Positions 1-55,702 of a stretch of 55,702 nucleotides of DNA are shown here, in pieces. Source of the stretch: Candidatus Fermentibacterota bacterium (GTDB taxonomy: Bacteria > JAFGKV01); assembly GCA_016928395.1 (NCBI GenBank), contig JAFGKV010000324.1, forward strand, positions 1 to 55,702. The letters are read 5' to 3'. The translations under genes were made by a program, and so were the position numbers. Position 1 is the stretch's first letter. Every line of letters starts with the position of its first letter. A model generated the notes under the pieces. The model was not told the origin of the DNA and ran no database searches. It was given only the letters and a program-made list of their open reading frames with translations.

Positions 1-1
1 A

Positions 2-85
2 TCGGAGGAGACCGTGGGCGAGTTCGAGCGGAACACGGGAAGCGCGGCGAAGGGAAACGAGAAGGCGGGAGCTGAGCGGCGATAG
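2..85 (+). CDS. Possible 3' end of an unidentified gene cut by the left edge
   Basis: An open frame enters from the left edge and reads about 27 residues rich in Glu, Gly, Ala and Lys before a TAG. The composition gives no recognisable domain. It would be convergent with the ttcA-like gene, 37 nt away. It could be the tail of a transposase like the fragment at the right edge, since contigs often break in insertion sequences, but nothing in the residues proves this. It may equally be chance readthrough in GC-rich DNA. Confidence 0.2.
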   Translation, partial: SEETVGEFERNTGSAAKGNEKAGAERR

Positions 86-122
86 GGACTCGCGTCCTGG
101 CCGACCTGGATTGAATCACCGG

Positions 123-878
123 TCATCGGGTGCCGTTTTCCGCGCAGGTGGCGAGAGCCTGGCGGTGAAGGGCTCCCAGGAGACTCCGTTTGGCCGAGGG
201 CTGATCCCGCATGATCATATCCAGCCAGGAACGGGCCAGAGCCCGCTTCGACCTGTCGGCGAACTCGCAGGTTGTCGGGATCAAGGGAAGCGCCTCTTCT
301 CTGGCCAGTTTCATCAAGGCGTGCTCAGACACAAAGTAGAGAGGCCGAATGAGGCGGAACGTGCCCCCGAAGTATGACAGGCGGGGCAGTATGCCATCGA
401 AACGGCCCTGAAAAAAGAGGTTCATCAAAGCCGTGGTCACCACATCGTCGGAATGATGGCCAAGGGCCACCACCGAACTTCCCAGCCGTTCGGCGGTCTC
501 GAACAGAGCCTTCTTCCGGTTCCATGCACAGGAAAAGCACGGAGAGAGCCCTGCGGCGCTATGCGGTCTGAGGTCGGTGTGCACCGTGATGAGTCGGAGG
601 CCGAGTGTCTCAGCCCAACGAATGAGAGGATCAAATTCCGCCAGATCCCTGCCGGTATCGGCGATGTGGACGGGAAGGATCTCGAACGGAGCTCCCCGAA
701 GGCGGCGTTGCCACCAGAGAAGGTACAGCAATCCGACGCTGTCCTTTCCTCCCGATATTCCTACCACCACTCGATCGCCGGGGGAGAGGAGCCCAAAGAG
801 CGACTGGGCTTTCTCCAGGCTCTTGATCAGCCTGTAGACGATGCGGGAGGGCTGGGTGCGCGGAACCGCTTCGCTCAG
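123..878 (-). CDS. TtcA-like PP-loop tRNA thiolation enzyme (probable CTG start)
   Basis: ATP-pyrophosphatase family protein of the TtcA/TtuA type. These adenylate a tRNA base and insert sulfur using an Fe-S cluster. The P-loop SGGKDS lies near the N-terminus, followed by a CxxC (PCFSC) at the place of the TtcA CSLC motif and by LGHHSDD, the GHHxDD signature of TtcA. A C-terminal CxxC is not seen. The first standard start (GTG at 770) would drop the conserved helix before the P-loop. The in-frame upstream sequence reads SLEKAQSLFGLLSPGDR, like the TtcA N-terminus, but contains no ATG, GTG or TTG. A CTG at 878 overlaps the TGA of the upstream gene and has GGAG 7 nt before it, so I place the start there (251 aa). 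The exact tRNA target (s2C32 or another base) is not certain. Confidence 0.8.
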   Translation of the reverse strand: MSEAVPRTQPSRIVYRLIKSLEKAQSLFGLLSPGDRVVVGISGGKDSVGLLYLLWWQRRLRGAPFEILPVHIADTGRDLAEFDPLIRWAETLGLRLITVHTDLRPHSAAGLSPCFSCAWNRKKALFETAERLGSSVVALGHHSDDVVTTALMNLFFQGRFDGILPRLSYFGGTFRLIRPLYFVSEHALMKLAREEALPLIPTTCEFADRSKRALARSWLDMIMRDQPSAKRSLLGALHRQALATCAENGTR

Positions 879-1591
879 GTCTCTTCTCCGGCGGGCATTC
901 GAAGAAGGGGAGGCGCTCTGGTAATCTCTTCGTTGATCTCCAGAGCTTCCGGTGTCATGACCAGGCGATAGATGGTGTTCTCCGCCGCGGATGTTCTCCG
1001 GCTGGCGATGACTTCAACGGGGGGGAAGCCGGGAAGATAGGGCCCATAGGTGAGTAGATGGTTCCAGGTCTTCTGACGGGAATGAGGCATAGCGTGGGAG
1101 AACACCACCGGGGCAGTCGATCCCTGCTCCCAGGCCACGACGTCCTTGATTCTGTAGATGGTGCGAAGCCCCAACGTCGCGCCCCAGGTCGGCCAGCTGA
1201 TCACCTCGGCGCGCACTCCCCATGACGAACCTGGAATCTGCACCAGCTCCTCCGCCTGGGCGAACGGATCGTCGCTGCGGGAAATGTTCAGCATCGTGGC
1301 CGTGTCACCCCGCGTCCACCAGATCTGTACAACCCCGACGGGATGCCTTCCCTCCAGGATTGGGAAATGCTGCAGCTCCCGGCCCACCAAGAAAGAACCC
1401 ACTCCCACGGCGATCAACGCCACGGCTATTGCCACGCGGACAAGAGTTGCCAGCCCGAGAAGAATGCCCACGGCCGCTCCATGCGAACCCTCTCGCCTCT
1501 TCCAACCCTTGAGTGCATACAGACCAACGACGACGGCGAGGAGCGACGCCCACACGATTGCGGGCAGCTCAGTCTGAAGAAAAGTATCCAT
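875..1591 (-). CDS. Membrane protein of unknown function, two N-terminal helices
   Basis: A 238-residue protein I do not recognise. There are two predicted membrane helices, at roughly residues 10-28 and 40-68. A soluble, probably extracytoplasmic C-terminal domain of about 160 residues follows, rich in Trp and beta-prone segments. The stop overlaps the proposed CTG start of the ttcA-like gene, so the two are probably translated together. No catalytic motif is visible. The ATG start is followed at once by a plausible membrane-anchor sequence, which supports it. Confidence 0.6.
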   Translation of the reverse strand: MDTFLQTELPAIVWASLLAVVVGLYALKGWKRREGSHGAAVGILLGLATLVRVAIAVALIAVGVGSFLVGRELQHFPILEGRHPVGVVQIWWTRGDTATMLNISRSDDPFAQAEELVQIPGSSWGVRAEVISWPTWGATLGLRTIYRIKDVVAWEQGSTAPVVFSHAMPHSRQKTWNHLLTYGPYLPGFPPVEVIASRRTSAAENTIYRLVMTPEALEINEEITRAPPLLRMPAGEET

Positions 1592-1970
1592 GGCTTGTCC
1601 TCCGTGTGAGGTTAGCCTGCTCTCAGGCGTCCCCGTCTTCGACTCGCCGCACCGTGCGGCCTGATGCTCACGATATCCAGGGCATTCGCGGGCGTGCGTC
1701 TACCGGTTGAAGGTATCCGTCAGAGACGTCGCGTTCGGTGATGTCAGCGGCCCTCTGATGCCCGATGTGCCATGGCAGATACGCCCCGGACGGCTACCAG
1801 CTCAAGGGCAGTGGATCGGCATGGCCGCCTCACGGCCTTCCCGGCAGGAGCTCCACTCCAGGACCGGTTATCTATTTCGGTGGCGCGTACCGTGCTGTCA
1901 AGCCACACGCGCTGAGGGGTTGCGGCCGACGGACGCTCCAACGATGCCGATGGACCACGGGATGATGGAA
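1592..1970. other. Non-coding stretch between two minus-strand genes
   Basis: These 379 bases lie upstream of the membrane-protein gene and downstream of the PHP phosphatase gene. Short open frames occur on both strands, but none has family resemblance or a convincing ribosome binding site. I see no clear terminator, tRNA or repeat. It probably holds the promoter of the membrane protein/ttcA-like pair. Confidence 0.4.
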
Positions 1971-2753
1971 TCAGGGCAGGGATCGCCAGTCGATCACCCG
2001 AAGACCTGCGGTCTGCGCGATCGCCAGGCCGTGGGTCAGGGGGATCTCGTAATGGCGCGGGCTATGGGCATCGCTGCCGATGGTGACCGTCTTTCCCCCC
2101 AGGTCACGGTACAGATCCAGTACAGCCTTGGAAGGGTAGGGTTCCTTGAGGTCGTGACGGAGCCCCGCGAGGTTGATCTCCAGGAGTCCACCCTGCGCGA
2201 CGAGCGCCGATAGGATCTCCGCGTACTCATCGTGGAACATCGCTACTAGGGTGTCTCCGGCAAGGCCGGGCACATATCTCTTGACGTAATCGATGTGACC
2301 GATCACCCTAAATAGCCCGGAGTGAACCATATCCGCAGTGAGAGCGAAGAACGGGGCAAGGCGTTCCCGAAGGGAGTACCGGGGAGACTGGTTTTGGAGC
2401 CATTCCCGAAGGTAGAGACCGTCGATGTCGTGCACTGCGCCGATGACCAGGTCATAGTGGTGCGCCGCGAGGAGGTGTCGCGTTTCGTCCTCATTTTCCG
2501 GGCGATAGGTCACTTCGAGACCGATGCCAAGGGCCACCGGGTGAGGTTCGCTGATGAGGCGGCGATGACGCCGGAACATACCTTCGAGATCGGTGTTGAG
2601 GAAACGGTACTCGGTAGGTGCGGGATCGAAATGTTCGGTGGGGCATACGCCAGCCAGGCCCAGGCGAGGCGCATTCGCCAGCACCCAGGAGAGCTTCAGC
2701 TCTGCATCGCCGGAGAATTCCGTATGAAGATGGCAGTCATACACATCAGCCAC
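1971..2753 (-). CDS. hisK: PHP-family histidinol-phosphatase (HisK/HisJ type)
   Basis: PHP-domain metal-dependent phosphatase. The family hydrolyses L-histidinol phosphate to histidinol in histidine biosynthesis. Metal-binding motifs are all present: HLH at the N-terminus (DCHLHTEFSGDAEL), EHFD, GAVHDIDG, GHIDYVKRY and the C-terminal GSDAHSP. At about 260 residues the length matches HisK. The open frame continues upstream for some 75 residues of Arg/Pro/Ser-rich sequence without homology. I therefore start at a GTG just before the DCHLH motif; a second GTG 9 nt later is equally possible. No other his gene is in the window, so the physiological substrate is an inference from the family. Confidence 0.8.
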   Translation of the reverse strand: MADVYDCHLHTEFSGDAELKLSWVLANAPRLGLAGVCPTEHFDPAPTEYRFLNTDLEGMFRRHRRLISEPHPVALGIGLEVTYRPENEDETRHLLAAHHYDLVIGAVHDIDGLYLREWLQNQSPRYSLRERLAPFFALTADMVHSGLFRVIGHIDYVKRYVPGLAGDTLVAMFHDEYAEILSALVAQGGLLEINLAGLRHDLKEPYPSKAVLDLYRDLGGKTVTIGSDAHSPRHYEIPLTHGLAIAQTAGLRVIDWRSLP

Positions 2754-3028
2754 CGTGCACCTCACAGTCGTACTACACCCACGCTGCACCCTTGGGCGGG
2801 CCTGCGAACGGGGTCCGCGCGACGGGAACCGGATCGTGCAGGATGCCGGCATCCACTGCAGGCAGGATCTGGGCCCGGCATGCCCCACGCCGCAGCAAGA
2901 CCCATACTGCTCCGAATTCGAGGATGGGACATCCCTGCGATTCCCCGGCTTTTGCGTTGGCAACTGCCACGTCACCAGGTTCGCAGCCTCCGGGAACTCC
3001 GGAGCTCACTCATGCTCACTTCTACAGT

Positions 3029-4174
3029 ATGAACGTCCGCACGAGTATAGTCAACGTCACGATTCTGCTTGGCGCATTCGCGGTGGCATTCCTTCTCGCC
3101 GAGGGTCTATTGAGGCTTCGGCATCACTCGCCTGCGGTCGCGCCACCGTTTCCCTATCGTGCGCACACGGCGCGGGGGTGGCGGCTTCTGCCAGGTGTTG
3201 ACACTCAATTCCTATTCGAGAGCACCATGGAAGCCGTTCGCGTCTCCATCAACAGCCGCGGTCTCCGCGGCCCTGAGCCTTTGCCACGATCCGCTGGAGG
3301 CCCAGCCAGGATTCTGTTCCTGGGCGACTCCGTTACCTTTGGGTACGCCGTCAGCGAGGAATCAACCTTTGTGGGTCGCGTCTGGGAGGAAGGGAGGAGG
3401 GCATCGCCAGGGTGGGAGGCGATGAACGGCGGCATTGAGGATGCGGGGATTGTCGAGGAACGGATGCTCTTGGAGGAGATTGGCCCCGAACTCGACCCAT
3501 CCCTTGTGGTCGTGTGCTTCTATGCGAACGATTCTCGACCCCCCGTGGGTTTCCTCCAAGAGTATCTTTCTGAAGACCCGGTGGATCGGTGGGCAAGAAC
3601 CCATCCGCGTATAGTATCGCGGAGCCGGTTGGCGTCATTCCTCCATTTTCGATATCGCAGGCTCGTGACACGGTTTCACCTCTACCGAAGCCCCATCCCC
3701 GCCCGGTTCGCTTGGGTCGATCTCTGGCGTGAGGGAGCCTGGCGCCAGGACGCGGCCGTGTTGGATTCGCTCATCTCTCTGGCCCGTTTCGATTGGGGAG
3801 CCGGTTGGGGTGGTGACGGTTGGGCTCTGGTGAAGCGGGAACTGACCGCGATGGAACGTTGGTGCATGCGGCGTGGCGTGGCTCTGGCCGTCGTCTACAC
3901 GCCAGTGCAGATAGAAGTGGAGGGACGAGCAGTCCCTGAACCCGGCCCCGGGAAACTCCTGGAGGACCTTTGTTGCACCATGGGGCTGCCCTTCCTGGAT
4001 CTCTTGCCCAGGCTCCGCGGGACCCATGGCTGTTATCTTGACCAGTGTCACTATTCCATCGCGGGCCATCGGGTGGTCGCAGGAGCGCTCCTGCCCTGGA
4101 TGCGGGAGCTGATCGGCGGGGGCTCGCCTCATAACCGACTTGACCGTGGGAGGCACGGATGCCTCTTTGACTGA
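3029..4174 (+). CDS. SGNH/GDSL-family hydrolase with N-terminal membrane anchor
   Basis: A 381-residue protein. An N-terminal hydrophobic helix (about residues 8-28) anchors or exports it. The SGNH block I motif FLGDSVTFGY carries the nucleophilic Ser. A C-terminal DQCHYSIAGH supplies the Asp/His pair. The family includes carbohydrate O-acetylesterases and acyl-transfer accessory proteins of envelope glycans. The open frame extends 137 codons upstream, but that part overlaps the phosphatase gene and its promoter and looks non-coding. The ATG chosen gives the membrane anchor. A related but degenerate SGNH protein lies at 34357-35511. Its TGA stop is only 2 nt before selC, so the two may be co-transcribed. 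Confidence 0.75.
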   Translation: MNVRTSIVNVTILLGAFAVAFLLAEGLLRLRHHSPAVAPPFPYRAHTARGWRLLPGVDTQFLFESTMEAVRVSINSRGLRGPEPLPRSAGGPARILFLGDSVTFGYAVSEESTFVGRVWEEGRRASPGWEAMNGGIEDAGIVEERMLLEEIGPELDPSLVVVCFYANDSRPPVGFLQEYLSEDPVDRWARTHPRIVSRSRLASFLHFRYRRLVTRFHLYRSPIPARFAWVDLWREGAWRQDAAVLDSLISLARFDWGAGWGGDGWALVKRELTAMERWCMRRGVALAVVYTPVQIEVEGRAVPEPGPGKLLEDLCCTMGLPFLDLLPRLRGTHGCYLDQCHYSIAGHRVVAGALLPWMRELIGGGSPHNRLDRGRHGCLFD

Positions 4175-4176
4175 GT

Positions 4177-4274
4177 GGGAGTACACAGGAGCCTGGTGGT
4201 CCTCCTGGACTTCAAATCCAGTGTGGGGTGGTAAACACGCCCTGGGTGGGTTCGATTCCCATGTGCTCCCGCCA
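4177..4274 (+). tRNA. selC: tRNA-Sec (anticodon UCA)
   Basis: A 98-nt tRNA with the hallmarks of bacterial selenocysteine tRNA. It has an 8-bp acceptor stem (GGGAGTAC with GTGCTCCC), discriminator G, encoded CCA, and an anticodon arm CTGGA-CTTCAAA-TCCAG with UCA at 4212-4214. A long extra arm and the TTCGATTC T-loop follow. The anticodon arm matches that of E. coli selC. It shows that the organism decodes some UGA codons as selenocysteine. No selA, selB, selD or obvious selenoprotein gene is in this window. Confidence 0.95.
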
Positions 4275-4441
4275 GAACACGCCGCTCTCGGGCTCTGTGG
4301 CACGCTGGTCTCTGCAAGGGGCTTGTGCGCTTTCAAGGGGAGCGGTACATTGTCTCCGTGATGCGAATCCACCCGTTCTCCTCCCGCGCAGGCGCCGTTT
4401 CCCGGTGTTCATGACCCTGATCATTGTCGGACTCAGTCCAG

Positions 4442-4906
4442 ATGCATGACAAGGCTGCCCTGGAAGGTGTGTTGTCGCCAGTTCTGGCGCTGTGTGGGCT
4501 TGAGCTGATCCGCTTCACGGTGGGCGGTTCCCCCAGACAGCCGTCCCTCATGGTGTATGTGGATCGTGTCGGAGGAGTCACGGTGGGGGAATGCGTGGAC
4601 GCGGCAAAGGCCTTGCGGCGTGCCATCGCTGCTCATTTCGGATCAGTTCGGCCTTTCGCGGTGAGTGTTTCGTCGCCCGGGACCGACCGGCCCCTTGGCA
4701 CCCAAAGAGACTTCGCCCTCATCCTTGGGCGTCGGGTTGCGGTGCGCATTGAGGGTGAGGCCGACGATGGTGAGTCAGAGATCGTGGGGACCGTGCTTAG
4801 GGCCGACTCCGAGGCGGTGGTGGTCGAAAGCGATGCTGACGGGTCGGAACGCGGTGTTCCCTACTCTCGAATCCGTACGGCCAAGATGAGACTGCCGTAT
4901 GAATAG
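4442..4906 (+). CDS. rimP: Ribosome maturation factor RimP
   Basis: Small factor needed for late 30S subunit assembly. The diagnostic VSSPGTDRPL motif sits mid-protein. The N-terminal alpha/beta domain and the C-terminal SH3-like domain (GRRVAVRI ... GTVLRADSE) are in the usual order, and 154 residues is normal for the family. I prefer the ATG, which gives the typical start of RimP (charged residues then LSPVLALCGLELI). A TTG 18 nt upstream is possible. Neither has a strong Shine-Dalgarno. It heads the rimP-nusA-infB operon, as in many bacteria, although here it is separated from nusA by an unusually long spacer. Confidence 0.92.
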   Translation: MHDKAALEGVLSPVLALCGLELIRFTVGGSPRQPSLMVYVDRVGGVTVGECVDAAKALRRAIAAHFGSVRPFAVSVSSPGTDRPLGTQRDFALILGRRVAVRIEGEADDGESEIVGTVLRADSEAVVVESDADGSERGVPYSRIRTAKMRLPYE

Positions 4907-5222
4907 CAGGGAGTCGCCGTTGAGCACGCACGGGAATGGCACGCTTCTGGCTCGTCCGGAGGCACACGATAGGTCTTGTGTGGGATCGGTGTCAGCATGG
5001 AGCGCCCGGCGTCCCTACCGTTGTCAGACGGCCCATGCAGGGGTGGCGACGCCCGTGGCCGCCTGCATTGGGGGCCACGGCGAAGGGGCGACATCTCGCG
5101 TCAGGGTATCGCCGTCATTCATGAACGGCTTGTAGTTCCGCTTCGTCGGCCATAGACTCTCGAACCCAGCGGTGAACCAGTAGCCGGTGGTGGCTTTCAC
5201 CGCCGTGCAGGAGATTTGCAGA
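4907..5222 (+). promoter_or_regulatory. 316-nt rimP-nusA spacer with a hairpin next to the nusA ribosome binding site
   Basis: rimP and nusA are usually separated by few bases, so this spacer is unusual. The only forward frame (ATG overlapping the rimP stop, about 78 codons) has no homology and looks accidental. Just before nusA, CGGTGGTG (5185-5192) can pair with CACCGCCG (5198-5205) around a 5-nt loop. That hairpin ends 3 nt before the AGGAG at 5209-5213. It may tune nusA translation or be part of a leader; that role is an inference. Confidence 0.4.
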
Positions 5223-6650
5223 ATGAACTATGAGGTGCTCGAGGCCATCGGTCAGATTGCACGCGAGAAGGAAATCGACCGAGCCGTCCTGGTGGAGACG
5301 CTCCAAGCCGGGCTGGTTTCGGCAGCGCTCAGACACTACACCGATGCGCGAGATGTGGCGGCCATGGTGGACCTCGAAACCGGCGATGTCTCGATGACCA
5401 TGGTGTGCACCGTTGTGGACACGGTGCACAACCCGCAGCAGGAGATCTCCCATGATGCGGCGAAGGCGATCAATCCAGACGTTCTGCTGGGAGAGGAGAT
5501 CCATGTTCCGCTGGCCTTGGACGACTTCGGCCGCAGTGCCGTACAGGCAGCCAAGCAGGTTATCTACCAGAAGGTCAGAGAGGCCCGCCGTGAGCGCGTG
5601 TACCTCGACTTCAAAGACAAGGTGGGCCGTCTGGTCAGCGGCGCAGTACAACATGTCGAACGAGGGAACGCCACGGTGCTCGTCACCGGCGTGGAAGCGC
5701 TCCTTCCATGGCGACATCAGATCCGCAGAGAACGCTATGCGCAGGGGGACACGGTCCGCGCAGTGGTCATCGAGGCCTCGAACGCACCTCACGGCCCACA
5801 GGTCATACTCTCTCGGGCGGCACCCGAACTTGTCGCGGCGCTGTTCCTTTTAGAGGCACCCGAGATCAGGGAAGGGATTGTGTGGATCGAGGCTATCGCC
5901 CGCGAAGCCGGTGTGCGCACCAAACTGGCCGTTTCCTCCCGGGAGTCCCGGGTCGATCCAGTGGGCGCGTGTGTGGGTGTCAAGGGGGTACGCGTGCAGG
6001 CCGTGGTGAGGGAATTGGGTGGAGAACGCATGGATATCATCGCGTTTACCACCGATACTGCCGTGTTCATTGCCCGCGCCTTGAGCCCCGCCAAGATTGA
6101 GCGGGTAGTGCTGAACGAAAGGGACAAGAGGGCCACGGTGGTGGTGCCTGACGATCAGCTTTCCTTGGCCATAGGCAAGGGAGGCCAGAATGTCCGACTT
6201 GCGGCGCGACTATCGGGCTGGGAAATAGATCTCATGACGATCAGCCAGCAAAGCGAACGCCTGGGAGTCGCCCAGGTCGTTGCTGTTGGCGTTGCCCGGC
6301 TTCCGGGGGTCGGCCCCCGGATCGCTCGTCAGCTCGAGATGGCCGGATTCGAAACGGTGCAGGATGTGGCCAATGCTCGGGTGGAGGATCTTATGGCAGC
6401 ACCCGGCATCGGCAAGGTCAGGGCACGGAGTATCAGAGAGGCCGCACTCAAACTGCTGGCAGGTCCGACCGGCGCACATGAAGAATTGGAGAACGGACCT
6501 GCCCGTGCTCCCACCGTGGATGATGAGCCCTCTCCCGTTGTGGAACAGGACAATGCTTTGGGTCTGTCTGAGACGGGTGGTGTGGCATCCGAGGTGGTCA
6601 AAGACGCAGAAATCGATGAGAGCGAGAGGGAAAGCGGGGTGATCCGGTGA
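5223..6650 (+). CDS. nusA: Transcription termination/antitermination factor NusA
   Basis: RNA polymerase-binding factor controlling pausing, termination and antitermination. At 475 residues it has the expected order. The N-terminal domain starts MNYEVLEAIGQIAREKEID. An S1 domain lies at about 140-205. Two KH domains follow, with VGVKGVRVQAVVRELGGE in the first and AIGKGGQNVRLAARLSGWEI in the second. A helix-hairpin-helix pair comes next (LPGVGPRIARQL, APGIGKVRARSI), then an acidic tail. The ATG has AGGAG 9 nt upstream. The TGA overlaps the infB GTG by 4 nt. The ylxR and ylxQ genes often found between nusA and infB are absent; a YlxQ-like gene lies at 41.1 kb instead. Confidence 0.97.
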   Translation: MNYEVLEAIGQIAREKEIDRAVLVETLQAGLVSAALRHYTDARDVAAMVDLETGDVSMTMVCTVVDTVHNPQQEISHDAAKAINPDVLLGEEIHVPLALDDFGRSAVQAAKQVIYQKVREARRERVYLDFKDKVGRLVSGAVQHVERGNATVLVTGVEALLPWRHQIRRERYAQGDTVRAVVIEASNAPHGPQVILSRAAPELVAALFLLEAPEIREGIVWIEAIAREAGVRTKLAVSSRESRVDPVGACVGVKGVRVQAVVRELGGERMDIIAFTTDTAVFIARALSPAKIERVVLNERDKRATVVVPDDQLSLAIGKGGQNVRLAARLSGWEIDLMTISQQSERLGVAQVVAVGVARLPGVGPRIARQLEMAGFETVQDVANARVEDLMAAPGIGKVRARSIREAALKLLAGPTGAHEELENGPARAPTVDDEPSPVVEQDNALGLSETGGVASEVVKDAEIDESERESGVIR

Positions 6651-8809
6651 GTAGGAAGCGCGTGCACCAAGTCGCGAAGGAATTCCACATATCCTCGGAA
6701 GCTCTCGTAGAGCTGCTTCGCGGGATGTCCATTGACGTGAAGAGTCACATGAGCACCGTCGACGACGACACGGTGGATCGAATCAAGAGGCACTTCGAGG
6801 CTGAGAAGGAGAAGATGCGGGAGGAATCGGCCCGCAAGGAGAAGGAACTTGCCCGGCGCCGGGAACAGCAACGGCCGGTCGAATCCGTGGATAAATCCAA
6901 GAAGCCTCAGAAGAAGAAGGGGAGTTTCAGAGACCGCCGTGAGGATCGCGTCGCGGTAGTCGCCAGCGTCAAGAAGACCCTTGCTCTCATGGAGGGAGGA
7001 CGCCGTCAGCGCAAGCATCGGCGCAGGATCCGCGAGGATGAGGACGTTGAGACTTCCGAACAAGAGGCCATGCCAGTCCTCACCCTTCACGACGAAACGG
7101 CCACCGTGGGGGATCTGGCGAAGCTCATGGCTCGGCCGGCATCGGATATCATCCGGGCGTGCATGAGCCTTGGACTCATGGCCACGATGAATCAGCGCCT
7201 TGACGCTGACACCATCGAGGCTGTAGCCGATGAACTCGGCTTCGCCGTGGAGCGCCCCAGTGCCGTCAAAGTGGAGGACGAGGAGGATCTTGCCCAGGAG
7301 CCCAGGGCGCCGGTGGTGACCGTCATGGGCCATGTTGACCACGGCAAGACCTCGTTGCTGGACTTCATCCGGCGGACCAATGTTGTCTCCGGTGAGGTGG
7401 GCGGCATCACGCAGCACATGGGTGCCTATGAAGTAGTGCTTCCCGAGGGAAGAATCACGTTCATCGATACGCCGGGTCACGAGGCATTTACCTCAATGCG
7501 TACCCGAGGCGCCCAAGCAACCGACATAGTCGTCTTGGTGGTGTCTGCCAGTGAGGGCGTGATGCCGCAGACCGTCGAAGCCATCAATCACGCCAAGGCC
7601 GCCCGAGTCCCCATCATCGTGGCCATGAGCAAGATGGACCTGCTGGATGTCAACCCGGATGCGGTTCGCCAACAGCTCGCCGGCCACGGCGTGATGGTCG
7701 AAGCCTGGGGCGGAGAGACCATCGATGTGCCCACCAGCGCCCGAACCGGCGAGGGCGTGGACAAACTCCTGGAGGCGATACTACTCCAGGCCGAGATGAT
7801 GGAACTGACTGCGCCGCGCCGAGGGCGAGCCTCGGGGGTGGTGCTGGAAGCCGAACTTGGCCTCGGTTTGGGGCCGGTGGCGACGGTACTCGTCAAGAGT
7901 GGAACGCTGCGTGTCGGTGATATGCTTGTTGCTGGCCCCTACTGTGGCAGGGCCAGGGTGCTCATGGACGAACGGGGTGCCCGGCTGAAGGAGGCGCCAC
8001 CGTCCAAGGCCGTTCGCGTAGCCGGCATCGAGGGCGTCCCGCAGGCGGGTGACCCGTTCCAGGTAACCGCCGACGAACGTGCATCCCGCGAGGTTGCTGA
8101 ACGACGCCAGACTGTGCGCAAGCAGAAGGGCACGGGAGCGCCTCGAAGGGCCACCTTGGAGGACCTGTACCGGCAGATTCGAGAAGGTGACGTCAAGGAA
8201 CTTCGGCTCGTTGTCAAGGGCGATGTGCAAGGATCGCTGGAGGCGGTGATGGAGGCGCTGGTCAGGCTCGGCACCGGGGAGGTGCGGGTAAGTATTCTCC
8301 ATCAGGGCATCGGTGCGATCACAGAGTCTGATGTGCTGCTGGCCTCCGCTTCAAAAGCGGTGGTGATAGGCTACCACGTTCGTCCCAGTGCCCGTGCCCA
8401 GGAAGTCGCCGAGCGGGAGGGTGTCGAGATTCGAACCTACCGGGTGATTTACGAATGCGTCGCCGACATAGAGCAGGCCCTGGAGGGTATGCTTGAACCG
8501 GAACTGCTTGAGGTGATCACCGGCAGGGTGGCGGTTCGCCGTGTGTTCCACCATCCCAAGGTGGGCTTTGTGGCGGGCTGCTACGTGCTGGAGGGAAACA
8601 TCGACCGTTCATCCAGAGTTCGAGTTCTGCGAGACGGCGTCGTCAAAGCGGATGCACGGATCGGCTCGTTGAAACGTTTCAAGGAGGATGTGCGCGAAGT
8701 ACAGACCGGCTACGAATGCGGCATAGTGATCGAGAACTTCGGCGATATCCACGAAGGTGACGTGCTGGAAGCGTACAAGACCCAGGAAGTGGCGCGTACG
8801 CTTCGCTAG
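6647..8809 (+). CDS. infB: Translation initiation factor IF-2 (atypical G4 motif)
   Basis: GTPase that places initiator tRNA on the 30S subunit and drives subunit joining. It has 720 residues. The IF2_N motif at the start ([20 protein letters not shown]) is followed by a charged linker, a second IF2_N copy, and the G domain with G1 GHVDHGKT and G3 DTPGHEAF. Domains II, III and IV follow. The G4 guanine-recognition motif, normally NKxD, reads SKMD here (AGC codon near 7628). The rest of the protein is conserved, so I do not consider it a pseudogene. The N-terminal linker is shorter than in E. coli IF-2. The GTG start overlaps the nusA stop. Confidence 0.96.
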
Positions 8810-8820
8810 AGTGGCACACT

Positions 8821-9102
8821 GTGGACATTCTGTGCGCGGAGATCGAGATTCACCTTCCGGAGTGTGGGTCTTTGAAGGAGAAGCGGATGGTGATCAAGGG
8901 CACGAAGGATCGCCTCCGCGACCGGTTCGGCGTCTCGGTGGCCGAGCTTGACTATCAGGATCTGTGGCAGCGGTCCTTGCTTGGTGTCGCCATGGTCAGC
9001 ATCGAGGACCGTTCTAGCAAGGCTCTTTTTCAGCGACTGCGGGAACATGTCTATTCGGATCCACGAGTTGTGGTGCTACGCTTCGATGAGGAGTGGCGAT
9101 GA
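8821..9102 (+). CDS. ylxP: DUF503 family protein (YlxP-like)
   Basis: A 93-residue protein of the DUF503/YlxP family, often encoded between infB and rbfA and thought to assist ribosome-related processes, though its biochemistry is poorly defined. Recognisable family features are the N-terminal strand ending in LPECGSLKEKRMVIKG and the later VAELDYQDLWQRSLLGVA segment. The GTG start lies 11 nt after infB. The last codon and stop overlap the rbfA ATG as ATGA, so translation is probably coupled. Confidence 0.88.
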   Translation: MDILCAEIEIHLPECGSLKEKRMVIKGTKDRLRDRFGVSVAELDYQDLWQRSLLGVAMVSIEDRSSKALFQRLREHVYSDPRVVVLRFDEEWR

Positions 9103-9464
9103 TTGATACCCGTCGTCGGGAACGGTTGGCTGCGCTCTTCCGCCAGGAAATCGCCGATATCATCGAACATCGCCTGTCCGATCCGCGGCTGGGATTTGTG
9201 TCGGTGACGTCGGTCCAGGTCTCAGCCGACCTGGGCGCGGCCAAAGTCTTCGTGTCGGTGTACGGTGACGAGGATGCTACTCGAGAGGCCTTGGCAACAC
9301 TCACCCGCGCAGCATCGTTTATCCGGGGTGAAGTGGCCAAGCGGGTTCGCCTCCGCCAGATGCCTACGCTTCGGTTCCTGGAGGACGATTCCCTTCGGTA
9401 CGGCGCCAAAGTCGACCGGCTTCTGCAGGAGTGGCGCGGCGAATCGCCGGAGGCTGCAGACTAG
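9099..9464 (+). CDS. rbfA: 30S ribosome-binding factor RbfA
   Basis: KH-fold factor that binds immature 30S subunits and helps 16S rRNA 5'-end maturation. It has 121 residues, normal for the family. The motifs IADIIEHRLSDPRLGFVSVT and the FIRGEVAKRVRLRQMPTLRF helix-turn region are typical, with the C-terminal Asp/Asp-Ser motif (LEDDSLRYG). The ATG overlaps the upstream stop; an in-frame GTG 6 nt earlier is less likely. Confidence 0.95.
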   Translation: MIDTRRRERLAALFRQEIADIIEHRLSDPRLGFVSVTSVQVSADLGAAKVFVSVYGDEDATREALATLTRAASFIRGEVAKRVRLRQMPTLRFLEDDSLRYGAKVDRLLQEWRGESPEAAD

Positions 9465-9479
9465 GCGAGGAACGATCCG

Positions 9480-10364
9480 CTGGATGGCATCATTTCGATC
9501 AGGAAACCCCGTGGGCCCACGTCCCACGATGTCGTGCGGGCCGTCAGGCGCCTTGTTCCGGGGACGAAAGTCGGGCACGCCGGTACGCTGGATCCGGCTG
9601 CCGATGGCGTTGTCGTGGTGTGTCTTGGCGCGTACACTCGGCTGGCAGCGCTTTTCCAGGCTACCCCGAAGGAGTACGAAGGGGTCGTGCTTTTCGGCAG
9701 GTCTACCGACACATTAGACCTTCAGGGACGAACCATCCTCCGTTGCTATGTGCCTGAGGATCTGCCTCAGCGCGTTGCCGCGGCTCTTCCCGCATTTTGC
9801 GGCGGCTACCTGCAGGAGGTACCTCGGTACTCGGCCGCGAAGCATGGTGGCGTTGCGTTTCACCGTCTCGTACGGAAAGGCATGGAGACTCCCCTCCGTC
9901 GCAAGTGGGTGGAGCTTCACAGGGCAGAGGTGTTGCCGGACTGCAGATCTCGCCGCCGGATTCGGTTCAAGCTGGTGACTGGCTCAGGTTTCTATGTGCG
10001 GGCGTGGGCCAAGGATCTGGGAGATGCCCTGGGTATCCCAGCTCTCCTGGCGCGGTTGACGCGAACACGCGTTGGCTCCTACCGAATGGAGACCTCGGTG
10101 GCGTTGGAGGAGCTGGAGAGAGGCTCTCTAGCGCGTCACATTCTCAGGGACGCGGCCGCGATCCCATGGGTGCCCGTCGTGAATGCCGATGACGATGCCT
10201 TTGACCGGCTGTGCCATGGGCAGGCTCAGGAGCTGCCAGGGGAGCGCTGCGGTGAGACCGCAGCCGTGGTGAATGAGAGTGGGTGCCTGGGCTTGATCGC
10301 ACACGCGCAGGGCTCGGTCCTTCAGCCGTGGATTGTGCTCAAAACCACAGGCCTTGCCCCATGA
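9480..10364 (+). CDS. truB: tRNA pseudouridine-55 synthase TruB (probable CTG start)
   Basis: Converts U55 of the tRNA T-loop to pseudouridine. The catalytic Asp lies in VGHAGTLDPAADG. The first ATG/GTG/TTG start (GTG at 9534) would remove the conserved N-terminal strand and the TSHDVV motif. Upstream in frame the sequence reads LDGIISIRKPRGPTSHDVV, which matches the family start (usually MDGIL-DKPxGxTSHDVV), with CTG at the initiator position. A TAG stop lies six codons before it, and GAGG lies 9 nt before the CTG. I therefore place the start at CTG, giving 294 residues. A base error at the initiator cannot be excluded. The stop overlaps ribF (ATGA). Confidence 0.9.
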   Translation: MDGIISIRKPRGPTSHDVVRAVRRLVPGTKVGHAGTLDPAADGVVVVCLGAYTRLAALFQATPKEYEGVVLFGRSTDTLDLQGRTILRCYVPEDLPQRVAAALPAFCGGYLQEVPRYSAAKHGGVAFHRLVRKGMETPLRRKWVELHRAEVLPDCRSRRRIRFKLVTGSGFYVRAWAKDLGDALGIPALLARLTRTRVGSYRMETSVALEELERGSLARHILRDAAAIPWVPVVNADDDAFDRLCHGQAQELPGERCGETAAVVNESGCLGLIAHAQGSVLQPWIVLKTTGLAP

Positions 10365-11311
10365 CGGGATGTGCGGTGTCGGTGGGGGTGTTTGACGGGG
10401 TGCACAGGGGGCACCAGGAGATTATTCGGCTTCTGGCGGGCCAGGCTGCACGACGGTCGATTCCTTCCGTGGTGCTGACCTTTGATCCTCATCCCCGGCC
10501 CGAGGCTATCGCACAGGAGGGCGGCTTGCTCCTCTCTCCGGATGAGCGAGGGGCGCTGCTGCGGGCGCTGGGAGTGCAGTGGGTAGTGGTGTTGAGGTTC
10601 ACCGAGAGTATCAAGACCATGCCGGCGGAGAGGTTTTTTCACGAGGTGTTGCTTGCCAGGTTGGGTGCACGGGTCGTTATTGTCGGGCCGACGCACCATT
10701 TTGGCTATGGTGGCACCGGGGAGGCGACCCTGCTACGGCGTCTGGGAGCTGCTGCAGGCGTGGACGTTGTGATCGCACCGGAGACCGCCTCGAATGGGCT
10801 GACCATCAGCTCCCGGCGGATTCGATCCTACCTGGCGGCCGGCAGGGTTGTAGAGGCTGCCGACGGGTTGGGGCGACCCTATCGGCTTGATGGGACGGTT
10901 GTCAGGGGATCGGGGATCGGAAGGGAGTTGGGATTTCCCACGGCGAATCTGGAAGCAGCCTCGGGCCGCATTATTCCCGGCGATGGGGTGTACGGGTGTG
11001 TCGCACACCTGGATGAGGGGAGATTTCCGGCCGTGGTGAACATCGGCTTTGCACCGACGATCCGTGGATTGAGGCCGAAGCAGCGACGGGTCGAGGTTCA
11101 TCTCATCGATCATGATGCCGTGCTGTATAGCAGGAGCATCGGTATCAGTTTTTTCGTTCGTATCCGTGAGGAACGGCGTTTCGTGGGCGCTGAGGATTTG
11201 CGCCAGCAGATCGCCGAAGATGTGGGTCGTATCCGCACCCTGACGAACGCGGGAGCGGATCAGAGTTTTGGGAACACCGCGGGGAACAACGACCCTTTCC
11301 CGTTCAGGTGA
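10361..11311 (+). CDS. ribF: Bifunctional riboflavin kinase/FMN adenylyltransferase
   Basis: Makes FMN and then FAD from riboflavin. The N-terminal adenylyltransferase domain starts with GVFDGVHRGHQEI (HxGH-type nucleotidyltransferase motif) and contains the ISSRRIRSYLAAG segment. The C-terminal kinase domain carries GIGRELGFPTANL and the PAVVNIGFAPTIRG loop, with the Glu of RVEVHLIDHD. It has 316 residues, as expected. The ATG overlaps the truB stop. The placement truB-ribF-rpsO is widely conserved. Confidence 0.95.
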   Translation: MTGCAVSVGVFDGVHRGHQEIIRLLAGQAARRSIPSVVLTFDPHPRPEAIAQEGGLLLSPDERGALLRALGVQWVVVLRFTESIKTMPAERFFHEVLLARLGARVVIVGPTHHFGYGGTGEATLLRRLGAAAGVDVVIAPETASNGLTISSRRIRSYLAAGRVVEAADGLGRPYRLDGTVVRGSGIGRELGFPTANLEAASGRIIPGDGVYGCVAHLDEGRFPAVVNIGFAPTIRGLRPKQRRVEVHLIDHDAVLYSRSIGISFFVRIREERRFVGAEDLRQQIAEDVGRIRTLTNAGADQSFGNTAGNNDPFPFR

Positions 11312-11326
11312 TGTGGAGGATTTGCC

Positions 11327-11596
11327 ATGCCGTTGGATCCGTCTCGCAAGCGGGAGATCATCGGGAAGTTCAGGACCCATGAGCAGGACTCCGGTTCGCC
11401 GGAGGTGCAGGTCGCAATGTTGAGCGAGCGTATCAGTTCGCTGACGCAACATCTGATTCTGCACAAGAAAGACAATCACAGCCGAAGGGGGCTCATCAAA
11501 CTGGTCGCCCAGCGACGCCGGTTGCTGGATTACCTCAAATGGAAGGACATCACACGCTATCGCGCCATTATTGCCGAGCTCGGCCTGCGGCGGTAG
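11327..11596 (+). CDS. rpsO: 30S ribosomal protein S15
   Basis: Primary 16S rRNA-binding protein of the 30S platform. The 89-residue length and the motifs [31 protein letters not shown] and RRRLLDYLK are characteristic. GGAGG lies 6-10 nt before the ATG. It sits between ribF and pnp, the usual order; rpsO-pnp are often regulated together. Confidence 0.98.
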
Positions 11597-11605
11597 AGGA
11601 GAATC

Positions 11606-13786
11606 ATGGAAACAGTACGGATTGAGTTGGCGGGACGAGAGCTGTCCATCGAGACCGGGCGCGTCGCCCGCCAGGCGGATGGAGCGGTCATCGTGCGATA
11701 TGGAGAGACCATGATCCTCGTTGCCTGTGTCGCAGCGGACAAGGATGTGGAGAATCAGGATTTCTTTCCTCTCACGGTGGATTATCGTGAAAAGTCATAT
11801 GCCGTCGGGCGGATTCCCGGTGGGTTTTTCAAGCGTGAGGGCAAGCCCAAGGACGCGGAAGTCCTGAGTGCCCGGCTCATCGACAGGCCCATTCGGCCCC
11901 TTTTCGCCGAGGGTTTTCGACGAGAGACGCAGATATACTGCACCGTTCTCTCATCAGACCAGGAGAATCCCGCGGGAATTCTCGGCATCATCGGCGCCTC
12001 GGCAGCGTTGAGCGTCAGTTCGATACCCTTTCTTGGCCCGATTGCGGCAGTGCGCATCGGCATGATCGACGGGGAGTTCGTGCTTAATCCGACCTTCTCG
12101 CAGCAAGAGGAGAGCGCACTGGATCTGGTCGTCGCAGGCTCAAAGGACGCTCTGGTCATGGTCGAGGGTGGAGCTCGGGAGGTGAGCGAGAAGGATCTGG
12201 CGGGTGCTTTGGCGTTCGCCCAGGGTCCGATCAGTGATCTTGTGGCGCTCCAGGAAGAGCTGGTGGCCCGCGTCGGGAAACCCAAGATGAGCGTCGTCGC
12301 GGTCGGTCCTGCTCCCGAACTTAAGGATCGAGTTCTTGCGCTGGCATCCGTGGGCATGCGCGAGGCGATCGCTATACGAGACAAGGCTGCGCGCCGGGCT
12401 TCGTTGGACACCGTGCGTGAGTCTGTACAGACTGCCCTTGAGACTGAGTTCCCCGAATCAGAGCGGCTCATCGCCCAGATTCTGGGCGAGTTGGAGTACG
12501 ACATGGTGCGACGAATGATCGTCGAGGATCATGTCCGGTTGGATGGGCGTGGCTCAGATGACATTCGGCCCATCACCTGCGAGATCGGAATCTTGCCGCG
12601 CGTCCACGGCTCGGCGCTCTTCACCCGGGGACAGACCCAGGCGTTGGCGACGGTCACTCTGGGAACCAAGGTCGACGAGCAGAAGATTGAGGACCTGGAG
12701 GGGGAGAGCTACAAGAGCTACATGCTCCATTACAACTTCCCGCCCTACAGTGTGGGAGAGGCACGGCCGAGCCGGGGCCCCGGCCGTCGCGAGATCGGCC
12801 ACGGGATGCTGGCCGAGCGGGCCATCGAGCCGACGATCCCCAGCGAGGACGTGTTTCCTTACACGGTGCGCATCGTGTCCGACATCCTGGAAAGCAATGG
12901 CTCGTCATCCATGGCCACCGTATGTGCGGGATCATTGGCTCTTCTGGATGCCGGCGTACCGGCTCGTGCCGGTACGGCAGGGATTGCCATGGGGCTCATC
13001 AAGGAGGGCGGGCGTTCCGTGATCCTCACCGACATCCTTGGTGATGAGGATCACCTCGGCGATATGGATCTGAAGGTCGCGGGCACTCGTGACGGCATCA
13101 CCGCCTGCCAGATGGACATCAAGATCACCGGCATTGGAGTCGAAGAGATTGCCGAAGCGCTGGACAAGGCGCGCACGGCCAGACTGAAGATCCTCGAGAT
13201 CATGAATGCCACTATCTCCGAACCGCGACCGAAGATGTCGCCCTATGCGCCTCGGATCACCATCTTGAAGGTCAGGGTGTCGAAGATCGGTGAGATTATC
13301 GGCCCGGGTGGCAAGAACATCAGGCAGATCACCGAAGAGACCGGCGCCAAGATCGATATTGAGGATGACGGCCGCGTCATCATCGCTGCAGTGGATGAGG
13401 AGTGCAGCAATAAGGCGCGCGAGTGGATCGAGCGGATCGTCCAGGAGGCCGAAGTCGGGAAGACCTACACCGGCAAGGTGAAGCGTATCACCAATTTCGG
13501 CGCCTATGTTGAGTATCTTCCCGGCAAGGAGGGCCTGGTTCACATCTCCCAACTGGAGCACTACCGTGTCGGCAAAGTCGAAGACGTGGTCCAGGAAGGT
13601 GAAGAGATCACCGTCCAGTGCATCGGAATCGATGAGATGGGCAGGGTCGACCTCAGCAGGAAGGCACTGCTTCCCCGACCCGCGGATGCTCCCGAGGATT
13701 CTCCGCGCCCGGAGCGTCGAGGCCCCAGGCCTGGCGGTGATCGCGGGCGAAGGCCGGGTGGCGATCGCGGTCCCCGGCGCCGATAA
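11606..13786 (+). CDS. pnp: Polyribonucleotide nucleotidyltransferase (PNPase)
   Basis: Phosphorolytic 3'-5' exoribonuclease of the RNA degradosome, 726 residues. Two RNase PH-like domains flank the alpha-helical linker. The second, active one includes RGQTQALATVTLG, GPGRREIGHGML and the DGITACQMDIK region with the metal-binding Asp residues. A KH domain (IIGPGGKNIRQITEETGAKI) and an S1 domain (GKVKRITNFGAYVEYLPGKEG) follow. The tail is Arg/Gly/Pro-rich and probably disordered, as in many PNPases. The start has GAGGAG upstream and lies 9 nt after rpsO. Confidence 0.97.
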   Translation: METVRIELAGRELSIETGRVARQADGAVIVRYGETMILVACVAADKDVENQDFFPLTVDYREKSYAVGRIPGGFFKREGKPKDAEVLSARLIDRPIRPLFAEGFRRETQIYCTVLSSDQENPAGILGIIGASAALSVSSIPFLGPIAAVRIGMIDGEFVLNPTFSQQEESALDLVVAGSKDALVMVEGGAREVSEKDLAGALAFAQGPISDLVALQEELVARVGKPKMSVVAVGPAPELKDRVLALASVGMREAIAIRDKAARRASLDTVRESVQTALETEFPESERLIAQILGELEYDMVRRMIVEDHVRLDGRGSDDIRPITCEIGILPRVHGSALFTRGQTQALATVTLGTKVDEQKIEDLEGESYKSYMLHYNFPPYSVGEARPSRGPGRREIGHGMLAERAIEPTIPSEDVFPYTVRIVSDILESNGSSSMATVCAGSLALLDAGVPARAGTAGIAMGLIKEGGRSVILTDILGDEDHLGDMDLKVAGTRDGITACQMDIKITGIGVEEIAEALDKARTARLKILEIMNATISEPRPKMSPYAPRITILKVRVSKIGEIIGPGGKNIRQITEETGAKIDIEDDGRVIIAAVDEECSNKAREWIERIVQEAEVGKTYTGKVKRITNFGAYVEYLPGKEGLVHISQLEHYRVGKVEDVVQEGEEITVQCIGIDEMGRVDLSRKALLPRPADAPEDSPRPERRGPRPGGDRGRRPGGDRGPRRR

Positions 13787-13795
13787 TCGACCGAC

Positions 13796-15094
13796 GTGAC
13801 CGCTACCGGTATCAGCCGAGTCGTACTCGCCAACGGCGTCACAGTCGTCTGCGAGCCGATGGACCACGTTCGAAGCGCTGCCGTGGGTCTTTGGGTTGAA
13901 GCCGGAGGATTGTTCGAGGAGGAGCATGAACACGGTATCGCGCACCTCCTCGAACACCTGGTCTTCAAGGGGACTCGGCGGCGGACGGCCAGAGAATTGG
14001 CCCGTGCGATTGAGGGGCATGGCGGGAATCTCGGTGCGTTCACCGAGAAGGAGTTCTGCTGCTATTATGCCGTTGTGCTCGACGACCATCTTGAGATTGC
14101 GGTGGACGTACTCTGCGACCTGATCCTCAACTACCTCTTTGATGAATCTCAGCTCGCCAAGGAGAAGGGCGTCATCCTTGAAGAGATCAGTGATCTTGAG
14201 GATACCCCCGAGGACCTGGTGCACGACCTCTTGGCCGAGGGCTTGTGGCCCGATCATCCTATCGGCACAGGCCTGCTGGGTAGTCGGGAGTCGGTTGTTG
14301 CCTTCACTGGTGAGGACATTCGTGCCTTCTGGAGGCGTCGCTACGCGCCTTCAACCCTTACCGTGGCCGCGGCGGGCAGTATAGATCCCACCCAGTTGCG
14401 AGGCCTTTTCGAACGGTGGCTGGTGTTCGAAGACAACGGTGCTCCTCGAGGAGCACCGCCGGCTTTGCCGACTTTTCAGCGTCGCACCGTGATCGCCCAG
14501 CGGTCTCTTGCCCAGGTTCATCTCCTCATGGGCGCGCGCACGGCCGGAGCGGTGTCCCAATCGCGTTTTCCACTTCTGGTGTTCAATGCTGCCCTTGGGG
14601 GTGGAATGGGTTCGCGGCTGTTTCAGACCATTCGCGAGACCCACGGCCTGGTGTACTCCGTCTACTCCCAGGTGGCGCAGATGCGGGACACGGGGATGCT
14701 GGGAGTCTACTTGGCCACAGATCCATCGAATCTGGGCGAGGCATCTGCGTTGCTTTCCCATGAACTTGGCGCGGTTTGTGCCGAGGGGATCACGGCCGAG
14801 GAACTGGGCGAGGCGAAGGAACAGATCAAGGGGGCTCTCGTGCTTTCGCAGGAAAGTACATCGGCCAGGATGACCCGGCTGGCCACCCACCAGGCATACT
14901 TCGGCCTCTATATGGACCTTGACGAGACCATCGCGGCTATCGACGCCGTCCGGGGCGAAGAGGTAATCGAGATGGCTCGGAGCCTGTTCTGGCAGCAGGA
15001 ACCAACAGTCGCCTTGGTCGGGCCAGTAGGTGAGGAGCCGTGCTCTCTTCGGGAGGAGCTCACCCGATCCCGAGAGGCTGGCCGGCAGGTCTGA
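13796..15094 (+). CDS. M16-family zinc metallopeptidase (mitochondrial processing peptidase-like)
   Basis: Peptidase of the pitrilysin/MPP-beta family, 432 residues. The inverted zinc motif HxxEH is present as HLLEH (in HGIAHLLEHLVFKGT), with the downstream Glu in VILEEI, so the active site is intact. A second, inactive M16 domain follows, with the substrate-binding GGMGSRLFQTIRETHGLVYS. Such single-chain peptidases often follow pnp and are found in cytoplasm or periplasm. No signal peptide is seen here. The GTG lies 9 nt after pnp, so it is probably the last gene of the operon. Confidence 0.93.
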   Translation: MTATGISRVVLANGVTVVCEPMDHVRSAAVGLWVEAGGLFEEEHEHGIAHLLEHLVFKGTRRRTARELARAIEGHGGNLGAFTEKEFCCYYAVVLDDHLEIAVDVLCDLILNYLFDESQLAKEKGVILEEISDLEDTPEDLVHDLLAEGLWPDHPIGTGLLGSRESVVAFTGEDIRAFWRRRYAPSTLTVAAAGSIDPTQLRGLFERWLVFEDNGAPRGAPPALPTFQRRTVIAQRSLAQVHLLMGARTAGAVSQSRFPLLVFNAALGGGMGSRLFQTIRETHGLVYSVYSQVAQMRDTGMLGVYLATDPSNLGEASALLSHELGAVCAEGITAEELGEAKEQIKGALVLSQESTSARMTRLATHQAYFGLYMDLDETIAAIDAVRGEEVIEMARSLFWQQEPTVALVGPVGEEPCSLREELTRSREAGRQV

Positions 15095-15391
15095 CACTCG
15101 CGCAGTCCGCTGCGTGTGGTGCTCGCTTCGTCCCCGGTTCTCAGCCGTCGGTGATCGGTTACCCGCAGGGTGCGCGCGGAGCCACGCGCTCCCCACCGGG
15201 GCAGTGTCGCGAGGAAATACCGTCGTCGACGATGGCGTGTCTCCTGGGTCGCGGACGTCTGCCGATCCGGTGGTGCTGACGCCCTTGGGGCTTGGGAACG
15301 GACGTGGCCGTTCTGCAGAACCTGCCACGTGCCCGACGGGAGCGGAAATGCCGCTCCGATTTCCCGGCGTCAGTGGAGGGGATTCGGCATA
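15095..15391. other. Non-coding gap after the pnp operon
   Basis: Nearly 300 bases without a convincing gene. Short frames cross it on both strands, but their composition looks random. GCGGAAATGCCGC (near 15340-15352) can form a short hairpin about 40 nt before the next gene, with no T-run. It may separate the translation operon from the membrane-protein gene. Confidence 0.35.
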
Positions 15392-16438
15392 ATGCGTTGC
15401 GGCTACCGATTCATTCGCAATACCCAGGCTGGTGACTATCTCGACGACCTGCTGGTTTCCGCCGTGTGCGCCATTCTCAGCATTCGATTCATCCTGCACG
15501 TCACAGGCTACCCCACGGTGGGCGGCGAGCACCTTCATGTCGCCCACCTGCTGTGGGGCGGCCTGCTCATGCTCGTCGCCATCGCGCTGCTGCTCTCCTT
15601 TCTGAGCCGTACGACCGTGCGCCTGGCCGCCATAGTAGGCGGGATTGGTTTCGGCGCCTTCATTGACGAGATAGGCAAGTTCGTCACCCACGACAACGAC
15701 TACTTCTACGAGCCTGCCGCAGCTATCATGTACGCCACTTGTGTGCTCTTCTACCTCACCGGGCGGCTGGTGCTCAGCCGCCGCGACTACTCGGCCACCG
15801 AATACCTGGTGAACGCCCTCAGAGAGACTGAGGAGCTGGCCGTAGAGGATCTTGACCTTGAGGAACATGAGCGCGCGATGCGCCATCTGGAGAGAAGCGA
15901 TCCCCTCCATCCCCTAACCCCAGCGTTGCGGGCGATTGTGGCTGGTGCCCGGCTTTCCCCCCTGAGACAGCCAGGCAGAGCGATGCGGTTTCGAAGGTGG
16001 GTCGCCCGCATGCATCGCAGGGTTGTCGGTCTTCAGGTCTTTCCCACGGTGTTGATCCTCTTTTTCGTAGCCCAATTGGCCGTGAAACTCGGCTATGCCT
16101 TCACTCTGGCATTCCTTTGGGGGGTCGATGAGCGTGTCATCCTCGAAGGGCGTTTGATGAGCCATCTCGCAGGCCGCGTTCATGATCTCAGCTTCGCACA
16201 TACCGCGAAGATCTTCATGGGCTTCGTCGAGGGCATCTTCATTCTCCTGGGTATCGTCCGGATGAGGAGGTCTCGGGTCGAGGCGTTTCGCCTATTCCGT
16301 ACTTCGATCCTCGTGAACATATTCCTCACCCAGGTGTTTGTGTTCGCCGGTCAGCAGTTTGGTGCCCTGACGGGATTGCTGTTCAACCTTTTGGTACTGG
16401 GAGCCCTGAACTACCTCATAGAGAGGGAAGGGGCTTGA
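15392..16438 (+). CDS. Polytopic membrane protein of unknown function
   Basis: A 348-residue protein with about eight hydrophobic helices: four in the first 130 residues, then a charged cytoplasmic-looking middle (EETEELAVEDLDLEEHERA), then four more. The motif FGAFIDEIGKFVTHDNDYFY between early helices, with conserved-looking acidic residues, resembles a family of bacterial hypothetical membrane proteins, but I cannot name a function. The ATG has GGAGG about 12 nt upstream. The frame runs 74 codons further upstream without signal, and I leave that out. Confidence 0.65.
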   Translation: MRCGYRFIRNTQAGDYLDDLLVSAVCAILSIRFILHVTGYPTVGGEHLHVAHLLWGGLLMLVAIALLLSFLSRTTVRLAAIVGGIGFGAFIDEIGKFVTHDNDYFYEPAAAIMYATCVLFYLTGRLVLSRRDYSATEYLVNALRETEELAVEDLDLEEHERAMRHLERSDPLHPLTPALRAIVAGARLSPLRQPGRAMRFRRWVARMHRRVVGLQVFPTVLILFFVAQLAVKLGYAFTLAFLWGVDERVILEGRLMSHLAGRVHDLSFAHTAKIFMGFVEGIFILLGIVRMRRSRVEAFRLFRTSILVNIFLTQVFVFAGQQFGALTGLLFNLLVLGALNYLIEREGA

Positions 16439-16516
16439 CTCATGGGCCGGATGCTGTACCGTTCCTCGCTTCGACGCGCGGTATCGTTGCGTACGATTGG
16501 ACCACGGAGGATTTAG

Positions 16517-18649
16517 ATGCCTGACTTCAGAATACGAGAGCACCCCGTTTTGGCTATCCCTGAATCCCCACCCGTTCCCTTCTTCTGGCAAGGAAGAGAG
16601 CTCTTTGCCCGCGAAGGAGAGATGATCGCCTCGGCGCTCTTCGCCAACGGGATCCGCGTGTTTGGTCACCACACCAAGGACCGCGCCCCCTTGGGTATCT
16701 TCTGCGCCAACGGTCAATGTGCCCAGTGCTCGGTTATGGCGGATGGCTTGGCAGTGAAGTCGTGTATGGTGCCGGTCAAGCCCGGGATGCGGGTCGAACC
16801 GCTAAGTGACAGGCCTTTGCTGCCTGACGTTCCCTTCGAAATGACGTTTCACCCTATCCAGACGGTGGAGGTTGAGTGCCTTGTGCTGGGGGGCGGCCCC
16901 GCCGGTCTTTCCGCAGCCGTTGAATTGGGAAAGGCCGGCGTCGGCGTACTCATCGTGGACGACAAACACGCCCTGGGCGGCAAGCTCGTGTTGCAGACGC
17001 ACAAGTTTTTCGGGTCCATCGAAGCCTGCCATGCCGGTACTAGAGGCATTGATATTGCAGAACGGCTGGAGAATGAAGTCAGAGGGTTCGAGAGCATCCG
17101 TGTTTGGATGGATTCCGTGGCATTGGCCGTGTTTGCCGATCGCAAAGTCGGCGTCCTCCGCCAGGGACACTATGTAGTGGTTCGCCCCCAGGTTCTCCTG
17201 GTCGCTACCGGAGCTCGAGAGAAGTCGCTGGTGTTCAAGGGCAACACCTTGCCAGGGGTCTACGGCGCCGGTGCATTCCAGACCCTCGTCAACCGGGATC
17301 TCGTGCGGCCTTCGGAGCGTCTGTTCGTCATCGGCGGCGGGAACGTCGGGCTCATCGCCGCGTACCATGCCCTCCAGGCCGGCATCGAGGTGGTGGGTCT
17401 CTGCGAGGCGCTCCCCGAGTGCGGCGGCTACAAGGTACACAAGGACAAGCTGCACCGCATGGGAGTCCCCATCTACACCTCCCACAGTGTCGTGTCCGCC
17501 AATGGGAGCAAGGAAGTCGAGTCGGTCACCATCGCGCGGCTCGATCCTTCCTGGCGGTCTATACCGGGCACGGAGAGGACGTTTGCCTGCGACACCATTC
17601 TTGTCGCGGTGGGGCTTGACCCCTGCGATGAGTTCCTCAAGAAGGCCAAGGAGTATGGGCTCCCTGTCTACGGTGCCGGTGATGCCGAGGAGATCGCTGA
17701 AGCCTCCGCGGCGATGTTCACCGGGAAGATCCGGGGACTTCAGATTGCGAAGGCGCTGGGGCGCGATGTCGGTGAAGTGCCGCCCGAGTGGCACAAGACC
17801 GCCGAGGTTCTCAAGTCTCGGCCTGGGGCAACGGTGACCGAGGAGATACCGTCGGAGCGCAGCGGGGTGTTTCCCGTGTTCCACTGCAGCCAGGAAATCC
17901 CGTGCAATCCCTGTACGTCCATATGCCCGCAGCACGCGATCCGTATTGAGGGCGACGAGATTCTGGGGTTGCCAACCTTTGTCAGGGACGGCTGCATCGG
18001 TTGTGAGCAGTGCGTTGCCATCTGTCCAGGGCTGGCGGTGACGCTGGTTGACTACCGCAAAGGCGCCGACGAGGCCACCGTGACCATACCCTTCGAGTTC
18101 ACTCGACAGCGGATAAAGGAGGGCGACACAGTGACGGTGCTGGACACCGATGGCAATGTTCTGGGCAATGTGCCCGTCACCAAGGTACGTGAACCGAAAT
18201 TCGCAGATCACGCGCTCATGGTTCAGGTGAAAGCCCCCGCTGAGTTCGCGACCCTCATTGCCGGCATCAGAGTACAGGAGCCCTGGGTCGGCGAACCCCT
18301 GGAAGAGATGATCGAACGCATTGAGGATGACGAGATCGTGTGCCGCTGTGAGCGAGTCACGGCGGGAGAAATCCGTTCGCTGATCCGGACAGGCCTGCGC
18401 GACCTGAACGAGTTAAAAGGCCTGACGCGCGCTGGCATGGGTGCCTGCGGCGGCAAGACATGCCCCAACCTCATGAAGCGATTGTTCCGGGAGGAGGGCG
18501 TGGCCCTGGCGGAGGTGACAGACCTGACCCAGCGTCCGCTCATCATGGAAGTTCCCCTAGGGGCATTCGCCGGCGTCGTCACGGGCACCGGTCCGGTGAG
18601 GGATGTGCCGCCGATCCACACGGTCGCCGCCCACGAAGGAGGGGTTTGA
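16517..18649 (+). CDS. Multi-cofactor amino-acid dehydrogenase large subunit (HcnA-HcnB-ferredoxin-BFD fusion)
   Basis: A 710-residue fusion. In order: a plant-type 2Fe-2S domain (about 1-110; Cys63, 68, 71 and 83), an FAD-binding Rossmann fold (GGGPAG at 125-130), an NAD-type Rossmann fold (IGGGNVG, about 270), a ferredoxin with two 4Fe-4S motifs (CNPCTSICP and CIGCEQCVAICPG, about 455-505), and a BFD-type 2Fe-2S domain (CRCE and GACGGKTCP, about 610-650). The family includes HcnA/HcnB of hydrogen cyanide synthase, the opine oxidase subunits and the alpha subunit of dye-linked proline dehydrogenases. Electrons from the partner flavoprotein encoded next would pass through these clusters. Substrate is unknown; hydroxyproline, proline or another imino or amino acid is likeliest. 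GGAGG precedes the ATG. Confidence 0.85.
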   Translation: MPDFRIREHPVLAIPESPPVPFFWQGRELFAREGEMIASALFANGIRVFGHHTKDRAPLGIFCANGQCAQCSVMADGLAVKSCMVPVKPGMRVEPLSDRPLLPDVPFEMTFHPIQTVEVECLVLGGGPAGLSAAVELGKAGVGVLIVDDKHALGGKLVLQTHKFFGSIEACHAGTRGIDIAERLENEVRGFESIRVWMDSVALAVFADRKVGVLRQGHYVVVRPQVLLVATGAREKSLVFKGNTLPGVYGAGAFQTLVNRDLVRPSERLFVIGGGNVGLIAAYHALQAGIEVVGLCEALPECGGYKVHKDKLHRMGVPIYTSHSVVSANGSKEVESVTIARLDPSWRSIPGTERTFACDTILVAVGLDPCDEFLKKAKEYGLPVYGAGDAEEIAEASAAMFTGKIRGLQIAKALGRDVGEVPPEWHKTAEVLKSRPGATVTEEIPSERSGVFPVFHCSQEIPCNPCTSICPQHAIRIEGDEILGLPTFVRDGCIGCEQCVAICPGLAVTLVDYRKGADEATVTIPFEFTRQRIKEGDTVTVLDTDGNVLGNVPVTKVREPKFADHALMVQVKAPAEFATLIAGIRVQEPWVGEPLEEMIERIEDDEIVCRCERVTAGEIRSLIRTGLRDLNELKGLTRAGMGACGGKTCPNLMKRLFREEGVALAEVTDLTQRPLIMEVPLGAFAGVVTGTGPVRDVPPIHTVAAHEGGV

Positions 18650-19806
18650 TGGCCACCACGGTGTACGATGCCATCGTGGTCGGCGCTGGTTCGGTGGGTA
18701 TGCCAGCGGCGCTATCGATGGCGGAGAGGGGCCTGAAGGTGCTGGTCATCGACCAATTCGCCAGTCCCGGGCAGGGAAGCAACAAGTGCGCCATTGGCGG
18801 CATCCGGGCGACCCACTCGGCGCCCGCCAAGATCATGCTCTGCCTTGAGTCGCTTCGTATTTTCTCTACATGGGAACAGATCCATGGGGACAAGATCGAG
18901 TGGGTCCAGGGTGGCTACTGCTTCGTGGCATACCGCGAGCGCGAGGAACAGGTGCTTAAGGGGCTACTGACGACGCAGAAGGCCTACGGCCTCGATATCG
19001 ACTGGTATGATGCGGCTGCCCTAGTGAAGATCATTCCCGGGTTGAGCCTGCACGGACTGCGGGGGGGTACATTTTCGCCGGGAGACGGCTCGGCATCACC
19101 AATGCTCTCATGCCTTGCTTTTTACCGTCGTGCCAAGCAGGCAGGCGTGGAGTTCCGATTCGGGGAGCGAGTGACTGGCATCATGCAGCGCAAGGGTAAG
19201 GTCATCGGCGTCCGCACCGACAAGGGGGGCTATGCCAGCGACACCATGGTCAATGCCGCAGGAGCGTGGGCTCGTTCAGTTGCCCAGGCCGGAGCGTTGG
19301 ACGTGCCGGTCCACCCCGACAGCCATGAAGCGGGCGTCACTGAGCCAGTGGCGCAATTCCTGCAGCCCATGGTGGTGGATATCCGGCCTGCACCCGGCTC
19401 GCACAACTACTACTTCTTCCAGCATGCACCAGGACCGATCATCTTCTGCATCACGCCCGATCCCCCTGTTGTGGGCACCGACCGCCGGGAGACTTCGACA
19501 TTCCTGCCCATGGTGGCGCGACGCATGGTTGACCTCATGCCGATCTTGGCGAATCTGAAGGTGCGGCGGACCTGGCGGGGTCTCTACCCCATGACGCCGG
19601 ATGGTTCGCCCATCGTGGGGAAATCAAAGATTCTGGAAGGCTACGTGCATGCAGAGGGCATGTGTGGGCAGGGGTACATGCTGGGGCCAGGAGTAGGCGC
19701 CCTGGTGGCACGAATCGTCACCGGTCACACGGTAGACGGTGATACGGGCGTGCTGTCAGAGTTGTCCCCGGCCCGCACGTTCGGGGGAGGCGAAGCACTG
19801 AAGTAG
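18649..19806 (+). CDS. FAD-dependent amino/imino acid oxidoreductase (HcnC/DadA-like)
   Basis: A 385-residue DAO-family flavoprotein. The N-terminal dinucleotide-binding motif is VVGAGSVGMPAALSMAERG. A Glu/Asp of VLVIDQFASPGQGSN binds ribose, and the C-terminal region reads RGLYPMTPDGSPIVGKS ... GMCGQGYMLGPGVG, typical of the family. It is the catalytic, substrate-oxidising partner (HcnC, OoxB, proline-dehydrogenase beta type) of the fusion protein encoded just upstream. The start overlaps the upstream stop (TGATG) and GGAGGGG lies 5 nt before it, so the two are expressed as one unit. The gene pair is isolated, with no transporter or racemase nearby to reveal the substrate. Confidence 0.88.
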   Translation: MATTVYDAIVVGAGSVGMPAALSMAERGLKVLVIDQFASPGQGSNKCAIGGIRATHSAPAKIMLCLESLRIFSTWEQIHGDKIEWVQGGYCFVAYREREEQVLKGLLTTQKAYGLDIDWYDAAALVKIIPGLSLHGLRGGTFSPGDGSASPMLSCLAFYRRAKQAGVEFRFGERVTGIMQRKGKVIGVRTDKGGYASDTMVNAAGAWARSVAQAGALDVPVHPDSHEAGVTEPVAQFLQPMVVDIRPAPGSHNYYFFQHAPGPIIFCITPDPPVVGTDRRETSTFLPMVARRMVDLMPILANLKVRRTWRGLYPMTPDGSPIVGKSKILEGYVHAEGMCGQGYMLGPGVGALVARIVTGHTVDGDTGVLSELSPARTFGGGEALK

Positions 19807-19859
19807 GCTTCGCGCCGGGCCGCGTTTCGGGTTGGATGAACGTGAGCCTGCGGGTGCGC

Positions 19860-22800
19860 CTATCGCACTACCGTCACCTTGCCTTCATGGCGTTGTCTCT
19901 CGCCGGTTCGGGCGCTGGTTGCCTCGGCCCGGTAGAGGTAGACCCCGTTGGCAACGCGGTCACCATCGCGGTCGTCGCATTCCCAGACGATGGCGTCGTG
20001 TCGGGCGGGCGCAACACTGGTCGGTCCCAGGATCTGTACTAGCCGGCCCGTGACCGTGTAGATCCGGATCGTCGCGGTGGCTTCGTGGCTCGCGGAGACC
20101 AGGAAGCTCGTTCTCCCCGGTGCCGGCGAGGGTATGGGGAGCACCTGCTGGACGCGGAAGTCCCTGGTGAGGATCTCAATTCCGGTGCTGACGAGGTTAT
20201 TCGCCTCATCCCGCTCCGGTACCAGTTGCGCCGCATCGATCCACACATACAGGTCGACACGTCCCGCGGCCGTATCGGGAGTCGCCCAGTGCAGGGTCAT
20301 GGTCGCCGTGTCACCGGGCCCGAGGCCCTGTTCCGGCGTCACCGTATGCAGCAGTTTGGCGGTCTCGGCCTGCCCAGGCGAGGGATCGCCTCGATACAGC
20401 GCCACGCTATAGAGCGGCGCCGGCCGCTCCCCACTGTTGCGTACGCTTACTGTCACCGTGACCGTATCTCCCGCCAGGGGGAGAAGAGGTTGGGCCAGCA
20501 CATCCCCTTCGGCCTCCAGTTCTGCGGGCCACACGGCCACGACCTGCACAGTGTCTGACTCATTGCCTGGGACCCCGTCGGTCGGAAGACAGGCGGCCAC
20601 CATGCTCCAGCCGGAGGTGCCATGCGGCACGCCCCAGGTGAGAGTCGTCGTCGATGATTCGCCCGGCGCGGGAGGGGTGAGCACAACAGCCTTCGCCAGG
20701 GAGTCTCCGGGGACGCTCCGCAGCTCAACCCACGCGCTGTCTGGCGTGACCTCTCCGGCATTCCCCACCATGACCAAAGCGGATACCGTTTCACCCACGG
20801 TCACCGTGTCGGCAGCCAGTGTGATCTCCTGCAGCATTAGGTCGGGCGGATACTTGGCGCGCACCGTGACGGTGCAGGAGGCCTCATTGTTATCAAGCCG
20901 CTGTTCCTCCACGGGGGTGCTGACCGTGGCCCGGAATGTGAACAGGCCCGGGTGCACTACCAACGATGTGCTCTCACTCCGGGCTTCTCCTCCGGCCAAC
21001 GCCGGGATGACGAGGCTGTCCACCGGGCTCCATGAGCCATCTGTTCCGCGGTGCCACCACACGCGTACGGTGTGCGCCTCCGCCTCACCCACATTGGCGA
21101 TATTGCTAAGCAGTGTCAGTATCTCACCATCGACCAGAGCCGTGGCCGAGGGCGTCAGGGAGACGGCAAGGTCTGTTAGGGTCATGACATACACTGGGCG
21201 GCTCTCCACATTGTTGTCTTCGTTGGTCTCGCTAACCTCATCGAACGAGTCCACCACGACCTCCACCATGTGATCACCCGAGGATTCCCCCCGTTCCCAC
21301 GCCCACGAATGGGTAAGAGTCTCGGAGCTCCTCCCGGCGGCATCGAATCGCCATTCCCGGATCACGGCCCCGTCCAGGTGCAATAGGACGCTGAAGGAGT
21401 CTGCCGGGATCATGCCGCCATTGCGCACGATGAAGGTCACTGTGGCGCTGTCGCCTTCCACAGGATTCGGCGGAGCCAGCGAGAAGCTCGATACATACAG
21501 GTCAGGACCGCTGACCACCTCCAGGGTGACCCATTGCACATTGTCGATCTCGTTCAGTTCTGCCACCATGCCCCCGCGGTCAACCACGAGAAAGAATGAA
21601 TGCAATCCCACCTGGCCCAAGGTGTCCCAGGCAACGGTCATCGAGTCGATGCCGGCACCGGGCGTTGACTCACGACTCTCAACTGCGAGCGTGGTGGAGC
21701 CGGTGCTGTCGGGATGACCGTGGTAGATGGCGACTTCATAGGATGGAGTGGGAGATTCGCCGGCATTGTGCCACACCCCGGTGAGCGAGAGGGAGTCCCC
21801 TTCGGGAGGGCGGGCGTTGGAGGGAGTGATCCGATCCGCCACCAGTTCGGCGCGCGAGGCGATATGTACCGAGGCCAGAGCGGTATTGTTCGTCTCGTCC
21901 ACTTCCTGGATTTCATCCCGGGAATCCACCGTGACTCGCACCACATGATCGCCGGCATCGAGGTCGCCGATCGGCCAGACTGCGTGGACCGTGGTGAATC
22001 CTCCCCGGGCCAGGGTGTCAACAGGAAGGTCGGCCAACTCCTGCAGCACACCGCTGCTGAGGGCAGAATCCACGAAGGTGACACGAAATGGTCCCACTGG
22101 CGCCGTGCCGACATTGGTGATGCCCACAGTGAACGTAATGACGCTATCCAGCACTTCGGGAGCAAGGGGTGCATGGGTGAGCATGCTGTCGGCCGTGGCG
22201 AGGTCGGGAACCGGGTCGATGACTGCGTAGCCTGTCATGCCCCGATTGTTGCCGCGGTAGCCCTCCTGCTGGGCCGTGTCGGGATTGGCCCAAGAGTAGA
22301 TGATCCTGTCACCCGCGGCACCTGCGGTTACTGTAGTCCACGCTACGGTGGTGCTGTCGCGGGCACTCAGGGGAGGCACGATCAGGGTTGTGAGGACAAA
22401 GCCCCCACTGTCGGGATCGGCATCGAAAAGCCGCAGGGTCGTGGCCGGGCCGGCATCGATGCCGTCGTTGCGCACCGTAAGCCGAATCACGACGGTATCG
22501 CCGGACACGATGGGTTGCGGGTCGACGCTGATGAGCCCCATGGTCCAGTCCGGCCGTTCGGCCAAGGCCAGCGGGATCAGCGGGTCGCCCAGCCACGTGA
22601 AGAAGAGCGGTGAGGCCATTGGGTCGGCCCACCAGTTCTGCATCTCCGGCGCAAGCTTGGCGTAGGTGAGCGCTACGATGGGTGTTCGTTCCTGGTATCG
22701 GAAGATTGATTCGAACTGACGCTTGGCCATGTAGTAGTCGGGCGTCGTGTGCCCCCATCCGGTGGAACCCCAGAATCCCATGGCCCCATGGGGTTGCCAC

Positions 22801-25502
22801 AACCAGATCTCGCCGAAGCTGTCAATCTCCGGGTTGGCAAATCTCCCCGTGTGACACGTCAGGCTGTTCACCATGGGGAGCATCCGGGTATTCGTCAGGT
22901 CGTTCTCTACGTCGCTGGCCCAGAACATGGTTTCCCACGTCCAACTGGCACCGTGGCCGATGTAGGTCGCGTGGGCGACACCGACATCGTTGAAGATGTA
23001 CTGCAGTGATTCGTCTTCCGTTGTTTCGAACTCATTGTTGTAATGGACACTATCCGGTCGGGAGAACAGGATGGCGTTGTAGTGGGCGGGTTCGGGAAGC
23101 ACCCAGTCATCGATGAGGTTCTGACATTGACTCCGGAAGAAACTCCGGCTGTCATTACCATTATTGTCAAGATGACCACCGGCGATGAGGAACACATTCT
23201 CTCGCCACAAGCCCGGATCCCAGGTGCCCCCTGCATAGCCTAGGAGTTTGTCCACCACGATGCGCGCGGTGTCGGCATTCTCCACCGGGATCCGTGCCAG
23301 GTAGAGATCGGGTAATAGGTCGACGCTATCGGCATCGTCCACATTGGCGAAGTAGTCATCCATCACAGGGTTGCCCAAGGAGGGTACGAAGTTGCGATGA
23401 GCCGGATCGGAGGTGGGGCTGTTGAGCTTGTAGTCCCACGAGGCGTCGCCGAACAAGAGCACGAAGCAGGGCGGAGTGGGCCAGTTCACGTAGGCGTCCT
23501 CCAGGAAGTCCCGGATTCCCCTCGGATCGAATACCCCGAAACGATACTCATCATACACGTCTTGCACATCCACCAGCATGGCCGCGAGGGGGCTGCCGTT
23601 GAAGACCCTCCCCGGCGTGAGCCGGCCGGCCTCTTCCAGGAGGTCCGCATGGGAGATCACCACGAAATCGGCTCCCAGGGAGGCATGCAGGCCGGAAGGG
23701 GTATCCTCTACGATGCTCATCACGGGCTCCCGGCGATTCAGGGCCAGGGCCAGGTAGCGGGTAGAATCCAGGGTCGAGTCTCTGAATTTCACCGCCCATC
23801 CGCCCACGCCCAGGTCGGTTTCCTGGAATCCTTGCAGAATCTCGCCGTGGGTCAGGTCAACGAGCATCTGCCCGGCATCGCTGAAGCCGGTCACGGAATA
23901 CAGGTAGATCCCCGGGCCGCTCTGCTGCGGGCTCCAGAACGCCAACGAGTCGTTCCACGCCCCGTAGGAGCGCCAATAGTCGACCTCGAACCAGTCGGTG
24001 TAGGCGCCATCCATCCATCCGTATTGGGTATCTCCCGTGATCTCGACGGCAAAATGGTTCTCTATGCCCAACGCTCCATTGTTCGGCCACTGGTCGGGAT
24101 TGTAGAAGGTATCGGTGCGGGAGTCGTAGAACTTCTCATCGTTGGCGTACCACTGGAGGTGGGCCAACTGCACATTGTTGAGATAGACGACCGCGTGATG
24201 GTGGGGATTCTGCATAAGGTCCGGATGGGTGTAGCCCCTGAGGCTGGCCCGCAGATGCACCGGATCGGTGACATCGGCTAGCCCCCGCAACGTAAAGGAG
24301 TAGTAAACCCTCCCGTCTCCCGGCCGCAGCGGTGGCCCCCAGAACCACTCGGTGCCGTAGCGATCGCCACTTATGGCGCCCACGTTGGGCACGAAGGGGT
24401 TGAGATCCCGCTCCAGGTGAACCTGCTCGCGAAACTGCGAGGGGCGGATGCCGCTGCCGCCTGCCTCCACAATCCGTACCGGCATCCGCAGCCCTGTCGC
24501 TGTTCCCCAGGTCAGCCAGTACACATTGGCCTCGGTGTACTCGCCGCCCACGGGAAGAAGCCGGTTGCCCCAATCCTCGCGGTAGACCGGCGCACCCACG
24601 AACTCGACGCGGTCCTGGGGATCCAGCCTGCCGTCTGACTCCCCCACCACGTGAATCGGGATCTCATTACCCCCGACCAGCATCTGAATCGTGGCCGGGT
24701 TCACTGACGCGATGGGCATACCCGCGGCCTGAAGCTGTGCGCCGGTTACTGAGTAGTAGGCTTCATGGTCCACCGTGAGCTTCAAAGCCGGCGAGGGCGG
24801 ATCCCACTGCCGGATATCGCGGAGGAGCATGGCCGGAGGCCCCTGCCGCCACTCACGCGCCGCTTCCCAGTTCACCACCAGATGGGAGAGCACAGGCTCC
24901 ATGAAGTCGTGCGGCAGGGCTTGCCTGGCAGGGGTGCGTGCGCCACCCTTGGCCGTCTTCACCACGACCGTCATGGACCGGTCAAGGCAGAGCAGTTTCT
25001 GAGAAGGGTAGTACTGGAAGGGACTTACCTCGATGTAAGCGATATCCAGCGACCGAACACGCCCGGTGCGTAGGATTCGGGCCCGGGTGGTCGGGTACGG
25101 CTCGCCCACCGCGGCAGGATCAGCGGGGATGTTCAGCGGTTCCATACCCCTGCCCTGGGACCGGGGCAGCACCACGGTGCGCGGCGCAGGCGGAATGTTG
25201 ATATCGCGATAGCTGACGCGGTCGGATGCGACAACCTCTACCTCGGGCCGGGTACCGGGCGGAATGGCCACGGCGAAATGGTACACGGGCAGGTCAGGCT
25301 CGCCCGCCATGCCCCGGGGTACCGCACCCTCAAGCCGCGCGGCTCGGTAGCTGGTGCCACGGATCACGGTCGACTCCCAGGACGGGTCAGGTGCCTGGAT
25401 CCGTAGTTCGGTTCCTGCGATCGTGCTGTAGACCAGCGAGAGGTGATCGATGGGCTCTGCCGTGCCGGCCAGCAGCCCGAGCAAACATACTCCAATGATC
25501 AT
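19860..25502 (-). CDS. Giant secreted C25 (gingipain-like) peptidase with CARDB repeats and FlgD-like C-terminus
   Basis: A 1880-residue exported protein. A short hydrophobic signal segment (IIGVCLLGLLAGTAE) starts it, followed by a propeptide-like region and a gingipain-type caspase-fold domain (about 620-970). The likely catalytic His is in ATYIGHGASW (about 849) and the catalytic Cys in NSLTCHTGRF (about 882). About seven CARDB-like beta-sandwich repeats follow, several with the DxxxExxExxNN motif (for example DEIQEVDETNN, DEVSETNEDNN, VPERDEANN). The last 90 residues form a FlgD/T9SS-like domain (TIRIYTVTGRLV ... NGVYLYRAEA). In Bacteroidota such tails direct proteins through the type IX system; here the secretion route is inferred. 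Gingipain-like proteins can also be PorU-type sortases, but the long CARDB array argues for a surface protease. It lies 20 nt after the glycosyltransferase gene. Confidence 0.85.
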   Translation of the reverse strand: MIIGVCLLGLLAGTAEPIDHLSLVYSTIAGTELRIQAPDPSWESTVIRGTSYRAARLEGAVPRGMAGEPDLPVYHFAVAIPPGTRPEVEVVASDRVSYRDINIPPAPRTVVLPRSQGRGMEPLNIPADPAAVGEPYPTTRARILRTGRVRSLDIAYIEVSPFQYYPSQKLLCLDRSMTVVVKTAKGGARTPARQALPHDFMEPVLSHLVVNWEAAREWRQGPPAMLLRDIRQWDPPSPALKLTVDHEAYYSVTGAQLQAAGMPIASVNPATIQMLVGGNEIPIHVVGESDGRLDPQDRVEFVGAPVYREDWGNRLLPVGGEYTEANVYWLTWGTATGLRMPVRIVEAGGSGIRPSQFREQVHLERDLNPFVPNVGAISGDRYGTEWFWGPPLRPGDGRVYYSFTLRGLADVTDPVHLRASLRGYTHPDLMQNPHHHAVVYLNNVQLAHLQWYANDEKFYDSRTDTFYNPDQWPNNGALGIENHFAVEITGDTQYGWMDGAYTDWFEVDYWRSYGAWNDSLAFWSPQQSGPGIYLYSVTGFSDAGQMLVDLTHGEILQGFQETDLGVGGWAVKFRDSTLDSTRYLALALNRREPVMSIVEDTPSGLHASLGADFVVISHADLLEEAGRLTPGRVFNGSPLAAMLVDVQDVYDEYRFGVFDPRGIRDFLEDAYVNWPTPPCFVLLFGDASWDYKLNSPTSDPAHRNFVPSLGNPVMDDYFANVDDADSVDLLPDLYLARIPVENADTARIVVDKLLGYAGGTWDPGLWRENVFLIAGGHLDNNGNDSRSFFRSQCQNLIDDWVLPEPAHYNAILFSRPDSVHYNNEFETTEDESLQYIFNDVGVAHATYIGHGASWTWETMFWASDVENDLTNTRMLPMVNSLTCHTGRFANPEIDSFGEIWLWQPHGAMGFWGSTGWGHTTPDYYMAKRQFESIFRYQERTPIVALTYAKLAPEMQNWWADPMASPLFFTWLGDPLIPLALAERPDWTMGLISVDPQPIVSGDTVVIRLTVRNDGIDAGPATTLRLFDADPDSGGFVLTTLIVPPLSARDSTTVAWTTVTAGAAGDRIIYSWANPDTAQQEGYRGNNRGMTGYAVIDPVPDLATADSMLTHAPLAPEVLDSVITFTVGITNVGTAPVGPFRVTFVDSALSSGVLQELADLPVDTLARGGFTTVHAVWPIGDLDAGDHVVRVTVDSRDEIQEVDETNNTALASVHIASRAELVADRITPSNARPPEGDSLSLTGVWHNAGESPTPSYEVAIYHGHPDSTGSTTLAVESRESTPGAGIDSMTVAWDTLGQVGLHSFFLVVDRGGMVAELNEIDNVQWVTLEVVSGPDLYVSSFSLAPPNPVEGDSATVTFIVRNGGMIPADSFSVLLHLDGAVIREWRFDAAGRSSETLTHSWAWERGESSGDHMVEVVVDSFDEVSETNEDNNVESRPVYVMTLTDLAVSLTPSATALVDGEILTLLSNIANVGEAEAHTVRVWWHRGTDGSWSPVDSLVIPALAGGEARSESTSLVVHPGLFTFRATVSTPVEEQRLDNNEASCTVTVRAKYPPDLMLQEITLAADTVTVGETVSALVMVGNAGEVTPDSAWVELRSVPGDSLAKAVVLTPPAPGESSTTTLTWGVPHGTSGWSMVAACLPTDGVPGNESDTVQVVAVWPAELEAEGDVLAQPLLPLAGDTVTVTVSVRNSGERPAPLYSVALYRGDPSPGQAETAKLLHTVTPEQGLGPGDTATMTLHWATPDTAAGRVDLYVWIDAAQLVPERDEANNLVSTGIEILTRDFRVQQVLPIPSPAPGRTSFLVSASHEATATIRIYTVTGRLVQILGPTSVAPARHDAIVWECDDRDGDRVANGVYLYRAEATSARTGERQRHEGKVTVVR

Positions 25503-25521
25503 ATGTGCTACCCCGCGGGGG

Positions 25522-26604
25522 TTAGAGGAGCCACCGTACGCCCGTCCAATACAAGCGGATCAACGCTTCTCCTCCCCGGCGAAGGGTGGCGAAAACCCCG
25601 GCGGTGGCAAGGCCGGGTACCGGGGAGAGGGGGCACGCGACGAGGAGCGCGGAATCCGGGGCGGTCCGGGAGACTTGGACACGCTTCCGCTCTTGCAGTA
25701 CCCACCGCCGGTGTCGCCAGTTCCAGCCCACAGCCTGAGCCACCTGACGGACCCGGCCGGCCTGGGCCATTGCCATGATCCACGCGAGTTCAAACAGCAC
25801 CAGCGGCGGTGCCAATGCCAACAGGGTTCGAACTCGGTAGAGCCGAAGAAGCACCAGCCATCGGTTGCGCGTGACCAAGAATGCCCGGAGCCGGGGATAG
25901 GGTTGCGGCGCGCGGACGGCAAGCCCTGGAGTACCGGCGAAGTGCCACACCACCGAGCGCGGAGTGAACCGGATCGACCAGCCGAGCATCCGCAGCCTCA
26001 GGCTCATGTCCAGCTCATCTTCGTAGATGAAGAACCTCTCCTCCAGAAGCCCGACCTCATCCAAAGCGGCTTTGCGAAACAGCACCGATGAGCCGACATA
26101 GACGCCGGTGCATCCTGCCTGCAGTTTGGCCTGGACCTCCGGCAAGGGTTGGAGGTAATGGAGGTTGGCGATATGCCCCAGGACATGCGCTTGCGAGCCG
26201 GCATAGTGTACCCGGGGGGGATCACCGGGCAAGAGCACCAACGAGGAGCAGGCCGCGGTACTAGGACGGTTGTGCAGCTCCTGGAACAGGTTTTCCAGCC
26301 AGCCCGGCTCCACCCGAGTATCGTTGTTGAGCAGGGCCACAAAGGGCTGAGACGAGGCACGAATGCCCAGGTTATTCCCACCGCAGTAGCCGAGGTTCTC
26401 GTTCGCCTGGATCAGCCGGACCCACGGATGATGCTCCCGCACCCACGCAGCGCTCCCATCGGTGGACGCGTTATCCACGAGGATGACCTCGCCTGCAGGG
26501 GCACCCATCTCTTTGAGGCTGCCGAGGCATGCATCGAGAAACCCGACACCATTGTAGTTCACGACTACAACGCTTATCGGTAGGGCGTCACGGGATGAAC
26601 CCAA
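25522..26604 (-). CDS. Family 2 glycosyltransferase (rhamnosyltransferase-like)
   Basis: Inverting GT-A enzyme. The nucleotide-sugar fold begins VVVVNYNGVGFLDACL. LLNNDTRVEPGW supplies the metal-binding DxD-like motif, and FFIYEDELDMSLRLR the catalytic-base ED motif. A C-terminal amphipathic/hydrophobic stretch (about 265-300) suggests membrane association. The closest functional type is the WbbL/rhamnosyltransferase group that builds O-antigen or other surface glycans. 360 residues is normal. The start is a TTG with TAGGA upstream; no ATG or GTG precedes the first strand. It is transcribed towards the C25 gene. Confidence 0.88.
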   Translation of the reverse strand: MGSSRDALPISVVVVNYNGVGFLDACLGSLKEMGAPAGEVILVDNASTDGSAAWVREHHPWVRLIQANENLGYCGGNNLGIRASSQPFVALLNNDTRVEPGWLENLFQELHNRPSTAACSSLVLLPGDPPRVHYAGSQAHVLGHIANLHYLQPLPEVQAKLQAGCTGVYVGSSVLFRKAALDEVGLLEERFFIYEDELDMSLRLRMLGWSIRFTPRSVVWHFAGTPGLAVRAPQPYPRLRAFLVTRNRWLVLLRLYRVRTLLALAPPLVLFELAWIMAMAQAGRVRQVAQAVGWNWRHRRWVLQERKRVQVSRTAPDSALLVACPLSPVPGLATAGVFATLRRGGEALIRLYWTGVRWLL

Positions 26605-26783
26605 CGGGTCCTACTCTGAGTAAATGCACGGAAGGATGGAGGAACTCAGGGATAGAGCGAGTGGTCGACGGTCGTTGAGACACAATCCGGGCGGGAACCA
26701 GCCCTCATTGGTCCAGAGGGGGAGGCGGAGGCCTGCGCCGGACCAGCGCGCCAAAGCTCGATCTTTGATGGTCTGAGGCGTTC

Positions 26784-27875
26784 TCAGCTCCACACCCCCG
26801 GGATTGCCCGGCCGCACGAGGGGCAGGCGCCTTCCTTCAGGGTGTTGGACAGGACTGTGAAGCCGACGCGGCGGATGAGCGTAGTCCCGCAGCCGGGGCA
26901 CAGAGTGTTCTCGTATCCCAGGCCGGGCACATTGCCTAAGTAGACGAAATTGAGGCCGGCATTCTTGGCGATACGGTAGCAGCGTTCCAGAGTGGACACA
27001 GGGGTCCGCGGGAGATTCCTGATGCGGTAAGTCGGATGGAACTGTGAGAAATGCACGGGAACATCGGGACCCAACTCGTCGACGATCCATTCCGACAATG
27101 CCAGGATCTCTCCTTCGCCGTCATTCTGTGTCGGCAGGATCAGATCCACGATCTCCAGCCATGTCCCCTGCTCCTTGATCCACCGAAGCGAATCCAGGAC
27201 CGGCTGAAGCTTCCCGGCGCAGAGCTTCTGATAGAAGGTGTCGGTGAAGGCCTTGAGGTCGACCTTGACGGCATCCAGCCGGGGAAGCAGCTCCAGAAGA
27301 GGCTCCTTGAGGATATAGCCATTGGAGATCATGACCGAGCGCACGCCCAGTCTGTGACCCTCGATGGCCGAATCGAGCATGTACTCATAGAAGATGACAG
27401 GCTCGGAATACGTGTAGGCGATGCTGGCGCAGGATCGTCCACGGGCCGCCGCCGCGACGTCGGTGGGGAACAGGTCCGTGCTTCGAATCTGTTCGGGCCG
27501 GAATTGGGAGATGTCCCAGTTCTGACAGAACTTACACTCCATGTTGCATCCCGCGGTGGCGATGGAGAAGGCGGTCGTGCCGGGGAGAAAGTGAAAAAGC
27601 GGTTTCTTCTCGATGGGATCGACATTCGCCGCCACTGCCCGACCGTACACCAAGGTGACATAGCGGCCACCCACGTTCTCTCTCACTCCGCAATAGCCGC
27701 GCTCGCGATCCGCAACCTCGCAGCCCCGGGGGCACAGCGTACAGGCCACCCGTTGTTGTTCAATGGGATTCCAGTACTTCGCCTCCCGCACGAAACGGCC
27801 GTGTTCATCGTCACCGGCGAAGGCGGGTGCGGCCGCAAGACCGGCAAGGCCGCTCAAAAAGCAGCGACGGTTCAC
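26784..27875 (-). CDS. amrS: AmmeMemoRadiSam system radical SAM enzyme with Tat signal
   Basis: Radical SAM protein of the three-part AmmeMemoRadiSam system, whose reaction is not established. The cluster motif CNMECKFC lies at about 110-117. A family-specific N-terminal Cys set (CTLCPRGC ... GYCGVRENV) and C-terminal CPGC/CPSC zinc-binding motifs are present. In front of them sits MNRRCFLSGLAGLAAAPAFA, an RR-containing signal peptide of Tat type with an AxA cleavage site. An exported radical SAM enzyme would need clusters assembled before export and SAM outside the cytoplasm. The GTG overlaps the stop of the DUF362 gene. No gene follows for about 180 nt. Confidence 0.92.
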   Translation of the reverse strand: MNRRCFLSGLAGLAAAPAFAGDDEHGRFVREAKYWNPIEQQRVACTLCPRGCEVADRERGYCGVRENVGGRYVTLVYGRAVAANVDPIEKKPLFHFLPGTTAFSIATAGCNMECKFCQNWDISQFRPEQIRSTDLFPTDVAAAARGRSCASIAYTYSEPVIFYEYMLDSAIEGHRLGVRSVMISNGYILKEPLLELLPRLDAVKVDLKAFTDTFYQKLCAGKLQPVLDSLRWIKEQGTWLEIVDLILPTQNDGEGEILALSEWIVDELGPDVPVHFSQFHPTYRIRNLPRTPVSTLERCYRIAKNAGLNFVYLGNVPGLGYENTLCPGCGTTLIRRVGFTVLSNTLKEGACPSCGRAIPGVWS

Positions 27876-28840
27876 ACAATCACCTCGCGCACGGTGATCG
27901 CGTCCCGACGGTGTTCACCTAAGCCCATGAGGCCGGCGGTCTCAATCCACCGGGGAGGTCGCCGGTCTGCCTCCAGGGTCGGTAGCTCCCGGATTGCACG
28001 TTGGTCTTCGATGAGGTCGGCGGCGATTCGATCGGCCGCCACAGGATCGAACGAGACCAGAATCCCATCGAATGGCCATGCCCAGGCCGGCTTGTAGGAG
28101 GGCCCGCCGTGGCATTGGGCAGTGGCGCAGTCGAGAACAGAGAGGACTAAGCGCTCCCGGATCGGTGGGAGCGAGGCCACGTGGGCCACATAGGGATTGC
28201 AGTTGTAGTCATGGTATTTGTTCGGGTTGTGGATGGTGCCGTACAGGTTTTTCAGCACACACGAGATACCTGCGAGATCGTGATCCTTGAGCATGCCGAC
28301 GCTCACCAACCCGTCGCTGTTCAGCAAGGCATTGGAGAGGAGGCTGCCCACGTCGCCAGACTCGTAGATGGTTCGGCCATAGCCTACCGCATCGGTGCCG
28401 ATGATGGTGAACGAGCCTCGAGCAGTGAACCCCGCCCGGGTAAGCTCCCTCATGGTGCGCTCCCATACCGTGACTTCGCGCACGCCGACATCCCGAAGCA
28501 TGCCGGACAGCGCCTGGGCCAGCTCAGGGCTCGGAGACAGAGGCCGGCCAGCCAGGCAGTTGGCCTTGAGGCCGATCGTGTTTCTCCCGGACACGCGTTG
28601 GGCAAGGGATGTCTTGCCCAGCGTGGAGAATGCCTCCTCCAGCAAGGTCCGATACGCCCCAGTCCTGCCGTCTCCTTTCAGCTGCGAGAGGCCAACGCGG
28701 CGCACAATCACCACCGTGGAATCGGTATCAGGGCTCAGTGCCCCGGATGGCCTCCCCCCTGTTCCTCCGTCGCACGGTACATGAAACGCTCCGACCAAGG
28801 CCGCGGACGAGAGCGAGTGGACGAAGGAGCGGCGATTCAT
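27872..28840 (-). CDS. DUF362 family protein with Tat signal
   Basis: DUF362 proteins are found beside ferredoxins and AmmeMemoRadiSam genes; their biochemical role is unknown. This copy has 322 residues. It begins with the twin-arginine sequence MNRRSFVHSLSSAALVGAF and contains the family segments IGLKANCLAGRPLS, GMLKDHDLAGISCVLKNLYG and DGILVSFDPVAADRIAADLI. No 4Fe-4S ferredoxin motif is fused to it. It lies between the Memo-AMMECR1 and radical SAM genes, 66 nt after the first and overlapping the second by 4 nt (GTGA). It therefore seems to be a working partner in the same exported process. Confidence 0.88.
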   Translation of the reverse strand: MNRRSFVHSLSSAALVGAFHVPCDGGTGGRPSGALSPDTDSTVVIVRRVGLSQLKGDGRTGAYRTLLEEAFSTLGKTSLAQRVSGRNTIGLKANCLAGRPLSPSPELAQALSGMLRDVGVREVTVWERTMRELTRAGFTARGSFTIIGTDAVGYGRTIYESGDVGSLLSNALLNSDGLVSVGMLKDHDLAGISCVLKNLYGTIHNPNKYHDYNCNPYVAHVASLPPIRERLVLSVLDCATAQCHGGPSYKPAWAWPFDGILVSFDPVAADRIAADLIEDQRAIRELPTLEADRRPPRWIETAGLMGLGEHRRDAITVREVIV

Positions 28841-28906
28841 GGCGACTCTGCTCCTCGGCGCCGCAGGTCGAGGTTTCCCGGTCGCACCCTCTCCCCTCCT
28901 CGTTCC

Positions 28907-30412
28907 CTACCGCTTTTCCGCTTCAGTGAGGAGTTCATCGCCGAAGACGATAGACTCGAACTTCTCCAATGTCGCCCGCTTCCAGGCATCACGGTCAAGA
29001 CCCGCCTTGCGACCCAGTTGCTGCAGATAGGTGGGAAGGTCCCATTCCTGTTCCACCGGCACCTCGGGGAGGAACACCCCGCGACGCCCCTGTGCAGAGA
29101 GGACAAGGCCATGCCGCCCGACCTCGATCTCACCGATGTCGTGTACCGGTTCCAGTGGTGTCAGCACGCTGACCTTGAAGGATAACTCGGAGTACTCAGC
29201 CTTGTTCACGGGGTCAAACCGTGGATCCCGGAAAGCGGCAGAGAGCGCATTGTCGGCCACGGCTTCAGCGAGAGGCTTCAGACCCTCTATGTAACCGATA
29301 CACCCCCTCAGGTCGCCCCGGGCCATGAGGGTGACGAACACACCGGCGGGCTGCCGCACCGCCGGGCTCATCCGGCGTTTCCACTCCTCAAGATCCGGTC
29401 CCTTCTCTCCCCTGGCGTGGCGTTTTACTACCTCACGGGCCAGCAGCACTAGAGCGCGCTTGTCATCTTCGGGAAGAAGGAATCCTCCCCGGGGCTCGGC
29501 CGAATCCGCCGATGATGATCGGGAGAAGCCAATGGTCAGGTAGCTGACCGAACTCTCGGTATCCGGCATGACATCCAACGATGTGCTGTAGTTGATGAGT
29601 TCACCATGAACCTCCGGCCCCAGCATCTCCAAGAGCACCGAGATGGAGCCCCGGCCGCAGATGGTGTCGTGGGTACGCTGAACATACGCGTCGAACCCGG
29701 TGACGTCGCGGCGGCGAATGAGATCGGCTGCTTCGTGATTCATGGCGGCAAGCTTCTGTTGTAGATCGGCCACCGATGATGCAGCAAAGGGCGTATACTG
29801 GAATCGATCGCCGTAGTGGGTGAAATCACTGCTGACCACGATAAGGGTTTCATCGTCGACGTGGCGAGCCAGTGTCGTCGCCAAGGCCCGGCGCTCATCA
29901 GGCGTGAGGTCGCCCACCAGCACCGGTACCAAAGAGAACTCACCCAGTACGACTTGAAGGAAGGGGAGGTGAATCTCTATGGCATGTTCCCGGGCTTCGG
30001 CCTCGCGGTGTTCAGACACCAGGGGATCCTGGAGCAGGGCATCGCAGGTCGCTCGATCCACCGAGACCGTTCCCAAAGGCGTTTCGTATGCGTCGAACGG
30101 ACCGATTGCTGCGCCCCGGATCCATGCCTGATGGCTGGGCGACAGTATCATGACTTTCTGGAACCGGTCTTTGGGCACCCTGCCGTATCCATACGCAGCG
30201 GTACGGGCGGAGTACTGATATCCCGCATGGGGAATGATAAGAGCAACAAGGGAAAGATCCGGCTTTTGCGCTGCCTGGCGAAGGCATGATTCTACGTTCC
30301 GGCGAAGCTCATCCGCCCGGCCCGGGTACCATGACCCCGCCAAGACCGACGGGCGAACCTCTGCGGATCCACTCTGAATGCTTAGAAGAAGCAGCATGAT
30401 GGCGACCCTCAT
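28907..30412 (-). CDS. AmrB-AmrA fusion (Memo-like plus AMMECR1 domain), exported
   Basis: A 501-residue fusion of the other two AmmeMemoRadiSam components. A Sec-type signal (MRVAIMLLLLSIQSGSA) is followed by a Memo domain (about 20-290). Its motifs are AGSWYPG, IIPHAGYQYS, the EHAIEIHLPFLQ loop and VVSSDFTHYGDRF, with the His and Cys (DTICGRGSI) of the dioxygenase-like fold. The AMMECR1 domain (about 310-495) contains GVFVTLMARGDLRGCIG and AFRDPRFDPV. Both domains look intact. The ATG overlaps the gpmI stop as ATGA. The open frame extends 110 codons upstream inside gpmI, but the signal peptide fixes the true start. Confidence 0.93.
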   Translation of the reverse strand: MRVAIMLLLLSIQSGSAEVRPSVLAGSWYPGRADELRRNVESCLRQAAQKPDLSLVALIIPHAGYQYSARTAAYGYGRVPKDRFQKVMILSPSHQAWIRGAAIGPFDAYETPLGTVSVDRATCDALLQDPLVSEHREAEAREHAIEIHLPFLQVVLGEFSLVPVLVGDLTPDERRALATTLARHVDDETLIVVSSDFTHYGDRFQYTPFAASSVADLQQKLAAMNHEAADLIRRRDVTGFDAYVQRTHDTICGRGSISVLLEMLGPEVHGELINYSTSLDVMPDTESSVSYLTIGFSRSSSADSAEPRGGFLLPEDDKRALVLLAREVVKRHARGEKGPDLEEWKRRMSPAVRQPAGVFVTLMARGDLRGCIGYIEGLKPLAEAVADNALSAAFRDPRFDPVNKAEYSELSFKVSVLTPLEPVHDIGEIEVGRHGLVLSAQGRRGVFLPEVPVEQEWDLPTYLQQLGRKAGLDRDAWKRATLEKFESIVFGDELLTEAEKR

Positions 30413-32076
30413 GGTGTGGTTCCTAATGGCGTGACAAGACTGGGCTGATAGTCCTCCGGAGCATTGTACCCCAAGAGGTTCAGGATCGTTGCGGCCACAT
30501 TGGCCAAGCCGGCATCGTGCGGTGGCATCAGGGCATACCCAAGGGTCTGGCGGGTGTCCGCCACCACGAAGCGTACAGGGTTGAGAGAATGGCTGGTGAG
30601 AGGCAATGGGTTCCCCGACGCATCGCGAAGGATCGTTCCGTTCTTTCCCAGTTGGTACATCTGGTCGGCATTGCCGTGATCCGCTGTGACGATCATCAGG
30701 CCGTCGGCTCGTCGAACCTCTCGCCAGATGCGCCCGAGGCACAGATCCACCGCCTCGACCGCCAGGATCGTCGCATCCCGATCTCCGGTGTGCCCCACCA
30801 TATCGCCGTTGGCGAAGTTCACCCGTATAAAGGGAAACCGGCGGGACCTGATTCCGGCGATGACCTCATCGGCAACTTCGGCCGCCTTCATCCACGGACG
30901 CTGTTCGAACGGCACGCGGTCGGAGGGCACTTCGATGTAGCTCTCTCGTGCGGCATCGAACTTGCCGCTGCGATTCCCGTTCCAGAAGTAGGTGACATGC
31001 CCGAACTTCTGGGTTTCCGCGACGGCGAGTTGGTCAATGCCCGCATGCACCAAGTATTCGCTCACGGTCCGCTCTATGGCTGGGGGGTCGACGAGGTACC
31101 GTGACGGGATGTGCAGATCGCCGTCATACTCCATCATGCCCGCGTACAGGACACGAGGGCGGACACCTCGGTCGAAGTGCTCGAAGTCATCCTCCTCGAA
31201 AGTCCGGCTGATCTCGATGGCTCGATCGCCGCGGAAGTTGAAGAAGAGCACAACGTCCCCGTCATGCATGGCGCCTACGGGCTCATCGTCACGGCCGATG
31301 ACGAAGGGGGGGAGAAACTGGTCACTGAGGCCGGGCTCCTCGGTGCGGTAGGTGCTGATTGCGGTTTCGGCGTCGGGGAAACGCCGCGCCTGACCGTGGA
31401 CATGCGCCTTCCAACCCCGCTCAACGATCTGCCAGTCAGCCTCATAGCGATCCATGGTGGTCACCATGCGGCCACCGCCGCTGGCGATGAGGTAGTCGCA
31501 ACCATTGGCGCGACAGGCTGCGAGCTTGTCCTCCAAGGGATGCACAAATTCCAAGGCACTGGTTTCCGGCACATCGCGACCATCCAGCAGGATATGCACC
31601 CGGGCGCGATGGACTTCCTGCTGGCAGGCGCGGTCAAGGATGGTGAAGAGATGGCGGATGTGGCTGTGGACATTGCCGTCGGACAGCAGGCCGATCAGAT
31701 GGAGAGTGCCGCCCTGAAAGCACCGGTCCACCATGTCGCGCCACAGCTTCGTCCCGAACGCGCTTCCTTCCTCCAGGGCCTTGTTCACCAGCTTTGCTCC
31801 CTGGTCAAACACCCGGCCGGCACCCAAGGCATTGTGGCCCACCTCCGAGTTCCCCATATCATCGTCACCGGGAAGGCCGACCGCCGTTCCATGAGCCTTC
31901 AGAACGGTGTTCGGAAACGAGGCCACAAGCCCGTCGAGTACCGGGGTGCGGGCTACATGAACGGCGTCGCTCTCATCCTGCCTTCCCACTCCCACTCCAT
32001 CCATGATCACGAGAACGACGGGGCCGTCCGGCCGCGGCGGCCCTGCCCATGACGACAAGTGGATGTGGCTGTTCAC
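30409..32076 (-). CDS. gpmI: 2,3-bisphosphoglycerate-independent phosphoglycerate mutase
   Basis: Interconverts 3- and 2-phosphoglycerate using two Mn ions and a phosphoserine intermediate. It has 555 residues. Metal ligand Asp is in VIMDGVGVG, active Ser77 in DMGNSEVGHNALGAGR, and C-terminal metal ligands in NGDMVGHTGD and VTADHGNADQM. All signatures of the alkaline-phosphatase-superfamily iPGM are present. The GTG has GGAGAG upstream and overlaps the stop of the family 9 glycosyltransferase gene. The longer frame upstream lies inside that gene and is discarded. It is unusual to see this glycolytic enzyme in a glycan/AmmeMemoRadiSam gene run; this may be simple operon fusion. Confidence 0.95.
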   Translation of the reverse strand: MNSHIHLSSWAGPPRPDGPVVLVIMDGVGVGRQDESDAVHVARTPVLDGLVASFPNTVLKAHGTAVGLPGDDDMGNSEVGHNALGAGRVFDQGAKLVNKALEEGSAFGTKLWRDMVDRCFQGGTLHLIGLLSDGNVHSHIRHLFTILDRACQQEVHRARVHILLDGRDVPETSALEFVHPLEDKLAACRANGCDYLIASGGGRMVTTMDRYEADWQIVERGWKAHVHGQARRFPDAETAISTYRTEEPGLSDQFLPPFVIGRDDEPVGAMHDGDVVLFFNFRGDRAIEISRTFEEDDFEHFDRGVRPRVLYAGMMEYDGDLHIPSRYLVDPPAIERTVSEYLVHAGIDQLAVAETQKFGHVTYFWNGNRSGKFDAARESYIEVPSDRVPFEQRPWMKAAEVADEVIAGIRSRRFPFIRVNFANGDMVGHTGDRDATILAVEAVDLCLGRIWREVRRADGLMIVTADHGNADQMYQLGKNGTILRDASGNPLPLTSHSLNPVRFVVADTRQTLGYALMPPHDAGLANVAATILNLLGYNAPEDYQPSLVTPLGTTP

Positions 32077-33065
32077 GGCGTGCACTCTCCAGGGTTCGAT
32101 TCCGGGGTAACCCCCCGCATCATGCGCAGGCACTGCTTTAGGACGTGATCGACATCGATGCGGGTAAGGCAGTTGGTGTGGCCCAAAGGACACGATCGGG
32201 CAAAGCAAGGGCTGCACGGCTCCTGTCTGTACACCACATGTACCCGAGGCCCCATGGGACGGGTCCACAATGGCTTGGTGGAACCAAACACCACCACTAC
32301 CGGAGTGCCGATCCAGGCGGCGAGATGAGCAGCGCCCGAGTCATTGCCGACAAAAACCCTCGCCCGTCGAAGGAGCGAGGCCAGGTCAGACAGGGTCGTG
32401 CGGCCGGCCTGGTTTTCCACGCGGGGCCCCGCGGCGCGGGCGATTACGTCGATGGCTGCAGACTCCGCCGCGGTTCCCGTCAGCACGATGGGAAATCCAG
32501 TAATGGCATGTAACTCGCGGGCGAGGGCGGCATACCGCTCATCCGGCCAGCGTTTGGCGGGGCCGAAGGCGGCGCTCGGCGCCATGACGATGCACGGGGC
32601 GTCGGCGGCTGCATCTCCCAATCCATCTGCTGAAGGCCACTCCGCCGGTGCCGCAAGCCCCATGGCCGCCGGCAGGCTCAGGTACTCAACGCTTTGATGA
32701 ATGCGTTTCCGAGCCGAGGGTGCCCGGATGGAATAGAGTGCCCGTGCCGGCCCCGAATTCCACCCGACCCGGGTGGGTGCGCTGGAGCCGAACGCGATGA
32801 TCCCGGCCCGACGCGAACGCAGAAAGCTGACGACCGCGAAAGGACGGGCCGACCGGAGTTCGCGGATCAGGCGAAGGGTGCCGATCAAGGAACGGCTCGC
32901 CAGTATGACATGGTCGGCGACTCTCCCGGCGATGGCCTGCACACTCGGGCGCGCGACCACGATGCAGGGAGATGCCAGGCCATCGCGCACCGCGACCATG
33001 GCGGGCAGGGCCATGATGATGTCGCCCAACCAGTTGGGGGCAAGGATTACCACCGGAGGCTTCAC
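32073..33065 (-). CDS. Family 9 glycosyltransferase (heptosyltransferase WaaF-like)
   Basis: GT-B enzyme of the ADP-heptose:LPS heptosyltransferase family, 330 residues. VVILAPNWLGDIIMALPAM is the N-terminal family motif with the catalytic Asp. FGPAKRWPDERYAALA and FVGNDSGAAHLAAWIGTPVV form the C-terminal nucleotide-sugar site. The C-terminal CSPCFARSCPLGHTNCLTRI is typical of WaaF proteins. The product is probably the inner core of a lipopolysaccharide or another lipid-linked glycan. The GTG overlaps the flippase stop (GTGA); the open frame upstream of it lies within the flippase gene. Confidence 0.92.
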   Translation of the reverse strand: MKPPVVILAPNWLGDIIMALPAMVAVRDGLASPCIVVARPSVQAIAGRVADHVILASRSLIGTLRLIRELRSARPFAVVSFLRSRRAGIIAFGSSAPTRVGWNSGPARALYSIRAPSARKRIHQSVEYLSLPAAMGLAAPAEWPSADGLGDAAADAPCIVMAPSAAFGPAKRWPDERYAALARELHAITGFPIVLTGTAAESAAIDVIARAAGPRVENQAGRTTLSDLASLLRRARVFVGNDSGAAHLAAWIGTPVVVVFGSTKPLWTRPMGPRVHVVYRQEPCSPCFARSCPLGHTNCLTRIDVDHVLKQCLRMMRGVTPESNPGECTP

Positions 33066-34360
33066 CGAAAGCCTCCAAGAAGCGAAGCTGCCACCAGCAC
33101 CCCCAGCCCCACGATGGGAACCGAAGCACCTACCATCCATCGGCTCCGGGTAACCCCGACGAGGAGAATGACGCGTAGAACATCAGCCGCCACGCTGCTG
33201 ACGGCGCCGGTGAGCGGTCCCAATGCCTCCGCCAATCCCAGATCGAGAATGACCTTTGCCACCAAAGCGGGCGCCGCCGCGACCAGTGCCCACTGCTGTC
33301 TGCCGGCGGCTAGAAGCTCAAGTTCCATGATGTACGCCACCGTGTGTAGGACGGGTAGCATGCTCAGGAGGCGCAGGCAGGCCACTGCGCTGCCGGCATC
33401 ATAGTCGGCCCCAAAGGTGAGCCTGACCAGAGGCCAAGCAGCCAGGACAAAGGCTGCGCCCACGGCCCCCGTGGCTCCGGACGCCAAGGATCCGACGCGG
33501 CCCATGACCCGGGAAGACGCAGGGTTTCCCGTGTTTCTTACGATGCTGGGGAGCAAAGCCCATGCAGTGGGCACCACTACTGAGACGACGCCGGCGACTA
33601 GCCTGAAGGGGGCGGCGAAAAGCCCCAGGTCCCCGGGGGACAGTAACTTGGCTAGTATGACATTGTCGACATGGAAGTACGCGGTGATCAGCACCAGCCG
33701 GAGCAGGATAGGCCAGCTCTGGTCGACAAGTCGGCGTACCGTGGAAGTGAAGACCTGCAGCCTGCGGATGCTGAGATACCGCCGGGCCAGGGCCATGCCA
33801 AGAGCGATTTGCACCAGCTCTGCGGCGATGGGAACAGACAGCACTCCCAGAAGGCCCCAATCTTGTCGGCTCGCCATGAGCAGCCCACCAACGCGGACGA
33901 CTTGGGCCGCGGCAGTTGCCACGAGGTCGTTTTCGACCCGCTCGATGCCCAGGAAGAATGCTCGGCAGATGAGGTTGCTTACCTGGCGTATCAGGAGGAT
34001 GTTGGTTATCGCCAGGGCCAGAGCGGCCATCAGCTCGCCCTCAGGGCGGTTGATCAGGACCCAACCTGTCAGGCCACAGGAGAGGAGCAGGCCGGCACCG
34101 AGGCGAAGGGCCAGCGCAGAGCCTACCACGGCCTCCTTTCGTGCACCGGCCACGAGTTCGCGGACTATCACATGATCCAGCCCCATGTCTACCAGGGGCC
34201 AGAGAAGCATCACAGTGGACACGACCTGGGCATACACACCATATCCGGCGGGCCCCAGATAGCGAGCGACAATGAGGGTGGCAAGCACCGATCCGAGGCC
34301 CTCAATCCCCTTGCTGGCGCCGGTGAAGAATGTGGTACGGGTGAGCGACTGCGCGCTCAT
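33062..34360 (-). CDS. Polysaccharide flippase (Wzx/MATE-like exporter family)
   Basis: A 432-residue integral membrane protein with about 12-14 hydrophobic helices. The N-terminus (FFTGASKGIEGLGSVLATLI ... ARYLGPAGYGVYAQV) matches the oligosaccharide flippase family that moves undecaprenyl-linked sugar units across the inner membrane. The ATG overlaps the stop of the SGNH-like gene. Glycosyltransferase and SGNH genes on both sides agree with a role in surface glycan export. Which polymer it serves cannot be told. Confidence 0.88.
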   Translation of the reverse strand: MSAQSLTRTTFFTGASKGIEGLGSVLATLIVARYLGPAGYGVYAQVVSTVMLLWPLVDMGLDHVIVRELVAGARKEAVVGSALALRLGAGLLLSCGLTGWVLINRPEGELMAALALAITNILLIRQVSNLICRAFFLGIERVENDLVATAAAQVVRVGGLLMASRQDWGLLGVLSVPIAAELVQIALGMALARRYLSIRRLQVFTSTVRRLVDQSWPILLRLVLITAYFHVDNVILAKLLSPGDLGLFAAPFRLVAGVVSVVVPTAWALLPSIVRNTGNPASSRVMGRVGSLASGATGAVGAAFVLAAWPLVRLTFGADYDAGSAVACLRLLSMLPVLHTVAYIMELELLAAGRQQWALVAAAPALVAKVILDLGLAEALGPLTGAVSSVAADVLRVILLVGVTRSRWMVGASVPIVGLGVLVAASLLGGFR

Positions 34361-35511
34361 TTCAGAACGCGGTGCCTCCAGGAGAAGAGGTCTCCCTCGG
34401 CGATTGCCAGGGAGAGGGCTTCGCCGAGCACCCGATGGGCCATTCGGTTCGGTTGCAGATGCGGGGTGAAGTATGTTCGGTTCATGAATACCGGGGATAG
34501 ACGCGGTCTTAGATAGCGTTGGATCCACCACGCGTGCGTGTCGTTGGCCATAGTGGTTGGTGCGGCCAGGCTACTGTCTGGCGCCGGCGAGTCAGCCCTT
34601 GCCGATGGGCGCTTCGACGAAGTCTCCTGAGCATGCTCCACAAGGGCAACATCGCCGTCAACATATGCCACACCGGCGGCCAGGCAGTGCTGCTCCAGTG
34701 CTGACCGGTAGACCTCTGGCAGGACGAGACTGGTCATCAGTAGCGGCACCCGGGCCCGGTCCGCGTGATGGATGATCTGTGCCAGGGCCCGGTCGAACTC
34801 GACCACATCGGCATCGCGTATCCTCTCGGCGGTGATGCCCCAGCGTATGCCGCTCACCTCCGTGCCGCCTTTGAGGCGATCGATACCCAGGTAGAGAGCC
34901 TGAGTCAGGCCTGGGCGGTAGAGGAGTTCCTTGACCAGCCCACTGCGCAGGTGGATCGGCCGGGAAACGGGAACTGTCGGCGAGAGAGTCCCGCCGAGGG
35001 AGAAACAGAACACCGCCAGATGGGGACGTATGGCGGTGAGGCGCTTGAACTGGAGGCACATCTGGATTGCGTCGTATCCTGGGACGGCGGCATTGGCGAC
35101 AGCTACCGTCCGATCGGGCAACCGTTCCTCGGCGGCATACTTGACGACGCCGCCGAATGTCTCGGGCAAGGAGACTGACGCACCCAAGGCCGTTTCATCT
35201 CCGAAGACCAGCAGCACCAATGGCGGCCCCATGTCCATCAGGCCCGGCAGCCAACGCAGCCCGATCCCCGTGCCGGAGAGCCGGAATCCTTCCGCCATCT
35301 TCGAGGCAGCGTCAGGAGGCGGCGCCAGCGCCCAGCCCGTTGCGGGATCGGAGCGAAGAGGCCACGACGCTATCGTTCGACTCCCGTCATTCGTGAGGAC
35401 AGGTGTGCTCAGTGCTCGTTCGAGAAGCAGAGACGCAGCCAGCCGGTCGATTACCAGCAGGAAAATGACGACGAACACCAGGTGTAGAAGGATTGTCTTG
35501 ATCACGCGCAT
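34357..35511 (-). CDS. Membrane-anchored SGNH-like protein lacking the nucleophile
   Basis: A 384-residue protein with one N-terminal helix (about 5-25) and a domain resembling the SGNH hydrolase at 3029-4174. The block I motif, however, reads VFGDETALGASVS, with Glu where the catalytic Ser of GDSx should be. The C-terminal region (FTPHLQPNRMAHRVLG) keeps a His but not a clear Asp-x-x-His. It may be a non-catalytic scaffold, like AlgX/AlgJ-related or other envelope pseudo-enzymes, or use another residue. It is the first gene of a coupled minus-strand run (35.5-26.8 kb), and a divergent glycosyltransferase begins about 55 nt away. Confidence 0.7.
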   Translation of the reverse strand: MRVIKTILLHLVFVVIFLLVIDRLAASLLLERALSTPVLTNDGSRTIASWPLRSDPATGWALAPPPDAASKMAEGFRLSGTGIGLRWLPGLMDMGPPLVLLVFGDETALGASVSLPETFGGVVKYAAEERLPDRTVAVANAAVPGYDAIQMCLQFKRLTAIRPHLAVFCFSLGGTLSPTVPVSRPIHLRSGLVKELLYRPGLTQALYLGIDRLKGGTEVSGIRWGITAERIRDADVVEFDRALAQIIHHADRARVPLLMTSLVLPEVYRSALEQHCLAAGVAYVDGDVALVEHAQETSSKRPSARADSPAPDSSLAAPTTMANDTHAWWIQRYLRPRLSPVFMNRTYFTPHLQPNRMAHRVLGEALSLAIAEGDLFSWRHRVLK

Positions 35512-35568
35512 AGGTTTCGCCAATCTCTTTCGGTCAGAAGGCCTCGTGATACCACTGGGAAGGTGACC

Positions 35569-37149
35569 GTGCGAACACACACCCGTTGCCCGATGGGGCT
35601 TTTGCTGCCACTTCTCGTCGGGTTGGCGCTCCGGCTCTTGGCGGCATCCGGTATGCACGCCCCGTGGGGTGACAACGGCGCCACCATTCTTGAACTCGCC
35701 AACAATCTCTCCGAGGGGAAGGGGTATACCACGCTTCGGGTGTGGACCTTTCATGGGTCGCCCAGGCAAATAGGGCAGCCTGAGGGCAACCGGCAACCTC
35801 TGCTTCCACTCCTCACCGCGGTCGTGCGCGTGATGGGTGGCGCTTCGTTCCGGTCCGCACAGGGTATTCCCCTGGTGGTGGGCGGCATCGTGATCGTGCT
35901 TTCGTATGGTATCGGTGCTGCCATAGGTGGGGCCTGGGCCGGTTCGGCGGCCGCGTGGCTGTCGGCCCTAGATCCGCCGCAGATCTACTTCTCAGCGCAG
36001 ATCGAAGACCAGATCCTTTTCACCGCACTGTTTCTTGGACTTGTGCTTTGGTGCATCCGCCATGGCGGTGATACCCGGCCTCGCCCCTGGGTTCCGGGGC
36101 TGCTCTTGGGACTGCTCTACCTGAGTAGGGCCAACGGTCTGCTTGTGGCCATCGCATTCGCCGTGGTAGGACTACGGCGGCGGCAGTTTAGGCATGTGGC
36201 GATGGTGGCCGCGGTGGCGTGCGCCGTGGCAATGCCATGGTTCGTGAGAAATGCCCACGCCTTCGGCAATCCGCTGCATACCGACAATTCGTACTTCTTG
36301 TGGAGCGACGACTTCTGGTCGGTCTTCTCGGTGCGCGCCGCGTCACCATCGATCGGCAACTACTTTGCCCAGCATTCGGTGGCGGATATCATAGCCCGCT
36401 GGGTCAAGGGGGCTTATCTGAGTCTCGAGGGCTTCTTGGTGGGCAATATCTTCCGTGGTGAACCGTTTGCCCGGGACTCGCTCATTCTCCCGGTGGCTGC
36501 AGCGCTGTTCGGCCTGCGCCGCCATCGGGGGCAGATGGCGGTCGCCGGTATTGCGTTTGTGTTCCATTTCCTCACGGTGGCATGGCACGCCCATGGAACG
36601 TATCGGTACTTCTTGCCGTTTTACGCGGTGATCTTCGCCGGTGCCGGCGCCGGTCTGGTCGAGGCCGCCCGGCGATGGATCATCCCGCTTCCGGCTCGCC
36701 AGCGCGCGGCGGCTGTCGCCGCGGCCGTAGGAGTCCTTCTGCTTCCCCTGACACGGCCGCTGGTGATGAGCGTCGGCCGTACCGATCGCCCCACCCATGA
36801 GGAGGCGATGCAAGTGGTTGAATGGATCCGGCGCACCACCGGCCGGGACACCGTCATCATGGGATTCCCCGTGGTGGAGAAGTACCTATACCTTTATCAA
36901 AGGCCAACGGTGATGACACCCTATGGGCCGTTGGAAGATGTCTGGCGGGTCGTGTGCGGACATGACGTCGACTACCTGGTCGTGAGCGCGGAGCAACTTC
37001 GGTGGTTACCGGCGCTCAGAGAGTACTGGCTAGCCGACGGAGAAAGGATCTTTGCACGCTCGATTCCTCCGCACCTTCATGAAGAGATGACGAGCTCCGG
37101 GGGCATGTTCGTGGTCTACCGGATTGACCGGGAGGCCTTATGCGGGTAG
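35569..37149 (+). CDS. PMT/ArnT-type membrane glycosyltransferase (GT-C)
   Basis: A 526-residue protein with about ten membrane helices and a C-terminal soluble domain. The first loop after helix 1 contains MHAPWGDNGATILELANNL, where the family puts its catalytic acidic residue. A TDNSYFLWSDDFWSVF region forms a second periplasmic segment. The fold is that of dolichyl-phosphate mannosyltransferase/ArnT enzymes, which transfer sugars from polyprenyl phosphate outside the cytoplasm. Acceptor and sugar are unknown. The GTG has GGAAGG upstream; a GTG two codons earlier is possible. It is divergent from the SGNH-flippase run, which suggests shared envelope glycan work. Confidence 0.85.
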   Translation: MRTHTRCPMGLLLPLLVGLALRLLAASGMHAPWGDNGATILELANNLSEGKGYTTLRVWTFHGSPRQIGQPEGNRQPLLPLLTAVVRVMGGASFRSAQGIPLVVGGIVIVLSYGIGAAIGGAWAGSAAAWLSALDPPQIYFSAQIEDQILFTALFLGLVLWCIRHGGDTRPRPWVPGLLLGLLYLSRANGLLVAIAFAVVGLRRRQFRHVAMVAAVACAVAMPWFVRNAHAFGNPLHTDNSYFLWSDDFWSVFSVRAASPSIGNYFAQHSVADIIARWVKGAYLSLEGFLVGNIFRGEPFARDSLILPVAAALFGLRRHRGQMAVAGIAFVFHFLTVAWHAHGTYRYFLPFYAVIFAGAGAGLVEAARRWIIPLPARQRAAAVAAAVGVLLLPLTRPLVMSVGRTDRPTHEEAMQVVEWIRRTTGRDTVIMGFPVVEKYLYLYQRPTVMTPYGPLEDVWRVVCGHDVDYLVVSAEQLRWLPALREYWLADGERIFARSIPPHLHEEMTSSGGMFVVYRIDREALCG

Positions 37150-37169
37150 GGATCAGCTGCCGCGTTCCT

Positions 37170-37829
37170 TCAGATCGAGACCACTCGAGCCGACAGCTCC
37201 AGAAGCCATTCCACGAATCCGTCGAACCCCGCACCGGTGGCGCAGGACAAGGGGAAAACGGGCGTACGGGGCACAATCTGTGCGAGGTTCTCCACTGCCC
37301 GATCAAGACTGAAGGGAAGGTGGGGAAGGAGATCAATCTTGTTGAGTACCACGGCCCGGGCGGTAGTGAATACGCCCGGGTACTTCAGGGGCTTGTCTTC
37401 ACCCTCAGGCGCACTGAACACGACCACCCGGGCTGTCTCGCCCAAATCGAAGCTGCCCGGGCACACGAGGTTGCCGACATTCTCGATGAAGAGCAGGGGT
37501 TTCCCCTCCAGGGGCAACTCCTGCAGCGCGCGATGCACCATGGCCGCGTCCAGGTGGCAGGTACCCTGGGTCACGATTTGCACCACAGGAACGCCGGCCC
37601 GTTCGATGCGCTGGGCGTCCAGCGATGTCTCGGGATCGCCTTCCAGCACGGCAAATGCCAGTTCACGGTGGGCGGCAAGCCGCTCCAGAATCGCCGTCTT
37701 GCCCGACCCTGGGGACCCTATGAGGTTGACCACCGCGATGCGTTCTCGAGCGAAGGCCGCCCGGTTCTCCGCCGCAGCCCGGTCATTGGCTTTGAGGATC
37801 TGCTCTCTGACTTTGATCGTCTTCATCAT
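37170..37829 (-). CDS. hypB: Hydrogenase/urease nickel incorporation GTPase HypB
   Basis: GTPase that delivers nickel to the [NiFe]-hydrogenase large subunit. The P-loop is VNLIGSPGSGKTAILERL. QGTCHLDAAMVH is the Cys-His metal-binding motif of the G domain, VGNLVCPGSFDLGE follows switch II, and NKID gives guanine specificity. The N-terminal His-rich or CxxCGC nickel-storage segment of some HypB proteins is missing. It has 219 residues, starting ATGATG. The start lies 47 nt inside hypA. No hydrogenase structural gene is in the window. Confidence 0.95.
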   Translation of the reverse strand: MMKTIKVREQILKANDRAAAENRAAFARERIAVVNLIGSPGSGKTAILERLAAHRELAFAVLEGDPETSLDAQRIERAGVPVVQIVTQGTCHLDAAMVHRALQELPLEGKPLLFIENVGNLVCPGSFDLGETARVVVFSAPEGEDKPLKYPGVFTTARAVVLNKIDLLPHLPFSLDRAVENLAQIVPRTPVFPLSCATGAGFDGFVEWLLELSARVVSI

Positions 37830-38166
37830 CTACCTCCACTGATACAAGCTGGAGCTCGTCGCCTCCGCCCGCCCACATCCCCACACCGCCGCACTGGGGG
37901 CAGAGCATGGGGAATGTTATGGAACTAAAAGGCCGGCCGCATTCCGAGCAGGTCGCCTCCGCAGGGACCTGCTCGATCACCAGCGTCGGTGAGCACCCGG
38001 ATTCCTGGAGCGCGGCGATCTCAAAGGCCCTTTGCAGCGCTTCCGGCACAATCCCGGTCATGCAGCCCGCACGGATGCGGACGGCGGTGGGGTTGCACGC
38101 GTCATGCTGCAGAAGAACAGCCTTGACCATCCGAGCAATGTTCACCGCAATCGTCATCTCGTGCAC
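37783..38166 (-). CDS. hypA: Nickel metallochaperone HypA
   Basis: Partner of HypB in nickel insertion. The N-terminal Met-His-Glu nickel site (MHEMTIAVNI, from a GTG start) and the zinc-binding CSECGRPF ... CPQCGG pairs are intact. It has 127 residues, slightly longer than usual because of an acidic and polar tail (VDDEDDQSQRADPQSQ) that is read through the 5' end of hypB. The 47-nt overlap with hypB suggests tight coupling. Its start region also overlaps the start of the divergent lytic transglycosylase gene. Confidence 0.92.
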   Translation of the reverse strand: MHEMTIAVNIARMVKAVLLQHDACNPTAVRIRAGCMTGIVPEALQRAFEIAALQESGCSPTLVIEQVPAEATCSECGRPFSSITFPMLCPQCGGVGMWAGGGDELQLVSVEVDDEDDQSQRADPQSQ

Positions 38167-39295
38167 CGTGCCAACCTCTCTTCGGGCGGGGCCATCATTC
38201 TTTGGGGATATGCTCGATTTCCCCCTGCTCGCTCAGAGCGGCCCGGGAGACATTGTATGGCGAAACCCTGCCTCCTTGGCCCGCGCCGCGGGCACCCGGG
38301 GATGGGCACGGGGGGTGCTGCCACACTCGGGTGAGGACTTCGCGTTTCGCTCCATCGGGGTCTCAATGCCCCTGGGTCACGGACTACCGGTCTTTTGCAG
38401 CTCATCCATACCCGCCGTGGCCCGGGCCACCGGAATCGATTCCGCGTTGGCCGCCGCGCTGGTCGCTGCGGAGTCGGGCTTCAACCCCCGCGCGGTCAGC
38501 GTGACAGGCGCGCGGGGTCTGACGCAACTCACGTCGAGGACAGCCCGCTCCCTGGGGGTCTACAACCGCCACTGGCCGCAGTGGAATCTCTGGGGCGGCC
38601 TCACCTATCTCGCCCAGATGCGACGGCTCTTCGGGGACGACGAGTTGGCACTGGCCGCGTACAACGTAGGCCCTGGCGCGGTACAGCGCAAAGGGCGCGC
38701 CGTGCTCCAGGAGCCCGCAGTGGCATCCTATGTCGCCACCATCTTCCGTTTGCGCAAGGCATATGCTACGCGGTATCCCACAAGATGCACCCACGGTGGC
38801 AATGGGATAGCCGTGGCCTTCGCGGATAGCGCTGGTCAGTCCGCAGGGGTAATGGGTTGGGGGATCGACGTGCAGTCGTTCCTGGAGTTCGGTGCGGGAT
38901 GGGCAATGTGGCAGGCCAAAGACTCCACAGTGAGTAATCCGCTGATCGGGACGCGCATCTACCTGCTGGATCCTCTGATCGTGGCGGGCACCTATCATCC
39001 GGCAGACGGGGCGTGGGAGCTGGGAGTGCTGCTGGCCCTGCAAGGAGAGCGTGTGCTGCTGGGGTGCGAGCGTGACCGGGAGGCAGAGGTCGTCGCGGGG
39101 ATGAAAGTGGGGCTGCCCTTGAACATCTGGGTTGAGGCCAAGGCCCGCCGGCGCACTGCAGCTGTGGGGGCGACCATAGAGACTCACCATTTCACCGCAG
39201 GCTTCTCCCACGTTGCCTCGGTCTCGAAGCACCGCGGCGCCGAGACCCTTCGGCAATCACTGTTTGTGTCGTTCGGCCGCGCTCCGGCTTTGTGA
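38138..39295 (+). CDS. Lytic transglycosylase domain inside a probable exported beta-rich protein
   Basis: Residues about 90-210 form an SLT (Slt70/MltC-like) domain. It has catalytic Glu in AALVAAESGFNPRAVS, then GARGLTQLTSRTARSLGV, NLWGGLTYLAQM and LALAAYNVGPGAVQ, so it should cleave murein. The first 80 residues (GDIVWRNPASLARAAGTRGW ... FAFRSIGVSMPLG) and the last 170 alternate like outer-membrane strands and resemble PorV/UPF0164-type beta-barrel proteins. The start is uncertain. TTG at 38123 gives a good signal peptide (TIRAMFTAIVISCTVPTSLRA) but overlaps hypA. I list the ATG at 38138; GTG 38168 is also possible. Structure beyond the SLT domain is an inference. Confidence 0.75.
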   Translation: MFTAIVISCTVPTSLRAGPSFFGDMLDFPLLAQSGPGDIVWRNPASLARAAGTRGWARGVLPHSGEDFAFRSIGVSMPLGHGLPVFCSSSIPAVARATGIDSALAAALVAAESGFNPRAVSVTGARGLTQLTSRTARSLGVYNRHWPQWNLWGGLTYLAQMRRLFGDDELALAAYNVGPGAVQRKGRAVLQEPAVASYVATIFRLRKAYATRYPTRCTHGGNGIAVAFADSAGQSAGVMGWGIDVQSFLEFGAGWAMWQAKDSTVSNPLIGTRIYLLDPLIVAGTYHPADGAWELGVLLALQGERVLLGCERDREAEVVAGMKVGLPLNIWVEAKARRRTAAVGATIETHHFTAGFSHVASVSKHRGAETLRQSLFVSFGRAPAL

Positions 39296-39311
39296 GCCTA
39301 TTCCTTGACTC

Positions 39312-39782
39312 CTAAAGGTAGCCGTCCATCTGGCTCTCTTGGCAGAGCCGCACGACCTGTGCGCCCAGGTCACGGACTTCGAGCCGGTGGGCGAAGCATC
39401 CCTTGCGGGTACACCCTTCGATGCTTCCATTTCGGGGCAATCTCATGACGAACAGCGGGGCCGAACAGCTGTTGCAGAATTTCTCCACAACCTCCAAAGA
39501 CACCCCGCAGTTCGGGCAGGAAAAGGAGACGACCGAGCCATCAGGGATCTCCAGCGCGGATCGATGCTCGAAGCTCCCATAGGCTGGGTCCAGATAGACA
39601 TCTCCCTCGACAGCGCCGTACCGGGCGTGTACGTGAATCGCGGAATGGCCCCCAATGGTGACGTCGGGCGACATCAGAAGACATCCGTTCGAGCACTGCG
39701 CGTGGCGGATCACCAACGCCGCGGCGGGAACCGTGACTTCGATCTTGTCCGGATTAGTACGCGGATGATCCAAGCCAGTCAT
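39312..39782 (-). CDS. Zinc-ribbon protein of unknown function
   Basis: A 156-residue soluble protein. The middle has two Cys pairs (SCPNCGVSLE and FCNSCSAPLF), a typical zinc ribbon. Further Cys and His occur at CSNGCLLM and GCTRKGCFAH. Beta-strand character around GHSAIHVHARYG and GDVYLDPAYGSFEH suggests a small beta domain before the ribbon. I do not recognise the family. It is convergent with the transglycosylase gene, 16 nt away. The ATG is plausible but has no strong ribosome binding site. Confidence 0.6.
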   Translation of the reverse strand: MTGLDHPRTNPDKIEVTVPAAALVIRHAQCSNGCLLMSPDVTIGGHSAIHVHARYGAVEGDVYLDPAYGSFEHRSALEIPDGSVVSFSCPNCGVSLEVVEKFCNSCSAPLFVMRLPRNGSIEGCTRKGCFAHRLEVRDLGAQVVRLCQESQMDGYL

Positions 39783-40211
39783 ATTCCTGCTCCTCTATTC
39801 CATAGACGCGGGCACCCTGGACGTCTCGCGAAACCGACCAGGGTGGAGGAGAGACGAAGCCCTCTGCGATCGTCGTGCGCGCGGGGCCGGCCGGCCGGGT
39901 CACCAGCCGGCCCCGCAGGATGGCCGAAACATCGGCCCGAGCCGCGATGCGACGTGTGGATGAGGCATCGGCACGTAACGGGGTAGGTCTCGCATCGAGA
40001 CTCAGAGGATAAAGGTATGCCTCTGGCAAAGAGTGTCAAGCGATCACTCCATCCCTGGATGTCGCGACTCTCTGCTCGCTGCATGCATGCAGCACTGAAC
40101 CCGCGCACCGGCTCAGTAAACCGGCGAGGCGGTGATGCGTCCTTCCTGATGTCGGAGGAATTCCACCCGCATCGAAGTTTCGTTTCGAACTCACACCATG
40201 GAGGTTGAACC
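39783..40211. other. 429-nt intergenic region with inverted repeats before a lipoprotein gene
   Basis: No credible gene on either strand. It holds a perfect 10-bp inverted repeat (39882-39915). Near the lipoprotein side, TCTCG-CAT-CGAGA lies at about 39988-40000, and CAGAGG (40003-40008) and CCTCTG (40020-40025) flank an A/T-rich ATAAAGGTATG that could be a -10 region with an operator. Promoters for the divergent zinc-ribbon and lipoprotein genes should lie here. The lipoprotein ATG has GGAGG 7 nt upstream. Confidence 0.4.
39882..39915. repeat. Perfect 10-bp inverted repeat, GC-rich hairpin
   Basis: CGGGGCCGGC at 39882-39891 is the exact reverse complement of GCCGGCCCCG at 39906-39915, with a 14-nt loop. 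No T-run follows on either strand, so it is not a classical terminator. It could be a repeat-family palindrome or a protein-binding site. Its length is enough to be unlikely by chance even in GC-rich DNA. Confidence 0.6.
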
Positions 40212-41015
40212 ATGAAGTGGCCATTCCCGATACTCGTTTGCCTTCTCATGCTAGTCGGCTGCGACAATGCGACCGAGCCCGACGACACCCTGGCCGACTC
40301 AGAGCTGGCTGAGGTAGCCGAGGGTGAGCCTGAGCTCTTCGACTACGAGGCGGATGCGGGCTACCTGGGAGCGTCTATCAGAGAAGTCCCGGGCTTCATC
40401 GCCATCTGGAGGGATTTGGTACGGCCGTTTCAAAACACGTGGATAGTGGAGCAACTGGGCGCCGGGCTCTTCCAGGTCACGAGGAATGCGGTGATCACCG
40501 GGACGCTGTACGTCGAATGGGAAGACAGCACGATCACGGACAAGGCGTTTTCGTGCAAAGGCACGAAGCGCTCCATCATATCACGGCCTGCCAGAGGTAC
40601 TCCGGGGGTGCTGGAACAGGTGTCCCCCACGCTAGTGTGGACCGAGGGCGGTGCGATGGCCATCACCCGGGTCGAGATCTCGGCTGCATCGGGAACGACT
40701 GTTGTGGATGATCCTTTGGCACTGATGGATTTTCCCGAGGGCCTTTTGCACCTGGATCCCGGGGAAGAGGTCACGGTACGCGTGTGGGGAGCGCCCCAGG
40801 ACGCGATCGTCGTGCTCAGGGTTCCCCTCACGCTGTCGGACTTCTCAGAATTCGTCATGGACTTCAGCGGCGAGTATCACGAGGGGCAATGGCATGCACC
40901 TCAGTACCCGGGTTTGCGCAGGGTGGCCATCGACGTGATGAGCCATGCGACCGTCCATGATCCGGCGGCGCCGTATGACAGTACGGCGTGGCTGTTCCCC
41001 TACGTCGTGCGCTGA
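40212..41015 (+). CDS. Lipoprotein of unknown function
   Basis: A 267-residue exported lipoprotein. The signal MKWPFPILVCLLMLVGC ends in a lipobox LVGC, so Cys17 is the lipidated residue. An acidic linker (DNATEPDDTLADSELAEVAE) follows, then a beta-rich domain without recognised motifs. A conserved-looking C-terminal WHAPQYPGLRRVAIDVMSHA is notable. The region around LDPGEEVTVRVWG looks like an immunoglobulin-like strand pair. A strong terminator ends the gene, so it is a single-gene unit. Confidence 0.75.
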   Translation: MKWPFPILVCLLMLVGCDNATEPDDTLADSELAEVAEGEPELFDYEADAGYLGASIREVPGFIAIWRDLVRPFQNTWIVEQLGAGLFQVTRNAVITGTLYVEWEDSTITDKAFSCKGTKRSIISRPARGTPGVLEQVSPTLVWTEGGAMAITRVEISAASGTTVVDDPLALMDFPEGLLHLDPGEEVTVRVWGAPQDAIVVLRVPLTLSDFSEFVMDFSGEYHEGQWHAPQYPGLRRVAIDVMSHATVHDPAAPYDSTAWLFPYVVR

Positions 41016-41030
41016 CTCTGCAAGGCGCCG

Positions 41031-41070
41031 AAACGGCTTGGCCTTGCGAAGGCTAAGCCGTTTCTTGTTT
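41031..41070 (+). terminator. Rho-independent terminator after the lipoprotein gene
   Basis: A 15-bp stem, AAACGGCTTGGCCTT (41031-41045) with AAGGCTAAGCCGTTT (41049-41063), has a GCG loop and one G-T pair and is followed by CTTGTTT. It lies 15 nt after the lipoprotein stop. The A-run at its 5' side could let it work on the other strand too, but no gene enters from that side. Confidence 0.88.
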
Positions 41071-41113
41071 GAACAACGTGAGTTCCGCAGCGCAAAGGAG
41101 CAGACGAACGTCC

Positions 41114-41431
41114 ATGTCCGCACACGAGGAACGCATCGGGCGCCTTTTGGGCCTGGCCCGTCGAGCACACGGGCTGACCGTGGGGCTGCGTGCCACGCTC
41201 CGGGCACTCCAGCATCGTCGACTGGCCGTGATCATCGTGGCCGACGATGCATCAGCCCGGACGGTGGCTGAGCTGAGAGGGGCCACGGGCGCCACGCCCG
41301 TCGTGGTGATGGGCTCCATGGCGCAGCTGGGAGGATGGGTGGGGGCCGCGGCGGTCGCAGTGCTCGGGGTGCGGCGCGGCACCCTTGCCGCCCAGATCCT
41401 TCGGCTGGCCTCTCCCGGCGAGGCACCGTGA
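41114..41431 (+). CDS. L7Ae/L30e-family RNA-binding protein (YlxQ-like)
   Basis: A 105-residue protein of the L7Ae/L30e/S12e fold. The start RIGRLLGLARRAHGLTVG, the IIVADDASARTVAEL strand-helix and the C-terminal VGAAAVAVLGVRRGTLAAQI match YlxQ-type proteins, which bind kink-turn RNA. In many bacteria ylxQ lies between nusA and infB; here it is some 35 kb away. It is joined by a GTGA overlap to a glycosyltransferase gene. An AAAGGAG lies about 14 nt upstream of the ATG, which is rather far; a TTG further upstream is possible but would overlap the terminator. Confidence 0.8.
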   Translation: MSAHEERIGRLLGLARRAHGLTVGLRATLRALQHRRLAVIIVADDASARTVAELRGATGATPVVVMGSMAQLGGWVGAAAVAVLGVRRGTLAAQILRLASPGEAP

Positions 41432-42516
41432 AGTACGTTGCCCTCTGTTCCTACTTTCTCTGGCCATACGCCACCGGCGGGGAGCGTACAGTCGTGGATA
41501 TCCTGGCTGGGTTGCAGCGGGCAGGCCACGATGTGCTCCTACGCTACGCCATCCCGCGGGGTCTGCCGGAGCACGCCTTCCAGACGTTCTGTTCTGTTCT
41601 GCAACGATTCGAGCTGCCTCTCGATGAATGCTCGCGCCAGCGCGTAAGCTACCTCGCCGGTGAGGTTCCCGTTGAAGCGCTGGCAGTCATGACCTCTCCG
41701 CCCGCCTGGATTGGGGACTGGCTGGAGGAAGTCGCGCCAGATGTGGTGATCGTGCAGGCCAAGGATGTTATGCTTCTCCCGTCTCTCGCGGCAATCTGGA
41801 GGGGATCTGGGATTGTCCTCCTCCAGGAAACGGACGCTCTCCAGAGACTGGCCACCATGCTTACCCCCGGGGCGCTCTCGCGCATAAGGCACTCCTCGTT
41901 GGCCATGGCGGCCAGCTCTCTTTTCCTTCAGGGAGTGGCAGCTGCGGCCGGGTTCGAGTCGAGAGTTCTCTATTCCGCTTTGGTCTTACCGCCCGGTGGG
42001 GACGCAGTGTGCGCCGACGCTCCCATCACGGCATTCGGGACTGGTCACGACAAGGGTGTCGATGCGGTACTCACCTTAGCGGCGAGACTGCGCGGATCGA
42101 GATTCCGGGTGGTCATCGGGTGGAACGACCTTGTGCCGAAGGAAAGGCCTCCAAACCTTGAGTTCTCACCCTTTCGCCTGAATTCCTCGTGCTACCACCA
42201 GAGCAGCAGCCTGGTCCTCGTACCATCCCGATGCCAGGAAGGATTCGGGAGGGTGGCCCATGAAGCCATGGCGGCGGGGCGTGTGCCCGTGGTATCGGAC
42301 CGTGGAGCGCTTCCTGAAGTGGCAGGATCCGAAGGTGTTGTGCTGCCGGTTCCGGATACCGCGGACGAACTCGCACGATGGGAATCGGCCATACACGGGC
42401 TGGCCGATGTGCAAGGACTTCGATCGCGCATGCACGGGTGCCGGCGTCGGGCCGAGCACCTGACCGAGGAGAGCCGGCGGCAGTTCGCAGACCTGTTCGG
42501 GGCAGCCTATTCCTGA
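41428..42516 (+). CDS. Family 4 glycosyltransferase
   Basis: Retaining GT-B enzyme, 362 residues. The N-terminal domain starts with YFLWPYATGGERTVVDILAG, the usual GG-containing acceptor-side loop. The C-terminal donor domain has LVPSRCQEGFGRVAHEAMAA, the EGFG-E motif, followed by GRVPVVSDRGALPEV. The family moves sugars from nucleotide donors to lipids, glycans or small molecules; the target is unknown. The GTG overlaps the stop of the L7Ae-like gene. Though short for GT4, both domains are present. Confidence 0.85.
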   Translation: MKYVALCSYFLWPYATGGERTVVDILAGLQRAGHDVLLRYAIPRGLPEHAFQTFCSVLQRFELPLDECSRQRVSYLAGEVPVEALAVMTSPPAWIGDWLEEVAPDVVIVQAKDVMLLPSLAAIWRGSGIVLLQETDALQRLATMLTPGALSRIRHSSLAMAASSLFLQGVAAAAGFESRVLYSALVLPPGGDAVCADAPITAFGTGHDKGVDAVLTLAARLRGSRFRVVIGWNDLVPKERPPNLEFSPFRLNSSCYHQSSSLVLVPSRCQEGFGRVAHEAMAAGRVPVVSDRGALPEVAGSEGVVLPVPDTADELARWESAIHGLADVQGLRSRMHGCRRRAEHLTEESRRQFADLFGAAYS

Positions 42517-42703
42517 AGCCGGGCCGAGAAGATCGGTCGCGCTGGATGTGGCGTACGGCAACAACCGGGGGAAACGACGCAAGCGACACAGTTGACGGGT
42601 CGTCACCATTTGTTTAGAATGATTCCTAGTTATCAGGCCCCTTTCATGGCGGCCCTTGCGTCTGCGGTCGCCCGAGAATGGCCACACATCGGGAGGAATC
42701 GCC

Positions 42704-43551
42704 ATGAGAACCTACGACCCGTCTCTTGTGGTAGCTGCTGTTGCCGCCATCGCCCTCATCAGCCCTACGGCCTTCGCCTTCTCCGCCGGGCCTCCCGACG
42801 GCAAGACCGGCGCTCCAGGCGAAGGAACCTGTCATCAGTGCCACGACACCTTCGCCCTGAACAGCGGTGCCGGCTCCTTTCTGATCCAGGCTCCGGCCAC
42901 ATTTCTCGCAGGGCGACCTATCAGATCGTCATCACCATCGACGATCCCGGTCAAACGCGGTGGGGATTCGAGTTCTCGCCCCTCAACCAAGGCACGTGCG
43001 CCATCACCAACCCAGATTCGACCCAGGTTTCTCTCAGCGGCGGCAACGCGTATGTGAAACACACCGCTGCGGGAACTAACGCGGGCAGCGCCGGCCCCAT
43101 GTCATGGAGCTTCGAGTGGACCGCCCCCGCGATGCCTTCGGACACTGTGTTCTTCTACGCTGCGGGCAACGGGGCAAACAACAACAACCGCGCTTCGGGA
43201 GACTACATCTATACGACGGTTGCTTGGACGGTTCTGCAAGACACCGAGCCACCCAACGCCATCACGGATCTTTCCGTCTCAATCTCCGGGGCTGATCTGA
43301 TCCTGACCTGGACAAACCCCGGTGACAATGTGGGGGTGGTTGACTACCTCCTGTTCTCATCGCCGGTGGCTTTCTTCTCTCCGGCCGGTCCGGGTTTCGA
43401 GGTAGTTTCCAACCCCCCGCACGCGGTACTGAACGCAGTGGGTGACCCGGCGGTCAACCATTTCTTCAATGTACTGGCCCGCGACGCCGCCCAGAATCTG
43501 AGTGCTCCCTCCAACTACGTGGGCGAGCTGGACTTCGGGTTGGGGCGTTGA
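42704..43551 (+). pseudogene. Choice-of-anchor V-like secreted protein gene with a -1 frameshift
   Basis: The gene starts at an ATG with GGGAGG upstream and encodes a signal peptide (VVAAVAAIALISPTAFAF) and the motif GKTGAPGEGTCHQCHDTF, typical of the Reelin-like choice-of-anchor V domain; CHQCH also fits a c-type haem site. Near 42911-42918 (GGGCGACC) the reading frame breaks. The other frame then continues TYQIVITIDDPGQTRWGFEF and the rest of the domain, a fibronectin-like region (DTEPPNAITDLSVSISGAD) and a normal end at 43551. One missing base, probably a C in GGGCGC, explains it. This may be a sequencing error, a recent mutation or, less likely, programmed frameshifting. No FlgD-like tail is seen. 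Confidence 0.8.
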
Positions 43552-43789
43552 AGGGCCGTCTCAGACCCATGGCGGATATAGTAGGAGCGGGCTGCATTCC
43601 CTGGGGAGATGGCGGCGGGATCCCCCCGACATCCGGAACCGGGGCCGTGGCATCGCCCATGCCCTTTGTCTAGCTTGCCGTCCTGCCATTGGGGATGCTG
43701 CTGCGACTCACCCGTCCCTGACTCCGGTCCGAAGGTGCACCCAAGATGAGAGGATCTTGTGCTGCAGAGGCGGCTCGCGACCTCACGGT

Positions 43790-44254
43790 CTACTTGGGAA
43801 GCATCACCACAACCGCATCATCCTCCAGGATCGCACCATAGGCCCGAAGATCCTCCTTGGCGGGGCCCTTCTGTACCTTGCCGGCCAAATCGAATCGAGA
43901 CCCATGTGCCGGGCAGTTGAGACGGCTGTTCTTGTGATCGTATTTCAGCGTGACCTGTTTGTGGGTGCAGCGTGACTCGAATGCCACCACGGAGGCATCA
44001 GAGTCACGCACGAGAAGCAGAGTGTGGCCAGCCGCTGTCACCACGGCCGAACCGCCGATTGTGAGCAGATCCTTGGCGTTGGCCAAAGGGATGGAGACTA
44101 CGGCATGACTCGCGGCTGTGTCGGGCGGCGCCGAACGAGTCGAATCCGAGGGCTCCTCGGTCTTGGGGTCTTGAGCTTCGGTCTTTGCCGGCCATACGGC
44201 CAAACCTGCCAGGCCAGTGGCGAGGTCGCGAAGCACGCGTCGCCGAGTCGTCAT
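43790..44254 (-). CDS. Tat-exported Rieske [2Fe-2S] protein
   Basis: A 154-residue protein with a twin-arginine signal (TTRRRVLRDLATGLAGLA) and a Pro/Ser/Asp-rich linker. It has a Rieske domain with SRCTHKQVTLKYD and NCPAHGSRFDLAG, the two Cys-x-His pairs that bind the cluster. The second box lacks the disulfide Cys of bc1 Rieske proteins, as in arsenite-oxidase small subunits and dioxygenase ferredoxins. It stands alone, so its electron partner is unknown. The start is an ATG with GGAGG upstream. Confidence 0.9.
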   Translation of the reverse strand: MTTRRRVLRDLATGLAGLAVWPAKTEAQDPKTEEPSDSTRSAPPDTAASHAVVSIPLANAKDLLTIGGSAVVTAAGHTLLLVRDSDASVVAFESRCTHKQVTLKYDHKNSRLNCPAHGSRFDLAGKVQKGPAKEDLRAYGAILEDDAVVVMLPK

Positions 44255-44423
44255 GGGGGACCTCCATGGTGAATGCTCAGGAAGTGATCAGCGTTCTCAT
44301 TACAATGTGGTATTGCTTGCGGGACGAAGCAAGGGTGCTGTCGCGTATGCTCTATCGGTAGTCGTCACCGGCCAATGGATAGTCGAGAGACGGAGGGTTC
44401 CCTACAGCCGGTCCATAAGATAC

Positions 44424-44452
44424 TTGTGTTCTTGGAGGAGTTCGCGTATATT
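44424..44452 (+). promoter_or_regulatory. Candidate sigma-70-type promoter for the RRM protein gene
   Basis: TTGTGT (44424-44429) and TATATT (44447-44452) are separated by exactly 17 nt. The -10 matches five of six consensus bases and the -35 three of six. The region is also locally A/T-rich in an otherwise GC-rich window, which supports a promoter. Confidence 0.45.
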
Positions 44453-44569
44453 GCTGACTCTTCATATGTCAGTTATGCAGGGGTGCACTGAGTCCGGTAT
44501 CCGTCCCGCCGACAGAACTGCTTCGGGAAACCAAGTCAGCCAAGTCCCAAGGGTGATCGCCGGAGCCAT

Positions 44570-44588
44570 GGCGGACGATGTGTCCGCC
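44570..44588 (+). promoter_or_regulatory. Leader hairpin upstream of the RRM gene
   Basis: GGCGGAC (44570-44576) pairs perfectly with GTCCGCC (44582-44588) across a 5-nt loop. It lies about 40 nt before the RRM start codon. No T-run follows, so it is not a terminator. It could control mRNA stability or translation, perhaps as a self-binding site. Confidence 0.4.
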
Positions 44589-44628
44589 GAATCATCGCAC
44601 CGCGAGGACGGTGCACGGAGGTTTCTAC

Positions 44629-44943
44629 ATGGCGAAGAAGCTTTTCGTCGGAGGGCTTAGCTGGAACACCACTGAGGAGAATCTTCGGAAGGCGTTCGAG
44701 GAGTTTGGCGAGGTAACCGAGGCGAAGACGATCCTCGATCGCGAGACCGGCCGCTCCCGCGGTTTCGGTTTTGTGACGTTTGCCGACTCTGAAGCGGCAG
44801 ACGCCGCCGTTGCCAAGATGAACGGCAATCAGCTCGATGGTCGCACGATCCGCGTCAACGAGGCCAATGAGCCCGAGCCGCGCGGCGAGCGTCGAGGTGG
44901 GCGCCGGGAGTTCGGTGGTGGCGGAGGTCGCAACCGCTACTAG
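44629..44943 (+). CDS. RRM-domain RNA-binding protein with Gly/Arg-rich tail
   Basis: A 104-residue protein. A single RNA recognition motif carries RNP2 (KLFVGGLSW) and RNP1 (SRGFGFVTF). A tail rich in Arg and Gly (GERRGGRREFGGGGGRNRY) follows. This is the bacterial/cyanobacterial Rbp type, related to plant glycine-rich proteins, often cold-induced and binding single-stranded RNA. GGAGG lies 8-12 nt before the ATG. A terminator closes the gene, so it is transcribed alone. Confidence 0.95.
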   Translation: MAKKLFVGGLSWNTTEENLRKAFEEFGEVTEAKTILDRETGRSRGFGFVTFADSEAADAAVAKMNGNQLDGRTIRVNEANEPEPRGERRGGRREFGGGGGRNRY

Positions 44944-44962
44944 CTCTTAGCGAAGCGCGCTG

Positions 44963-44998
44963 CGGGGCGTCGGCTACGGCCGACGCCCCGTGCTTTTT
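44963..44998 (+). terminator. Rho-independent terminator after the RRM gene
   Basis: A perfect 12-bp stem CGGGGCGTCGGC (44963-44974) and GCCGACGCCCCG (44979-44990) with a TACG tetraloop is followed by TGCTTTTTG. It starts about 20 nt after the stop. Confidence 0.92.
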
Positions 44999-45066
44999 GT
45001 GTCCTCCACTGAACCTGGCGCAAAGCCACAATCTGGTAGCTCAAACTCCCCCCGAGAGATCTCAGC

Positions 45067-46866
45067 CTACCTTACCGCGATCTCTGCCGCCGCCACCGGC
45101 TGGATGACCTTGAAGTGCTCCAGCACGGAGGGGTGAATCTCGCCCATCTCACCCATGACGGTTCCGTTCTGGTCTAGGATCTCAGCAGCGCGGCCCTGGA
45201 TGAAGTAGGGCTTACTGAGGGGTCGCACCATCAACTGCTGCCCGGTCTCCCTGATCAGGGCGTCCATGACCGACCTTATGTCGGCGAACCCGATCCCCGG
45301 ACCGGCGAGCACCACCCCAGCCCGCGTATGCTGGGCAACGCCAGTTTCGGCCTCCGGATCAACTCGAAGCACCGTTCCCACTTCGAAAAGACGGTGGGGC
45401 ATCTCCCGCGACGTATTCCGGGCGACTGTATCTATGAGCCCCGGCAGAATCCAGGTGCGGCCCAGGGTCTGCTCCGTGCTGATGGGGTTGGCGATGAGCA
45501 TGCATTCCTCAGGCACGGGGAGGCCAAATGGCCCATAGTGCGTCTCAGGCGATCCCAGAAGCAGGGTCATTACCTCGACATGGCCCAAACCGGCAAGGGC
45601 CCGCCGGTACGCGGCGGCGCGTTCTTCATCCGGATGGGGCTGCCCCACCGTCATGGTGGGCACCAAGGCGGGCGTGATCTTGTCATATCCGAACGCGATG
45701 GCGACTTCCTCCATGAGGTCGCGCTGATGCAGGAAGTCCGGGCGATAGCTGGGAATCAGCACGCGCAGGCTCGACGGTCCCGCCCATTCAGTCTGGTGGC
45801 CCATGCGCGCCAGGAGACCGGGGGCATCGTCGTCAGACAGATTGATGCCCAGGACTCTTCTGGTAGCCGCCATGTCCAGAATCATCTCCTGTGGCGTCAG
45901 ATCGGGAGTGAGGCATCGCTTTCCATCTGGACCGATGATTTCCACATGCTCTCCCCTGGATCCGGGCGAGAACTCGAGGATGCTGGTGACCATGACGTTT
46001 AGGCATCGGGAGACTGCCTCGACACGAGGCCCGGTCACGTCGATGAACAGGTCTCGTGATGCCGCGGTGACCTTGGACTCTTCGCTATTGATGATCGGCG
46101 GCATGGAGAGAACCTGGCCACAGGCATCGATGAGGAGCGGGTAGCGCTGGAAATCAGCCAGTGCATGCCCGAAGGCACGGCCTTTGGGATGCTCCTGCAG
46201 GATCTGCCGGGGCGTGAGTTCATTGGGCCATCCCAGGGCCCGAAACGGTGGACCATCAGGGTCAACCGTTCGGTAGGTGATTGGCGGCGTCACTGTCGCC
46301 AGATCATACACCCCGACGGAGGCGCGCCTCCGGTCGCGACCCAGGGCCCAATGAAGATTCTCCTGCAGCCGCATCAGCTCCTTCAAGAGATCATCATCAA
46401 GCTGCACATCGCGAACCACCGCGCATCCGATGGCTGGCCTGAAGCATCCAGGGCCATCAAGGCCCGGATGTACATCCACTCGGACGCACGGCGATGCCAG
46501 GTCATAGGCCGCCAGCCCAGGAGAAATGTCGAGGTAGGCCCGGAGCGCACGGGCCAGACCGCCCACATCGAACATATCGGGGCGGACGGCCAAGAGATCA
46601 AGCCGCACAACCTCCACGGGAGGCAGCGGGAGTACGGATCCCGGTGAAGAGAAATCGTTTTGGCAGTCTTCGCAGTAGCCGGGATCAGCCTCGGTGGCAG
46701 TGCGTTCAAGGACGAACCCGCACCGGGAGCACTTGAAGCGGCGCACCGTGCCGAAACCCTCGATATCGGATCCCATGCGCTGCAGCGCGCGAACCAGTTC
46801 GTCCGCCGGGACGGGGCGGCCCAGGAGGTCGTTCAGACGATGGATCGGTATGCCCACTACCGGCAT
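45067..46866 (-). CDS. pheT: Phenylalanine-tRNA ligase beta subunit, archaeal/eukaryotic type with zinc ribbon insert
   Basis: Charges tRNA-Phe together with PheS. The length (599 residues) and domain plan fit the archaeal/eukaryotic beta subunit. It starts directly with PVVGIPIHRLNDLLG (B1-like), without the EMAP-type tRNA-binding domain of typical 800-residue bacterial PheT, and it lacks the C-terminal FDX-ACB domain. It shows VRPDMFDVGGLARALRAYL, the B3/B4 editing region, B5, and a synthetase-like core (SYRPDFLHQRDLMEEVAIAFGY). Unusually, residues about 41-75 form a zinc ribbon (FKCSRCGF ... YCEDCQ) inserted in B1. The ATG lies inside the last codons of pheS, with GGAGG upstream. Confidence 0.9.
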   Translation of the reverse strand: MPVVGIPIHRLNDLLGRPVPADELVRALQRMGSDIEGFGTVRRFKCSRCGFVLERTATEADPGYCEDCQNDFSSPGSVLPLPPVEVVRLDLLAVRPDMFDVGGLARALRAYLDISPGLAAYDLASPCVRVDVHPGLDGPGCFRPAIGCAVVRDVQLDDDLLKELMRLQENLHWALGRDRRRASVGVYDLATVTPPITYRTVDPDGPPFRALGWPNELTPRQILQEHPKGRAFGHALADFQRYPLLIDACGQVLSMPPIINSEESKVTAASRDLFIDVTGPRVEAVSRCLNVMVTSILEFSPGSRGEHVEIIGPDGKRCLTPDLTPQEMILDMAATRRVLGINLSDDDAPGLLARMGHQTEWAGPSSLRVLIPSYRPDFLHQRDLMEEVAIAFGYDKITPALVPTMTVGQPHPDEERAAAYRRALAGLGHVEVMTLLLGSPETHYGPFGLPVPEECMLIANPISTEQTLGRTWILPGLIDTVARNTSREMPHRLFEVGTVLRVDPEAETGVAQHTRAGVVLAGPGIGFADIRSVMDALIRETGQQLMVRPLSKPYFIQGRAAEILDQNGTVMGEMGEIHPSVLEHFKVIQPVAAAEIAVR

Positions 46867-48395
46867 AGCGGCACCTCCCTGAGCCATGCAAGGTCGGAGA
46901 GATAGAGGTCGCGGATAGAATCGAGGCCGTACCGGAACATGGCCAGGCGTTCCAGGCCCAGCCCCCATGCCAGCACCGGCACGGTGCAGCCCAGGGGCAC
47001 GGTCACCTCTTCACGGAAAATGCCGGCGCCTCCCATCTCTACCCAGTCCTTCTTCTCCTCGTGCCATACGAAAACCTCCACGCTGGGCTCGGTATACGGG
47101 AAGAAGCCGGGGCGGAACTCGAACCGCTCGAAGCCCATCTTCCGGTAGAAGGCTTCCAGGGTCCCCAACAACGACGCGAACGAAGCATGCTCATCGATGA
47201 TGATGCCGTCTACCTGGTAAAAGAGCGGAAGGTGTTTGTAGTCGACTGCCTCTCTCCGGAACACCGTACCAACGAGGAAGACTTTCCGGGGAGGGCGAGG
47301 ATCGCGGGCCAGGGCCCGGACGGTGCCAGCGGTGGTATGGGTCCGCAGTACGACCCGCCGGGCAGTGGTCTCGTCCCACCGGTAATCCCACCCCGCGGAG
47401 CCTGTTTCACCGCCATCCTCGTGGGTGCGCTGCACTCTGCGCACGAGATCCTCGGCGGGTAGGCGGGCCCCTTCCGGACGGCGGACGTAGAAGGTGTCCT
47501 GCATCTCGCGGGCAGGGTGATCCTGGGGCTGGAACAGGGCGTCGAAGTCCCAGAAGGCGCTCTCCACCAGGGGAGAGGCGACCTCCGTGAACCCCAACTC
47601 AAGAAAGACCCTCCTGGCATCGTCCAGTACTCGCCGGAGAGGATGCTCCTTGCCGGGATACAGGCGGCGGCTGGAGAGGGACACATCGTAGGGGCGGAAG
47701 TCAACCCCGCGCCATGACCCGTCGGTCAAGAGCGCGGTGTCCAGTGCGGTGACGGTTTCCCGCACGACCAGGTCTTCATCTCGGAGGGCCTTGCCTCTGT
47801 CCGTGAGCGATACCCACCACCGCCGCCGTTCTTTGGTCGCCACGACGCCGCCGCGGTTCTCCAGGCCCGCGAGGGCTTGGGCCAGGTCGATGCCTGCCGC
47901 AGCAATTGCCGAGAGTGCCCCGGAACCGCCGGAGGCCAGATGCGCGACCAGTCTTTCGTGCGCCCCGTCCGGCGGTACATGCCCTTCGCACAGGGTGCCC
48001 CGCGGGACAAGCTCTCCCCCTTCCCGGGCTGCCAGTCCCCAGTTCTCCAGTGGCTTTAGGGCTCGACCCGCTTCCTTCTGGGGGAGACCCGTCACCCTTT
48101 CCAGATCCCGCAGGGGGATTCTTCCATGAGCGGCCAAGGCCTCCATCACCGCACGTTCGGGCAGTTTTCCTCCCGGCAGCGTCTTGCCCTTTGGGCCCAG
48201 CACGTACTCGATGACGTTCTCTTCCCGTATCCCAGCGAACCCCCTCTGGGACAATGCCCTCAGCGTACCGGCTATCTGGGGATGGGACTCGCCCAGAAGG
48301 GAGGCTACTTCATCGATCTCCACATCGTGGGGCTGGGTACACAACAGCCTGACGATCTTCGCCTCCAGCGCAGTGAAGGTCGCGAGCTCGGACAT
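46857..48395 (-). CDS. pheS: Phenylalanine-tRNA ligase alpha subunit, archaeal/eukaryotic type
   Basis: Catalytic subunit, 512 residues, much longer than the 330-350 of ordinary bacterial PheS. The first ~220 residues are winged-helix-like domains (IDEVASLLGESHPQIAGTLR, REENVIEYVLGPKGK), as in the archaeal and eukaryotic alpha subunit, replacing the bacterial coiled coil. The class II core includes motif 2 (VGTVFRREAVDYKHLPLFYQ) and motif 3 (GLGLERLAMFRYGL), with HPAREMQDTFYV in between. All catalytic residues appear present. The ATG has AGGAGG 6 nt upstream. It overlaps pheT by 10 nt. Such a PheRS is known in some bacteria, such as spirochaetes, so it is a transferred or lineage-specific version. 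Confidence 0.94.
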   Translation of the reverse strand: MSELATFTALEAKIVRLLCTQPHDVEIDEVASLLGESHPQIAGTLRALSQRGFAGIREENVIEYVLGPKGKTLPGGKLPERAVMEALAAHGRIPLRDLERVTGLPQKEAGRALKPLENWGLAAREGGELVPRGTLCEGHVPPDGAHERLVAHLASGGSGALSAIAAAGIDLAQALAGLENRGGVVATKERRRWWVSLTDRGKALRDEDLVVRETVTALDTALLTDGSWRGVDFRPYDVSLSSRRLYPGKEHPLRRVLDDARRVFLELGFTEVASPLVESAFWDFDALFQPQDHPAREMQDTFYVRRPEGARLPAEDLVRRVQRTHEDGGETGSAGWDYRWDETTARRVVLRTHTTAGTVRALARDPRPPRKVFLVGTVFRREAVDYKHLPLFYQVDGIIIDEHASFASLLGTLEAFYRKMGFERFEFRPGFFPYTEPSVEVFVWHEEKKDWVEMGGAGIFREEVTVPLGCTVPVLAWGLGLERLAMFRYGLDSIRDLYLSDLAWLREVPLCR

Positions 48396-48473
48396 GGTTC
48401 CTCCTGCGGTTCCGAAATGCGGGCCGTTCCCCGGACGGGAAGCACACAAAAGAAGGGATGGGCGTTCCGCCGG

Positions 48474-49811
48474 TCAACCCGGAGAAGTATGGTTCCACGC
48501 AGCCAGCGCCTCTTGGGCGATGGTCATGCTGTCCTCTATCGAGTCGTCCATGTTGTTGTAACAGAACTTGCCGCATCGCCCTGCCAAAGTGAGCCCAGGG
48601 AAGGCTGCCAATTCGTCCAGGACGTGTTTCAGTGCGTCTTGATATGGCAGTTCATACAAGGGATAGGCATGGGGAATCAGTGCCCGGTGTACTGCAGTCA
48701 CATCAGCAGGGCGGCATACGCCCGCGGCGTTGAGATCTCTGAGTACGCGCTCCTCCCACGCGTCCCACGGCACCGTGCGGCGCTCGGGCACCGTCACCTC
48801 GGCCACGATGCTGGCGCGGTCACGGGGCACGAGCCCCGGGTCGAAGCTACGGGGGTAGGAGGTGCGGCTCACCAGAATGTCGGGAGAGGAGAAGTAGGTC
48901 CACTGATTGCCGTCGTCGCGTACATGCCGCGCCTCGATGGCGAAAAGGGCCAAAGTGAGATGCCTCAAGGGAGCGGGCCGGCCGAGGAGCGCCTGGTAGG
49001 CTTCGGTGACGGGGGCGGTCCAGAAGACACGGTCCGCGCCATGCGCCGCGTTCGGGGTTTCCACCAGGAGTGAGCCGTTCGGTTGCAGGGAGAGACTGGC
49101 CGGGGTGTTGACGTGGATCTGTCCCCCTTGCCGCCGGATTCGGCGGACTACGGCATCATGGAAGCGATCCATCCCACCCACAGGATACAGGAACCTGGTG
49201 ACCGTGCGTTTCGGCAACAGTGCTACCCGGGCTACATCCAGGAGCGAACCTTGGTCATAGCGTTTGTCGATGATGGCGCGGTGGATGCTTCCCTGGGCCC
49301 AGGCCTCATGAAGGCCCTCGGGATCCACGTGGCAGAATTTGCGCGTGTAGTCGCGAAAGAAGACCTCGTAGAGCGTTTTGCCGTAGCGGCTGAGGATATA
49401 GGAGCTGAAGCTCTTGCCATCGAACTGGGGCTTGCGGAACATGTCCATCATACACCGGGCCAGAATCACTGGGGGCAGCTTGAACACCGAGGATGTCTGC
49501 AGCGGCCACGGAAAGAGCCTTCCCAGGAAATAGACGCTTGATTTGCGTCCGATGGTTCTATAGGCCTTTCCCAGCACCTCATGAAGATACCCCTCGACCT
49601 GGGCCGAATAGGTGTGGAAGCGCTTGGGGCCGATGTCAAATACATAGTCGCCCCAGATCAGTGAGCGGGCCAAGCCTCCGACCTTTTCCTCCCTCTCCAG
49701 CACGATGACGTGGACGCCCGAGGCGCTGAGTCTGTCCGCCAGGCAGAGGCCGGCGATGCCTGCGCCGACGATGATGGCCGATGGCGAGGGATGCTTAACG
49801 GGTTCGGGCAC
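48474..49811 (-). CDS. FAD-dependent oxidoreductase (UDP-galactopyranose mutase/amine oxidase-like)
   Basis: A 445-residue flavoprotein. The dinucleotide-binding motif IIVGAGIAGLCLADRLSASG and EREEKVGGLARS at the N-terminus are typical of the protoporphyrinogen oxidase/UGM superfamily. FDIGPKRFHTYSAQVEGYL resembles the surface-glycan UGM-like subgroup, and GRCGKFCYNNMDDSIEDSM at the C-terminus closes the FAD site. The exact substrate is unknown; NDP-sugars or lipids are possible. The GTG lies within the radical SAM gene (17-nt overlap), so the two are a pair. pheS follows 78 nt downstream. Confidence 0.8.
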   Translation of the reverse strand: MPEPVKHPSPSAIIVGAGIAGLCLADRLSASGVHVIVLEREEKVGGLARSLIWGDYVFDIGPKRFHTYSAQVEGYLHEVLGKAYRTIGRKSSVYFLGRLFPWPLQTSSVFKLPPVILARCMMDMFRKPQFDGKSFSSYILSRYGKTLYEVFFRDYTRKFCHVDPEGLHEAWAQGSIHRAIIDKRYDQGSLLDVARVALLPKRTVTRFLYPVGGMDRFHDAVVRRIRRQGGQIHVNTPASLSLQPNGSLLVETPNAAHGADRVFWTAPVTEAYQALLGRPAPLRHLTLALFAIEARHVRDDGNQWTYFSSPDILVSRTSYPRSFDPGLVPRDRASIVAEVTVPERRTVPWDAWEERVLRDLNAAGVCRPADVTAVHRALIPHAYPLYELPYQDALKHVLDELAAFPGLTLAGRCGKFCYNNMDDSIEDSMTIAQEALAAWNHTSPG

Positions 49812-50832
49812 GGCGCCTCCCTGTGAGCCAGATGGCACTCACCCAATCCCACATCACCCCGGGATCGAGGTCATACAGGCAGTTGTACTCTGTGAAGCAC
49901 GCCGCATCGCATGAGCGGCAGTCGACGTGGGCACCGGCGAAGCGGAACGCAGGGAGGAATCCCGTCTCCACTGCATTCCTCGAAGGCCGTTCCCCAATGA
50001 GCAGGGAGCAAGGATACACCGCGCCATCGGCATCAACATTGCAGTAGAGCCGCCCTGCCCAGCAATGCACTCCTCCCCGTGGTGCGGCTGATTTCGGAAC
50101 CCCGTAGTCGGGCCAGTGGAGCAGGTAACGAAGATACCGGGTGGAACTGGCGATGGGAGCCCCCTGGCGCTTCAGTACCAGAAGGCGTCTCACCACGTCG
50201 CGGTATTCGGCATCGCTGGCGCGCATGGAATCCGTGGATCCGCCCATGGTCTCGTTGTGATGTAGGAATTGAAATGCCGCCATGGCCTTGAAGCGTTGGG
50301 CATTCTCGAGGAGGTAGTCCACGGCCGAGAGATTGTGGCGGGTGAATACAGAAAGGGTCCACACGCTGACCACGCCGTGAGTAGCCTCCAGAGCAGCCAT
50401 GGCATGGTCAAAGGACCCCTCCTGGCGATTGGTGTCATGGAGTTCGCGGGGCCCATCCAGCGAGATGACCAGGTGATCCAGGTTTTTCACCACGTCGAGC
50501 TTCTTGGGTACCAATGTGCCATTGGTGTCCATGCTGATCCAGAACCCCAGGTCGCGTGCTGCCCGAACAATGTCGCCGATGTCGGGCCTGACCAGCGGTT
50601 CGCCTCCCCAGATGCCCAGGCGAACCGTGCCGGCCGCCTTCATCTCTTCCAGGAGTCCGAGGACTTGTGTCGTAGTCATTTCGGGCTGTTGACGCGCCGG
50701 TATCTGGCAGTATCGGCATCGCTGGTCACACCGGTTTGTCACCGCCAGCATGACATTGAGCGGTGTGCCACCTCCCAGGGCGTTGGCTTTGAGCGCGGCC
50801 GTGCCCATGGCGAACGCGGTGGACAGCTTCAT
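49795..50832 (-). CDS. Radical SAM protein with SPASM-like C-terminal cysteines
   Basis: A 345-residue enzyme. The radical SAM motif CDQRCRYC lies at about 35-42, followed by GIWGGEPLVRPD (GGE motif, SAM binding) and VISLDGPRELHD. The C-terminal part has a row of Cys residues (VHCWAGRLYC, VYPCSLL, DCRSCDAACFTEYNC), which suggests auxiliary Fe-S clusters as in SPASM/Twitch proteins. No precursor peptide gene is visible nearby, so a peptide-modifying role is not supported. The overlapping flavoprotein gene suggests modification of a sugar or lipid. The N-terminus has an amphipathic stretch (STAFAMGTAALKANALGG). Confidence 0.8.
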   Translation of the reverse strand: MKLSTAFAMGTAALKANALGGGTPLNVMLAVTNRCDQRCRYCQIPARQQPEMTTTQVLGLLEEMKAAGTVRLGIWGGEPLVRPDIGDIVRAARDLGFWISMDTNGTLVPKKLDVVKNLDHLVISLDGPRELHDTNRQEGSFDHAMAALEATHGVVSVWTLSVFTRHNLSAVDYLLENAQRFKAMAAFQFLHHNETMGGSTDSMRASDAEYRDVVRRLLVLKRQGAPIASSTRYLRYLLHWPDYGVPKSAAPRGGVHCWAGRLYCNVDADGAVYPCSLLIGERPSRNAVETGFLPAFRFAGAHVDCRSCDAACFTEYNCLYDLDPGVMWDWVSAIWLTGRRRARTR

Positions 50833-51047
50833 GGCGGCTCCTTCCGGACAGATGGGACCGGGATCTTCTTGAGGGACTCACGCCGGGTTGGGGAGGAACG
50901 ATGCACGCGAATCAAGATAGGCCACTGCTCGCGGGATGAAAGACCGCCGCGCATGCTCACACTGCATCGCATCTTGACCGCCGTGGGTATGTACCCTAGC
51001 CTGTACCATCTCGACACCCAACCGCCACCCTCGAAAGGGGATTCCCC

Positions 51048-51782
51048 ATGGCTCCTCGACGGCATGTGCCTCTTGCTCCCTCACCACTATGCCTCTCCGT
51101 CTTTTTCTGGCTTGTCCTGGCGCCCGCAGGCTCCTCGCGAGCCGACCCTGTGCCCCTGGGTTTTCCCCACGTCGAGGTTGAGCCGGCATCGCTTGGCATC
51201 GACGTGGACTCTGGCAGCGTCGGGACCACCACCTTCCTCGTCAAGAACACCGGGACCGGTGTCCTGATCGTCTACACCATAGAGGATGACGCCTCGTGGT
51301 TGACCGTGGATCCGGCTTCGTTTCAGGTACCGACCGCCGCGGCGCAGACCGTCACGGTGACCATCGATGCCGCTGCTCTTCCCGCGGGCATCTACAACCA
51401 GGTGATCTCCATCTCGTGCAATGACCCTGATCAGCCCGATGTCGCCGTACCCATTCGGGTGCATGTGACAGAGCCCGTGGGTGTGGGACTCTGGGAACCC
51501 GACCGGGTGCTAATCCTTTGCGCTCCGGTTCCGAATCCGTTCACTATCAGCACTGAGATCCGGTTCAACCTCACCGACGCGTCGTTGGTCGTTCTCACCG
51601 TCCATGACCTGTTGGGGCGCGTGGTGACGACTCTGGCGCATGGGGTCATGCCCCCGGGCAGCCACATGGCACGATGGGGGGGAACCAACGCGTGCGGCGA
51701 CGATGTTGCCCCGGGGTTCTACCGAATCCGCCTCATGGCGGGCGACGTGGCCCGCAGCGTCACGGTCGTCCTGGTGCATTAA
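51048..51782 (+). CDS. Secreted BACON-like/FlgD-tailed protein
   Basis: A 244-residue exported protein. The signal peptide (about 1-32) ends near SSRADP. A BACON/ASPM-like beta-sandwich (VEPASLGIDVDSGSVGTTTF ... WLTVDPASFQVPTAAAQTVT) occupies about 40-145. A FlgD/T9SS-like C-terminal domain follows (VPNPFTISTEIRFNL, VHDLLGRVVTTL, DDVAPGFYRIRL). BACON-type domains usually bind glycans or mucin-like surfaces. It shares its tail with two other proteins in the window. The start has an A/G-rich AAAGGGG upstream. Confidence 0.82.
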   Translation: MAPRRHVPLAPSPLCLSVFFWLVLAPAGSSRADPVPLGFPHVEVEPASLGIDVDSGSVGTTTFLVKNTGTGVLIVYTIEDDASWLTVDPASFQVPTAAAQTVTVTIDAAALPAGIYNQVISISCNDPDQPDVAVPIRVHVTEPVGVGLWEPDRVLILCAPVPNPFTISTEIRFNLTDASLVVLTVHDLLGRVVTTLAHGVMPPGSHMARWGGTNACGDDVAPGFYRIRLMAGDVARSVTVVLVH

Positions 51783-51995
51783 CCAGAACGCGAGTCCGCG
51801 GGCCGATGAGCGGCCCTTGGTCTAGCCGAGGCACACGGCCTGCGACCAGGAAATGGGGGACCGTGTACGGGTAGGGGGTGTCGAGCTGGCGCGTGAAACG
51901 TGTGAGCTTCTCGGCCGGCGAGGCTCTTGATCCGCCAGCCCTGGAGACTATGTTTGCCCGCGTCCGCAGGCGGACGGTCGCCCGAGGAGTGATGC

Positions 51996-52415
51996 ATGGC
52001 TCTTGTCCACTGTACTATCCGGATTCAGACCACCGGTGACTGCGATGTACATGATGTGACCGAAGAGGTCGAAGAGCAGGTCAGTGTCTCTCCGGTGAAG
52101 TGTGGTGTGGTGACCGTCTCGGTGCCCGGCTCCACCGCGGCCGTCACGACCTGCGAGTTCGAGCCGGGCATGGTGCGGGATCTTAAAGCGATCTTCGAGG
52201 AGCTGGTGCCGCGAGCCCGCGACTGGGCGCACAATCGAACCTGGGGCGATGCCAATGGGCATTCACACTTGCGAGCCAGCCTGGTTGGTCCCTCATTGTC
52301 ATTGCCTATCATTGACGGCCAGGTCAGCAGGGGCAGGTGGCAGCAGATCGTGGTGATTGATTTCGACAACCGGCCCCGAGACAGGACGGTGGACGTGCTC
52401 ATACTGGGAGAGTAG
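51996..52415 (+). CDS. yjbQ: YjbQ family (UPF0047) protein, secondary thiamine-phosphate synthase type
   Basis: A 139-residue protein of the YjbQ family, some of which have weak thiamin-phosphate synthase activity. The metal-binding stretch GDANGHSHLRASLVGPSLSL and the N-terminal VHDVTEEVEEQV are family signatures. ATG start; it lies 2 nt before mtnA, so the two are co-transcribed. The native role is uncertain. Confidence 0.9.
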   Translation: MALVHCTIRIQTTGDCDVHDVTEEVEEQVSVSPVKCGVVTVSVPGSTAAVTTCEFEPGMVRDLKAIFEELVPRARDWAHNRTWGDANGHSHLRASLVGPSLSLPIIDGQVSRGRWQQIVVIDFDNRPRDRTVDVLILGE

Positions 52416-52417
52416 CC

Positions 52418-53452
52418 GTGCGACGATACCCGACCCTACGATGGTCTGACGACGCTCCCGAGATTCTTGACCAGACGCTCCTGCCCCACGAGGTGTGTTA
52501 CCTGCGGTGTGCGGAGCTGGATACCCTGGCGGAGGCAATCCGGATGCTCCGGGTGCGGGGAGCCCCCGCCATCGGCCTGGCAGCTGCTTTGGGTCTTGCG
52601 CGGGTTGCGGTGCAAAGCGCGGCCGTTTCAGTGCCTGAGCTGGCGGGCGAGCTGGAGCGGGCTGCTGGGGTCTTGGGTGAAACCAGGCCCACGGCCGTGA
52701 ATCTCTTCTGGGCCATCCAGAGGATGCGGGCGCTATGGTCGCGAGAGTGGGGCGACCCGCAAGAACTGGGCCGCGCAGCGGTGGCCGAGGCATTGGAGAT
52801 GATGGAAGAAGATCGCCGTGCCTGCCGAGCCATGGGGATGCACGGTGCGGCGCTGTTACCCGATCCATGCCGCGTGCTGACCCACTGCAATGCCGGGTAT
52901 CTGGCCACCGCAGACTACGGCACGGCGCTGGCAGTGGTCTATGTCGCCCATGAGCAGGGAAAGAGGGTCAGCGTCTGGGCGGACGAAACACGGCCTCTGC
53001 TCCAGGGGGCGCGGCTCACCGCATGGGAGTTGCAGGAAGCGGGCATACCCGTGACGCTGATTTGTGACAACATGGCGGCGTCGGTTATGGCGAAAGGGGA
53101 GGTGGACGCAGTGATCACGGGCGCCGATCGAATCGCCGCGAATGGCGACACGGCGAACAAGATCGGCACTCTTGGGGTTGCTGTGCTGGCACGGCACTTC
53201 GACATACCGTTCTACGTTGTGGCGCCGCGGTCCACCATCGATCTTGCCACGGCATCCGGCCGCGATATCCCCATCGAAGAGCGGGCGTCGCACGAGGTAA
53301 GCCATGTCCGGGGTGTACAGGTTGCCCCGGCAGGGATCAGAGTGTTTAACCCGGCCTTTGACGTGACGCCGGCTGAGCTGGTGGCTGCTATCATCACCGA
53401 GGAGGGGGTGCACCGGCCACCCTACGGAGACTCACTGGTTCGAAGGCACTAG
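52418..53452 (+). CDS. mtnA: S-methyl-5-thioribose-1-phosphate isomerase
   Basis: Converts methylthioribose-1-phosphate to methylthioribulose-1-phosphate in methionine salvage. It has 344 residues. MRVRGAPAIGLAAALGLA-type N-terminal motif, catalytic Cys in VLTHCNAGYLAT, and catalytic Asp in ITGADRIAANGDTANKIGT are all present, as well as the C-terminal NPAFDVTPAELVAAIITEEG. The eIF2B-related fold also covers ribose-1,5-bisphosphate isomerases, but the WSDDAPEILDQTLLP start is MtnA-like. GTG start. tRNA-Leu begins 5 nt after the stop. Confidence 0.94.
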   Translation: MRRYPTLRWSDDAPEILDQTLLPHEVCYLRCAELDTLAEAIRMLRVRGAPAIGLAAALGLARVAVQSAAVSVPELAGELERAAGVLGETRPTAVNLFWAIQRMRALWSREWGDPQELGRAAVAEALEMMEEDRRACRAMGMHGAALLPDPCRVLTHCNAGYLATADYGTALAVVYVAHEQGKRVSVWADETRPLLQGARLTAWELQEAGIPVTLICDNMAASVMAKGEVDAVITGADRIAANGDTANKIGTLGVAVLARHFDIPFYVVAPRSTIDLATASGRDIPIEERASHEVSHVRGVQVAPAGIRVFNPAFDVTPAELVAAIITEEGVHRPPYGDSLVRRH

Positions 53453-53457
53453 GCATC

Positions 53458-53543
53458 GCGAGAGTGGCGGAACTTGGTAGACGCGCTGGACTTAGGATCC
53501 AGTCCCTCACGGGGTAGGGGTTCGAGTCCCCTCTCTCGCACCA
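53458..53543 (+). tRNA. tRNA-Leu (anticodon UAG)
   Basis: An 86-nt class II tRNA. Acceptor stem GCGAGAG/CTCTCGC, discriminator A and encoded CCA. Anticodon arm CTGGA-CTTAGGA-TCCAG has UAG at 53493-53495, followed by a long variable arm (CCC/GGG stem) and the T-loop TTCGAGT. It lies 5 nt after mtnA and borders the repeat-rich region. Confidence 0.95.
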
Positions 53544-53649
53544 GTTGGCTCGCTTCGGGAGTAGTTCTAAGGGTTCAGGGTTCGGGTCGGCCTCAGAGGG
53601 CGCGGGACGCACTCCGATTTTTCGGGGTTGAGAGTACGGCCGGCGGTTG

Positions 53650-53700
53650 GCTATCGGCTGTCAGCTATCGGCTGTCAGCTATCGGCCCTCAGCTATCAGG
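53650..53700. repeat. 14-bp tandem repeat, about 3.6 copies
   Basis: The unit GCTATCGGCTGTCA occurs at 53650, 53664 and, with two changes, 53678; a partial copy starts at 53692. The units are directly abutting without spacers. Such arrays are common in environmental bacterial genomes and their role is unclear. Here it lies some 100 nt after tRNA-Leu. Confidence 0.9.
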
Positions 53701-53736
53701 CCCGCCCAGCGCTACGAGAAACCGTTGCCGTGGTAG

Positions 53737-53758
53737 GGGCGATCGTCCCTGGTCGCCC
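53737..53758. repeat. REP-like hairpin
   Basis: GGGCGA (53737-53742) pairs with TCGCCC (53753-53758) across a 10-nt loop. The surrounding GTAGGGGCGA...TCGCCC sequence resembles REP/Y-REP palindromes mobilised by RAYT transposases. The broken RAYT gene about 110 nt away supports this. Confidence 0.55.
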
Positions 53759-53866
53759 GCGAAGGAGGGTGCTCTCGGGGTAACCGTCGATGACCCGCCG
53801 ATTCGACCACGACACCGATTGCGACGGGATGCCGGGGACGCCAAACCTCACACACGTCACCGGTTC

Positions 53867-54070
53867 TCAGGTGAGGGGCCTGAAGGTCTCCCTGACGAGA
53901 GAATGCCGGCGTCGACACGTCGCCCGCAGTTGGTCTAGAGGGCTGTAGCGCAGCCGACTTCCATACCGCTCCATATCCATGTCATCCATGAAGATCTTTC
54001 GCCGGTCCATCCCGCGGAAGATCAGAGGATGCAGCGCTCCCGGCGCGTCGATTCGTGATTGCCGTGGCAT
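53867..54070 (-). pseudogene. Truncated REP-associated tyrosine transposase (RAYT)
   Basis: The first ~40 residues (MPRQSRIDAPGALHPLIFRG then MDRRKIFMDDMDMERY) match the N-terminus of Y1/IS200-like REP-associated transposases, normally PRxxRxxxPGxxYHV..RG. The His-u-His catalytic motif and the tyrosine are not found. The following residues do not continue the family, so the gene is a remnant. It lies in a non-coding region with a REP-like hairpin and tandem repeats. Confidence 0.75.
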
Positions 54071-54246
54071 GCTGACAAGCGTATGCCTCGCTCTCTCGAT
54101 TCGCAGTTGGCATTTTACCAACGTGCATAGACTGCGTTACGCCGCGTGGCGCCTGGGTTGCCGCTTCACTGCTCAGTGATCATTCCCTTACTCGATAGTG
54201 CATGAATGCAATGCCTGCGTCCGTTCTAGGCCCGGTCAGCTCTCTG

Positions 54247-55230
54247 CTATCGGGTGGAGATTATCCTACCCAGGCGAACCGCCCCATCAGTCTTAAGCCA
54301 GCAGACATACGCGCCCGACGGAACCACGCGTCCCCGCGCATCTCTTCCGTCCCAGCGAGTGGTATGATGCCCTGCCGATGAGATCGTGGCGTTCTCAAGA
54401 ACTCGCACTGTGCGCCCCTGCAGATCGAGGATCTGAAGACACACACGGGTCTCGTTCGAAAGGAAGTAGCTGAGGCTGGTGGACTCGCCAAACGGATTGG
54501 GATAGCACTGGTAGAGCACATAGCTGGGTTCAGGCAACCCGGGCGGTGTCTCCTCCCCCGCGCTCACCGGCGATACCCACGCAAGCGCATTCTCCAACAG
54601 CTTCCCACCGTTGGCCGGATCGTCACCCCAGAAAGCGTAGTACCAGGCTTGTAGATGATTGAAGTACACGATCAAGCCTGATCCGAGCGAGTACGTGGCC
54701 GCAAAGGGCGTCTGATCGTCCCACTGCAAGAGCACATGCGCACCCGGTTTGAAGACGGGGCTCGTGGAATACCCCGCGAACGCGCACGCTGGGGAAACCC
54801 CCGTGCACACAGGATGGTCGAGATCAACAACCGTCGCGTTGGTTCTCCAATCCCACCCGGAGCAGCTCTCCACAGGATTCGACTCGGCGGTCAGGTTGAA
54901 GTCGCCTGCTTCCACGATCCCTTCAAGGATCAGAAGGCCGTTGCCGGCGTTCACGAAGTCGTCGACCACAGCATCAGGGATGTTCTCATCATCCGAGCCC
55001 CCACCCATGAGTACGAGGATGTCGTATCCCGCGAGAGTCGCCGGAAGGGAATCGGAACGTGTCACGGCATACCCAAGGCTCTCGACGAACTCCTCCATGG
55101 CATCAAGTGATGATCCCGGCGATAGCCCTATCCAGCCAGAAAACAGGACGCTCTGAGCCCCGGCACCCTCAGAGAAGACAAACCCCATGAGCACAAAGAG
55201 AATGAGTACACTCCACACGATTCTTCTCAT
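54247..55230 (-). CDS. Secreted protein with a ThuA/gasdermin-like amidotransferase fold and FlgD-like C-terminus
   Basis: A 327-residue exported protein. A signal peptide (WSVLILFVLMGFVFSEGAGA) is followed by a Rossmann-like domain (about 25-220) with DILVLMGGGSDDENIPDAV and NGLLILEGIVEAG, the layout of type 1 glutamine amidotransferase-like folds. No catalytic Cys nucleophile elbow is obvious. The tail (YQCYPNPFGESTSLSYFLSN, LQILDLQGRTVRVLENAT, VVPSGAYVCWLKTDG) is a T9SS/FlgD-type sorting domain. GGAGG lies upstream of the start; an ATG 6 nt earlier is possible. Confidence 0.75.
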   Translation of the reverse strand: MRRIVWSVLILFVLMGFVFSEGAGAQSVLFSGWIGLSPGSSLDAMEEFVESLGYAVTRSDSLPATLAGYDILVLMGGGSDDENIPDAVVDDFVNAGNGLLILEGIVEAGDFNLTAESNPVESCSGWDWRTNATVVDLDHPVCTGVSPACAFAGYSTSPVFKPGAHVLLQWDDQTPFAATYSLGSGLIVYFNHLQAWYYAFWGDDPANGGKLLENALAWVSPVSAGEETPPGLPEPSYVLYQCYPNPFGESTSLSYFLSNETRVCLQILDLQGRTVRVLENATISSAGHHTTRWDGRDARGRVVPSGAYVCWLKTDGAVRLGRIISTR

Positions 55231-55599
55231 CACCATCCCTCCTCCGGTTCTGGCATAGGCGATTGGCCCCGATCGAAGCCGAGACGACCCATGCCGAGCT
55301 GAAATTCGCCCTGACCTCACCGACATCGTGCAGTTATGCGACTAGACCTCCTTCCTCGGTCGCCGTTGGCTTCGGCACGTCCTTGACCGCAGCTCACAAC
55401 GAGTGCGGCAGTACCCTGGCCGAATGCTCGATCTGCATTCGCCCGTTCTTCACACCGCCGAGTAGCTGATCCGCACAACTCCTCTTGCTCTTCTTTGGCC
55501 GCTCTCTGTACTACCGAATGCCCGTCAAAGGAGAGGTTGTGTCCCAGATTGTGTGGCAAATGTGATTTCACTGGCGTGAACGAGGAGAAGAGTGTGGGT
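55231..55599. other. Non-coding region left of the transposase fragment
   Basis: No gene with family resemblance on either strand. It contains the start region of the secreted-protein gene, and its right end runs into the transposase frame, which stays open from about 55387 without recognisable transposase residues before about 55640. No clear terminal inverted repeat is seen. Confidence 0.35.
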
Positions 55600-55702
55600 A
55601 TGCACGCGAATGCGCAAGAGGCGGGGAGAGAGCCGGTGACAGTGGTGATGGACGCAGGGATCGCGACGGAGGAGAACCTGAGGAAGCTGCGGGGGAAGTA
55701 TC
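55600..55702 (+). CDS. Transposase fragment (IS1634/IS4-like DDE), cut by the right edge
   Basis: The last ~20 codons read VTVVMDAGIATEENLRKLRG, the segment around the second catalytic Asp of IS1634-type DDE transposases. The residues before it do not match the family, so the copy may be damaged or rearranged at its 5' side. The start shown (ATG) is arbitrary. The element continues beyond the window. Confidence 0.6.
   Translation, partial: MHANAQEAGREPVTVVMDAGIATEENLRKLRGKY

Follow-up and report, generated by a model that had tools for sequence, protein, structure and literature searches.

Radical-SAM enzymes are generally regarded as enzymes of the cytosol, where SAM and strong reductants occur, and the literature searched gave nothing relevant on exported ones. 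The locus described here lies in a window (the whole stretch of DNA analysed) of 55,702 nucleotides and encodes the components of an AmmeMemoRadiSam system behind apparent export signals. Memo and AMMECR1 are both linked to human disease; Burroughs et al., writing in 2019 on the genome contexts of Memo, reportedly linked it to base and isoprenoid modification.

An AmmeMemoRadiSam operon with a DUF362 gene

A preliminary description of this DNA placed radical SAM, Memo, AMMECR1 and DUF362 genes at 26784–30412. Three minus-strand ORFs, each far above its family cut-off, were indeed found there (all coordinates given here are on the minus strand). The 501-aa product of amrBA (28907..30412) matches both TIGR04336 (AmrB part, 221 bits, cut-off 26) and TIGR04335 (AmrA part, 167 bits, cut-off 99), as well as Pfam Memo and AMMECR1, so the proposed AmrB-AmrA fusion stands. 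The DUF362 gene (27872..28840; 322 aa) scores 65.9 bits with PF04015, for a gathering score of 24. Its stop codon is overlapped by the GTG start of amrS (26784..27875; 363 aa), which encodes the radical SAM enzyme of the system. AmrS reaches 398 bits with TIGR04337 (cut-off 220) and carries the CX3CX2C cluster motif (C110, C114 and C117; 27525..27548); with AmrB and AmrA encoded in the same locus by one fused gene, this assigns the locus to the AmmeMemoRadiSam system.

Upstream of amrBA, a gpmI-like ORF named from its sequence (2,3-BPG-independent phosphoglycerate mutase; 30409..32268) overlaps it by 4 bases. The amrBA ATG lies over the gpmI-like stop codon (ATGA), which supports the amrBA start at 30412. 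The same ORF is directly upstream in two relatives (L016 and L017). The order amrBA-DUF362-amrS was found again in many phyla, which argues against a chance arrangement, and we conclude that the three genes form one coupled operon. As the preliminary description had stated, the reaction of the system is defined in no organism: the three TIGR models (TIGR04335, TIGR04336 and TIGR04337) are of the hypoth_equivalog type, and the literature searched gives no defined reaction, the few papers that name the system never doing so in title or abstract.

AmrS belongs to a signal-bearing branch

Export was judged by comparative tests on homologue N-termini, the AmrS tree, paralogues and association with TatC. 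RR signals had been proposed for AmrS and DUF362, and both N-termini agree with this. The putative Tat signal of AmrS, VNRRCFLSGLAGLAAAPAFA followed by G (27816..27875; cleavage between AFA and G placed by eye), and the N-terminus of DUF362, MNRRSFVHSLSSAALVGAF, combine an RR-x-(F/L) motif with a hydrophobic core, and TatC is encoded in the window genome. In a 127-row tree, AmrS with an N-terminal signal (86 rows from about 16 phyla) form one branch with one exception, and 2 changes suffice to place the signal-bearing label on the tree, compared with 34.8 when labels are shuffled. N-termini in this branch are of the RR/hydrophobic or anchor type, being a plain hydrophobic segment in Tat-less lineages; the AmrS of an anammox locus (L033) has no clear signal. 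The RR/RK motif occurs in 51 of 53 rows from TatC-positive genomes versus 6 of 31 from TatC-negative ones (Fisher 1.4e-13, uncorrected for phylogeny). Independent contrasts gave about 3 in the same direction and 0 opposite, too few for significance.

In cytosolic AmrS, among them a paralogue in the window genome, about 20 residues precede the first cysteine. Where a genome has both kinds of copy, the cytosolic paralogues lack the signal, their median N-terminal extension being 20 residues versus 61 in the exported copies. Homologues with cytoplasmic N-termini aligned to downstream starts would speak against export. The comparison favours export instead: homologues within the branch share the same type of signal, and cytosolic AmrS, which begin just ahead of the first cysteine, fall in other branches. 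Moreover, in 26 of the 86 exported AmrS the nearest start codon is more than 30 codons away from the first cysteine; this holds for 0 of the 40 cytosolic AmrS compared. Because the signals are conserved, the genes overlap and downstream starts are absent from these 26 relatives, we rejected chance or a wrongly chosen start as the origin of the signals.

The catalytic features of AmrS are retained in the exported branch. The cluster cysteines are invariant in 86/86 exported sequences, the C-terminal four cysteines show a conservation of 0.98–1.00 in the same set, and many other core residues show the same invariance as their cytosolic counterparts. Among solved structures, the closest to the predicted AmrS model is PFL-AE (core residues 76–313, Z 21.7); with the PFLA equivalog TIGR02493, AmrS scores 51 bits for a cut-off of 232, pointing to a similar core fold in a non-member.

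AmrBA keeps the Memo and AMMECR1 signatures

A candidate for the Sec-type signal proposed for the Memo-AMMECR1 fusion could be recognized by eye. The N-terminus, MRVAIMLLLLSIQSGSA followed by E (30362..30412), has a charged n-region, a hydrophobic core and a putative cleavage site, but it is short, which we counted against export; the Sec or lipoprotein (lipobox) signals of relatives, nearly all of which also have AmrB and AmrA fused, are clearer. On present sequence evidence, AmrS, DUF362 and AmrBA are very probably all three exported.

The candidate ligands of the Memo domain (29531..30343), H62, H94 and C252, are invariant among relatives and align with H49, H81 and C244 of human MEMO1, the ligands through which that protein binds iron and copper (PMC11081632). 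The AMMECR1 domain (28943..29443), the only one in the window genome assembly, contains the LRGCIG motif, and its C371 is invariant among relatives.

DUF362 marks one AmrS subclade and resembles LarA in fold

The partnership with DUF362 was borne out by a survey of co-occurrence. DUF362 is directly upstream of amrS in 23 of the 25 testable loci of one exported-AmrS subclade (22 identified by script, to which L016, where the gap is zero, is added) versus 0 of the 46 exported AmrS loci outside it; the two subclade loci that lack it are both from anammox bacteria (L033 and L038). DUF362 is thus a marker of this subclade, an observation new here. As the window genome has 14 DUF362 genes in 4.8 Mb, chance pairing with amrS is negligible. 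PF04015 matched 22/22 aligned DUF362 relatives, and relatives also have RR N-termini.

The predicted DUF362 model has the fold of the LarA catalytic domain, again new here, and superposes on malate racemase over 206 residues with Z 16.9. Its H187-x2-AG-x-S-x3-K197 segment matches, by spacing only, H174 and K184 of LarA, residues of described roles (PMC11770544), and the catalytic histidine and cofactor-tethering lysine are probably kept. The position of LarA His108 seems to be occupied by Asp/Glu, with H204 or H210 as candidates for the third nickel ligand. The likeness is one of fold only: hhalign with one LarA and a sequence profile search of the PDB both gave no homology, and the window protein had no sequence-level match to Lar_N. 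A nickel-pincer cofactor is doubtful in the window genome because LarC (NPN biosynthesis) had no match in its assembly, which is 94% complete; of the 27 genomes searched, 24 had LarC matches, its genus and family mates among them. A general link between AmrS and LarC was also considered and rejected, LarC adjoining cytosolic AmrS only in the two nearest relatives of the window genome.

Neighbour genes at other exported loci

A membrane spermidine-synthase-like protein (NF037959), whose spermidine-synthase-like domain is predicted to face outside, lies near exported AmrS at about 32 of 80 loci in relatives; neighbour counts omit wrong-frame ORFs of three GC-rich loci of the spermidine-synthase cluster (L023, L026 and L032). 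The window genome has two weak PF01564 matches, neither like the AmrS-linked type, and such a partner was rejected there. DsbD/CcdA-type (DsbD_2) neighbours are often found at exported loci of Tat-less lineages: 14/14 such loci are in genomes without a TatC match over the cut-off, with close to nothing in phylogeny-corrected contrasts, and we treat the association as a lead only. ResB/ResC-like neighbours, named from sequence, occur at some loci of relatives, and three Anaerolineae AmrS carry a CxxCH insert. These neighbours and inserts, with the outside spermidine-synthase-like domain, suggest additional envelope links in relatives.

Where the system would act

We lean towards the view that the window locus represents an AmmeMemoRadiSam branch that works outside the cytoplasm. 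AmrS and DUF362 would acquire both fold and cofactors in the cytoplasm and pass through the membrane in the folded state via Tat, and AmrBA would follow the Sec route and fold outside, where its Memo domain could bind iron or copper. Since Sec substrates fold only after transport, the three proteins would meet folded only outside the cytoplasmic membrane, and a joint site of action there is likely. Export would place this action at the envelope and require SAM and Fe-S clusters to be handled outside or during export; the catalytic cysteines of AmrS are intact.

There, the PFL-activase-like AmrS, with its cluster residues intact, would form a radical on a protein or an envelope-bound substrate, AmrBA would perform a metal-dependent redox step, and the one-domain, LarA-like DUF362 would transfer a hydride in a dehydrogenation or epimerisation, possibly with a nickel-pincer-like cofactor. 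Neither SAM nor a low-potential reductant is known outside the cytoplasm, which counts against this reading. The activity of AmrS there we hold to be an even question. The hydride-transfer role of DUF362 is put forward tentatively, and an envelope lipid, isoprenoid or protein as substrate is rather doubtful. A SAM-dependent radical pathway outside the membrane, comprising AmrS, iron/copper AmrBA, LarA-type DUF362 and, in many relatives, a membrane protein with an outward spermidine-synthase-like domain, is a possibility that we would sooner question than assume. It would mean that SAM, or something made from it, is available outside the cytoplasm and that Fe-S clusters are assembled or kept there, with DsbD/CcdA-type proteins in Tat-less lineages. 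The Sec-type AmrS signals of some relatives are a further point against an extracytoplasmic branch, as the Fe-S clusters of these proteins would need to be built outside.

The SAM and reductant problem disappears if AmrS acts before export, modifying or loading DUF362 in the cytoplasm as a maturase. The folded pair, spent activase and active client, would then be co-exported by Tat, and no radical chemistry would occur outside. A PFL-AE-like core fits a protein-activating enzyme, and the two proteins share RR signals and adjacent, overlapping genes. However, AmrBA, taking the Sec route, could not join them in folded form, exported AmrS that lack an upstream DUF362 are common (all 46 loci outside the subclade), and several of these have Sec-type signals that need an unfolded chain; we regard this account as unlikely. 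Export without known SAM or reductant could also mean that exported AmrS is no longer a radical catalyst and that, next to the iron/copper site of Memo, it uses its clusters and zinc ribbon to transfer electrons or handle metals. Redox traffic is suggested by the DsbD_2 and ResB/ResC-like neighbours and by the CxxCH inserts, and MEMO1 itself binds both metals, but the invariance of so many core residues beyond the cysteines makes this quite improbable. Finally, uncleaved anchors holding the catalytic domains on the cytoplasmic side, or mis-assigned starts, to which the plain hydrophobic segments of Tat-less lineages and some doubt over GTG/TTG starts lend a little colour, are highly improbable given positive N-terminal flanks that predict N-in/C-out, RR motifs that track TatC, AmrBA lipoboxes and CxxCH inserts that make sense only outside, and the downstream start codons missing from 26 of the exported AmrS.

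As an extracytoplasmic branch, widespread and with both cluster residues and export signals, these AmrS would challenge the cytosol-only view, and export would narrow the possible place of the Memo/AMMECR1 reaction. Genomes with both an exported and a cytosolic copy lend themselves to a natural comparison, and a testable enzyme hypothesis is now available for the large and uncharacterised DUF362 family.

Comparison with known systems

The fused MFS/spermidine synthase (NF037959) is a frequent neighbour in relatives but does not adjoin the window operon. PFL-AE shares the core fold of AmrS, whereas AmrS has an extra four-Cys module at its N-terminus and a Cys4 ribbon at its C-terminus. The MEMO1 / class III extradiol dioxygenase (LigB-like) fold offers the matching ligand triad, but the window Memo is bacterial, fused to AMMECR1 and preceded by a putative signal peptide. 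The DUF362 model fits the catalytic domain of the LarA superfamily (Pfam clan CL0471; Z 14–17) with the same His/Lys spacing; it differs by its single domain, the apparent Asp/Glu for His108 and its putative Tat signal. As for the AmmeMemoRadiSam system itself, the locus passes all three curated models and retains the core cysteines, the Memo ligands and LRGCIG. It differs in its predicted export, its AmrB-AmrA fusion, the DUF362 partner in the operon, and a C-terminal GxW signature of the exported branch that is mostly missing from cytosolic AmrS.

Gene content of the AmmeMemoRadiSam locus

The amrBA (30412-28907), DUF362 (28840-27872) and amrS (27875-26784) genes form a single minus-strand run downstream of a gpmI-like gene. 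A radical SAM protein, a Memo-AMMECR1 fusion and a DUF362 protein had been claimed here, and all three products indeed match their families far over the curated cut-offs. As the amrBA start lies within the gpmI-like stop (ATGA) and the amrS start within the DUF362 stop codon, translation of the run is probably coupled. The gpmI-amrBA neighbourhood was also found in the compared loci L016 and L017. Together with the comparisons below, these data indicate that the preliminary description was right in its observation and mostly right in its interpretation: the locus belongs to AmmeMemoRadiSam rather than to a novel system, as a new exported variant with a wide distribution.

The same genome carries one copy of TatC, a second, signal-less AmrS (44% identical) and a second Memo protein without AMMECR1 (L002, contig C343), whose Memo domain appears by eye to follow a PqqD-like N-terminal part. 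A search of the assembly for further AMMECR1 found none besides that of AmrBA; thus the only one found there bears a signal peptide.

Elsewhere in the window, a tRNA-Sec gene (4177-4274) lies just ahead of nusA, infB, truB and pnp, and 16517-18649 encodes a 710-aa flavoprotein, sarcosine oxidase alpha-type-like but below the curated cut-off. An 1880-aa minus-strand ORF (19860-25502) resembles the type IX secretion sortase PorU below the equivalog cut-off (216.7 versus 420 bits) and by eye shows repeats plus a sorting-like domain at its C-terminus.

AmrS with putative export signals group in one branch, and signal type tends to follow TatC

Export was assessed by comparison among homologues, using the 80 closest loci with AmrS, which span about 16 phyla and are mainly from uncultured bacteria, together with additional AmrS copies in 40 of these genomes. 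Nearly all 80 begin with an RR motif and hydrophobic stretch or with an N-terminal membrane segment. In a combined tree, built by a quick method from a sample picked for its resemblance to window AmrS, the rows with a signal group together in one branch, interrupted by a single intruder (L033), and the signal label changes 2 times versus 34.8 in shuffles. The median distance from the N-terminus to the first Cys is 20 residues in cytosolic AmrS and 61 in exported AmrS. These sequence comparisons support the proposed export of AmrS. Tandem pairs of exported AmrS genes, 43-51% identical to window AmrS, were observed in L078 and L081.

TatC was searched in 76 genomes. RR/RK motifs occur in 51/53 AmrS rows from TatC-positive genomes versus 6/31 from TatC-negative ones (Fisher 1.4e-13, overstated because the rows are related); in one of the two TatC-positive exceptions, L026, an RR motif lies just upstream of the start chosen for analysis. 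Independent contrasts (starred branches) gave about 3 pairs as expected and 0 opposed, too few for significance.

Three Anaerolineae AmrS (L039, L041 and L065) carry CxxCH between signal and core, a heme-c attachment motif that could work only outside the cytoplasm. Upstream of this AmrS in L039 is a ResB-like gene, and the AmrS neighbourhoods of L041 and L091 include genes judged ResB/ResC-like from their sequence. DsbD_2/CcdA-type genes were found near AmrS in 14 phylogenetically clustered loci (L042, L054, L055, L061, L063, L068, L071, L077, L080, L083, L085, L086, L089 and L094), all in genomes without a TatC match over cut-off; the AmrS there has a Sec-type N-terminus and keeps its Cys. 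In about 32 of the 80 loci, a gene near AmrS, often convergent with it, encodes a membrane protein whose spermidine-synthase-like domain is predicted outside in 23/25 proteins by a crude hydropathy and positive-inside count; the remaining 2 have a mis-set domain boundary. Directly upstream of exported AmrS in three Endomicrobia loci (L046, L056 and L062) is a SagB-like nitroreductase with a signal-like N-terminus, which in L047 lies further away on the opposite strand.

The DUF362 partner has a predicted LarA-like fold

Surveying the proposed association of DUF362 with exported AmrS showed that it marks one AmrS subclade: DUF362 is directly upstream in 22 of 25 testable loci of one starred subclade (by script) and in L016 (zero gap), versus 0/46 elsewhere. 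The window DUF362 protein is modelled (pLDDT 90, the signal region alone being low-confidence) with the same fold as the LarA catalytic domain, matching malate racemase 6d6z at Z 16.9 over 206 aligned residues; a sequence profile comparison with LarA gave no match. Invariant H187 and K197, with mostly AG and S between, are spaced as LarA His174 and Lys184 (roles in PMC11770544) in the motif taken from L189 and solved LarA sequences. This putative pairing is compatible with the linear offsets of the structural alignment to 5huq (47 to 34, 281 to 270). A LarC-like gene directly precedes cytosolic AmrS in the nearest genomes (L160 and L164) and is absent from the equivalent place (L012) in the window genome.

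Proposed mechanism and comparison with known systems

All 86 exported AmrS retain the N-terminal four Cys and those of CX3CX2C, and conservation of the C-terminal Cys4 ribbon is complete or almost complete. The AmrBA fusion is present in nearly all relatives, mostly with hydrophobic or lipobox-type N-termini; H62, H94, C252, D196, H199, E142 and the Cys of AMMECR1 LRGCIG are invariant.

Given the gene set, signals and catalytic residues read from sequence, and the predicted AmrS and DUF362 folds, Tat would carry AmrS and DUF362 across the membrane folded and Sec would carry AmrBA, the three meeting outside in a joint reaction. Most likely, AmrS would carry out radical chemistry on an envelope substrate, on which AmrBA would perform a metal-dependent redox step and DUF362 a hydride transfer. 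A reaction outside needs a source of SAM and electrons there, a problem avoided if AmrS acts before export, as it may.

The AlphaFold model of AmrS (pLDDT 84) is structurally closest to PFL-AE (Z 21.7, residues 76-313). AmrBA H62, H94 and C252 match H49, H81 and C244, the iron/copper ligands of human MEMO1 (PMC11081632). In DUF362, Asp/Glu seems to stand where LarA has His108, which recalls the single-histidine LarA-like enzymes (9q3j and 9q3k, identified by PDB title).
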